NCBI GenBank assembly: GCA_012839115.1
Contig: DUNX01000077.1
Location: forward strand, 1 to 41,064
Source of the DNA: Bacillota bacterium
Lineage (GTDB): Bacteria; Bacillota; UBA4882; UBA10575
Reading direction: 5' to 3'
Length of the DNA stretch: 41,064 bases
Part shown: in pieces, positions 1 through 41,064 of the stretch
How the letters are laid out: every line of letters starts with the position of its first letter
Numbering within the stretch: the first letter of the stretch is position 1
Position numbers and translations under genes: made by a program
Notes under the pieces: model-generated
Told to the model about the DNA's origin: nothing
The model's input: the letters and a program-made list of their open reading frames with translations, nothing else
Database searches by the model: none

Positions 1-1487
1 ATCGCCGCAATCTCGCTTTCCAATTCCTTCTCCCGTTTTTTCAAAAGGCTTAAGCGCTTAACCTTCTCTTTGATCTCATCATACTCTTCGGAACCGGCTT
101 GCGCCAGAAGATCCTGCAGTTTCCCGCGGATCTCTTCCTCCCGCCGGAGAAGTTCCCCGAGCTGGTCTTCGTAATCAATCTCTTCCCCGGTGGTCACCGG
201 GTTTTTTTTCAATTTGGCCAGGTCTGCCAGGTATTTCTTTTGTAATTCCACTTCCTGCAGAAAATCCTCAGCCGGCTTCCCGTTAAGAAGTGTATTAAGC
301 CGGTTTTTGATCCCGGAGATCTCATCCAGTTGGCGGCTGATCTTCTCTTCAAGCTCTGTAGTCTCCGCCCGTCGCCCCCCTAAACCCAAGAGCCCCTTCC
401 TGCCACTGTAGATCTTTAATTGTTCTTCCAACCGGCGCAGCAGTTGGAGCTTTTCCTCCTTCTGCCGGACCAAACCTTTTACTTCGTCCTGTAATCCCGG
501 ATCCATATATTCTTGGGGAAAAGCCCCGATCTTCTCCTGGAGAAGACGGATCTCCCGCTGCACGCTCTCATCACTGTCCCGTTTTTCTCTAACCTTCTCC
601 TCCAGGTACTTCCTTTCCAGTTCAATGGTGGTCAGTTGGCGTGATAATTCTTCCACCGTGAGCTGGGAACCATCGGTCACAAACGGTTCATAAGCAGCCA
701 GCCCTTCCCTTTCCTCTTTAACCCGCGCCAGTTCTACCTCCAGTTCATGACGGCGCGCGTTTTGGCGCGAGAGTTCATCGATTTTCTCTTGCAGTTCCTG
801 CCGCCGGACTTGTATCCCCTCCAGTGCCAAACGCGCCGCCTCTACCGTCTCCGGTTCTTCAGCACGAGTGGTACCCGTGATACCGGCACCCCCGGAATCC
901 GCACCGGTTTCTCCGGGTGCTTGCGGATCCGCGCTGGCCTCTGTCTTTATCGCCGTAGCTGCCGCCGGGGAAGCCGCGAGCAACTCCTCAACCGCCTCCC
1001 GGTCAACACCCTGGTTCAAGATCTTGTTGAGTTGCTCCCGCAGGACCGGGGAATCCAACATGATCTCGACCGGACCCTTATGAAAAACAAACAACGCCTC
1101 AAAATCTATGGGGTTCAGGGTCTTCAATTCACTATAAAGGAGCTCCATGAGGCTAGTGGGGGAGAGAAGAGCCAGAGAGAAACCTTCCTCCTGAAAGACC
1201 TCCAGTTCTTCCCGGCGAAAGTCTTTACCGACCAAGTACTCCTTCCCGTTTTCTGTAGTTAAAAACAGGGAAGCGGAAAATTTCTCCCCGGCTGAAGACG
1301 GGGCGTAGCGGGAAAACTCGCCGCGCCGGCCGGGAGGGCACCCAAAGAGCACTCCCACGATGGCATCGATTACGGTCTTCCCTGCATACTCTTCCCGTCT
1401 GTTCAATATGGTGAAGGGGGTGTCCAGAGAAATCTCGGTCTCGCGGTATATGCCGAAATTATTCAGGATCACCTTTTTAAAAAGCAC
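1..1487 (-). CDS. Coiled-coil AAA/SMC-like ATPase, partial (runs off the left edge)
   Basis: This open frame covers about 495 codons and has no stop before the window edge, so the C-terminus is missing. Translation from a GTG at 1487 (GGAGAG lies just upstream, 3 bases separate it from the gyrA stop) begins MLFKKVILNNFGIYRETEIS, the N-terminal strand pattern of RecF/SMC/YhaN-like ATPases. Residues 36-43 read GKTVIDAI, as in the P-loop helix of that group, but the first glycine expected at residue 31 is Arg, so Walker A is incomplete. An Ala/Gly/Thr-rich linker (about 170-205) precedes a long Glu/Lys/Arg/Leu-rich coiled coil from about residue 212 to the edge. The signature and Walker B motifs would lie beyond the window. 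It is probably co-transcribed with gyrBA. A role in DNA maintenance is inferred from fold and neighbours only. Confidence 0.75.
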   Translation of the reverse strand, partial: MLFKKVILNNFGIYRETEISLDTPFTILNRREEYAGKTVIDAIVGVLFGCPPGRRGEFSRYAPSSAGEKFSASLFLTTENGKEYLVGKDFRREELEVFQEEGFSLALLSPTSLMELLYSELKTLNPIDFEALFVFHKGPVEIMLDSPVLREQLNKILNQGVDREAVEELLAASPAAATAIKTEASADPQAPGETGADSGGAGITGTTRAEEPETVEAARLALEGIQVRRQELQEKIDELSRQNARRHELEVELARVKEEREGLAAYEPFVTDGSQLTVEELSRQLTTIELERKYLEEKVREKRDSDESVQREIRLLQEKIGAFPQEYMDPGLQDEVKGLVRQKEEKLQLLRRLEEQLKIYSGRKGLLGLGGRRAETTELEEKISRQLDEISGIKNRLNTLLNGKPAEDFLQEVELQKKYLADLAKLKKNPVTTGEEIDYEDQLGELLRREEEIRGKLQDLLAQAGSEEYDEIKEKVKRLSLLKKREKELESEIAA

Positions 1488-1490
1488 GGC

Positions 1491-3938
1491 TCACTCTCCA
1501 TTCTCTTCTTCTTTCCCGACCACCCTGGCCAGAGCCACCACCCGTTCTTCATCCCTGACGCTCATGATTTTTACTCCCTGCGTATCACGGCCGTGGGACG
1601 GGATGTCTTTAACGGCCACCCGGATGATCACCCCGTTGGCGGAGATCAGCATCAGCTCATGCTCGGGATAGACCACTTTCACCCCGATAATCTTCCCGTT
1701 TTTCTCCGTTTGCCGCAGGGTTTTGATGCCCATGCCGCCCCGGGCCTGTTGCCGGTATTGGGAGAGCAGTGTTCTTTTTCCAAAACCAAACTCGGTAATG
1801 ACCAGCAGTTCGGCATCGTCTTTAACCACATCCATCCCGATCACCTGGTCCCCGGAGCGCAAGGTGATCCCTTTGACCCCTTGCGAAACCCTGCCGGTAG
1901 TGCGAATCTCCGTTTCGTTGAAACGGATCGATTGTCCGTTTTCCGTTACGAGCGTCAGCTCTCTCTTCCCATCGGTTAAGCGGACATTGATCAGTTCATC
2001 CTCGTCAACCAGGGTGATTCCCTGGAGGCCGGTTTTTCTTCCGGTTTTATACTCCGAGAGCGCCGTTTTCTTTACCAACCCTTTTTTGGTGCACATCACC
2101 AGGAAATGGTTGTCGGAAAATTCCTTGACCGGAATGACCGCGGCCACCCTTTCCCCCGGTTCCACAGGGATCAAGTTAATAATCGCCGTCCCTCTGGCCT
2201 GACGGGAAGCCTCCGGGATCTCGAACCCCCGCAACCGGTAGACCCGGCCGGCATTGGTAAAGAAGAGCACATAGTCATGGGTGGAGGTAATAAAGAGGTG
2301 CTCCACAAAATCCTCTTCCTTGGTTTGGAGCGCGGTTATCCCCCGCCCACCGCGGCGTTGGCTTCTGTAGGTGGTAACCGGCAGGCGCTTAATATACCCG
2401 AAATGGGTAATTGTGACCACGATATCTTCATCAGCCACCAGTTCTTCAGGGGAAAAATCCCCTTCCACCCCGGGCAAAATCTCGGTCCGCCGCGGGTCGG
2501 CAAATTTCTCTTTTATGACCAATAGTTCCTCGCGGACCACGCCCATAATTTTCTTCCGGTCCGCCAGGAGTTCCCGGTAGTAGGCTATGGTCTTGAGCAG
2601 CTCCTGGTATTCATCTTCGATCTTCTCCCTTTCCAGACCGGTCAGGCGCTGGAGACGCATATCCAAAATGGCTTGGGCTTGTTTTTCCGAAAGACCGAAA
2701 TTCTTCATCAACCCTTCCCGGGCCTTCTCCACTGTACGGGAGGAGCGGATCAGGTTGATGACCGCATCGATATTATCCAGGGCGATCCGGAGGCCTTCGA
2801 GGATATGGGCTCTTTCCTCCGCCCGGCGAAGATCGTAACGGGTTCGCCTGGTCACAATCTCTTCCTGGTGCTCGAGGTAGTAACGGAGCATCTCCCGGAG
2901 GGTCAAAATGCGGGGTTCCTTATCCACCAGGACCAGCATGATGACGCCGAAGGTATCTTGAAGCTGTGTATGTTTGAAGAGTTTATTCAAGACAACGTGG
3001 GGATTGGCCTCTTTCTTCAGCTCAATAATGATCCTCATCCCTGAGCGATCCGATTCATCGCGGAGGTCCGTAAGACCTTCGACCACCTTATCCCTGGCCA
3101 GTTCGGCAATCTTCTCCACCAGGCGCGCCTTGTTCACCAGGTAGGGAATTTCCGTCACCACGATCTGGGTTTTTCCGCCGCTCAGCGTCTCAATCCTGGT
3201 CCGGGCCCGCATGATCACACTTCCCCGGCCGGTCAGATAAGCGTTACGGATCCCTTCCTTGCCCAGGATTAAGCCGCCGGTGGGAAAATCGGGACCTTTC
3301 ACAATCGAAAAGAGGGTTTCGTCATCAGTCTCCGGGTCGTCAATCAACCGCACGGCCCCGTCGATGATCTCTCCCAGATTGTGGGGGGGGATATTGGTGG
3401 CCATCCCCACCGCAATCCCTGATGAACCATTAACCAGTAGATTAGGAAAGCGCGACGGCAAGACCACCGGTTCTTTCATGCTCTCATCAAAATTGGGCAT
3501 AAAGTCTACGGTTTCTTTTTCTATATCCCGCAGGATCTCCATGGCCAGGTGGGAAAGGCGGGCTTCGGTATATCTCATCGCCGCCGGCGGGTCGTCATCA
3601 ATAGAACCGAAATTACCCTGTCCCTGCACCAACGGATAACGGTAGGAAAAATCCTGCGCCATCCGGACCATCGTATCATAAATGGCCCTGTCCCCGTGGG
3701 GGTGATAGCGGCCCATCACATCCCCGACCACCCGGGCTGATTTTTTAAAGGGTTTATCCGGGGTTGTCCCGGACTCGTACATGCCATAAAGAATCCTCCG
3801 GTGTACCGGTTTCAACCCGTCCCGGACATCGGGTAGCGCCCGGCTGACGATGACACTCATCGCATAATCCAGATAAGAACGTTTCATTTCTTGTTCTATC
3901 TTGACCGGGATGACTCTTCCTTCTGTTACTTCCGCCAC
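1491..3938 (-). CDS. gyrA: DNA gyrase subunit A
   Basis: The 815-residue product is the breakage-reunion subunit of the A2B2 gyrase that introduces negative supercoils. The winged-helix/tower region is intact with catalytic Tyr123 in the [10 protein letters not shown] motif. The C-terminal pinwheel carries the GyrA box QRRGGRG at about residue 525, which distinguishes gyrase from topoisomerase IV. The start ATG follows a GGAGGTAA Shine-Dalgarno, and the gene lies 26 bases after gyrB, so the two are one operon. In the quinolone-binding helix the sequence reads [10 protein letters not shown]: the residue equivalent to E. coli Ser83 is Arg84, while the acidic residue equivalent to Asp87 is kept. 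Identity is certain; the drug-response meaning of Arg84 is inference. Confidence 0.98.
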
Positions 3939-3964
3939 TTTATTACCTCCACTTCCGGCTGGAT

Positions 3965-5908
<1,944 letters not shown>

Positions 5909-5931
5909 TCACTGTGCCTTGGGTGATTTAA

Positions 5932-6165
5932 CTAGACAATAAATTGTTTGGCGCGCTTACTAAGGGTCAAAGATGAGATCGGGGTAATAAAAATCCGGTC
6001 GTCGGTAAGGACCAATGCTTTTGGTTTTCCCTCTGAAACATCTTCCACCTGTTTATTTTGGCTATTATTAAGCAAATTTTTACAACAGGAGCCTTTCTCC
6101 AGGTTTAAAATGGCAATAATTTTTTTTCCCTCAACAACCGTGTTTCCGCCCACGTGTAGAAACAT
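5932..6165 (-). CDS. remB: RemB/YaaB-like regulatory protein (extracellular matrix regulator family)
   Basis: This 77-residue protein begins MFLHVGGNTVVEGKKIIAIL and ends with the pattern PISSLTLSKRAKQFIV, matching the RemB (YaaB) family whose B. subtilis member lies at the same place between recF and gyrB. RemB is linked there to biofilm matrix gene activation; the biochemical mechanism is less clear than for RemA. The gene begins 6 bases after the DUF721 stop and precedes gyrB by 47 bases, so it is part of the origin-proximal operon. A GAAAGAGG-like ribosome site precedes the ATG. Function in this organism is inferred from family and synteny. Confidence 0.85.
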   Translation of the reverse strand: MFLHVGGNTVVEGKKIIAILNLEKGSCCKNLLNNSQNKQVEDVSEGKPKALVLTDDRIFITPISSLTLSKRAKQFIV

Positions 6166-6171
6166 CCTCTT

Positions 6172-6708
6172 TCACTCCTTCTTATTATTCTCCATCCCGA
6201 TCCCGGCTTTTCCTTCAGAATTTATTAGGCCTACCTCACCGTTACTCTTTCCCACTATTTTACAGAGGTTATAGAATCTAATATACGCCTCCTTTAACCC
6301 GGAATCTGTTACCTCCTTTATCTCCGGAGGAGAAATAAATTTCCCCCGCGGCTCCTCGACTCTGCGCGGGTAAAGTTCATCCGCCATCTGCGGCGGGTCT
6401 TCTATTTCACCGGTAACAATCCGGACAGAACGAATAACTCCCGCTCCAAGTATCCTACGGTATTTTTTTAAAATCTCCGTTTTAAAAAAATGCAAATTAT
6501 AACTGAAAGCCGGATCCGGGCATTTCACCCAGAGGATACCATTACTTACCCTTTCGGCCCTTGCTTTCGCCTGTAATTCCTTTCCGGCCACCCGCGGCCA
6601 AAAGTACAGGGCCAAGCCCTCCTTTAAACGGCCGGGACCGGGTATCTTCTCGAGCAACTCTTTGTAAATCCAGGTCAACAGCGCTGGACTGCTCTTATTT
6701 CCGGTCAA
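6172..6708 (-). CDS. DUF721 (DciA-like) protein
   Basis: The 178-residue protein has the DUF721 core at about residues 12-105 (LLEKIPGPGRLKEGLALYFW, then GILWVKCPDPAFSYNLHFF), followed by a charged tail. DUF721 includes DciA, a helicase-interacting protein thought to serve as the ancestral replicative-helicase loader in bacteria that lack DnaC/DnaI. The frame opens with TTG at 6708, preceded by AGGGATG, and overlaps the end of recF by 14 bases, indicating translational coupling. The location between recF and remB in the origin cluster supports a replication role, but helicase loading is inferred and many Bacillota also have DnaI elsewhere. Confidence 0.8.
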   Translation of the reverse strand: MTGNKSSPALLTWIYKELLEKIPGPGRLKEGLALYFWPRVAGKELQAKARAERVSNGILWVKCPDPAFSYNLHFFKTEILKKYRRILGAGVIRSVRIVTGEIEDPPQMADELYPRRVEEPRGKFISPPEIKEVTDSGLKEAYIRFYNLCKIVGKSNGEVGLINSEGKAGIGMENNKKE

Positions 6709-7852
6709 TAATCATCCCTTCCTTGACATGAAAAAACCAGATTTCTCCCGGTAAATCTTTAACCGTCTCCGGTTCGGTGGTGGTAATGAAGGTCTGCGTT
6801 TTGGTGGTCAAGAGTTTTAAGAGCTCTTTTTTTCTGCTGTCATCAAATTCAGAAAAGACATCATCCAGCAAGAGAAGGGGCGGGGTCTTATCCTCCCTGG
6901 CGATCAAATCAACCATCGCCATTTTCAAAGCCAAAGCCGCAGTCCGCTGCTGGCCCTGGGAACCATAGATCCGGACATTCACCCCTGTGGGCTCCGGATC
7001 ATTCGCGTCCGCGCACCCATGTGCGCGATTAATAGTCAAGAGCAGATCATCCCGGTGCGGGCCGGCCAGGGTTATTCCTCTCCTTATCTCCTCGCCCCTT
7101 CGCCGCCGCAAGCAGCGGCCAATTTCTTCGGCAATCGCCCTTTGCTCCAGTTGCTGGCCGGCGCCGCAGCCCCAGTAAGAACAGTTTATTTCTTCTCTGG
7201 TCCCGGAGATCCAACAGTGGTATTCTTTAAGCGCCGCCCGGATCTCTTCCAACCCTCTTAACCGGTAGAGGACTAAACGGCTACCGCTCTCGAGAAAACT
7301 TTCTGTCCAGGACTCCAGAAGCTGGTTATTTCCCCTGCCTTCCCGGAACTCTTTCAAAAGTTTGTTTCTTTGTTGCAAAATCCGGTAATATTCCCGGAGA
7401 GCGTTCCTGTAAGCCGGATAAGCCTGGGAAAGGTAGAGGTCGAGAAATTCCCGGCGATAGGAAGGGCCCCCTTTAATCAGCCAGAGGTCGTCAGGGGAAA
7501 ACGTTACTGCTTTCACCAGGCCAAAGAGGTCTCTTTTTTTATGGTATTTTTTCCCGTTAATCCTGGCCAAGAACTGCCGGCAGTTGTAGCCGATCTCAGC
7601 AGTCAAAGCAGAAGCTGTTTCCTCTTCATAAAATTCGCCCTTTAGAAAAAAACCCCCTTCTCCCTCACGAATAAGTTCCTCATCCCGGTGAGTCCGAAAA
7701 GAGCGTCCCCAAACCAAATAAGATACGGCTTCTAAAAAATTCGTCTTTCCTTGGGCATTTTGGCCGTAAAAAACATTAATCTGTGGGGAGAGTTGCAAGT
7801 TTAGTATTTTGTAGTTACGAAAATCCTTGATCATCATTCTTTCTAGCCGCAC
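6695..7852 (-). CDS. recF: DNA replication and repair protein RecF
   Basis: RecF is an SMC-like ATPase that acts with RecO and RecR to load RecA at single-strand gaps. The 385-residue product shows Walker A GQNAQGKT at residues 30-37, the ABC-type signature around YGSQGQQRTAALALK, and Walker B PLLLLDDVFSEFDD. The start is a GTG at 7852: GGAGGGG lies 8 bases upstream, and this start aligns the N-terminus exactly with the B. subtilis length before the RNY motif, whereas the ATGs 15 and 18 bases downstream would be too short. That start overlaps yaaA by 38 bases. Family length and synteny are as expected. Confidence 0.97.
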   Translation of the reverse strand: MRLERMMIKDFRNYKILNLQLSPQINVFYGQNAQGKTNFLEAVSYLVWGRSFRTHRDEELIREGEGGFFLKGEFYEEETASALTAEIGYNCRQFLARINGKKYHKKRDLFGLVKAVTFSPDDLWLIKGGPSYRREFLDLYLSQAYPAYRNALREYYRILQQRNKLLKEFREGRGNNQLLESWTESFLESGSRLVLYRLRGLEEIRAALKEYHCWISGTREEINCSYWGCGAGQQLEQRAIAEEIGRCLRRRRGEEIRRGITLAGPHRDDLLLTINRAHGCADANDPEPTGVNVRIYGSQGQQRTAALALKMAMVDLIAREDKTPPLLLLDDVFSEFDDSRKKELLKLLTTKTQTFITTTEPETVKDLPGEIWFFHVKEGMIIDRK

Positions 7853-8084
7853 AATTCTCCCCTCCGGCTTTCACGATCAAGACCCTTTGGTCAGGTAAAG
7901 AGATCCGGTCCCCGTCTTTTAATATTCTCCCTCTCCTTCTTTCTTTTTCACCATTGACCTTGATCTTTCCTTTTTGGATCAACGTTTTTGCCTCACCGCC
8001 GGTACCGGCCACAGTTGACCACTTAAGAAACTGATCCAGCCGGATCCTTTCCCCCTGGATTACTATCTCCTCTTCCCTGCTCAT
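7815..8084 (-). CDS. yaaA: S4-domain RNA-binding protein YaaA
   Basis: A single S4 RNA-binding domain fills the protein (RLDQFLKWSTVAGTGGEAKT, then KIKVNGEKERRRGRILKDGD). B. subtilis YaaA, located at the same point between dnaN and recF, has been connected with ribosome assembly; the role here is by homology. I chose the ATG at 8084, giving 89 residues, because GAAGG lies just upstream and the N-terminus then matches the family. An in-frame ATG at 8117 overlapping the dnaN stop would add 11 residues but has no ribosome site of its own. The C-terminal 12 codons overlap the recF start. Confidence 0.88.
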   Translation of the reverse strand: MSREEEIVIQGERIRLDQFLKWSTVAGTGGEAKTLIQKGKIKVNGEKERRRGRILKDGDRISLPDQRVLIVKAGGENCAARKNDDQGFS

Positions 8085-8109
8085 TTTCCAGCCTTCATCC
8101 CCTGCCAAA

Positions 8110-9234
8110 TCAGGCATTCATCCGCAGCGGCATAACCACATAAGTATAACTCTCATCACCCGCTGGTGTTAAAACCGAGGCTTTCATGCCGGCGGAGATC
8201 TTAAAAATAACTTCATTATGGTCGATGGTTTTCAAAAAATTTAAAAGAAAATGGGAGTTAAAACCCACTTCCACTTCTTTGCCTTCGTAAGCGCAAGCCA
8301 CATTTTCATAGGCGCTGCCCAGTTCCGGACCTTGAGCAGCGACCTCCATCTCTTTCCCCGGCGAAAGTGCCAGTTTGACCGCTAAATCCAGCAGAGCAAT
8401 CCTCTCGACCGCCTGGAGAAAAAGCTCCCGGTTGATCCGGATTTCACCGTCAAACTCCTCCGGGATCACCTGTTGATACTTGGGGTACTGGGCATCCACC
8501 AGACGGGTGGAGAAAACCAAGTCCCCGTTGGTCATATAGAGCATTTTTTGGTGGAAAAAGACCTTGAACTGCTCTTCTTCAATATTGGCAAGGATATTTG
8601 CCATCTCACGCAAGGAATTAACCGGAATCATCGTGGAAAACTCTTGATCGCCCTCAATCGCCATGTCTTTAACCACTAAACGGTTGATATCCGTACCGAC
8701 TAGGCGTAACCTCCCGGGTTGAAATTCCGCAAGGACACTGGAGAGGAAAGGCCGCGGATCCTCAGGCGAAGTGGCGTAAACCGTACATCTGACTGCTTCG
8801 CGGAAAGAAGCCACCGGCAAAAGAAAAACCATCGCCCCCTGGTCTTTGGCTCTTTTTTCGTCGATTCTTTCGGGTAAGAGGGGATACTCTTCATCCGGCA
8901 AAAGGTGTAATTGGAAAAAGGAGTTCTTCCCCTTGATAGTGAGGGCTTTTTTCTCTCCGTCTGTCCCTACTTCCAGATCCCCTGGAGGAAGGTGTCTTAT
9001 TATCTCATAAAAGACCTTTCCGGGAACTACCACCCGCCCCGGTTCAAGGATAGAGACTTCAGGGATTTTTACCTCAATTCCGATCTCCAAATCCGTAGAA
9101 GCGCAATATAATTCGTTTTCCCGTGTCTCCAAAAGCAGGCCGCTGAGAATAGGAAGTGTGGTTTTAGCTGCTAAAGCCCTCGTGCCCATATGTAATATAC
9201 GTAACAAAATCTCCTGACGGCAAAGAAACTTCAT
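8110..9234 (-). CDS. dnaN: DNA polymerase III sliding clamp (beta subunit)
   Basis: The 374-residue protein is the beta clamp, a ring-shaped dimer that tethers the replicative polymerase and other partners to DNA. It shows the three-domain clamp pattern: domain 1 starts MKFLCRQEILLRILHMGTRA with TLPILSGLLLE, and the C-terminus ends with VLTPAGDESYTYVVMPLRMN, the usual clamp end. Length is normal. The gene lies 283 bases downstream of dnaA, with the origin unwinding region between them, and 25 bases before yaaA. The upstream GGAGGGATAAA is a good ribosome site. Confidence 0.98.
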   Translation of the reverse strand: MKFLCRQEILLRILHMGTRALAAKTTLPILSGLLLETRENELYCASTDLEIGIEVKIPEVSILEPGRVVVPGKVFYEIIRHLPPGDLEVGTDGEKKALTIKGKNSFFQLHLLPDEEYPLLPERIDEKRAKDQGAMVFLLPVASFREAVRCTVYATSPEDPRPFLSSVLAEFQPGRLRLVGTDINRLVVKDMAIEGDQEFSTMIPVNSLREMANILANIEEEQFKVFFHQKMLYMTNGDLVFSTRLVDAQYPKYQQVIPEEFDGEIRINRELFLQAVERIALLDLAVKLALSPGKEMEVAAQGPELGSAYENVACAYEGKEVEVGFNSHFLLNFLKTIDHNEVIFKISAGMKASVLTPAGDESYTYVVMPLRMNA

Positions 9235-9517
9235 TTTATCCCTCCCATACAGAAATCATACTTTTCTTTTTCTCTTCTTCTTGTTTTTTATATATAAAAA
9301 TAAATCTATATAGTAGTAATAATAAGAGAACAAGATATGTGGATAATTGAGGCCGGGCCTGCATAGACCGGGAAAAAAGGTGTGAATAATAAATTCACGT
9401 CTCCACTTTTCCCCAGTTTACACAGGGAGAAAAAAAACTGTGAGTTAACTTTCAACAGAATACTAGCAGCTATTCCCCAAAAAGTTCAGGGGTTACCCAG
9501 AGTGCCACCAAGGTCTT
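9235..9517. other. oriC: oriC, dnaA-dnaN intergenic part
   Basis: This non-coding gap holds a perfect DnaA box, TGTGGATAA at 9338-9346, and a near-perfect one, TGTGAATAA at 9381-9389; weaker two-mismatch candidates occur at 9407-9415 (TTTTCCCCA) and at about 9440 (TGTGAGTTA). Between the boxes and dnaN lies a strongly AT-rich block (about 9281-9330) that fits a DNA unwinding element. The layout has the same order and orientation relative to dnaA and dnaN as the Bacillus origin. The switch of gene direction at 10.9-11.2 kb independently marks the origin. Confidence 0.88.
9311..9346 (+). promoter_or_regulatory. DnaA-trio unwinding module beside a DnaA box
   Basis: Reading the plus strand 5' to 3', TAG TAG TAA TAA TAA occupies 9311-9325, a 12-base spacer follows, then the DnaA box TGTGGATAA at 9338-9346. 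AT-rich DNA lies on the other side of the trios (9288-9310). This is the arrangement described for the basal bacterial origin, where a DnaA filament extends from boxes onto trio-containing single strand. The spacer is less GC-rich and a little longer than I would expect from the Bacillus example. Confidence 0.7.
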
Positions 9518-10855
9518 TTATTTCAGTTTCAAGATTAGATCCTGAACTATCCGGTTAAAAGAAGGATCTTTATTCATTTGCTCCCGGATTTTATCACAGG
9601 CATAAATAACTGTCGTATGGTCTCTACCACCAAATTCTTCACCGATTTTTGGCAGGGAAGAGTCGGTCAATTCTCTACAGAGGTACATCGCCAACTGGCG
9701 GGGGAGTGTTACATCCTTTGTTCTTTTCTTCGCCCGCAGCTCTTCAGGGCTAAGATGATAATATTCGGCGATCGTATTTTGGATTAAACTGATACTGACT
9801 CTTTTTTCCTGTTGCGAGATGATGATATCCTTTAAAAAATCTATGGTTAAATCCAGTGTAATCGGTTGGTTGGTCAGAGACGAATAGGCAATTACTCGGA
9901 TCAAGGCTCCTTCCAACTCGCGGATGTTGGAATCGATTTGCTCGGCAATATAGGTAATAACATCATCCGGCAAACGCCATCCTTCCAGCGTGGCTTTTTT
10001 TCGCAGAATTGCGATCCTGGTTTCCAGATCCGGAGCTTGAATATCAGTGATCAAGCCCCACTCAAAACGGGAACGCAGGCGGTCTTCCAAGGTCGGGATG
10101 TTTTTCGGCGGCCGGTCACTGGAGATCACAATCTGTTTTCTGGCTTCGTAAAGAGAATTGAAGGTATGGAAGAATTCCTCCTGGGTGCTTTCTTTTCCTG
10201 CCAAAAACTGAATATCGTCGATTAATAATAAATCCACGTTACGGTATTTTTCCCGGAAGGCAGGGGTTTTATTATTTTGGATGGCGGTAATCAATTCGTT
10301 GGTGAATTTTTCTGAAGAGACGTAGACTATCTGGTACCCGCTGCTGTTTTGGAGAACAAAATGGCCAATCGCCTGTAAAATATGGGTTTTGCCAAGGCCG
10401 ACACCCCCGTAGATAAAGAGAGGGTTATAAGCTTTGGCGGGGGCCTCTGCCACAGCCAGCGACGCGGCGTGGGCTAAACGGTTTCCTTCTCCCACCACAA
10501 AGGATTCAAAGGTATATTTAGGGTTAAGATGCTGAAAAGTTGCTTCTTCCGGTTCTTTGTTTGTTTGCGGATAGTCCAGCCTTTGTTTTTGGTGCAGATC
10601 GTTTTTTCTCGTGACAAATTTAACATCTAAATCCTCTTTTATGAGATCACGCAAGGCAGAGACTAATAAAGGCGAGTACCTGCTTTCCACCCAATCCTTG
10701 GCAAAGACATTGGGGGCTTCAATAATGATACAGCCGTCTTCAATCCCTAAAGGACGGGTTAGCTTAAGCCAAGTTTCAAAACTGGGCTTATTGATATGGG
10801 GCTCGACCGCTTGCAAGGTCTTTTCCCAGATTCTTGTTAAGTCATCGGTTGTCAT
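9518..10855 (-). CDS. dnaA: Chromosomal replication initiator DnaA
   Basis: DnaA binds DnaA boxes and opens the origin. The 445-residue protein has domain I (residues 1-80), a variable linker, the AAA+ domain III with Walker A GGVGLGKT at 150-157 and Walker [11 protein letters not shown], the sensor/arginine region [10 protein letters not shown], and domain IV with the DNA-recognition helix [15 protein letters not shown] near the C-terminus. The ATG is preceded by GGTGGAGC. A TATAAT on the minus strand (10966-10971) about 110 bases upstream is a likely -10 element, and DnaA boxes at 10916-10924 and 10939-10947 lie just downstream of it, so autoregulation is plausible. Confidence 0.98.
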
Positions 10856-11168
10856 AATTTTAGCTCCACCGGAAGATGGAGAGGCACCTCCTTTTGTAAA
10901 GAATGAGACAGGTATTAATTCACATGTTGTTAGTAAATTGTGAATAAATCGGCAAGAAAAGAAGAATTATAGAAAAGAAAGGGAAAAAAATCAGATAAGG
11001 AACAAAAAAAAGGGAAACTGACAATAATGATACCAAAAATGTCGTGAGTTCGCAATTCCAAATCTGAATGCTTGCACCGAAAAAACCACTTGTTAGTCGC
11101 TTACAAGAAAAAATTCACGGAAATGGATAGGATTGTGGATAACCGTATCAGAAAAAACGGCGAAAATA
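10856..11168. other. oriC: oriC, part upstream of dnaA
   Basis: The 418-base gene-free stretch between divergent dnaA and rpmH holds DnaA boxes TGTGAATAA at 10939-10947 and TGTGGATAA at 11134-11142, plus TAATTCACA (one mismatch) at 10916-10924. The interior (about 10950-11035) is purine- and A-rich. An inverted repeat CTTGT/ACAAG lies near 11088-11106. Together with the dnaA-dnaN gap this makes a bipartite origin. The part after 11168 contains the rpmH promoter and leader. Confidence 0.8.
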
Positions 11169-11197
11169 TTGACAATGCTCAGCCCGGTCATTATAAT
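11169..11197 (+). promoter_or_regulatory. Housekeeping-type promoter of the rpmH operon
   Basis: TTGACA (11169-11174), a 17-base spacer and TATAAT (11192-11197) match the sigma-A consensus at all twelve positions. It points to rpmH, whose start codon lies 76 bases downstream. A DnaA box ends 26 bases upstream of the -35 element, so DnaA could affect this promoter. Confidence 0.88.
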
Positions 11198-11273
11198 TAA
11201 AAAGGAATTAACAAAGAGAATAAAGAAAAGAGCGTGAAAGCTCGCCAAGTAACGAGAAAATGGGGAGAAAGAA

Positions 11274-11408
11274 ATGAAAAGAACTTTCCAGCCTAATAAC
11301 AGAAAACGCAAAAAAGACCACGGCTTCTTGGTCCGGATGCGCACCCGCAACGGGAGAAAAATCATTGCCCGGCGCCGGGCCAAAGGAAGAAAAGTACTCT
11401 CCGCGTGA
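11274..11408 (+). CDS. rpmH: 50S ribosomal protein L34
   Basis: This 44-codon gene encodes [20 protein letters not shown] and ends in a basic [12 protein letters not shown] tail, which is L34 throughout. L34 is a small, highly basic protein of the large ribosomal subunit. GGGGAGAAAGAA precedes the ATG. It opens the plus-strand side of the origin cluster, as in nearly all bacteria, and its stop overlaps the rnpA start by four bases (GTGA). Confidence 0.98.
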
Positions 11409-11881
11409 ACCGGCCTGGAGAACAGCGCACGCTGCATCGTCCCGCGCGGGCATGCGCGGTTTTAAAAAACCGGGAGATAAGACAGGTTATTACACAAGGC
11501 AAGTCCTTTGTTAACCAGTATTTTGTGGTCTATATTTTACCCAATGAGAAAAGCTCCAGTAAAGTTGGTTTTTGTACGGGGAGAGCAGCCGGCCACGCTG
11601 TTAAACGGAACCGGATCCGTCGCCGGACGAAAGAGATCTTCCGCCTGGTAGCCAAAGATTTGGCCGACGGGTATTCTGTAGTTATCATAGCCCGGCCGGA
11701 AGTATACGCCGCCGAATTCCAGCAACTGCAACGCGCTATGGAAAACCTTTTTTTGCGGGGCGGGGTAATTACCCCGGGCCGGAAGGTGGAGGCAGAGTGC
11801 ACAGAAAGATCCGGACCTGAAGCAGGAGGGCCAAAAAACGCCCATACCCAGCATCTAGCGGGAATTAAGAAGAAAAAATGA
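11405..11881 (+). CDS. rnpA: Ribonuclease P protein component
   Basis: RnpA is the protein cofactor of RNase P, which removes tRNA 5' leaders. The conserved RNR motif lies in [17 protein letters not shown], preceded by [14 protein letters not shown] and followed by [13 protein letters not shown]. The only in-frame start before the core is GTG at 11405, overlapping the rpmH stop; it gives a 20-residue Arg-rich extension before the usual LKNREIR start region. The C-terminal tail (about 38 residues, Gly/Glu/Lys-rich) also exceeds the family core. The start lacks a close ribosome site, so it is probably coupled to rpmH translation. Confidence 0.93.
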
Positions 11882-12132
11882 GAAATTTTTTTTGTTTCTT
11901 GATTCGTCTATACCAGAGATATATTTCCCCCCTGACTTATCCATCCTGTCGTTATGTGCCTTCCTGTTCCTCTTATACCTTGGCGGCGGTAAAAAAATTC
12001 GGGGCTTTTTGGGGAATAATAATGGGGGGCAGGAGAATACTCACATGCTTCTCCCACCGGCAATGGATTTATGATCCGCTGCCTGACCGCAGGCCCGGAT
12101 GGAAGGATCTTTTTTCCCGGAAAGGGGCATAG
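11878..12132 (+). CDS. yidD: YidD membrane protein insertion efficiency factor
   Basis: The 84-residue protein has the YidD pattern: a short amphipathic N-terminus (LIRLYQRYISPLTYPSC), the conserved CRYVPSCSSYTLAAVKKFG stretch, then GIIMGGRRILTCFSH and a DP.P end. YidD is a membrane-associated helper of YidC-dependent insertion. The ATG overlaps the rnpA stop (ATGA), and yidC follows after 132 bases, so the order rnpA-yidD-yidC is as in most bacteria. The last codons run into a terminator-like hairpin. Confidence 0.96.
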   Translation: MRNFFCFLIRLYQRYISPLTYPSCRYVPSCSSYTLAAVKKFGAFWGIIMGGRRILTCFSHRQWIYDPLPDRRPGWKDLFSRKGA

Positions 12133-12142
12133 CCCCTTTTTC
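12121..12142 (+). terminator. Terminator-like hairpin at the end of yidD
   Basis: AAAGGGGC, loop ATA, GCCCCTTT followed by more T residues form an 8-base-pair stem with a U-tract; the stem includes the yidD stop. It could end part of the rpmH-rnpA-yidD transcript, lowering expression of yidC and beyond or leaving them to another promoter. Confidence 0.7.
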
Positions 12143-12264
12143 TTATATGCCGCAAAAAAGAAGAGGATATCCTGGAAACAAGGAGAAGTATCAATAAATA
12201 ATTGCCCGAAATGAATGCCCGGCGTCGGTAATTTTAACTTCTGTGAAAGGTGTGAAGAGCGAGA

Positions 12265-12975
12265 ATGGATTTGGGATTAGGCACGGTAATGGCCAGAATA
12301 CTACAGTTTTTCCATGAAGTGCTGGGCGTGGAATGGGGATGGGCGATCATCCTTTTGACTATTCTGATTAAGATGATTCTCTTTCCCACCAGTATCAGTC
12401 AGTTCCGTTCCATGGAAAAAATGAAAAAAGTCCAACCGTTGTACAAGAAATTACAGGAGAAGTATAAGAATGACCCACAGGAGCTTCAGAAAAAAACCAT
12501 GGAATTGTATAAAGCCCATAATGTCAACCCCCTCGGCGGCTGCCTGCCCATGTTGATTCAACTTCCATTTTTGGTAGGCTTATTTCGGATGCTCAGTACC
12601 CCGGAAGAATACGGTATTGATATGAGCAATGCCTTTTTTTTGGGGATGGATCTGTTACGTTCCGGCTATATTCCCCTGGGAATTATCTCCGGGGTCACTA
12701 CTTTTTTTCAACAAAAAATGTCCTCCCCGGCAGGGGCTGATTCATCACAGAGCACCATGATGTATATAATGCCGCTTCTTTTGGGTTGGCTGACGATCCG
12801 CTTAAAAGCTGGTGTTGGGTTATACTGGGCATCCAGTATGATCCTGGGGATTGCCCAGCAATGGATCATCAACCGGTTTATTCTTGCCAAGGAAAGCTCT
12901 AAGGAAGGCCTTTCAGAAGAAGACCAAGATTTAAAAGGGAAACCGAAAAAGGCAAGGCCTAAAGAGAGCACCTGA
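12265..12975 (+). CDS. yidC: YidC/Oxa1-family membrane protein insertase
   Basis: YidC inserts and folds inner-membrane proteins alone or with SecYEG. This 236-residue version lacks the large periplasmic domain, like Gram-positive homologues, but also lacks an obvious lipoprotein signal. It shows a first core helix WGWAIILLTILIKMILFP, a cytoplasmic hairpin rich in Lys and Glu (residues 50-82), NPLGGCLPMLIQLPFLVGLF, and further helices at about 130-145, 165-185 and 193-210, then a charged tail. At the hydrophilic-groove position where most homologues have Arg, residue 36 is Lys. It precedes jag, its usual partner. Confidence 0.96.
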   Translation: MDLGLGTVMARILQFFHEVLGVEWGWAIILLTILIKMILFPTSISQFRSMEKMKKVQPLYKKLQEKYKNDPQELQKKTMELYKAHNVNPLGGCLPMLIQLPFLVGLFRMLSTPEEYGIDMSNAFFLGMDLLRSGYIPLGIISGVTTFFQQKMSSPAGADSSQSTMMYIMPLLLGWLTIRLKAGVGLYWASSMILGIAQQWIINRFILAKESSKEGLSEEDQDLKGKPKKARPKEST

Positions 12976-13024
12976 GAAAAACGGCTGCAAGAGAACTGCT
13001 TCCAAAAGGAGGGAAATCATTCAC

Positions 13025-13699
13025 ATGCGGTCAGTAGAAGTTGTCGGCCGGACAAAAGAAGAAGCGCTGGATCTTGCCCTGAAAGAATTGAAAGTAGATC
13101 GGGACAAGGTAAATGTGGAGATTTTGGAAGAGGTGAAAAACAAGGGGTTACTTGGACTAATTAATATCAACCGTGTCCGGCTCAGGGTTAAGGTCAAGGA
13201 TAGAGAGGAATACGCACAAAAAGCGGTCCGGTTTTTACGGGAAATTTTGGTTAACATGGGTATCTATGCTGAAGTGGAGATGTTTAAAAGACCCGACCAC
13301 CTGGTTTTGAATGTCAACGGTTCTGATTTGGGTAAACTAATCGGCCGGCGCGGGCAGACATTAAATTCCCTTCAGTACCTGGTTAATCTGGCCGTAAACA
13401 AAAACAGTGAAGAAAAGGAGAAGATCATTGTTGATGTCGGGGGTTACCGCCACCGCAGGGAGGAAAGCCTGAGAAGACTGGCCAACCGGGTGGGAACCCG
13501 CGTCTCTCTTCATAAGAAAAAAGAAGTCTTGCCTCCCATGACACCATACGAACGCCGGATTATTCACCTGGCTTTACAGAACAACGAGGAAGTGCAAACC
13601 CACAGCGAAGGGAAGGATCCTTACCGGCGGGTTGTGATCACCCCAAAAGACTACGAAATGGAAGATAAAGGAAGCAGAGAAGGAAAAACCGGGAACTAG
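13025..13699 (+). CDS. jag: Jag/KhpB-type RNA-binding protein
   Basis: The 224-residue protein has three modules: the Jag N-terminal domain (1-50), a KH domain with the GRRGQ loop at 107-111, and an R3H domain with R177-x3-H181 followed by EVQTHSEGKDPYRRVVI. Jag (also KhpB or EloR) binds RNA and, in streptococci, takes part in control of cell elongation. AAAGGAGGG precedes the ATG, and yidC ends 49 bases upstream. The conserved yidC-jag-mnmE order supports the call. Which RNAs it binds here is unknown. Confidence 0.96.
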   Translation: MRSVEVVGRTKEEALDLALKELKVDRDKVNVEILEEVKNKGLLGLININRVRLRVKVKDREEYAQKAVRFLREILVNMGIYAEVEMFKRPDHLVLNVNGSDLGKLIGRRGQTLNSLQYLVNLAVNKNSEEKEKIIVDVGGYRHRREESLRRLANRVGTRVSLHKKKEVLPPMTPYERRIIHLALQNNEEVQTHSEGKDPYRRVVITPKDYEMEDKGSREGKTGN

Positions 13700-13714
13700 A
13701 TTGAGTGAGAAAAA

Positions 13715-15097
13715 ATGTGGGAAGAAACCATTGCTGCGGTGGCCACTCCGCCGGGAGAAGGCGGGATTGGCGTCATTAGAATAAGCGGGCCGCAGGCACA
13801 AGCGATTGGGAAAAAAATCCTTCGCCATCCTTCAGGGAAAACAATAACCACCTGGCCGGAACGGAAAGTCCGTTTGGGGGTGGTTCTTTCTTCTGCGCAG
13901 AAGGTCATTGATGAAGTGATCTTTTTTTTCTTCCGGGCGCCCCGGAGCTATACCGGAGAAGATGTTCTGGAGATTCAGGGACACGGCGGGCAAAAAAACC
14001 TGGAATTGATCCTCAGCTCCGCCATGGCTGCCGGCGCCCGGCCGGCAGAGCCCGGGGAATTCACCAAGCAGGCTTTTCTCAACGGCCGGATCGATCTGGC
14101 CCAGGCAGAAGCGGTCATTGATCTGATTACCGCCCAGACGGACCTGGCGCACCAAGCGGCTCAGGAACAATTAAGTGGCCGGCTTTCGGCCTATCTCCGG
14201 CAAAGTGAAGAACGGTTGCTGGCGGTACTGGCCCAGATTGAAGCGGCCCTTGATTACCCGGAGGACGAGATCCCCGAATTGGACCGGGAAGAAGCCGGTC
14301 GCACCATTCAGGAAGTGACTGAAGAACTGAGCGTCTTGGCAGAACAGGCGGAAAAGGGACGGATTTTGCGGGAAGCCGCCACCGTCGTCCTGGCCGGAAG
14401 GCCTAATGTCGGCAAATCCAGCCTGCTTAACCGGTTACTTGACGAAGAACGGGCCATCGTTACCCCAATCCCCGGGACCACTAGAGACTTTGTGGCCGAG
14501 GTCAGCAACTTGCGGGGCCTACCGGTCCGTTTGGTTGACACTGCCGGGTTACGGGAGACCAGCGACCCCCTGGAACAGGAAGGGGTACGCCGGGCATGGG
14601 GCTGGGTGGAAAAGGCCGAATTGATCTTGATCGTACTGGATGCCGCCGCCGGCCTGAACACAGAGGATGAGCAGTTAATCAGGCAAGTAAAAGAGAAAAA
14701 GCGAGTGTTCATAGTATTGAACAAATCGGATCTGCCTCCCCGATTGACCGCCGCCGGCTTGGCGGAGAAATTCTCAGGCTTGCCGGTGCTGACTGTTTCC
14801 GCGGTTTCCGGGGAGGGCCTGGAAGACCTGCAGGAGAAGATCCGTGAAGAACTGGTGGGTAAGGAGTTTGGGCGGGGACATCCGGTTATGGTCACCAGCC
14901 TTCGCCATAAGGATGCCTTGGAAAGGGCAATCCGCTATTTGCAGAGCGTTACAGCGGGGTTGCGGGACGGCTTGAGCGAAGACTTGTTAACTGTTGATTT
15001 GAGGGCCGCCTTGGAGGCATTGGGGGAGATTACCGGACGGACTGTTTCCGATGAAGTAATTGACCTCATCTTCAGCCAGTTTTGTGTTGGGAAGTAG
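13715..15097 (+). CDS. mnmE: tRNA modification GTPase MnmE
   Basis: MnmE works with MnmG to add a (carboxymethyl)aminomethyl group to U34 of certain tRNAs. The 460-residue protein starts with the formyl-THF-binding N-domain (TIAAVATPPGEGGIGVIRIS), has helical segments around an inserted G domain with P-loop GRPNVGKS at 228-235, DTAGLRE and NKSD, and ends in FCVGK, the CxGK motif needed for modification. It begins 15 bases after jag and ends 11 bases before mnmG, so the pair is made from one mRNA. Confidence 0.97.
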   Translation: MWEETIAAVATPPGEGGIGVIRISGPQAQAIGKKILRHPSGKTITTWPERKVRLGVVLSSAQKVIDEVIFFFFRAPRSYTGEDVLEIQGHGGQKNLELILSSAMAAGARPAEPGEFTKQAFLNGRIDLAQAEAVIDLITAQTDLAHQAAQEQLSGRLSAYLRQSEERLLAVLAQIEAALDYPEDEIPELDREEAGRTIQEVTEELSVLAEQAEKGRILREAATVVLAGRPNVGKSSLLNRLLDEERAIVTPIPGTTRDFVAEVSNLRGLPVRLVDTAGLRETSDPLEQEGVRRAWGWVEKAELILIVLDAAAGLNTEDEQLIRQVKEKKRVFIVLNKSDLPPRLTAAGLAEKFSGLPVLTVSAVSGEGLEDLQEKIREELVGKEFGRGHPVMVTSLRHKDALERAIRYLQSVTAGLRDGLSEDLLTVDLRAALEALGEITGRTVSDEVIDLIFSQFCVGK

Positions 15098-15108
15098 GGT
15101 GAAGAGCA

Positions 15109-16986
15109 ATGGAACGGCAGGCAAAAATCTATGACGTAATTGTCGTCGGGGCCGGGCATGCCGGATGTGAAGCAGCCTATGCCACTGCCAAAATGGGTTT
15201 CCGAACCCTTCTTCTGACCCTCAACTTTAGCAATATCGCTTTTATGCCCTGTAATCCTTCGGTAGGAGGACCGGGCAAAGGGCACCTGGTTCGCGAGGTG
15301 GACGCATTAGGCGGTTTAATCGGCCGGGTAACCGATCTGGCCCACTTGCAAATGCGGTCATTGAATACGCAAAAGGGGCCGGCGGTCCAGGCATTGCGGG
15401 CACAGGTTGACAAACGGCGTTACCAGGAGATTATGCTGGAAATCTTGGAGAGGGAACCCTTGATCTATTTACGACAAGGGGAAATTATTGATTTGCAGCG
15501 GGCCAAGGGCGCAGCGGTTTCCTGGCGGCTACGACTCTCCACTGGAATCATTGTGGAAGCGCCAGTAGTGATTCTGGCTGCCGGCACATTTTTCCGGGGG
15601 ACGGTCCATATCGGCCTTACTTCTTTTCTTTCCGGACCCCAGGGCCAGCATCCCTCCGTCTCTTTGCCGGAAAAACTTGCGACCGAGGGCATCAGTTTCC
15701 GGCGGTTTAAGACCGGTACTCCGGCCCGGCTCCGCCGGCGCTCGTTGAATTTTGACGCCATGAAGGAACAACCGGGGGAGGAGACCCCCCACGGGTTTTC
15801 GTTCTGGATCCCCTGGAAGCCACGGTTGCAGGCTTCCTGCTGGCTGACTTATACCAATGAGCGGACCCATGAGATTATTAGGAAGAATTTGCATCTCGCC
15901 CCTATGTATTGCGGGGCGATCAAGGGGATCGGTACCCGTTATTGCCCGGCGATCGAGGGAAAGGTCGTCAATTTCCCCAACCGCCAGCGCCACCAGGTCT
16001 TCATCGAACCGGAAAGCGCCGGTACGGACGAGGTTTATGTCTCCGGGCTCTCCTCCAGCCTTCCCGAGGAGATCCAGGAAGAGTTCATCCGGACGGTACC
16101 CGGCCTGGAAAGGGCGGAAATTGTCCGTCCCGGGTACGCCATTGAGTATGATGTGGTAGCTGCAGAGCAACTGACCCCCTTCTTACAACTGAAAGACTGT
16201 CCGGGGTTGTTTTGTGCAGGACAGATCAATGGGACTTCCGGATACGAAGAAGCGGCCGCCCAGGGGATCATCGCCGGCATTAATGCCGCCCTTTATCTCA
16301 AAGGGGAAAGTCCGTTCCTTCCCCGCCGTGATGAGGCATACATCGGCGTGCTTGTAGATGACCTGATTACTAAAGAATTGGATGAGCCGTACCGGATTAT
16401 GACCTCTTTTGCCGAGTTCCGGCTCTCGTTACGCCAGGAGAATGCCGATTTGCGGTTGGCGGAATACGGTTACCGGTACGGCCTCCTTTCGAAGGACGAA
16501 TACGGGCGTTTTCTGGAGAAAAAAGAACGGATCCAGCAGATCCAGACCGCTCTGGAAAAAACCGCTTTTGATCCGGAGACCGAAGCCGGCCGGAAGATTA
16601 CAGGGCAAGCAGGGGTCGTCCTTAAGCAACGGATAAGCCTGGCGCAGTTATTGCAGAAACCCGGGGTTTCTTTTCAAATGCTTCAGGAGGCTTATGACGA
16701 ATTGCCACCGGTCAAAGATGAAGGCCGGGTTGTGGAAAACCAAATCAAATACCAGGGTTATCTGGCACGGGAAGCGAAAATGGCCGCGCGCCTGCGGAAG
16801 ATGGAAGAGAAACAGATCCCTCCCGGGTTTGACTATAATACAGTACCGAACCTTTCCACTGCCGCCCGGGAGAAACTGGCCCGGATCGCCCCGCTGACCA
16901 TCGGACAAGCGGCACGTATCAGCGGGGTGGGTCCCGCCGATCTAAGTGCCCTCCTAATCTGGCTGGAAGCGAGGATAAAGCGGTGA
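15109..16986 (+). CDS. mnmG: tRNA uridine-5-carboxymethylaminomethyl modification enzyme MnmG
   Basis: The 625-residue FAD protein is the partner of MnmE. The dinucleotide-binding motif GAGHAG is at residues 14-19. Other family blocks include NPSVGGPGKGHLVREVDALGG, the FKTGTPARL segment, RYCPAIEGKVVNF, GYEEAAAQGIIAGINAAL, and a helical C-terminal domain ending in the ISGVGPADLSALLIWLE stretch that contacts tRNA and MnmE. Length is typical. The stop overlaps the rsmG start by four bases (GTGA). Confidence 0.98.
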   Translation: MERQAKIYDVIVVGAGHAGCEAAYATAKMGFRTLLLTLNFSNIAFMPCNPSVGGPGKGHLVREVDALGGLIGRVTDLAHLQMRSLNTQKGPAVQALRAQVDKRRYQEIMLEILEREPLIYLRQGEIIDLQRAKGAAVSWRLRLSTGIIVEAPVVILAAGTFFRGTVHIGLTSFLSGPQGQHPSVSLPEKLATEGISFRRFKTGTPARLRRRSLNFDAMKEQPGEETPHGFSFWIPWKPRLQASCWLTYTNERTHEIIRKNLHLAPMYCGAIKGIGTRYCPAIEGKVVNFPNRQRHQVFIEPESAGTDEVYVSGLSSSLPEEIQEEFIRTVPGLERAEIVRPGYAIEYDVVAAEQLTPFLQLKDCPGLFCAGQINGTSGYEEAAAQGIIAGINAALYLKGESPFLPRRDEAYIGVLVDDLITKELDEPYRIMTSFAEFRLSLRQENADLRLAEYGYRYGLLSKDEYGRFLEKKERIQQIQTALEKTAFDPETEAGRKITGQAGVVLKQRISLAQLLQKPGVSFQMLQEAYDELPPVKDEGRVVENQIKYQGYLAREAKMAARLRKMEEKQIPPGFDYNTVPNLSTAAREKLARIAPLTIGQAARISGVGPADLSALLIWLEARIKR

Positions 16987-17729
16987 ACGCGGTAAACGCC
17001 GATTATGAGCTGTTGCAAAAAGCCCTGGCTGAATTCGGGTTAGTCTTTCCCGCGGAGAACGTTCAGCAACTGTACAAATATCTTTGCCGCCTGCTCCAGG
17101 CAAACCGCGAGATGAACCTGACCGCCCTTACCAGCTGGGAAGATGTGGTGAGCAAGCACCTTTTGGATTCCCTGGCGTTGCTGAAGGCTCCCTGGTGGAA
17201 AGAGAGGCAAGCCGATACCTGGGACCCCCTGCTCGATGTGGGCAGCGGCGCCGGGTTCCCCGGTCTTCTTTTTGCCCTGCTTTTCCCGGGCAAAAGCATA
17301 TTCTTACTGGAGGCAAACAAGAAAAAGGCCTGTTTTCTCCAGGGCATAAAAGAGGAAGAAAACCTCTCTTCACTTTCGATCCTTGCGGACCGGGCGGAAA
17401 ACCTGGCGACGCAGGCTTCTTACCGAGAGCAATTTCCTCTGGTTACAGCGCGGGCTGTGGCACGCCTCCCGGAGTTGCTGGAGTTGACCTTACCTTTCTG
17501 CCGTTGCGGCGGGTTTTTTTTGGCTTATAAAGGACCGCAAGCCCGGCAAGAAGTAGCGGAGGCCGCTACGGCTTGCGAGGTTTTGGGCGGCAAGCTCCAC
17601 ACTACTTATTCATATGCTTTACCCTGGGAAAAAGGGGAAAGAACCCTCTTGTTTTTTGCTAAGGTTTCTCCCACTCCTTTACGGTACCCGCGGCGGCCGG
17701 GAATACCCAAGAAACGGCCTTTGCTCTGA
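16983..17729 (+). CDS. rsmG: 16S rRNA m7G527 methyltransferase RsmG
   Basis: RsmG methylates N7 of G527 in 16S rRNA using S-adenosylmethionine. The 248-residue product has the N-terminal helical region, MNLTALTSWEDVVSKHLLDS (the usual start of the family core), the SAM-binding loop LLDVGSGAGFPGL, and VTARAVARLPELLEL. The GTG start overlaps the mnmG stop. The C-terminal 20 residues are Pro/Arg-rich (RYPRRPGIPKKRPLL), as in many Bacillota RsmG. No clear rho-independent terminator follows; a GGGGC-TTTTT-GCCCC hairpin at 17834-17848 lacks a U-tract. Confidence 0.96.
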   Translation: MNAVNADYELLQKALAEFGLVFPAENVQQLYKYLCRLLQANREMNLTALTSWEDVVSKHLLDSLALLKAPWWKERQADTWDPLLDVGSGAGFPGLLFALLFPGKSIFLLEANKKKACFLQGIKEEENLSSLSILADRAENLATQASYREQFPLVTARAVARLPELLELTLPFCRCGGFFLAYKGPQARQEVAEAATACEVLGGKLHTTYSYALPWEKGERTLLFFAKVSPTPLRYPRRPGIPKKRPLL

Positions 17730-17957
17730 CGGTCTTGCCAAGAGGGGCCGGCAGGAAAAATTCTTCTGGAGCAAGGCAGGAAGTTACGGCCTGGATCGCG
17801 AATTGCTTCCAATAAACCATAGACAAACAGGAAGGGGCTTTTTGCCCCCGGATTATAGGCCGGAGGCGATTTTTTTACCGGCGGGGTCCGATAAAAACGG
17901 TCACATTGTTTACCGGGTTTGGAATGGAAACTTTTCCTCATAACACTTCTGATAAAA

Positions 17958-17989
17958 ATCCGGAAAAGTCGCGCGCGCGCAACCCGGAT
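17958..17989 (+). repeat. Leader stem-loop with an alternating CG tract before parA
   Basis: ATCCGG (17958-17963) and CCGGAT (17984-17989) form an inverted repeat whose loop contains the alternating run CGCGCGCGCGC at 17970-17980. The structure ends just before the GGGAGG ribosome site of parA (17992-17997). It could affect parA translation or act as a protein site; the alternating CG run could adopt left-handed DNA. Function is inference. Confidence 0.5.
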
Positions 17990-18008
17990 AAGGGAGGTTG
18001 GCAGTATA

Positions 18009-18770
18009 ATGAGTAGGGTTTACGCCATCACCAACCAAAAAGGAGGCGTTGGCAAGACAACCACCGCCGTAAACTTGGGGACTTGTCTGGCACAAATAGG
18101 GAAGAATGTTTTGGTTGTTGACAGCGATCCACAAGGGAATGCCACCAGCGGGATGGGGCTGAAAAAGAGCGAAATCAAGAGATGTCTTTATGATGTTTTA
18201 ATCAGCGAGATCCCCATTTGCGAGGTTATCCTTTCCACACAGGTACAAAGGCTATGGGCGGTTCCGTCCACAATTAAGCTGGCTGGTGCGGAAGCCGAAT
18301 TGGTGGGGATGATGTCCCGTGACCAACGGCTGCGCCGGGCTCTTGAACCCATCCGCGAAGACTATGATTATGTCTTGATCGATTGCCCCCCTTCGCTGGG
18401 GAACTTAACACTGAATGCCTTGGCCGCCGCTGACGGGGTCATGGTTCCGATCCAATGCGAATACTACGCCTTGGAGGGTGTGGGGCAGCTGATGAGAACC
18501 ATTCAACTGGTACAGAAATATTCCAACCCTTCGCTAACCATCGAAGGCGTAATTCTGACCATGTACGACAACAGGACCAACCTTTCGCAACAAGTGGCCG
18601 AAGAGATCCGGAGGTTTTTCCCGGAGAAGACCTACAAATCGGTTATTCCCCGGAATATTAGGCTCAGTGAAGCGCCCAGTTACGGACTGCCGATAACCAT
18701 ATATGACGAAAGATCTAAAGGAGCTGAATCTTATATGAGTTTGGCCAAGGAAGTGGTGGGCAATGAGTAA
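18009..18770 (+). CDS. parA: Chromosome-partitioning ATPase ParA (Soj)
   Basis: ParA/Soj is a Walker-type ATPase that acts with ParB in origin segregation and, in Bacillus, controls DnaA. The 253-residue protein starts MSRVYAITNQKGGVGKTTTA; the deviant Walker A is residues 11-17 with the signature Lys (K11) and K16. Further motifs are VVDSDPQGNAT (A') and YVLIDCPPSLGNLTLNAL (Walker B region). I chose ATG 18009 because GGGAGG lies about 12 bases upstream and the N-terminus fits the family; an upstream in-frame ATG at 17919 would add 30 residues with no family match and would read through the leader stem-loop. It overlaps parB by 8 bases. Confidence 0.96.
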   Translation: MSRVYAITNQKGGVGKTTTAVNLGTCLAQIGKNVLVVDSDPQGNATSGMGLKKSEIKRCLYDVLISEIPICEVILSTQVQRLWAVPSTIKLAGAEAELVGMMSRDQRLRRALEPIREDYDYVLIDCPPSLGNLTLNALAAADGVMVPIQCEYYALEGVGQLMRTIQLVQKYSNPSLTIEGVILTMYDNRTNLSQQVAEEIRRFFPEKTYKSVIPRNIRLSEAPSYGLPITIYDERSKGAESYMSLAKEVVGNE

Positions 18771-19653
18771 ACCTAGAGGCCTAGGAAGAGGACTGGGCGC
18801 TTTTTTTCCGGAGATGGAAGACGATCTCCTGCAAAACCCTACGGAGGTCCCAATAGCAGAGATTGTTCCCAACCCGTATCAGCCCAGGAGTGAGTTCCCC
18901 CCGGAAAGCCTGGAGGAATTGGCGGAATCCATAAGAACCCATGGAGTTCTCCAGCCGTTACTGGTAAGAAAAGTTGACGGCAAACACCAACTGATCGCCG
19001 GCGAACGGCGGTTGCGGGCGGCAAAAATGGCCGGCCTGTTTACAGTTCCGGTGATTCTTAAAGAGATGGATGACCGGACGACAATGGAGATTGCCCTGGT
19101 TGAAAACTTGCAGCGCGAGGACCTTAATCCCCTGGAAGAGGCTGAGGCCTATAAGAAACTGATTGATGAGTTTCAACTCACACAAGAAGAGATCGCCAAA
19201 ACAGTTGGAAAGAGCCGGTCAGCGATTACTAACACTCTCCGCCTGCTGAACCTCACAGAAGAGGTCCGTGCCCGGCTTGCCGAGAAAAAAATCACATCCG
19301 GACACGCCCGGGCTATTTTGGGGCTCGAATCACCCCAGGCTCAGATTACAGCCTGCGAAGAGATTCTCAAGAAAGACCTTTCCGTCCGGGAAACCGAAGA
19401 TCTTGTGCGGCAATGGGCTGACAACAATGTTTCACGTGAAACATTGTCCGGGCCAAAAAAGCTTGCGGCAAAAGAGCCGGGGCCAGACCCACAACTACAA
19501 GCAGTAATTGAGGAGTTAACCCGAAGCTTAGGGACCAAGGTGAACATCAAGAGTAAGGGCGGTAAAAAAGGCGGACGGATTGAGATCGAGTACTATTCCG
19601 CAGAAGAACTGGAAAGAATCGTCGAAATCCTCGCTGCCCCCAGGCACTTTTAA
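18763..19653 (+). CDS. parB: Chromosome-partitioning protein ParB (Spo0J)
   Basis: ParB binds parS, hydrolyses CTP and spreads as a sliding clamp to load SMC and stimulate ParA. The 296-residue product has the ParA-interacting N-terminal basic peptide (KPRGLGRGLGAFF), the CTP-binding motifs GERR at 80-83 and ENLQRED at 114-120, an HTH at about 139-160 (LTQEEIAKTVGKSRSAITNT), and a C-terminal dimerisation domain. A perfect parS lies inside the gene at codons for NVSRET, the same trick as B. subtilis spo0J. It is coupled to parA by overlap. Confidence 0.97.
   Translation: MSKPRGLGRGLGAFFPEMEDDLLQNPTEVPIAEIVPNPYQPRSEFPPESLEELAESIRTHGVLQPLLVRKVDGKHQLIAGERRLRAAKMAGLFTVPVILKEMDDRTTMEIALVENLQREDLNPLEEAEAYKKLIDEFQLTQEEIAKTVGKSRSAITNTLRLLNLTEEVRARLAEKKITSGHARAILGLESPQAQITACEEILKKDLSVRETEDLVRQWADNNVSRETLSGPKKLAAKEPGPDPQLQAVIEELTRSLGTKVNIKSKGGKKGGRIEIEYYSAEELERIVEILAAPRHF
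19428..19443. promoter_or_regulatory. parS: parS site inside parB
   Basis: TGTTTCACGTGAAACA is a perfect 16-base palindrome matching the parS consensus. It sits within the parB coding sequence, about 8.3 kb from the rpmH-dnaA divergence point, and should nucleate ParB binding near the origin. Confidence 0.95.
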
Positions 19654-19728
19654 CCGGCGCCTGCTCCCGTTTGCGGAAACATTGTTCCGGGAGCCGGGCG
19701 ATTGAGCTTAAGAAACCTTCTGTGGCAC

Positions 19729-19744
19729 TGTTTCACGTGAAACA
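19729..19744. promoter_or_regulatory. parS: Second parS site, downstream of parB
   Basis: A second perfect TGTTTCACGTGAAACA lies 75 bases after the parB stop and 285 bases from the first. Flanking C and G extend the palindrome to 18 bases, and GGCA (19724-19727) pairs with TGCC further right (about 19754-19757), so the site sits in a larger imperfect inverted repeat. Confidence 0.95.
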
Positions 19745-19942
19745 GTAATCTTGTGCCGGGGGCGTGATCCAGCGAGAATTAGTCACCACCGCCAACTACA
19801 GTTAGAACCCTCGGCTGTTTCCTAGGGAGGGTACGCGTTCATCGGGCGGGAACAGTCGTTGCCACCGGGGATGCGGTTGGCGGCTTAAGGATCGGAGGGG
19901 TCCCACGCCGCCTATTCGTACTTTAGGCTAGAATGCCCCGGC

Positions 19943-19960
19943 ACAGAACAAGTGTTCTGT
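19943..19960. promoter_or_regulatory. 18-base inverted repeat resembling a LexA/DinR operator
   Basis: ACAGAACA-AG-TGTTCTGT contains GAAC-AAGT-GTTC, which fits the Gram-positive SOS-box core GAAC-N4-GTTC (19946-19957). No SOS gene starts directly after it; the next gene (DUF4446) begins 180 bases downstream. It could equally be a short RNA hairpin. Operator function is inference. Confidence 0.4.
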
Positions 19961-20139
19961 TTGTTGCTGCGTACCGGTTACACGCCGGAAGATGAAGGCG
20001 CCAGGCGGTGGAGGCCTTACAACGACCATTGCAAGGGGTATGATGAAACAAAGGGAGAAAATTTTAGGCAGTAATAAAGGATAATATGATGGCAAAAGAA
20101 TTATTTTAATTAAAAGGGCATAAAAAGGGGAGACTTATA

Positions 20140-20619
20140 ATGCTTCTGGGTGAAAACCTGTTTCTACTTCTGCTAATTATACAGATAATAGGGGTAATAA
20201 TCTTGCTGGTAATCGGCTGGCGCCTGCGCAACCTAATCTGGCAGTACCGGCGGTTGTTGACCGGAAAGGGAGAAATAAACCTGGAAGAAGTGCTAATGCG
20301 ATTGGGGGACAGAACGAAAAGACTAGAGGAGAGCCTCTCCCGGGTGGAAGAAGAGCTTGAAAAAAATCGTGAAGAGGCCTGCAGATATTTACAAAGGTGG
20401 TCGCTACTGAGGTATAAGGCTTTTGCCAATACCGGCGGGGAACAAAGTTTTTCCCTGGTTGTTCTGGATCGTAAAGGGGACGGTGTTGTATTGAGCAGCA
20501 TTTACGGGCGGGAAGAATCACGGGTTTATGCCAAGGCGATTAAAAACGGGAAATCCAGTTATCCCTTGTCCGAGGAGGAACAGCAGGTTTTAGCACGGGC
20601 TTTAAGTAACAAATCGTAA
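20140..20619 (+). CDS. DUF4446 family protein, membrane-anchored
   Basis: The 159-residue protein starts with one hydrophobic helix (residues 7-27, LFLLLLIIQIIGVIILLVIG), then a charged coiled-coil segment (about 45-85) and the DUF4446 core: LLRYKAFANTGGEQSFSLVV, LDRKGDGVVLSSIYGREESR, VYAKAIKNGKSSYPLSEEEQ. The family is common in Clostridia-type Bacillota next to parB, as here, and its function is unknown. Position after parAB suggests envelope or segregation work, but that is a guess. AAAAGGGGAG precedes the ATG. Confidence 0.88.
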   Translation: MLLGENLFLLLLIIQIIGVIILLVIGWRLRNLIWQYRRLLTGKGEINLEEVLMRLGDRTKRLEESLSRVEEELEKNREEACRYLQRWSLLRYKAFANTGGEQSFSLVVLDRKGDGVVLSSIYGREESRVYAKAIKNGKSSYPLSEEEQQVLARALSNKS

Positions 20620-20764
20620 AAAAATTACTAGCTAAGAAGAAGGATTTAAGTAAAATATGGAGAATATTTCATCTACGGATTTTTCCGCCCATTTTGTTGC
20701 GGTTCAGGTCAATACAAACAATGTTTACTCCCAAGCACTGGAGGGAGCGGTCTAAAAGGGGTGT

Positions 20765-21739
20765 ATGGAACCGATGCGGATATGGCAGAAAATAATTGCT
20801 TACATAAAGAAAAAGCGGGGTAAAGGCTATACCGTCATGGTTGTTCCCAATTTTCAAGGGACAACTAAGAGCCTGAGCATACCTTTTTTCTTAACAATAT
20901 TTTGTCTCTGTTTATTGGCGGCGGATGTTTATTTCTTATGCCGGTACCCAGGACGGCTGCTTAAGATTAGCCATTTGGAGCAGAAGATTGACCAATTGAG
21001 TGATATCATCGCCCGTCAGGAACGGGACCTCAAGCAAATCAACCCCTCAATCGAAAAAACCCATGAGATGGAGGAGCGGCTTAATAATACCAACAAGTTA
21101 ATTGCCGAGATCCGTGAGACCCTCAACTCCATCCTCCACAAGGCCGGGCAAAGCAGATCGGCTAACCGGGGTTATACCTACCGCCCGATCAGTCTCCCCT
21201 CGTACAACCTCTCCAGTGCTGATAACGACCTAACCCGACTGGAGATTCTCAATACCAACCTGGATTTTGTCGAAAAAGAGCTGGAAAAATCCGAAGAAAG
21301 ACTAGACAAGTTATCTGCGGATCTCCGGGCCTTTAATAAAGAACTGGATTACACCCCGACAATCTGGCCGGTGTACGGACGGATAACCTCGGGCTTTGGC
21401 TATCGTATCCATCCAATCTCCAGAAAACATGATTTTCACCGGGGGATTGACATAGCAGCGCGGAAAGGTACTCCTATTCGTGCTGCTGCGGGCGGGCGGA
21501 TTGTGCGCGCTAATTTTTACGGGGGGTACGGTTGGACGGTAATTATTGACCATGGATATGGTTACCGTACTCTTTATGCACACAATCGTAATTTAGTAGT
21601 CAGACAAGGCCAGTGGGTAAGTAAGGGACAAGTTGTGGCGTATTCGGGAGATAGTGGGAATACTACGGGCCCCCATCTTCATTACGAAGTCCATGTCAAC
21701 GGCAAGCCGGTAAATCCCACTACTTATTTATGGCAATAA
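20765..21739 (+). CDS. Membrane-anchored M23 (LytM-type) metallopeptidase
   Basis: The 324-residue protein has a basic cytoplasmic start, one transmembrane helix (about 39-59), two coiled-coil segments (about 66-125 and 158-195) and a C-terminal peptidase M23 domain. The zinc-ligand motifs are H225-x3-D229 (HRGID) and HLH at 304-306, so it should be an active peptidoglycan endopeptidase outside the membrane. The YAHN/GQWV.KGQ.VAYSGDSGNTTGPHLHYEV blocks are family features. AGGGGTGT precedes the ATG. Bactofilin follows after 30 bases; M23-bactofilin pairs are known and act together in cell-shape control in other bacteria. Confidence 0.92.
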   Translation: MEPMRIWQKIIAYIKKKRGKGYTVMVVPNFQGTTKSLSIPFFLTIFCLCLLAADVYFLCRYPGRLLKISHLEQKIDQLSDIIARQERDLKQINPSIEKTHEMEERLNNTNKLIAEIRETLNSILHKAGQSRSANRGYTYRPISLPSYNLSSADNDLTRLEILNTNLDFVEKELEKSEERLDKLSADLRAFNKELDYTPTIWPVYGRITSGFGYRIHPISRKHDFHRGIDIAARKGTPIRAAAGGRIVRANFYGGYGWTVIIDHGYGYRTLYAHNRNLVVRQGQWVSKGQVVAYSGDSGNTTGPHLHYEVHVNGKPVNPTTYLWQ

Positions 21740-21769
21740 TACGCAGAGAGAGAAGAAGGAGGAGTTTCA

Positions 21770-22195
21770 GTGAAACGGGGGAGCACTACGGAAATGGGGA
21801 ATAAAAAAATCGACACCCTGATTGGGCAAGAATCTTCCCTCACCGGGAGGTTGGAATCATCAGGTACAATCCGGGTGGATGGGAAATTTGAAGGCGATAT
21901 TATTACCAAGAGCGATCTGGTGGTAGGGGAAAACGGGCAGGTGAGTGGGAAGGTTAAAGCCAGGGATATTACGGTGGCCGGGCTAATCAAGGGCGAATTG
22001 GAGGCCAGTGGCAAATTGGAACTGGTACCCACCGCCGTAGTAGAAGGAGAAGCAAAAATGTCTCTGCTCGTGGTGGAGGAAGGAGCGGTCTTTCAAGGGA
22101 ATTGCCAGCAGATTCCGAAAGACCAAAAAGACCGGGGTAAAGCCTTACGGATTGATACCCCGAAGATACAGGCGTCACCGGTACCGGAGAAATGA
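21770..22195 (+). CDS. Bactofilin
   Basis: Bactofilins are polymer-forming cytoskeletal proteins built as a right-handed beta-helix. The 141-residue product has a short N-terminal tail, then repeating six-residue strands (TLIGQESSLTGRLESSGTIR, VDGKFEGDI, LVVGENGQVSGKVKARDITV, GLIKGELEASGKLELVPTAV) to about residue 115, and a Lys/Pro-rich tail. GGAGGAG lies 8 bases before the GTG start. It is coupled to the M23 peptidase gene and followed by a strong terminator, making a two- or three-gene envelope unit with DUF4446. Confidence 0.93.
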   Translation: MKRGSTTEMGNKKIDTLIGQESSLTGRLESSGTIRVDGKFEGDIITKSDLVVGENGQVSGKVKARDITVAGLIKGELEASGKLELVPTAVVEGEAKMSLLVVEEGAVFQGNCQQIPKDQKDRGKALRIDTPKIQASPVPEK

Positions 22196-22282
22196 GTGGC
22201 AGGCAATCGGGGCCGGAAATGCCCGTCCGGAGGGATTTTTCGTACTCAGTACGACGTACGTATACGTATGCATTTGGCGTAT

Positions 22283-22313
22283 AAAGAAAGCCCCTTAGAA
22301 AGGGGCTTTCTTT
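22283..22313. terminator. Strong bidirectional terminator between bactofilin and glnA
   Basis: AAAGAAAGCCCCTT, loop AGA, AAGGGGCTTTCTTT form a perfect 14-base-pair stem with A-rich 5' and T-rich 3' flanks, so it can end transcription from both convergent sides (bactofilin on plus, glnA on minus). Confidence 0.93.
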
Positions 22314-22340
22314 GCATCTGTCCGGATCATTTCTTCCGGA

Positions 22341-23663
22341 CTAAAACACTCCTAAATACCGCCGGATTTCCCAGTCATGGACTTGAGTGCGGTAGAGATC
22401 CCATTCAATGGTTTTGGCGTGTAAAAAGTGTTGATAAATGTGTTCGCCCAAAATTTTCCGGATGAGCGGGTCACCTTCCATTTGCGCCAAGGCTTCTCGC
22501 AGGTTGGCAGGGAGATTTTTAATCCCTTCCGCTTCCCGCTCCGTAGCGGACATCTGGTAGATATTTTTCTGGGCGGAAGGCGGCGGCTGAATTTTGTTTT
22601 TAATCCCGTCCAGGCCGGCAGCGATCATGACTGCAAAAGCCAGATATGGGTTGCAGCTCGGATCCGGGCTGCGTATTTCCACCCGGGTTCCTTCATCCCG
22701 GGATGACGGGACCCGCACCAAGGCACTGCGGTTCGTTGCTGACCAGGAGATATAAACCGGCGCTTCATACCCGGGAACAAGGCGTTTATAGGAGTTGACC
22801 AGCGGGTTGGTGACCGCGGTGAACGCGCCAACATGGGCCAGAAGCCCTCCGATAAAATGGAGCGCGGTTTCACTCAATTGGTACGGCCTCGCCGGGTCAA
22901 AAAAGGCGTTCTTCCCGTCTTTGTAAAGGGAAATATGGGTGTGCATTCCTGAACCATTCACCCCGTAAATGGGTTTCGGCATAAATGTGGCGTGCAGATC
23001 GTGTTTTTGCGCAATAATCCGGGTGACAAATTTCAATGTTGAGACGTGATCCGCCGCCAGGAGCGGGTCGGTATACTTAAAGCCGATCTCGTGCTGGCCG
23101 GGAGCCACCTCATGGTGGGAGGCCTCGACTTCGAACCCCATTTCATTGAGGGCGAGCACTATATCCCGCCGGGCGTCTTCACCGCGGTCAACGGGTGAAA
23201 GATCAAAATACCCGCCCTGGTCGTGAGTGATTGTAGTTGGAATACCTTTTTCGTCAAAGCGGAAGAGGAAGAACTCACATTCCGGACCGATATTGATGGA
23301 ATAACCCATGGTTTTTGCTTCTTCTACCACCCGGCGCAGGATATAACGGGGATCACCGATAAAAGGCTCCCCCTCATGGGTGTAGACATCACAGATCAAA
23401 CGGGCGACCTGAGTGCCCCCGGGTTTCCAGGGAAACAGGGTAAATGATTCAGGAACTGGCCGCAGGTTCATATCCGATTCTTCAATACGGGTAAACCCTT
23501 CAATGGAAGAACCGTCAAACATAATCTTGTTGTCCAGGGCTTTTTCCAGCTGTTGGAGGGGGATAGCAACATTCTTTACCACCCCCAGGATATCTGTGAA
23601 TTGCAGGCGGATGAATTTTACCTGTAACTCCCGGGCCTTTTGCAACACCTCTTTTTTGGTCAA
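22341..23663 (-). CDS. glnA: Glutamine synthetase, type I
   Basis: GlnA makes glutamine from glutamate, ammonia and ATP. Family blocks are [14 protein letters not shown], the [10 protein letters not shown] substrate segment, the active-site GPECEFFLF and [41 protein letters not shown] and the [18 protein letters not shown] region. I chose TTG at 23663 (440 residues, close to the B. subtilis length) since GAGGTG lies 5 bases upstream; an ATG at 23708 would add 15 residues, has no ribosome site and falls in a leader hairpin. The lack of a 25-residue insert and the length fit the Gram-positive I-alpha type. It has its own promoter and runs against the fork. Confidence 0.95.
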
Positions 23664-23779
23664 AGGGAACACCTCTTTTAAATATATAGTGAAAACATCT
23701 CCAACCATGTTTTATCTAATATATATTGATCTTTATGGTTTATAAGGACAGCCAATAACATCCGGTGTTTTTTATAATA

Positions 23780-23808
23780 ACTATAAAGTATAGAATATCC
23801 ACTGTCAA
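23780..23808 (-). promoter_or_regulatory. glnA promoter
   Basis: On the minus strand TTGACA (23803-23808), a 17-base spacer and TATAGT (23780-23785) give a near-consensus sigma-A promoter, about 110 bases upstream of the glnA TTG. The leader holds the inverted repeat AAAACAT/ATGTTTT (23692-23713). No GlnR/TnrA consensus site was recognised. Confidence 0.85.
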
Positions 23809-23849
23809 GATGAATTGAGGAAATCTCCGGTAAGGACGGGAGGGAAAGA

Positions 23850-24272
23850 ATGCGGCTTCAGCCTTCAATAACGGCAGCTCAGAAAAAACTAGCCCAAGGG
23901 TTGCGGGAAAAGAAAATACCCTACCGGGAGAACCAAAAGGTGGCCGGCTGGGAGGTGGATATTTTGATCCCCCTAGGGCATCTGGCTGTGGAAATCGACG
24001 GGTTTTTCCACTTAAGTACAGCGCAACAGATGAAGGATGAGGAAAAGACGGCGCAGTTGACGGCTGCCGGTTACCATGTGCTCCGCTTTACCAATACTGA
24101 GATTCATGAAGACTGCGAAGCCTGCGTAGAACGGATCAATAGCCTGCTTGAAAGGTATAAAGCCCGGGTAAAGGAGGCGCAGAAAGAAGACCCCGCCGGT
24201 GACGCCTGGCGGAAAAATCTCCGTAAGTTCCGGGAGAAATTCGAAGATAAAACGGAAAAAGAGGAGGACTGA
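23850..24272 (+). CDS. DUF559 / PD-(D/E)xK nuclease-like protein
   Basis: The 140-residue protein matches the DUF559 pattern, a Vsr-like branch of the PD-(D/E)xK nuclease fold: VDILIP with Asp37, LAVEIDG with Glu48 and Asp50, then FFH, D-E-K-TAQLTAAGYHVLRFTNTEI. The Vsr-like active-site acids are therefore present. The C-terminal 45 residues are Lys/Glu-rich and probably helical. Such proteins are often hypothetical; DNA cleavage here is inferred. GGGAGGG precedes the ATG. It is divergent from glnA and only 3 bases before capA, so the two are in one operon although their roles look unrelated. Confidence 0.8.
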   Translation: MRLQPSITAAQKKLAQGLREKKIPYRENQKVAGWEVDILIPLGHLAVEIDGFFHLSTAQQMKDEEKTAQLTAAGYHVLRFTNTEIHEDCEACVERINSLLERYKARVKEAQKEDPAGDAWRKNLRKFREKFEDKTEKEED

Positions 24273-24275
24273 GCT

Positions 24276-25529
24276 ATGAACAGGCGCGGTTTTATCCTGC
24301 TGCCAATACTTATCCTTTTAATAATCACGGGGGCGATTGCTGACAGTGGCAACCCTGCGCTTGGCGCGGAAGCCGCCGGGGGTCAAGAGGCCGCGGCAGG
24401 GGAGATCACCGTGGTGATGGTCGGTGATTTGTACCTCTCCAGTTGGTTGGAGCCAATATTGTTAAAGAACCCGGCTTACCCGTATGCGGATCCGGGAATA
24501 CGCGAGCTTTTCGACCATGCGGATTTAGTCTTTGGGAACCTGGAAGCCCCCTTTTCGCAGCGGGGGGAGGTTTATGTGGAGAAGAAATATACCTTCCGTT
24601 GCCATCCGGGGGTGGCGCCTGCTTTAATCGCCGGCGGTTTTGATTTTGTCAGCCTGGCCAATAACCATATAATGGACTTCGGCCCGGAAGCACTGGAGGA
24701 TACCATTGCCGTTCTGCAAGAGCACGGGGTTGCGTACGCCGGAGCCGGGAGAAACCTGGAGGAGGCCCGGAGGCCGGCGCTCATGGAGCGGAAAGGGCTG
24801 CGCATCGCGGTGTTGGCTTATAATAGTACCTTCCCTTTGGAGTTTAATGCCGGGTCCGACCGGCCGGGAACAGCCCGCGGGGTTTGGGAACATATCCGGG
24901 AAGATGTGCAGAAGGCCGCCGGCTTGGCGGATTTGGTGATGGTCTCTTTTCACTGGAGTGGTGAAAGGGTAAAAGTACCCCGGGATTACCAACGCAGCTT
25001 TGGCCGGCTTTGTATTGATGCCGGTGCGCATGTGGTTTTTGGGCATCATCCCCATGTTCACCAGGGGGTGGAGGTTTATAAAAACGGACTCATCGCCTAC
25101 AGTCTGGGCAATTTTATCTTCGCTGGCTATTCTTCGAGTACACGGGATTCCATAATCCTCAAAGTCCGGCTGGACCGGAAGGGCGTGCGTGAAGCGGAGA
25201 TCCATCCGATCAATATTAACAATTATGAGGTAGAATTTCAACCACAGCTTTTCAAGGGAGAAGAGGCCAGCAGGTTGCTCCGGGAGATCCAGGAACTTTC
25301 TGCCGCTTTTAATACCCGGGTAGAGATTAAAGGGGACGTTGGGGTGGTTCTCCTGCCCGGCGGTGGGAGGCCGGAACAGGCGGCCCTGGTACAGGGGGCA
25401 CTGGAGCAGGGAACCCCGGAAGAAGGGGAGGTAAAGCCAGGGACCAGCCCAGAAGAGCCGCCGGCTGAAGACGGGCTGGGAAAAGACAAGCCCGGACAGG
25501 AGGCAGTTGAGGGGAACGGTTCTGCTTAA
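24276..25529 (+). CDS. CapA/PgsA-family (poly-gamma-glutamate synthesis type) protein, secreted
   Basis: The 417-residue product has a signal peptide (basic start, hydrophobic 6-22, cleavage probably near residue 30) and a metallophosphatase-fold CapA domain: MVGDLYLS, FGNLEAPFS, SLANNHIMDFG, MVSFHWSGE, FGHHPHVHQGVEVY and YSLGNFIF. The last 60 residues are Pro/Glu/Gly-rich and low in complexity. CapA members take part in poly-gamma-glutamate capsule production, but many are found without capB/capC, as here, so the true substrate is unknown. It ends 7 bases before the convergent endonuclease III relative, with no terminator between. Confidence 0.85.
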   Translation: MNRRGFILLPILILLIITGAIADSGNPALGAEAAGGQEAAAGEITVVMVGDLYLSSWLEPILLKNPAYPYADPGIRELFDHADLVFGNLEAPFSQRGEVYVEKKYTFRCHPGVAPALIAGGFDFVSLANNHIMDFGPEALEDTIAVLQEHGVAYAGAGRNLEEARRPALMERKGLRIAVLAYNSTFPLEFNAGSDRPGTARGVWEHIREDVQKAAGLADLVMVSFHWSGERVKVPRDYQRSFGRLCIDAGAHVVFGHHPHVHQGVEVYKNGLIAYSLGNFIFAGYSSSTRDSIILKVRLDRKGVREAEIHPININNYEVEFQPQLFKGEEASRLLREIQELSAAFNTRVEIKGDVGVVLLPGGGRPEQAALVQGALEQGTPEEGEVKPGTSPEEPPAEDGLGKDKPGQEAVEGNGSA

Positions 25530-25536
25530 GTCCTGC

Positions 25537-26217
25537 TCAATCCTGCTTCTGCTGGTTTTCCTTGTTTTCCCGCGCGTATGCGCAGAGATCCAGTAAGGGA
25601 CATTCGGAACAAAGCGGCCGGGTCTTGCAGACATACTGACCAAGGGCATCAAGTTGTGCATGGTATTCATTATAGAGTTGGGAGTCTTTGGGCAGCCGGG
25701 CCTGGAAATAATCCTGAACCATCCGGTAACTGGCCTTCTCCGGTAATAGACCAAGCCGGAAAAGGATTCTTTTAGTATAGCTGTCAACGACAAAAAAGGG
25801 GAAACCACCGGCATATAGGAGGATCGAGTCGGCGGTTTCTTCACCAATACCGTAAATATTTAGCAGCTCCCGGCGGAGACGGTCCGGGGGCAGCCGGAAC
25901 ATTTGCTCCAAATCACCGGTGTGGTTCTGAAAAAGATAGGCGAGAAACGCCTTGATTTTTTTGGTTTTCTCCCGGTAATAAAGGGTAGCATGGATCATCG
26001 CTGCCAACTGTTCCGTCGGGCACCGGTAAAGGGCCTCCGGGGTCAGCAGGCCGGCCTTTTCCAAAGCGGCAATGGCCTTTTCCACATTGCGCCAGGCTAC
26101 GGCCTGGGTGAGGATGGCCCCGATAACAACCTCAAAAGGGGTCTTGGCCGGCCACCAATGCCTGGGACCAAAATGAGTCAGGAGCCGGTGGTATATCTCT
26201 AGCAAGTCGTCAGGCAC
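25537..26217 (-). CDS. Endonuclease III-related HhH-GPD protein (COG2231-like)
   Basis: The 226-residue protein is an HhH-GPD base-excision-repair relative. The helix-hairpin-helix covers about 118-134 (LLNIYGIGEETADSILLY), Asp145 (VVDSYTKR) is the conserved acidic residue, and Cys197, 203, 206 and 212 (C-x5-C-x2-C-x5-C) would hold a 4Fe-4S cluster. The catalytic lysine of Nth (in GVGRKTA) is replaced by Glu127. That, and the GIGxETADSILLYA form, place it in the endonuclease III-related group of uncharacterised specificity rather than Nth proper. The GTG start follows GGGGAGGA. It runs against the fork. Confidence 0.85.
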   Translation of the reverse strand: MPDDLLEIYHRLLTHFGPRHWWPAKTPFEVVIGAILTQAVAWRNVEKAIAALEKAGLLTPEALYRCPTEQLAAMIHATLYYREKTKKIKAFLAYLFQNHTGDLEQMFRLPPDRLRRELLNIYGIGEETADSILLYAGGFPFFVVDSYTKRILFRLGLLPEKASYRMVQDYFQARLPKDSQLYNEYHAQLDALGQYVCKTRPLCSECPLLDLCAYARENKENQQKQD

Positions 26218-26515
26218 TTTCTATCCTCCCCAGCTACTTCTTTATAGAGACTTGGATAACGCCTTTTGTGAGATCATTTCTAAATCATTATATCATAGAT
26301 GCCTGCGGCGCCCTCTGCCGCTACTGTAGTGCCTATGATGATCATGGGGTGCGCGGCTTCCGTAGCTAGCTGGGATGCGTTCCAGAAAAGCTTGGCAATG
26401 GCCGAAAAAGAAAAAAATGTTAGAAAAAAAAGGACCATTACAGGAAGGAGTAAATAAGATCAGGAGGAAATATAGAAAAACGGAAGCGTAAAATTCCAGA
26501 GATGGAGGGTTTCTG

Positions 26516-27499
26516 GTGAAAGACCATACATCCGGCTACAACAAGGATTTTCTTCTTAAACCACAGGAAGAGGTTTTAAACCAGATCACCGCCTGGCTGC
26601 GACGGCATAGTTTTTCTCCGGAAGATATCGCTAAGGCGGAAGAAATTTGGGTTCGCTATATCAAAAAAAGCGGGAACTACCGGGCCAACAGCCGGACTTG
26701 GGCGGCTGCGGTCATCTATTTTTTGGGGAAAATTCGCGGGCACAAATGGCTTAACCAGGCTTTTTTAGCAAAATCGTTTTCTGTATCCCCGGGTGGGATT
26801 AGCCAAAGGTGGCAGCAGATCCAAAGGGCTTTACGGGAAGCCGAAGGCCGGGAGGGAGCAGAAGAGGTTACAGAAGGCTTCTTTACTCCCGTGGCGGCCG
26901 AGGTCTTCCGTAAACTGATGAATTATACTCAGACTTCGGAGAAGTGGAAAAACTTTGTTGGGGATGTGTTCTTTCAATTTGTCGGGGTGGAAACCCCGCC
27001 TTTGCCCATTGATCTCATCCTCGAACTACTAATCTTTATCACCTGTGACCGGACGCTTCCGGGAGGGGAAAAAATCATCGACTATTTTATAGCGGAGAAT
27101 GCGGAGAAACTACAGGTGGAGGAGGAAGAATTTCTACAAAACATAAGGGTCAGCAGGTTCAGTTTGTTTAGGGTTGAGGCGATCGTGGACAAATCACGGT
27201 TGCTGCTTACCGATTTTTACCGCCAGAACGAAGTGGAAGTACTGGTAAAAGAGAGTGGCCAAATTGAGCAGGGTGATATTATTATGTCCCGGATTATTCC
27301 TGCGGCTGCGGAAAAAGAAGGGCTCTGGCGGTTCGGCGGTAACCTGGTTACTTTACGGCCGTCGGCGGCCAAAGAACTGTCGGACCTGGCCGGTAAATGG
27401 TTTTGGGAGTTTTCTGTGGCCAATAAAGGCTGGGCCACAGGGGAGAGTTTTATCCAGGAAAACAGCTTCCGGTTTTGGCGGTGGCTGATCGGCCATTAA
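26516..27499 (+). CDS. Uncharacterised protein with an HTH/cyclin-like N-terminal region
   Basis: I do not recognise this 327-residue protein. Residues about 35-105 are helical, with TWAAAVIYFLGKIRGHKWLN then QAFLAKSFSVSPGGISQRWQ, which resembles the cyclin-like/HTH pattern of factors that bind DNA or RNA polymerase. The C-terminal half has RLLLTDFYRQNEVEVLVKES and QGDIIMSRIIPAAAEKEGLW, a pattern I associate with proteins that also carry SEC-C zinc motifs, but no such motif is present. It is soluble, without signal peptide. The GTG start has GGAGGG 8 bases upstream. A 298-base gap precedes it. Confidence 0.7.
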   Translation: MKDHTSGYNKDFLLKPQEEVLNQITAWLRRHSFSPEDIAKAEEIWVRYIKKSGNYRANSRTWAAAVIYFLGKIRGHKWLNQAFLAKSFSVSPGGISQRWQQIQRALREAEGREGAEEVTEGFFTPVAAEVFRKLMNYTQTSEKWKNFVGDVFFQFVGVETPPLPIDLILELLIFITCDRTLPGGEKIIDYFIAENAEKLQVEEEEFLQNIRVSRFSLFRVEAIVDKSRLLLTDFYRQNEVEVLVKESGQIEQGDIIMSRIIPAAAEKEGLWRFGGNLVTLRPSAAKELSDLAGKWFWEFSVANKGWATGESFIQENSFRFWRWLIGH

Positions 27500-27562
27500 T
27501 GATTTGGAGATATAATAGATACCACATATTACTGAAGCTTTGGTGCGGGGGGAAGAACTGGA

Positions 27563-28999
27563 GTGGACTTGTCAGGGTTTGCGCCCGTACGCGCGCGCAT
27601 CAACCAATATCAGGAAGAAATGATTCTGAGGTTACAAGAGTTAATTGCCATCCCCAGTGAGAAAAGCAGCCCGGCCGGCCCGGGCGCTCCCTTTGGTCCG
27701 GAGATCGCCAGGGCTCTTGAGTATGTACTGGCCTGGGGGGAGAAGGAAGGTTTCCGGACAGAGAATTTTTCGGGTTACGCCGGGCACCTGGAATATGGAG
27801 AAGGCGAGGAAGACGTTGGCGTTCTGCTGCATCTGGATGTTGTTCCCGCCGGCGCGGGGTGGCAGCACCCTCCTTTCCATGGGGTTCTGGCGGGTGACCG
27901 GATTTACGGGCGCGGGGCGGTTGATGACAAAGGGCCGGCAGTAGCGGTCCTTTACGCTTTGAAGGCCTTAAAAGAAGCAGGTATACGAACGGCCAGAAAA
28001 ATCCGGGTAATCTTTGGTTGTGATGAGGAAAGCGGTTGGCAGTGCATGAAGCATTATTTTCAAGAGGCGCCCAAGCCAGCCTTGGGGTTTGTCCCGGACG
28101 CCGATTTTCCGTTAATTCACTGCGAAAAAGGGTCTGTTGTTCTGCAATTACAGGCCGGGTATAACCCTTCCCCTGCCGGCGGGTTGGAACTGTTGCGCGT
28201 GACCGGAGGAACACGCCACAACGTGGTACCGGAGAGCGCAGAAGCGCTTCTTTTACCGGCGGACTCCGGGGCCGGTGTCTGGGACCGCCTCCAGGACATC
28301 TGCGCCAAAGACCCCCGGGTTACCTTGGAGAAAACCGGCGGCCAGATCCGGTTGCAGGTCAAGGGAGAGGCGGCCCATGCCAGCCTGCCGCATCTGGGGG
28401 AGAATGCCATAATTCGCCTCTTGGCAATTTTGGCTGCGCTGGGGGAGAAGGACGGACCGTGGGAACCCATTGCTCTGCTGGCGAAGAAAATTACGGATTT
28501 TACCGGCAAGGGGCTGGGGATCGCCTGCCAGGACCAGATTTCCGGCGCCCTCACCTGTAACCTGGGGACGATCGCCATTGGCAACGGGAAAGTCCAATTG
28601 GGGTTGGATATCAGATATCCCCTTTGCCTTGATGAGGAGTCTATCGTTGCGCGTATAAAAGCGGAATTGGGCGGGGGCGGTTTTGAAATTACCGGCCGTC
28701 ACGGCCTGCCGCCCCATTACCTCCCGGCGGAAAGCCCGCTGGTAAGGACTTTGCTCGCCGCCTACCAGGAAGAGACCGGCGACTTTAGCCCACCGCTGGC
28801 GATTGGCGGGAGAACTTACGCCACCGCCCTGGGGAATGGGGTGGCTTTCGGGCCCAACCTCCCCGGCCGTCCGCAATTGGCCCACCAGAAAGACGAGTAT
28901 ATTCAGGTGGCAGACCTCATGCTTGCGGCCGGGATTTACGGGCGGGCCCTCTTTTACCTGGCTACCCGCACTTTCCGGAAGGAGGACGGGGAAAAATGA
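27563..28999 (+). CDS. pepV: M20-family dipeptidase, PepV-like
   Basis: The 478-residue zinc peptidase of the M20 family should cleave dipeptides in the cytoplasm. Motifs are LLHLDVVPAGAGW (metal His and Asp), GRGAVDDKGPAVA (bridging Asp), FGCDEESGW (catalytic Glu) and FVPDADFPLIHCEKG, typical of PepV, and near the C-terminus IGGRTYATAL and GPNLPGRPQLAHQKDEYI with the last metal His. The start is GTG 27563; a TTG two codons on is the alternative. It overlaps the next gene by four bases (ATGA). Confidence 0.88.
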   Translation: MDLSGFAPVRARINQYQEEMILRLQELIAIPSEKSSPAGPGAPFGPEIARALEYVLAWGEKEGFRTENFSGYAGHLEYGEGEEDVGVLLHLDVVPAGAGWQHPPFHGVLAGDRIYGRGAVDDKGPAVAVLYALKALKEAGIRTARKIRVIFGCDEESGWQCMKHYFQEAPKPALGFVPDADFPLIHCEKGSVVLQLQAGYNPSPAGGLELLRVTGGTRHNVVPESAEALLLPADSGAGVWDRLQDICAKDPRVTLEKTGGQIRLQVKGEAAHASLPHLGENAIIRLLAILAALGEKDGPWEPIALLAKKITDFTGKGLGIACQDQISGALTCNLGTIAIGNGKVQLGLDIRYPLCLDEESIVARIKAELGGGGFEITGRHGLPPHYLPAESPLVRTLLAAYQEETGDFSPPLAIGGRTYATALGNGVAFGPNLPGRPQLAHQKDEYIQVADLMLAAGIYGRALFYLATRTFRKEDGEK

Positions 29000-31317
29000 G
29001 CTTTCGCCGCGTTTCTTGGCAGCGGGTACGTGGCCGCTTAATATTCAGCCTGCTACTGGCAGCGCTTGTTTTCCCTGCTGCCCGCCTTGAAGGCAATTGG
29101 GAACAATTGCTGGTTATTAAAGAGAGAGCCGGGGTTGATTGGCGGCAATACCCTGTTACCATCGGGATCCCGGTCCCCCGTGGCGAACCGGGGTTGACCT
29201 CCCCGCCGCGGCTTTTTGATCCGTGGGGGCGGGAAGTACCTGTTCAGGCCAAATCTGCCGGAGTCTGGCCGGGAGAAGAGGGACCCCGCTGGTGGCTGTT
29301 GACCTTTTTGGCATCGGTGAACAGAAAAGGCTCCGCCCGCTACCGGCTGGTTTCCGGCGACCGGGCGGCGCCGGCGCCGGCCAGTTCCTTGGTGATTGAA
29401 GAGACGGCCGGAGGATTAAGCGTGGATACCGGAACCATTCTCTTGGAACTAAAGGCTGACAAACCCATCTTCCACCAACTCTGGTTTGATCCTTCAGGAC
29501 GCCGGAACTACCAGGATGAAAACAGGGTTCTGGTCCCCGGCGGCGATGAATTGGCCTTAAGGATCGGTGATGAGATCTTCCGGGCGCAATGGGCGGCGCC
29601 GGCAGTGATCATCCTGGAAGAAGAGGGTCCGATCAAAGCCGTCATCAAACTCCAGGGCCGGCTTTGTGATTTGGAAGGCAAAGGGGATTTCACGTACACC
29701 TGCCGGATAGAGGCCTACGCCGGGGCCCCGTATTTACAGGTGGATTTGACCCTCACCGCCGGCGGCCGCCGGGACTGGCTTACAGTGGATGAGGCTTGGA
29801 TCCGGTGGGCATTGGCGGGCGGAAAAGCCCAAAAATGGACTGCAACATTGGGCAGTGGTGAAGAACAACGGCCGGTCGATACTGTCGTAGACCCGGTGGG
29901 CCACGCCGGAGTGCAGGCCACCAGCAGCACGGAAATAACCTGGGAGGGAATTACGGTCCCGTCTTCCCGGCAACAGGAGACAAAAGCGCCGGCTGTGGGT
30001 TGGGGTGATTTGACTGGAGAGGCCTGGGGAGTGGCCTTGGGGGTTCAGGATTTTTGGCAGCAATACCCCAAGCGGTTGCTTCTGACCGGAGGCGGGGAGA
30101 TCCGGGCGGAATTAATCCCTGCCGGGACGGCGGTCCGCTGGCCGCAGGGCGCCGCCAAAACCCACCGTTTCTTCTTGTATCTCCATACCCGCAGGGACAG
30201 GGAATACCGCCGGATCATCGAGGCGATGCTTACCGGCACGCCTGTTGGGCTCTTGGCCGCTTCCTGGTATGAACAGGCTGGAGTTTTCGCACAACCGTTT
30301 GCGCCTCTTCCCGACGAACATCCGGAGGAATATACAGAAGTCATGCTCCTAAAGGCCAGGAGCCAGGTGGACCTGGTGAATCTTTTTGGCCCGCCGGCCC
30401 ACGGGGTCCGTATTAACCCACGGTACTGGGGGTTTTTCAATTATGGCGATCTGGAAACCGCTTTTTCCGGGACGCAGAACCCGGGAAGAAGGTATTGGAA
30501 TAATAACTGCTATGACCTGCCGTATCTTCTCCTCCAGGAGTTTATCCGTACGGGGGATCCGGTCTTCTTAACGTTGGCCGGGCCCGCCCTCACCCACCTG
30601 GGCGATGTCGACCTGGTCCATCCGTCGGGGGGGGATCGCGTTACTCCCGGGCTTGACCATGTTAATTCCTTTCGCACAGGTGAACTTGGGGAGGCAGAGT
30701 ATTTCAGTTACGCCAAGAACCGGGGTTTACTTCTCAGTTATTATCTGTTTGGCGATTACCGCGGGCGGGAACTGGCGATCCGTGTCGCCGACCGGGTCTG
30801 TCTGCATGACGGGGTAAATCCCTGGGAACCCAGGACCTTCGGCTTGGGGATTTTAGCGACCCTGGCCGGGTATGAAGTAACCGGGGAAGAAAAATACCTG
30901 CGTCGCGCCGACGAACTGGCCCGGGCTGCCCTGGCTTGGGAGAAAAAACAGGAGACCGGTTTTCCCAGCGATTTCATATACCAGGCCGGACTGGCCCTTG
31001 AAGGACTGGTTGAATACTATTATTGGCAAAAAGACCCGGCAGTGTTTGCGGCGATAAAATCAGCCGTGGACAAGGGGATCTACCACTTCTGGGATCCGGA
31101 AGTCGGGTATTTGCAGAACGAGGGCGGTCTTACCTTCTCCGCAGCTCTGGCCTTACTGCACCGGGAAACCGGGGAGGAACGGTACAGGGAAATAGGGCTC
31201 AGGCAGATAAGGACCTTTTTGGCATCAAACCCGGAGACACAGGGGCGCCCACTGACAGCAAAAGAAGTCGCCTTGATCTACAGGAATATTTACTCCCTTT
31301 TTCCAGCAGCACGTTAA
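28996..31317 (+). CDS. Secreted protein resembling exo-rhamnogalacturonan lyases (PcRGLX/YetA type)
   Basis: The 773-residue product has a signal peptide (residues 1-30, ending in FPAARLEG) and no lipobox. Residues 35-200 look like the N-terminal RIFT-barrel domain (VTIGIPVPRGE, LFDPWGREVPVQAK, WWLLTFLA), 200-420 is beta-rich, and 440-773 is helical, resembling the alpha/alpha toroid with YWNNNCYDLPYLLLQEFIRT, THLGDVDLVHP and LDHVNSFRTGELGEAEYFSY. This matches the three-part YetA/PcRGLX layout of polysaccharide lyase family 26. Substrate is unproven. Overlap with pepV shows coupling, though a peptidase and a lyase are odd partners. Confidence 0.6.
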   Translation: MSFRRVSWQRVRGRLIFSLLLAALVFPAARLEGNWEQLLVIKERAGVDWRQYPVTIGIPVPRGEPGLTSPPRLFDPWGREVPVQAKSAGVWPGEEGPRWWLLTFLASVNRKGSARYRLVSGDRAAPAPASSLVIEETAGGLSVDTGTILLELKADKPIFHQLWFDPSGRRNYQDENRVLVPGGDELALRIGDEIFRAQWAAPAVIILEEEGPIKAVIKLQGRLCDLEGKGDFTYTCRIEAYAGAPYLQVDLTLTAGGRRDWLTVDEAWIRWALAGGKAQKWTATLGSGEEQRPVDTVVDPVGHAGVQATSSTEITWEGITVPSSRQQETKAPAVGWGDLTGEAWGVALGVQDFWQQYPKRLLLTGGGEIRAELIPAGTAVRWPQGAAKTHRFFLYLHTRRDREYRRIIEAMLTGTPVGLLAASWYEQAGVFAQPFAPLPDEHPEEYTEVMLLKARSQVDLVNLFGPPAHGVRINPRYWGFFNYGDLETAFSGTQNPGRRYWNNNCYDLPYLLLQEFIRTGDPVFLTLAGPALTHLGDVDLVHPSGGDRVTPGLDHVNSFRTGELGEAEYFSYAKNRGLLLSYYLFGDYRGRELAIRVADRVCLHDGVNPWEPRTFGLGILATLAGYEVTGEEKYLRRADELARAALAWEKKQETGFPSDFIYQAGLALEGLVEYYYWQKDPAVFAAIKSAVDKGIYHFWDPEVGYLQNEGGLTFSAALALLHRETGEERYREIGLRQIRTFLASNPETQGRPLTAKEVALIYRNIYSLFPAAR

Positions 31318-31429
31318 ATTATGGTAACCACAAAAAGAAACCATGGTAACTATAAAGAGAAAGAGGAACTGTGCTGCATAAAGGCTTGGCAGTGGCGCAT
31401 TGGTGAAACCGGCATGAAAAGAGATTGAC

Positions 31430-31458
31430 TTGTTTTTTTCGCTTTCTTTCGATAAAAT
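31430..31458 (+). promoter_or_regulatory. Probable pdxS promoter
   Basis: TTGTTT (31430-31435), a 17-base spacer and TAAAAT (31453-31458) fit a sigma-A promoter about 80 bases before the pdxS ATG. A TTGACT at 31425 is nearer consensus but spaced 22 bases from the -10. Confidence 0.6.
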
Positions 31459-31471
31459 GTATCTGGATATT

Positions 31472-31518
31472 CGCGCGCTGTATGCGCGATACGCTGCATG
31501 CGCAGGTTGCAACGCGCG
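31472..31518 (+). repeat. GC-rich palindromic leader of pdxS
   Basis: Within 47 bases there are three palindromes: CGCGC-TGTAT-GCGCG (31474-31488), CTGC-ATGC-GCAG (31494-31505) and GTTGCAAC (31506-31513). They lie between the promoter and the ribosome site, in DNA much richer in CG steps than the flanks, and could fold in the mRNA or bind a regulator. Confidence 0.5.
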
Positions 31519-31540
31519 GTTAAGAAAAGGGGGTGCAGCG

Positions 31541-32401
31541 ATGCAAAAAGATCTGAAAGACCAATTAATCGGCGGTGTGATCATGGATGTCACCACCCCG
31601 GAACAGGCGAAGATTGCCGCTGACGCCGGAGCCGTGGCGGTAATGGCTTTAGAAAGGGTGCCTGCGGATATCCGGGCGGAAGGCGGAGTAGCCCGGATGT
31701 CGGACCCCGAGGTTATTCTCAGGATTAAGGAAGCGGTGGAGATTCCGGTTATGGCCAAGGTCCGCATCGGCCATTTTGTCGAAGCGCAAATCCTTGAAGA
31801 GCTTGGCGTTGATTATATCGATGAGAGTGAGGTTTTAACCCCTGCGGATGAGCGGTACCATATAGATAAACACCGGTTTAAGACCCCGTTTGTTTGTGGA
31901 GCCCGTAACCTGGGGGAGGCTCTGCGCCGTATCCAAGAGGGTGCGGTAATGATCAGAACCAAAGGAGAGGCCGGTACCGGTGATGTGGTCGAAGCGGTCC
32001 GGCATATCCGCACCATAGCCTTGGAGATTACCGAATTACAGGCAATGGAGGACGCAGAGATCAAAGCCAAAGCCGCGGAATTGCGGGTATCGGAGGAACT
32101 CCTGCTGGAGGTAAAAAAATCGGGGCGGCTGCCGGTGATGAATTTTGCCGCCGGCGGAATCGCCACCCCGGCGGATGCCGCCTTGATGATGCAGTTGGGT
32201 TGTGACGGTGTTTTTGTCGGTTCGGGGATTTTTAAGTCGGAAAACCCCGCCGCCCGCGCCCGGGCTATTGTCAAGGCAACCAAGCATTTTGCCGACCCGG
32301 AAATCCTGGCGGAAGTATCGCGCGGACTCGGCAGTGCCATGCCCGGACTTTCCGTCGCCAGCTTGGAACCGGCGGATCGTTTGGCTAGCAGGGGGCAATA
32401 G
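31541..32401 (+). CDS. pdxS: Pyridoxal 5'-phosphate synthase subunit PdxS
   Basis: PdxS builds pyridoxal phosphate from ribose 5-phosphate, glyceraldehyde 3-phosphate and ammonia supplied by the PdxT glutaminase. The 286-residue barrel has [42 protein letters not shown] and [18 protein letters not shown], including both catalytic lysines, and [21 protein letters not shown] chose ATG 31541 (GGGGGTG upstream); the upstream in-frame ATG at 31430 would place the promoter and palindromes in the gene. The N-terminus before GGVIMDV is about 8 residues shorter than usual. No pdxT follows in the window. Confidence 0.95.
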
Positions 32402-32719
32402 TTGCGCTTATTCTGTGCCCACGTGCCGTGCGTGTAATAAGCCACCCTTATTTCGCGTTCACGTACCATGCGTACACTTATAGCGCGCCTGTTTTGCATG
32501 GCCTTTTAGGAACCCAACAGCCCATTCGTCTATGGTAAAGCGCAGTGTAACGCAGGAAGCTTACTGGACAGGTTAAGCTTTGGTAAAACTCCTTTTTTCC
32601 GTAGTTAAAATAAGATATGCTGGTAGAGGGAGGTTCGCGGCAAGCGTTCATCCCTCAAAAGAAAGGGTTAGTTTGTGCTTTTAATCACAAACTTGGAAGA
32701 AAGAAAGGGGGTAACAAAG
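32402..32719. other. Gene-free gap between pdxS and porG
   Basis: No gene was seen in these 318 bases. They hold two imperfect 40-base tandem units (listed separately), an inverted repeat AAGCTTA/TAAGCTT at 32557-32580 that might end pdxS transcription weakly, and a T-rich stretch with TAAAAT at 32606-32611 that could be the -10 of a por promoter without a good -35. Confidence 0.5.
32407..32486. repeat. Two imperfect 40-base tandem repeats after pdxS
   Basis: Units start with CTTATT at 32407 and 32447 and share CTTATT, CACGT, CC and TGCGT at the same spacing. Most differences are transitions. The first unit has inverted ends CTTATT/AATAAG (32407-32412, 32436-32441) and an inner CACG-TGC-CGTG hairpin. 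Role unknown. Confidence 0.55.
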
Positions 32720-33298
32720 TTGGGAAAACTTCTGGAGATCCGTTGGCACGGCCGCGGGGGGCAAGGAGCCAAGACCGGCGCTCTTTTGTTGGGCGAAGTA
32801 TTAGTAAATACCGGTAAATTCATGCAGGCTTTTCCTGACTACGGGCCGGAGCGGATGGGCGCGCCGATGAGGGCTTATAATAGAATCAGCGACGAACCCA
32901 TTACTCTTCATTCCGGTGTGACTAATCCGGAAGTAGTGGTCGTACTTGATGCCACATTATTAGGGAAGGTTGATGTTACGGCAGGCTTGCCTGAAGACGG
33001 TGTTCTGATTGTGAACACTCCGCAGGAGCCGGGGGAGATCCGGAAACAACTGGGTCTGTCCGGACGAAAACTATTCACGATTGATGCCAACAAAATATCT
33101 CAGGAGACGATCGGCCGCGCCATACCGAACACCCCAATGCTGGGTGCTTTGGTGAAAGTGACCGGGCTGGTCGAATACGAGCACCTGATTACCGATGCCA
33201 GAAAGACATTAACTAAGAAGTTCCAACACAAGCCTGAAGTGATAGATGGTAATATCAAAGCCATTGAACGGGCTTACCAGGAGGTGCACGGGGAATGA
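32720..33298 (+). CDS. porG: Pyruvate/2-oxoacid:ferredoxin oxidoreductase, gamma subunit
   Basis: The gamma subunit (192 residues from this start) belongs to the four-subunit enzyme that converts pyruvate and CoA to acetyl-CoA and reduced ferredoxin. EIRWHGRGGQGAKTGALLL is the family start, followed by FPDYGPERMGAPMRAYNRI and PNTPMLGALVKVTGLV. I chose TTG 32720 because AAAGGGGG lies 8-9 bases upstream and the product then starts MGKLLEIRW as in homologues; a GTG at 32675 would add 15 residues. The stop overlaps porD. Substrate among 2-oxoacids cannot be fixed from sequence. Confidence 0.92.
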   Translation: MGKLLEIRWHGRGGQGAKTGALLLGEVLVNTGKFMQAFPDYGPERMGAPMRAYNRISDEPITLHSGVTNPEVVVVLDATLLGKVDVTAGLPEDGVLIVNTPQEPGEIRKQLGLSGRKLFTIDANKISQETIGRAIPNTPMLGALVKVTGLVEYEHLITDARKTLTKKFQHKPEVIDGNIKAIERAYQEVHGE

Positions 33299-33585
33299 CC
33301 AAAACGTGGAAAGAATTGCCGGAGGGCGGTCTGATTACAGAGAGTGGTAACGCCCATCAATATGAGACCGGAGACTGGCGTAACCTCCGTCCTGTGCATG
33401 ACCAGGAAAAATGTATAAATTGCCTTTTTTGCTGGATCTATTGTCCTGATTCCGCCATCATTATTAAGGACGGGAAAGTGGTGGGAGTCGATTATGCCCA
33501 CTGCAAGGGGTGCGGGATCTGCGCCCGGGAGTGTCCGGAAAAAGTCAAGGCCATAAAGATGGTGGATGAAAGTGAGTGCGAGTGA
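33295..33585 (+). CDS. porD: Pyruvate/2-oxoacid:ferredoxin oxidoreductase, delta (ferredoxin) subunit
   Basis: This 96-residue polyferredoxin subunit carries two 4Fe-4S motifs: Cys40, 43, 46, 50 (CINCLFCWIYCP) and Cys70, 73, 76, 80 (CKGCGICARECP). Electrons from the alpha-beta core pass through it to external ferredoxin. The N-terminal 35 residues (GDWRNLRPVHDQEKC) match the family. The ATG overlaps the porG stop (ATGA); 57 bases separate it from porA. Confidence 0.96.
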   Translation: MTKTWKELPEGGLITESGNAHQYETGDWRNLRPVHDQEKCINCLFCWIYCPDSAIIIKDGKVVGVDYAHCKGCGICARECPEKVKAIKMVDESECE

Positions 33586-33642
33586 ATCATAGTTAAAAAA
33601 ACCAGGTAAGAAAGAAGCTGAAAGTGAAAGGGGGAGAAGTAA

Positions 33643-34830
33643 GTGTCGACCAAAGAGTTAGTCGCTCGGACCGGAAATGAAGCCATGGCCGAGGCCATGC
33701 GGCAGATCAATCCGGATGTCGTGGCGGCCTACCCCATAACTCCGGCCACAGAAATCGTCCAGCTCTTTTCTTCGTTTGTTGCGGACGGACTTGTCGATAC
33801 GGAATTTGTTACTGTAGAAAGCGAACACTCGGCAATGAGTGCGTGCGTGGGAGCTTCGGCCGCCGGAGCCCGGGTGATGACGGGTACTTCCTCACAGGGC
33901 CTGATCCTGATGGCGGAGATTCTTTATATCGCGGCGGGCGTGCGGTGCCCGATCATTTTGGCAGAGGTCAACCGGGCGTTGTCCTCGCCGATTAATATCC
34001 ACTGCGACCATAGCGACACAATGAGTGTCCGGGACAGCGGCTGGATCCAGATCTTCTCCGAAAATTCCCAGGAGGCCTATGATAATATGATCCAGGCCGT
34101 GCGGATCGGGGAACACATGGATGTACGCCTGCCGGTTATGGTGACCACGGACGGTTTTATTATCAGTCATGGCCTGGAAGCCATCAGCATGCTTGAAGAC
34201 AAGGAAGTACAGGATTTTATCGGTCCTTATAAAGCCGCCTATTCCCTTTTGGATGTGGGAAAGCCAATTACCGTCGGCGCCTTGGATTTCACTGATTTCT
34301 ATTTTGAGCACCGTCGCCAGACGGCCCAAGCCATGGAGAACGGCAAAAAAGTCATCCTTGAGGTGGGACGGGAATTCGGTGAAAAATTTGGGCGTAGTTA
34401 CGGTTTCTTTGAAGGATATAAGCTCGAGGATGCCGAGATTGCCCTGGTCATGCTTGGTTCCACCGCCGGAACCGCGCGGGTGGCCGTTGACAAACTGCGG
34501 GAGGCCGGTGTTAAGTGCGGTTTGTTAAAACTCCGGGTCTTCCGGCCTTTCCCCGCCGTCGAACTGGCGGAAGCGCTGAAGCATCTGAAAGCCATTGCGG
34601 TTATGGACCGTTCGGATTCACTTTCCACCGCCGGCGGCCCGCTCTTTACGGAGGTCCGTTCAGCCCTCTATGACCTGCCGTCACGGCCGGCGATGGTCAA
34701 CTATATTTACGGGTTGGGCGGCCGGGACATCACTGTGGCGGATTTGGAAGGTATTTACCAGGAACTACAGAGAATATCCGGGGGCGGCCAGATACAGAAG
34801 ACCCTTCAGTATCTGGGCGTTCGGGAATAA
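33643..34830 (+). CDS. porA: Pyruvate/2-oxoacid:ferredoxin oxidoreductase, alpha subunit
   Basis: The 395-residue alpha subunit has the pyrimidine-binding and domain III regions of the enzyme: GNEAMAEAMRQINPDVVAAY, PITPATEIV, ESEHSAMSACVGASAAGARV, TGTSSQGLILMAEILY and NIHCDHSDTMSVRDSGWIQI. The C-terminal part has LRVFRPFPAVELAEAL and VMDRSDSLSTAGGPLF. GTG 33643 has GGGGGAGAAG upstream. It is followed by porB after 12 bases, giving the order gamma-delta-alpha-beta seen in many anaerobes. Confidence 0.96.
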   Translation: MSTKELVARTGNEAMAEAMRQINPDVVAAYPITPATEIVQLFSSFVADGLVDTEFVTVESEHSAMSACVGASAAGARVMTGTSSQGLILMAEILYIAAGVRCPIILAEVNRALSSPINIHCDHSDTMSVRDSGWIQIFSENSQEAYDNMIQAVRIGEHMDVRLPVMVTTDGFIISHGLEAISMLEDKEVQDFIGPYKAAYSLLDVGKPITVGALDFTDFYFEHRRQTAQAMENGKKVILEVGREFGEKFGRSYGFFEGYKLEDAEIALVMLGSTAGTARVAVDKLREAGVKCGLLKLRVFRPFPAVELAEALKHLKAIAVMDRSDSLSTAGGPLFTEVRSALYDLPSRPAMVNYIYGLGGRDITVADLEGIYQELQRISGGGQIQKTLQYLGVRE

Positions 34831-34842
34831 GGAGGTGCAGAA

Positions 34843-35766
34843 ATGGCCACATTGAAAGAATTGGCAGCCAGAGAAGACCTTCTCACCGGAGGACACCGGG
34901 CTTGTGCCGGTTGTGCTGCGCCAATCATCGTTCGTCAGGTCCTGTTGGCGGCGGAACATCCGGTAGTAGTCGGCAGTGCCACCGGTTGCCTGGAAGTAAC
35001 CACCACCCTTTTCCCCTATACCGCCTGGAAGGTCCCGTTCATTCATAATGCCTTCGAGAATTCTGCGGCGACAATCAGTGGGGTTGAGGCTGCGTATACT
35101 TCCCTGAAGAAACAGGGGAAATATGATAAAGAGGTCAGGTTCATTGCCTTTGGGGGCGACGGGGGCACCTACGACATCGGGTTGCAGTCGCTCTCCGGCG
35201 CCATGGAACGCGGCCACCAGATGCTTTATATCTGCTATGATAACCATGCCTATATGAACACGGGAATCCAGCGATCCAGCGCAACGCCGTTGGGGGCGCA
35301 CACCACGACCAGCCCAGCCGGGAAAGTGATCCCCGGGAAGAAGCAGTACCGTAAAGACTTGACTGCGATCATGGTTGCGCATAATATCCCCTATGTGGCG
35401 CAGACCTCCGTCAGCCATTGGCGGGATCTTACCGCCAAGGTCCAGAAGGCACTGGATACCCCCGGGCCATCCTTTATCAATATCATCTCCCCTTGCCGTT
35501 TGGGCTGGGGATTTAGGCCGGAGGATACGATTGAACTGGCGCGGGAAGCAGTGGAGACTTGTTTCTGGCCCTTATACGAGGTGGAGAACGGCGTTTACAA
35601 ACTGACGTACAAACCGAGGGAGAAAAAACCGGTTGTGGAGTGGCTGAAAAAGCAAACCCGCTTCCGGCACCTGTTCAAACCCGGGAACGAAGAGTTGCTG
35701 GCTAAGGTCCAGGAGCATGTTGATGCCCAATGGGAAAATCTCCTGAAGAAAAGTGGAGCCGAATAA
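34843..35766 (+). CDS. porB: Pyruvate/2-oxoacid:ferredoxin oxidoreductase, beta subunit
   Basis: The 307-residue beta subunit binds thiamine diphosphate and one 4Fe-4S cluster. Cys21 and Cys24 (CAGC), Cys49 (ATGC) and the Cys in IISPCRLGW are the cluster ligands. The ThDP motif is GGDGGTYDIGLQSLSGAMER with YDNHAYMNTGIQRSS. GGAGGTG precedes the ATG. The operon ends at a hairpin terminator 35 bases downstream. Confidence 0.97.
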   Translation: MATLKELAAREDLLTGGHRACAGCAAPIIVRQVLLAAEHPVVVGSATGCLEVTTTLFPYTAWKVPFIHNAFENSAATISGVEAAYTSLKKQGKYDKEVRFIAFGGDGGTYDIGLQSLSGAMERGHQMLYICYDNHAYMNTGIQRSSATPLGAHTTTSPAGKVIPGKKQYRKDLTAIMVAHNIPYVAQTSVSHWRDLTAKVQKALDTPGPSFINIISPCRLGWGFRPEDTIELAREAVETCFWPLYEVENGVYKLTYKPREKKPVVEWLKKQTRFRHLFKPGNEELLAKVQEHVDAQWENLLKKSGAE

Positions 35767-35800
35767 GTAAGATAACTGGAGATAGTAAGAAGAAAAGCAA

Positions 35801-35828
35801 AAACAAGGGGCCAATGGGCCTCTTGTTT
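35801..35828 (+). terminator. por operon terminator
   Basis: AAACAAGGGGCC, loop AATG, GGCCTCTTGTTT form a 12-base-pair stem with one G-U pair, A-rich before and T-containing after. It lies just past porB. Confidence 0.85.
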
Positions 35829-35857
35829 GTACATAAGAGAGAAACCCTCACCAATAT

Positions 35858-35930
35858 CTTGGTAATTATAATGTTTTTATATTATATATACCACACTTGG
35901 TAATTATAATACCTTTATATTATATATACT
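35858..35930. repeat. Two near-identical 35-base AT-rich direct repeats
   Basis: CTTGGTAATTATAAT starts both units (35858-35892 and 35896-35930), and TTTATATTATATATAC ends both; they differ only at three central bases (GTT versus ACC) and the last base. The period is 38 bases. Each could supply a weak TTGGTA/TATATT-type promoter or a protein-binding site for the downstream gene. Confidence 0.85.
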
Positions 35931-36012
35931 TAAATATAGGGGATAGTTTTTGGCGCCGGAAACAAAATATCCGGTTGGACAGAGATTGCAAGAAGCCGAG
36001 AGGAGGCTGGAG

Positions 36013-36747
36013 ATGGACTGGAAGAAAGAAACGGAAGCCAATATTCACCGCTTACGCAGGAATGAATACCCGGGAAGGGGTATTGTGATCGGTCTCAGTC
36101 CGGACGGCAACAACTTTATTCAGGTTTACTGGTTGATGGGGAGGAGCGCGGCCAGTCGCAACCGGATCCTGGTCCCGGAAGGGAAGTTTGTCAAGACGGC
36201 GGTTCCCGGGGAAGAGGAGCAGGGTGACCCTTCACTCTTATTGTATTACCCGGTTAAGCACTGGGGCGAGAATCATATTGTGACCAATGGTGACCAGACC
36301 GAAACCATCTATTCAGCGTTGCAAAAAGGTACAGATTTTGCCGAAGCTTTGGCCATGCGGACCTTTGAGCCGGACCCGCCCCATTATACGCCGCGGATCT
36401 CCGGTCTGGTGGAACTGAAAAATGCGGGATGCGCCTACCGGCTGGCAATCATTAAAACGGCGGGCGGTTCCCCGGACTGTTGCACCAGGCAATACTTTCA
36501 TTACGAAAAGGGGATCCCGGGGATCGGGCACTGCATACATACTTACGCCGGCAACGGTAACCCGCTGCCTTCTTTTCAAGGAGAGCCCTTTGCCGTCAAG
36601 GTATTTGACGATCCCCGGACGACGGCCCGGTATTACTGGGAACTTTTGCATGCGGAAAATAAAGTCGCCTTGCTGGCCAAGGCGATTAACCGCCGGACCG
36701 GGGAGAGCAGTCTGGAGATTATAAACAAGCTGGCGAAGGAAAACTAA
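36013..36747 (+). CDS. IMP cyclohydrolase (PurO)-like protein
   Basis: The 244-residue protein matches the PurO-type IMP cyclohydrolase family, first known from archaea: NEYPGRGIVIGLSPDGNNFI, VYWLMGRSAASRNRILVPEG and GDPSLLLYYPVKHW, with VELKNAGCAYRLAIIKTA further on. PurO closes FAICAR to IMP at the end of purine synthesis. I chose ATG 36013 because AGGAGG lies 6 bases upstream; a TTG at 35950 would add 21 residues. Bacteria normally use PurH for this step, so here it may be a backup or have another substrate. No other purine gene is nearby. Confidence 0.8.
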   Translation: MDWKKETEANIHRLRRNEYPGRGIVIGLSPDGNNFIQVYWLMGRSAASRNRILVPEGKFVKTAVPGEEEQGDPSLLLYYPVKHWGENHIVTNGDQTETIYSALQKGTDFAEALAMRTFEPDPPHYTPRISGLVELKNAGCAYRLAIIKTAGGSPDCCTRQYFHYEKGIPGIGHCIHTYAGNGNPLPSFQGEPFAVKVFDDPRTTARYYWELLHAENKVALLAKAINRRTGESSLEIINKLAKEN

Positions 36748-36832
36748 AAACCCTTTTTGCGCTTGAATAAAGATGAGAAACAGGTGGGCAAAAGATAATG
36801 AAATACAGGCGGGGAAAAGGAGGTACGAAAGC

Positions 36833-37339
36833 ATGGATACTCTGACCGCACTAAAGACCCGTCGCAGTGTCCGTAAGTTTACAAGGGAAGAGGTCCCTGA
36901 AGGGCACCTGCGGGAGATTGTCGACTGTGCAAGACTGGCGGCTACCGCCAGGAACGAGCAGCCATGGGAGTTTGTCGTGGTCCGCACGCCCGCTCTCCGG
37001 GGAGAGATCGCCCGGTTGGCCGATTACGGGCGGTTTATTGCGGAAGCCCCGGCCTGCCTGGCGGTCTTCTGCAAAGAGACCAAATACTACTTGGAAGACG
37101 GGGCGGCGGCAACAGAAAACTCCTTATTAGCAGCGCAGGCGTTGGGACTTGGTACCTGCTGGGTAGCGGGGGACAAGAAGGAGTATGCCGAAGCCGTCCG
37201 GCAGTTGCTCGGGGTCCCTATGGGCTACAAATTGATTTCCCTGGTAGCTATCGGCTACCCGGCGGAGGGCAAGGTAGCCGGGCCGCCAAAGCGAAGGCTG
37301 GAGGAGGTTCTGCATTGGGAGAAATTTAGCCGCAATTAG
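36833..37339 (+). CDS. Nitroreductase-family flavoprotein
   Basis: The 168-residue protein has the nitroreductase fold pattern: LTALKTRRSVRKFTREEVPE with the FMN-binding RRSVR, CARLAATARNEQPWEFVVVR, DGAAATENSLLAAQALGLGT and the C-terminal IGYP.EG. It should bind FMN and use NAD(P)H; natural substrate unknown. ATG 36833 has GGAGG upstream; the in-frame ATG at 36773 adds 20 unmatched residues. Its TAG stop overlaps the convergent glyA stop by four bases, and no terminator lies between. Confidence 0.88.
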   Translation: MDTLTALKTRRSVRKFTREEVPEGHLREIVDCARLAATARNEQPWEFVVVRTPALRGEIARLADYGRFIAEAPACLAVFCKETKYYLEDGAAATENSLLAAQALGLGTCWVAGDKKEYAEAVRQLLGVPMGYKLISLVAIGYPAEGKVAGPPKRRLEEVLHWEKFSRN

Positions 37340-38868
37340 CCTTCTTTGCCGGCTATGAAAAACTCCTGCAGAAATTCAAGGTCGATCTCAGGATAAACCG
37401 GGTATTTATCCAGGAGGTCCCGGATCCGGCCGCGGGCTGCGGCTACAACCTTTTCATCGATAATATACTGCGCTTTACTGGGCTTGCCGGCGTTCTTGCC
37501 TTTTTCAACCGTCTTGGGGCTGGTGTTGGCCAGGACATATTTGATCACCGCCGCAATTTCCCGCATTTCTGGCTCACCCATCCCCAACGTGGTGACCGCG
37601 GCGGTTCCCAAGCGGAGGCCGCTGGTATACCAAGCGCCGTGGGGGTCAAAGGGCAGGGCATTCCGGTTAAGAGTTATACCGCAGGCCCGTAAGACACTTT
37701 CCGCCTGGCGCCCGGTTAAGCCGAAGGAAGCATAGACATCAATCAAGAGCATATGGTTATCCGTACCATTGGTGGCAACCTTCATTCCTTCTTCCATACA
37801 TGCGGCAGCCAGGACTTGTGAGTTTTCCACAATTTTATGGGCGTACTCCCGGAAGCTTGGGCTGCAGGCTTCGGTTAAGGCAACGGCCTTGGCGGCGAGC
37901 ACATGGGGCAGGGGGCCGCCGATTACGTAAGGACAGCCTTTATCAATATAATCTGCGAAATCCCGGGTACAGAGGATCATCCCGCCCCGCGGGCCGCGAA
38001 GGGTCTTATGGGTTGTGGTGGTTACAATATGGGCGTGAAGAACCGGGTTCAGTTCACCGGTGAAGACCCCGCCCGCCACCAAACCGGCAAAATGCGCCAT
38101 ATCCACCATCAGTACTGCATCGACCTGATCGGCGATCTCCCGTAGGCGCCGGTAGTTAATGGCCCGGGGATAAGCGCTGTATCCAGCCAGCAAAATCAGG
38201 GGTTTAACCTTGAGGACCAGTTCTTCGATTTGGTCATAATCGAGCAGACCGGTTTCGGGGTTAACATTATAACTGTATGTTTCAAAAAGGGAACCGGAGA
38301 TGTTGAACCGGTAACCATGGGTCAGGTGGCCGCCGGAGAAAAGATCCAGGGCGACCAAACGCTGAGCGCTCATCTTTTGCCGGATCTTGTTCCAATCATC
38401 GGCCGAGAGTTGGAGCAGGTTCTCTTCGCCCAGTTCTTCCAGGGCAGGACCTTGAACACGCGCGCTGAGGATTGCCCAAAAAGCGATGAGGTTGGCGTCG
38501 GCGCCGCTGTGGGGTTGAACGTAAGCATGATCACAACCAAAAAGGCGGCAGGCCATAGCACAGGCATACTCCTCGATGGCGTCGACATTATCGCATCCGG
38601 GGTAAAACCGGTGTCCTGGGTAACCCTCGGCATACTTGTCCGTTAAAAGGTTGCCCATGGCCAATTGGGTGTTAAGGGAGGAATAGTTTTCACTGGCGAT
38701 TAATTTCAGGTTTTCTCTTTGTGCGGCGAGTTCCTGGACAATCGAAGCGGCGGTTCCTGGTGAGACCTTGGCCACCTCGGCCAGGGCGGATATATACGCA
38801 AGAAACCCCGGCTTGATCTTTTCCGGGTTGGTCCTTTCCAAATAGGATTTAAGTGCTTGGTGTGTCAT
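37336..38868 (-). CDS. glyA: Serine hydroxymethyltransferase, long form
   Basis: GlyA converts serine and tetrahydrofolate to glycine and methylene-THF. The 510-residue product has LIASENYSSLNTQLAMGNLL, TDKYAEGYPGHRFYPGCDNV, VQPHSGADANLIAFWA, VDMAHFAGLVAGGVF and the PLP-lysine segment TTTTHKTLRGPRGG. It is about 90 residues longer than Bacillus GlyA, with an N-terminal extension, an insert after ADANL (about 45 residues) and a C-terminal extension; this layout is that of chlamydial and some spirochaete GlyA. ATG 38868 has GGAGGAGG upstream; ATG/other start at 38901 would add 11 residues. It runs against the fork. Confidence 0.95.
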   Translation of the reverse strand: MTHQALKSYLERTNPEKIKPGFLAYISALAEVAKVSPGTAASIVQELAAQRENLKLIASENYSSLNTQLAMGNLLTDKYAEGYPGHRFYPGCDNVDAIEEYACAMACRLFGCDHAYVQPHSGADANLIAFWAILSARVQGPALEELGEENLLQLSADDWNKIRQKMSAQRLVALDLFSGGHLTHGYRFNISGSLFETYSYNVNPETGLLDYDQIEELVLKVKPLILLAGYSAYPRAINYRRLREIADQVDAVLMVDMAHFAGLVAGGVFTGELNPVLHAHIVTTTTHKTLRGPRGGMILCTRDFADYIDKGCPYVIGGPLPHVLAAKAVALTEACSPSFREYAHKIVENSQVLAAACMEEGMKVATNGTDNHMLLIDVYASFGLTGRQAESVLRACGITLNRNALPFDPHGAWYTSGLRLGTAAVTTLGMGEPEMREIAAVIKYVLANTSPKTVEKGKNAGKPSKAQYIIDEKVVAAARGRIRDLLDKYPVYPEIDLEFLQEFFIAGKEG

Positions 38869-38969
38869 GTTGGTTCCTCCTCCGCTTTGCGCTTGCCGCA
38901 AAACCCATAGCTCATAACTGGTTTCCCGGCCCCGTTTTGCACATACGCGCTAAACATATTAATTCTAAA

Positions 38970-38978
38970 ATTATAGCA
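38970..38978 (-). promoter_or_regulatory. glyA promoter, extended -10
   Basis: On the minus strand TGC-TATAAT gives an extended -10 about 100 bases before glyA; the -35 region is T-rich and poorly matched. The 349-base glyA-serS divergent gap contains this and the serS promoter, and no gene. Confidence 0.6.
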
Positions 38979-39090
38979 TATTTATTGAAAAAAAGCAAAA
39001 AAAGTGGAGAAAAATGGCAGTTGCCACCAGGTAAATAACCGGGTATTTCAAAACGTGTATTACCAGGAAGATAAAATCAGTTTACCCCTT

Positions 39091-39120
39091 TTGACTTTTC
39101 TTCTGTAAATATTGTATAAT
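39091..39120 (+). promoter_or_regulatory. serS promoter
   Basis: TTGACT (39091-39096), 18 bases, TATAAT (39115-39120). Transcription would begin about 90 bases before the serS ATG; this leader is too short for a T-box and shows no T-box motif. Confidence 0.8.
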
Positions 39121-39217
39121 CAAGTAATTAACAGATGCAGTTTCTTAACAGTGTGCGCCTGTGTTATCGCCCGCGTACTTAATTAAGGAAGAAATCAAGG
39201 GAAGGAGAGGCGGTCCA

Positions 39218-40507
39218 ATGCTGGACATCAAAGCCCTGCGTGCTGACGCCGAACGGTTTCTTGGTGAATTGAAAAAAAGAAATGCCGGTCTCGGATTCGA
39301 CGAACTTCTTAACCTGGACAAGGCCCGCCGGGAGAAACTGGCGGCGGTCGAGAAACTGAAAAACCAACGGAATACTGTCTCTAAAGAAGTGGGACGTTTA
39401 AAAGCGGAGGGACAGGACGCCTCCGGATTGGTCGAAGAGATGAAAGAGGTAAATGCGGAGATTAAAAGGTTGGACGAGGATATCCGCAAAATTGAAGAAG
39501 AGGTCAACGGCATTCTCTTATACCTGCCCAACCTCCCTCATGAATCGGTTCCTGTAGGGGCGGACGAAGAAGCAAACCAGGTGGTGCGGTCCTGGGGTTC
39601 CCCAAGGGAATTTTTGTTCCCGGCAAAAGCCCACTGGGAACTGGGGGAGGACCTTGATATATTAAAATTTGAATGGGGAGCGAAGATCAGCGGCGCTCGT
39701 TTTACCGTCTTGAAAGGGCTGGGCGCCCGGTTGGAAAGGGCGCTGGTCAATTTTATGCTGGATTTGCATACCCGGGAACACGGATACACCGAGATTTTCC
39801 CGCCGTTTCTGGTAAAAAGGGATACCATGATCGGAACAAGCCAGTTGCCCAAATTTGAGGAAGATATGTTCCGCGTTGTCCCGCAGGACTTATATCTTAT
39901 CCCCACCGGCGAGGTGCCCGTCACCAACCTGCACCGGGAGGAGATTTTGAACGCTGAAGAACTGCCGAAGAAATACGTGGCCTATTCCGCATGTTTCCGG
40001 GCGGAAGCCGGGGCGGCCGGACGGGATACCCGCGGGGTCATCCGGCAGCATCAATTTAATAAGGTTGAATTAGTGAAATTCGCCAAACCGGATGAATCCT
40101 ATGATGAACTGGAGAGGATGGTCCAGGATGCCGAGGATGTCCTGCAAAAGTTGGAACTCCCCTACCGTGTGGTCTTGCTTTCCACCGGGGATATGGGATT
40201 TGCCGCGGCCAAATGTTATGATCTGGAGGTTTGGCTCCCCAGCAGCGGCAATTATAGGGAGATCTCTTCCTGCTCAAATTGTGAGGATTTCCAGGCGCGA
40301 CGGGCCGGGATCCGCTTCCGTCCTGCAGCTGGAGAAAAACCGGAGTACCTGCATACCCTTAACGGTTCCGGGGTGGCTGTTGGCCGGGCGCTGGCGGCAA
40401 TAATCGAAAACAACCAGGAAGAAGACGGTTCAATAAGAATCCCTGAAGTGCTCGTCCCGTATATGGGCGGGGTAAAGAAAATACCCCAAATTGAAGCCCT
40501 GGACTAA
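39218..40507 (+). CDS. serS: Seryl-tRNA synthetase
   Basis: SerRS charges tRNA-Ser. The 429-residue class II enzyme begins [20 protein letters not shown] with a long helical coiled-coil arm (about 30-105) that grips the tRNA-Ser variable arm. Then come [20 protein letters not shown], the motif 2 segment [20 protein letters not shown] and motif 3 [22 protein letters not shown] 39218 is preceded by GGAAGGAGAGG; an in-frame start at 39161 would add 19 unmatched residues. Two tRNA-Ser genes follow directly. Confidence 0.97.
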
Positions 40508-40539
40508 AGCTCTAAGCTTATAAAAGCCACAATCAGGAA

Positions 40540-40568
40540 TTGACTAATTTGCGACCCTATGTTAAAAT
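40540..40568 (+). promoter_or_regulatory. Promoter of the tRNA-Ser pair
   Basis: TTGACT (40540-40545), a 17-base spacer and TAAAAT (40563-40568) end 14 bases before the first tRNA. Confidence 0.82.
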
Positions 40569-40582
40569 AGCAGTGCATCGGA

Positions 40583-40670
40583 GGAGGAGTGTCCGAGTGG
40601 TCGAAGGAGGCGGTCTTGAAAACCGTTAGACCGAAAGGTCTCGTGGGTTCGAATCCTACCTCCTCCGCCA
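40583..40670 (+). tRNA. tRNA-Ser(UGA)
   Basis: Acceptor GGAGGAG/CTCCTCC, anticodon stem GCGGT/ACCGT with loop CTTGAAA (anticodon TGA at 40617-40619), a long variable arm as expected for tRNA-Ser, T-arm GTGGG-TTCGAAT-CCTAC, discriminator G and encoded CCA (40668-40670). Confidence 0.97.
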
Positions 40671-40683
40671 TGACGATTATTGC

Positions 40684-40779
40684 GGAGAGATACCCAAGCT
40701 GGCTGAAGGGGACGGTTTGCTAAACCGTTAGTAGGAGTTAAGCCTCCTAGCGAGGGTTCGAATCCCTCTCTCTCCGCCA
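40684..40779 (+). tRNA. tRNA-Ser(GCU)
   Basis: Acceptor GGAGAGA/TCTCTCC, anticodon stem ACGGT/ACCGT with loop TTGCTAA (anticodon GCT at 40719-40721), long variable arm (TAGGAGTTAAGCCTCCTA), T-loop GGTTCGAATCC, discriminator G and encoded CCA. It lies 13 bases after the first tRNA, so both come from one transcript. Confidence 0.97.
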
Positions 40780-40788
40780 GATTTTTTC

Positions 40789-40810
40789 GCAGCCGGGAAG
40801 GCTGCTTTTT
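40789..40810 (+). terminator. Terminator after the tRNA-Ser pair
   Basis: GCAGCC, loop GGGAA, GGCTGC, then TTTTT: a compact rho-independent terminator. Confidence 0.92.
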
Positions 40811-40868
40811 GGTCGCGTATGTGACGGCAAGGGTCTACAGGCAAATAAAAAAAACACAAAAAAACCCC

Positions 40869-40898
40869 TTGCAATCCATCCGGGACCTGTGGTAAAAT
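40869..40898 (+). promoter_or_regulatory. Probable rRNA operon promoter
   Basis: TTGCAA (40869-40874), an 18-base spacer and TAAAAT (40893-40898) with TG one base before the -10 (extended -10). It faces out of the window toward the leader described next. Confidence 0.65.
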
Positions 40899-41064
40899 GT
40901 AAAGGCGCTCCGAAATAAGAAAGCAGTTCGGAGCAGCACTGGACCTTGAAAACCGGACAGCAAAGGACAAGTAAGGTAGCGTGTGTCGTGCACGAAAGTG
41001 TAGGGCACAAGCGGCCCAAAGAAGCAAAAAAGAGCCCGCGTACGGTGAGTACGTGGAATCAAGC
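40899..41064 (+). promoter_or_regulatory. Probable rRNA operon leader (16S beyond the edge)
   Basis: After the promoter comes a hairpin GCTCCGAA/TTCGGAGC (40907-40914, 40927-40934), then CCTTGAAAACCGGACAGCAAAGGACAAG at about 40943-40971 (quoted in part: TTGAAAACCGGACAG), which resembles the conserved TTGAAAACTGAACA leader/processing sequence found before and within Bacillota rRNA operons. No gene lies in the rest; the 16S gene itself would start outside the window. Confidence 0.6.

Follow-up and report, generated by a model that had tools for sequence, protein, structure and literature searches.

The window (the whole stretch of DNA that was analysed, 41,064 nucleotides) carries a parB gene followed in the same direction by a gene for a DUF4446 protein, with 486 bp between the parB stop (19653) and the DUF4446 start (20140; Table 1). 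The coding sequence of parB itself contains a second perfect parS at 19428-19443, 301 bp ahead of parS 2, and both sites are present in L051 and L052 too. In two congeners (L052:2691-2715 and L050:320-346) a T run lies directly 3′ of parS 2, so this centromere site might also act as a terminator. After parB, positions 20140-22195 encode, in one direction, the DUF4446 protein, an M23 peptidase with a coiled coil and a bactofilin, three genes that possibly form a cell-envelope operon. The first-pass annotation of the gap had described a compound stem, a hairpin, a perfect repeat and about 60 open codons without a start, and had read them as either an undescribed structured RNA or what is left of a gene formerly located between parB and DUF4446. 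All of these elements are in place: GGCGGC (19879-19884) pairs with GCCGCC (19907-19912) around an inner GGATC (19889-19893)/GGTCC (19899-19903) stem, the hairpin arms ACCCTC and GAGGGT occupy 19807-19812 and 19827-19832, and the startless open frame and the repeat are listed in Table 1.

Table 1. Features between and around parB and the DUF4446 gene in the window.
Feature	Position	Strand	Remarks
parB, upstream neighbour	18763..19653	+	ORF; Pfam HTH_ParB, ParB_N, ParB_C
parS 2, TGTTTCACGTGAAACA	19729..19744		2 parS sites against 0.01 expected
Spacer, former place of larB-larC (judged by synteny)	19654..20072	+	mostly unrecognisable; interior evolves like unconstrained DNA
Startless open frame, encloses the larC relic	19889..20074	+	61 codons, then stop
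larC relic, FRLECPGTEQVFCLLLRTGY	19922..19981	+	matches LarC residues 134-153 of G006
Perfect dyad ACAGAACA-AG-TGTTCTGT	19943..19960		relic codons T-E-Q-V-F-C; LexA-type operator core
Candidate DUF4446 promoter, AAAGGATAA-N10-AAAGAAT	20076..20101	+	within the well-conserved last 69-84 bp
DUF4446 protein, downstream neighbour	20140..20619	+	Pfam PF14584, E 3.6e-43

The gap differs in length within the window's genus (486, 332, 333 and 850 bp). Conservation of the stretch in relatives, a point the first-pass annotation had raised, is not seen: the gap interior is unalignable within the genus, and for the window against G002, 87 of 500 shuffles align equally well. This is what would be expected of unconstrained DNA, because even the fourfold-degenerate sites of parB, 116 in number, are only 57% identical between the window and G002. 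Conservation in the genus is found in the final 69-84 bp ahead of DUF4446, where identity to the window is 91% over 69 bp in G001 and 87% over 84 bp in G002. In 9 of 10 genomes of g2 and g3, other genera of the family, AAAGGATGT or AAAGGATGA lies 90-100 bp ahead of the DUF4446 match, with a GAAT 14 bases further on; the motif of G014 differs, and the corresponding distance in the window is 62 bp. Most g2 and g3 genomes (L115-L127) carry AAAGGATGT-N11-CAAGAAT in a strongly conserved DUF4446 leader. The corresponding motif of the window resembles sigma-H promoters and may be a sigma-H-like promoter of DUF4446. A promoter scan of 19400-20300 returned three pairs against 0.6 expected, at 20016-20044 (+), 20109-20081 (-) and 20212-20185 (-); the first of these, a sigma-70-like pair, also precedes DUF4446. 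A literature search on DUF4446 found nothing.

The parB-DUF4446 regions of 24 relatives, one of them (G008) cut by a contig end, reveal what can occupy the gap. Eight of the 24 carry intact larB and larC exactly between parB and DUF4446, namely G006 and G007 of the same family and G018, G019, G020, G021, G022 and G025 of the class, and the LarB and LarC matches at all eight loci exceed the cut-off. At the G006 locus, where larB-larC is about 2 kb long, the NCBIfam matches are NF033503 (295 bits) for larB and TIGR00299 (224 bits) and LarC2 (138 bits) for larC. G024 has larB alone at the locus. According to one account, LarB, LarE and LarC make the nickel-pincer nucleotide cofactor (PMC7583248). 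A literature search for parB together with larB and larC returned nothing relevant by title.

In the window's genus, neither gene was detected above cut-off in the three genomes searched. larC was found in none of these three, in 4 of 13 genomes in the rest of the family and in 14 of 31 overall; LarB exceeded the cut-off in 0 of 3, 4 of 13 and 13 of 31, respectively. The four carriers in the family hold the genes at the locus (G006, G007) or elsewhere in the genome (G008, G010). No larC match appeared anywhere in G000, G001 or G002, although a missed copy is possible at an assembly completeness of 96.9%. The LarA N-domain (PF09861) was above its cut-off in 25 of the 31 genomes, and each of the three genus genomes gave only a partial match of about 48-51 bits.

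Fragments of the genes persist in several of the gaps. The clearest are those in G009, where a gap of 959 bp contains pieces of larB and then of larC, interrupted by frame changes and stops (tblastn E 4e-7 and 7e-13; Smith-Waterman scores 86 and 172, 0 of 200 shuffles each; profile HMM 16 and 33 bits, 0 of 100). In the G001 gap, 12 of 17 residues are identical to LarC 277-293 (score 66, 0 of 200 shuffles), and C-terminal LarC similarity follows in order behind them (profile HMM 3.5 bits, 0 of 100). The window relic scores 52 against LarC 134-153 of G006, and the 200 shuffles average 32.1 and reach 45 at most; G002 matches LarC 130-147 with a score of 50 (0 of 200), and L050 matches more weakly (score 44, 2 of 200). 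In tblastn, none of 400 shuffles attains the score of the window or that of G002, and the L050 match is missed (356 of 400). When the 12-base core was held fixed and the flanks were shuffled, the LarC match was equalled in 0 of 300 trials in each of the window, G002, L050 and G009. The main support for the relic is that these same four sequences match the same place in LarC.

The relic of the window is nonetheless short (20 residues), and the best one in G001 is another part of LarC. Its tblastn E-values are 0.03 and 0.18, and the LarC profile HMM does not detect it, the best score being reached by 47 of 100 shuffles for the window and 28 of 100 for G002. Chained profile hits were equalled by 3 of 100 shuffles for the window and 43 of 100 for G002, and chained tblastn hits by 35 and 20 of 400, respectively. 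Traces of larB in the window are weak (Smith-Waterman 5 of 200 shuffles; tblastn 10 of 400; profile HMM best hit 13 of 100, chained 1 of 100). The startless open frame, considered as a protein, has no family above the cut-off in Pfam, PHROGs or NCBIfam, and a single Pfam match has E 0.24. An intact protein in the gap was rejected, since no family exceeded the cut-off for the three frames tried in the window or the three in L051. The minus strand of the G001 gap has an open frame of 268 codons (L051:2093-2896), which likewise lacks a family match and is probably a chance frame. A phage or plasmid origin was set aside after blastn gave no match in either collection. Apart from the locus itself, the genome holds just 15-26-base matches to the stretch, the best of which (E 0.006) is the parS palindrome matching itself.

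With the synteny, the absence of the lar genes and the relic matches in hand, we read the stretch as a gene-loss scar in which larB-larC has decayed and one piece of larC is still readable, and we put the probability of this reading at roughly 80%. The first-pass suggestion of gene remains is supported by the 8 intact loci and by the larC fragments that exceed their shuffles. We infer the direction of change, loss and not gain, from the synteny and from one protein tree with moderate supports. In this tree of ParB and DUF4446, g3 clusters with g6 (87/82) and g5 (85/82), both of them intact genera, and g1 groups with g4 at just 83/70. Because g3 groups with intact g6 and g5, larB-larC was probably lost from the locus more than once in the family.

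According to this gene-loss reading, ancestors would have carried larB and larC between parB and DUF4446, and both genes would have decayed in the window's genus, shrinking to an untranslated 486-bp spacer that keeps parS 2 at its left and the conserved DUF4446 leader at its right. The rest of the spacer, too, presumably descends from larB-larC. A larC piece of about residues 134-153 would survive at 19922-19981, and its codons would create the ACAGAACA/TGTTCTGT repeat: 19943-19960 reads ACA GAA CAA GTG TTC TGT (T-E-Q-V-F-C), and intact G006 larC reads ATT GAA GAG ATA TTC TGT. The other stems of the stretch lie in DNA with no detectable conservation and would be chance pairings in GC-rich unconstrained DNA. 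The stretch thus resembles larC of nickel-pincer cofactor biosynthesis (TIGR00299/NF052512) in its syntenic place and in 20 residues of LarC 134-153 in one frame. By contrast with a functional gene, it has no start and no complete frame, and nearly all of larB-larC is gone or unrecognisable.

The dyad within the relic raises the question of reuse. The operator consensus of LexA/DinR is of the CGAAC-N4-GTTCG type, and boxes of this type precede lexA in the genus; in other genomes of the family they precede lexA and recA. The dyad of the window shares with this operator the core GAACA-NN-TGTTC and perfect symmetry, but differs from it in its outer A/T in place of C/G, in the lack of a recognised overlapping promoter and in its codon origin. 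It is possible, if somewhat unlikely, that the surviving dyad has been reused as an operator for the DNA-damage repressor LexA, such that the parB-DUF4446 spacer responds to damage.

Evidence for such reuse comes from g2 and g3, whose 10 genomes all lack intact lar genes in the gap. There, CRAACN4GTTYG occurs in the gap of nine genomes, and the tenth, G009, has it with one mismatch; if an outer-base change is allowed, the LexA-type dyad is found in 13 of the 14 g1-g3 genomes (with one mismatch in G009). An unbiased dyad scan recovered CGAAC-N4-GTTCG in 8 of the 10 gaps, and no unrelated dyad in more than 3. With the last 140 bp of each gap trimmed, which removes the site of G012, the pattern remains in 8 of 10, and 2000 single-base shuffles never gave more than 1. 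The dyad's flanks are unalignable in these gaps, save for a 15-bp match between G010 and G014 at the dyad itself; the alignable part is the stretch just before DUF4446, plus a 31-bp match between G008 and G011 away from the dyad. The LarC flank test, applied to nine of the ten genomes (G009 excluded), was not significant in eight and gave 4 of 300 in G003. These patterns suggest that the dyad is probably kept for some role in g2 and g3, for which LexA binding is the best candidate. The box is absent from the gaps of G001, G005, G006 and G007, and among nine class genomes none has a mismatch-free gap box, with single-mismatch boxes in G020, G024 and G027.

Within the window's genus, the case for a LexA operator is weaker. 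In its favour, boxes of the CAAACATATGTTTG and CGAACAATTGTTTG types occur in the lexA promoters of the genus, AGAACA[AG]GTGTTCT is kept in 3 of 4 of the genus, and the dyad's 31-bp block is 87% identical between the window and G002, against 57% at fourfold sites (binomial 3e-4 against 57%, uncorrected for the choice of block). The same genome also has an outer-A box, AGAACATGTGTTCG, next to a canonical one ahead of an open frame. At that place (L142:760-801, G000:C141), CGAACAAATGTTTG and AGAACATGTGTTCG, both LexA-type, flank a TATAAT just before the frame, which is probably a damage-induced gene. Upstream of lexA (G000:C75:42173-42214, L073) lie three boxes, conserved in all three genus genomes compared. 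Against an operator at the dyad, AGAACAAGTGTTCT of the window fails CRAACN4GTTYG at both outer bases, which are A/T and not C/G, and the site is lost in G001. The nearest sigma-70-like pair lies 56 bp downstream (20016-20044, +, 9 of 12), and the scan of 19400-20300 found no promoter overlapping the dyad, whose distance to DUF4446 is not fixed. Genome-wide, moreover, the pattern is about as frequent as its reversed control (9 and 9 in G000; 8-15 versus 8-14 across six genomes), and GAACANNTGTTC is also produced by ordinary codons E-Q-M-F elsewhere in the genome. A related candidate, GAACAGATGTTC 1.8 kb before recA, was rejected as an SOS box because it lies in a reading frame as codons E-Q-M-F, and the 400 bp tested at recA of the window's genus held no box scoring 9 or 10 of 10. 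A literature search for LexA SOS boxes of the CGAAC type in Clostridium found nothing. On sequence grounds, then, a LexA operator made from a larC relic is possible. The fuller scenario, in which larB-larC was lost repeatedly and independently and a short run of larC codons was then retained and refined into a LexA operator in the spacer that separates parB from the DUF4446-peptidase-bactofilin genes, strikes us as distinctly doubtful.

The same dyad could instead be the intrinsic terminator of parAB, which we regard as improbable. The hairpin at 19943-19960 shares with such terminators a stem-loop, here with a 7-bp stem, and a few T residues after it (TTTGTT), and in 2 of the 10 g2 and g3 genomes (G003 and G014) the gap dyad forms the centre of a more extended perfect stem that resembles a terminator and has A and T runs, a point that also counts against LexA. 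The stem of the window, however, is AT-rich with just three G-C pairs, and its T run is short and broken. One terminator-like site in 19400-20300 against 1.1 expected is at chance level, and among the congeners the G002 site was not scored as a terminator and G001 has no terminator-like site.

The RNA half of the first-pass proposal fares worst. An Rfam search of the 601-bp region gave no match even at E 10, and the gaps of two congeners likewise gave nothing; the two matches obtained fell short of the gathering score and lay beyond the gap. Folding of the whole stretch yields z -1.96 on the plus strand (3 of 100 shuffles as good) and -1.93 on the minus strand (7 of 100), and the 200-nt piece 19746-19945 yields -2.38 on the plus strand (2 of 200). 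In the same 41 kb, z falls below -1.9 in 18 of 205 windows, and the structure exceeds chance only weakly. The strongest folding of these background windows is at 22201-22400 (z -5.06), which holds a palindromic GTACGACGTACGTATACGTATGC stretch and a terminator-like hairpin after bactofilin, and the second strongest is at 35801-36000 (z -4.44). The corresponding piece of G002 folds strongly (z -3.85, 0 of 200) yet into another shape, its 5′ arm pairing elsewhere, and four plus-strand pieces of G001 are unremarkable (z +0.63, +0.46, +1.22 and -0.98). The gap interior offers no alignment in which covariation could be counted, whereas 6S RNA, our control, has 97% mean column identity over three genomes of the genus. 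The stretch itself is not 6S RNA, which in this genome sits at G000:C69:41163; 6S matches number two each in 8 of the 10 other family genomes (G003-G012) and one each in the three of the window's genus (G000-G002). A conserved structured RNA is thus not supported, and a lineage-specific one, closed by a UGUGCCGGGG/CCCCGGCACA helix that is part of the minimum-energy fold and ended by the ACAGAAC hairpin, is highly improbable. Of the first-pass alternatives, the gene remains are supported and the undescribed RNA is not.

The gene-loss scar with its faint larC relic is largely ordinary in kind, apart from the question of the dyad. It removes a false lead to a new RNA, which gene loss explains, and it shows the decay in stages: the genes are intact in G006 and G007, plainly a pseudogene in G009 and reduced to faint traces in the window. 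It also cautions that ordinary codons can produce a palindrome, even one resembling a LexA site. Were the operator scenario true, a regulatory site would have arisen from a dead metabolic gene, and the cell-envelope operon or antisense transcription of parB would be tied to DNA damage. If the dyad works as an operator in the other genera, the locus would offer a traceable path from coding fossil to regulatory site.
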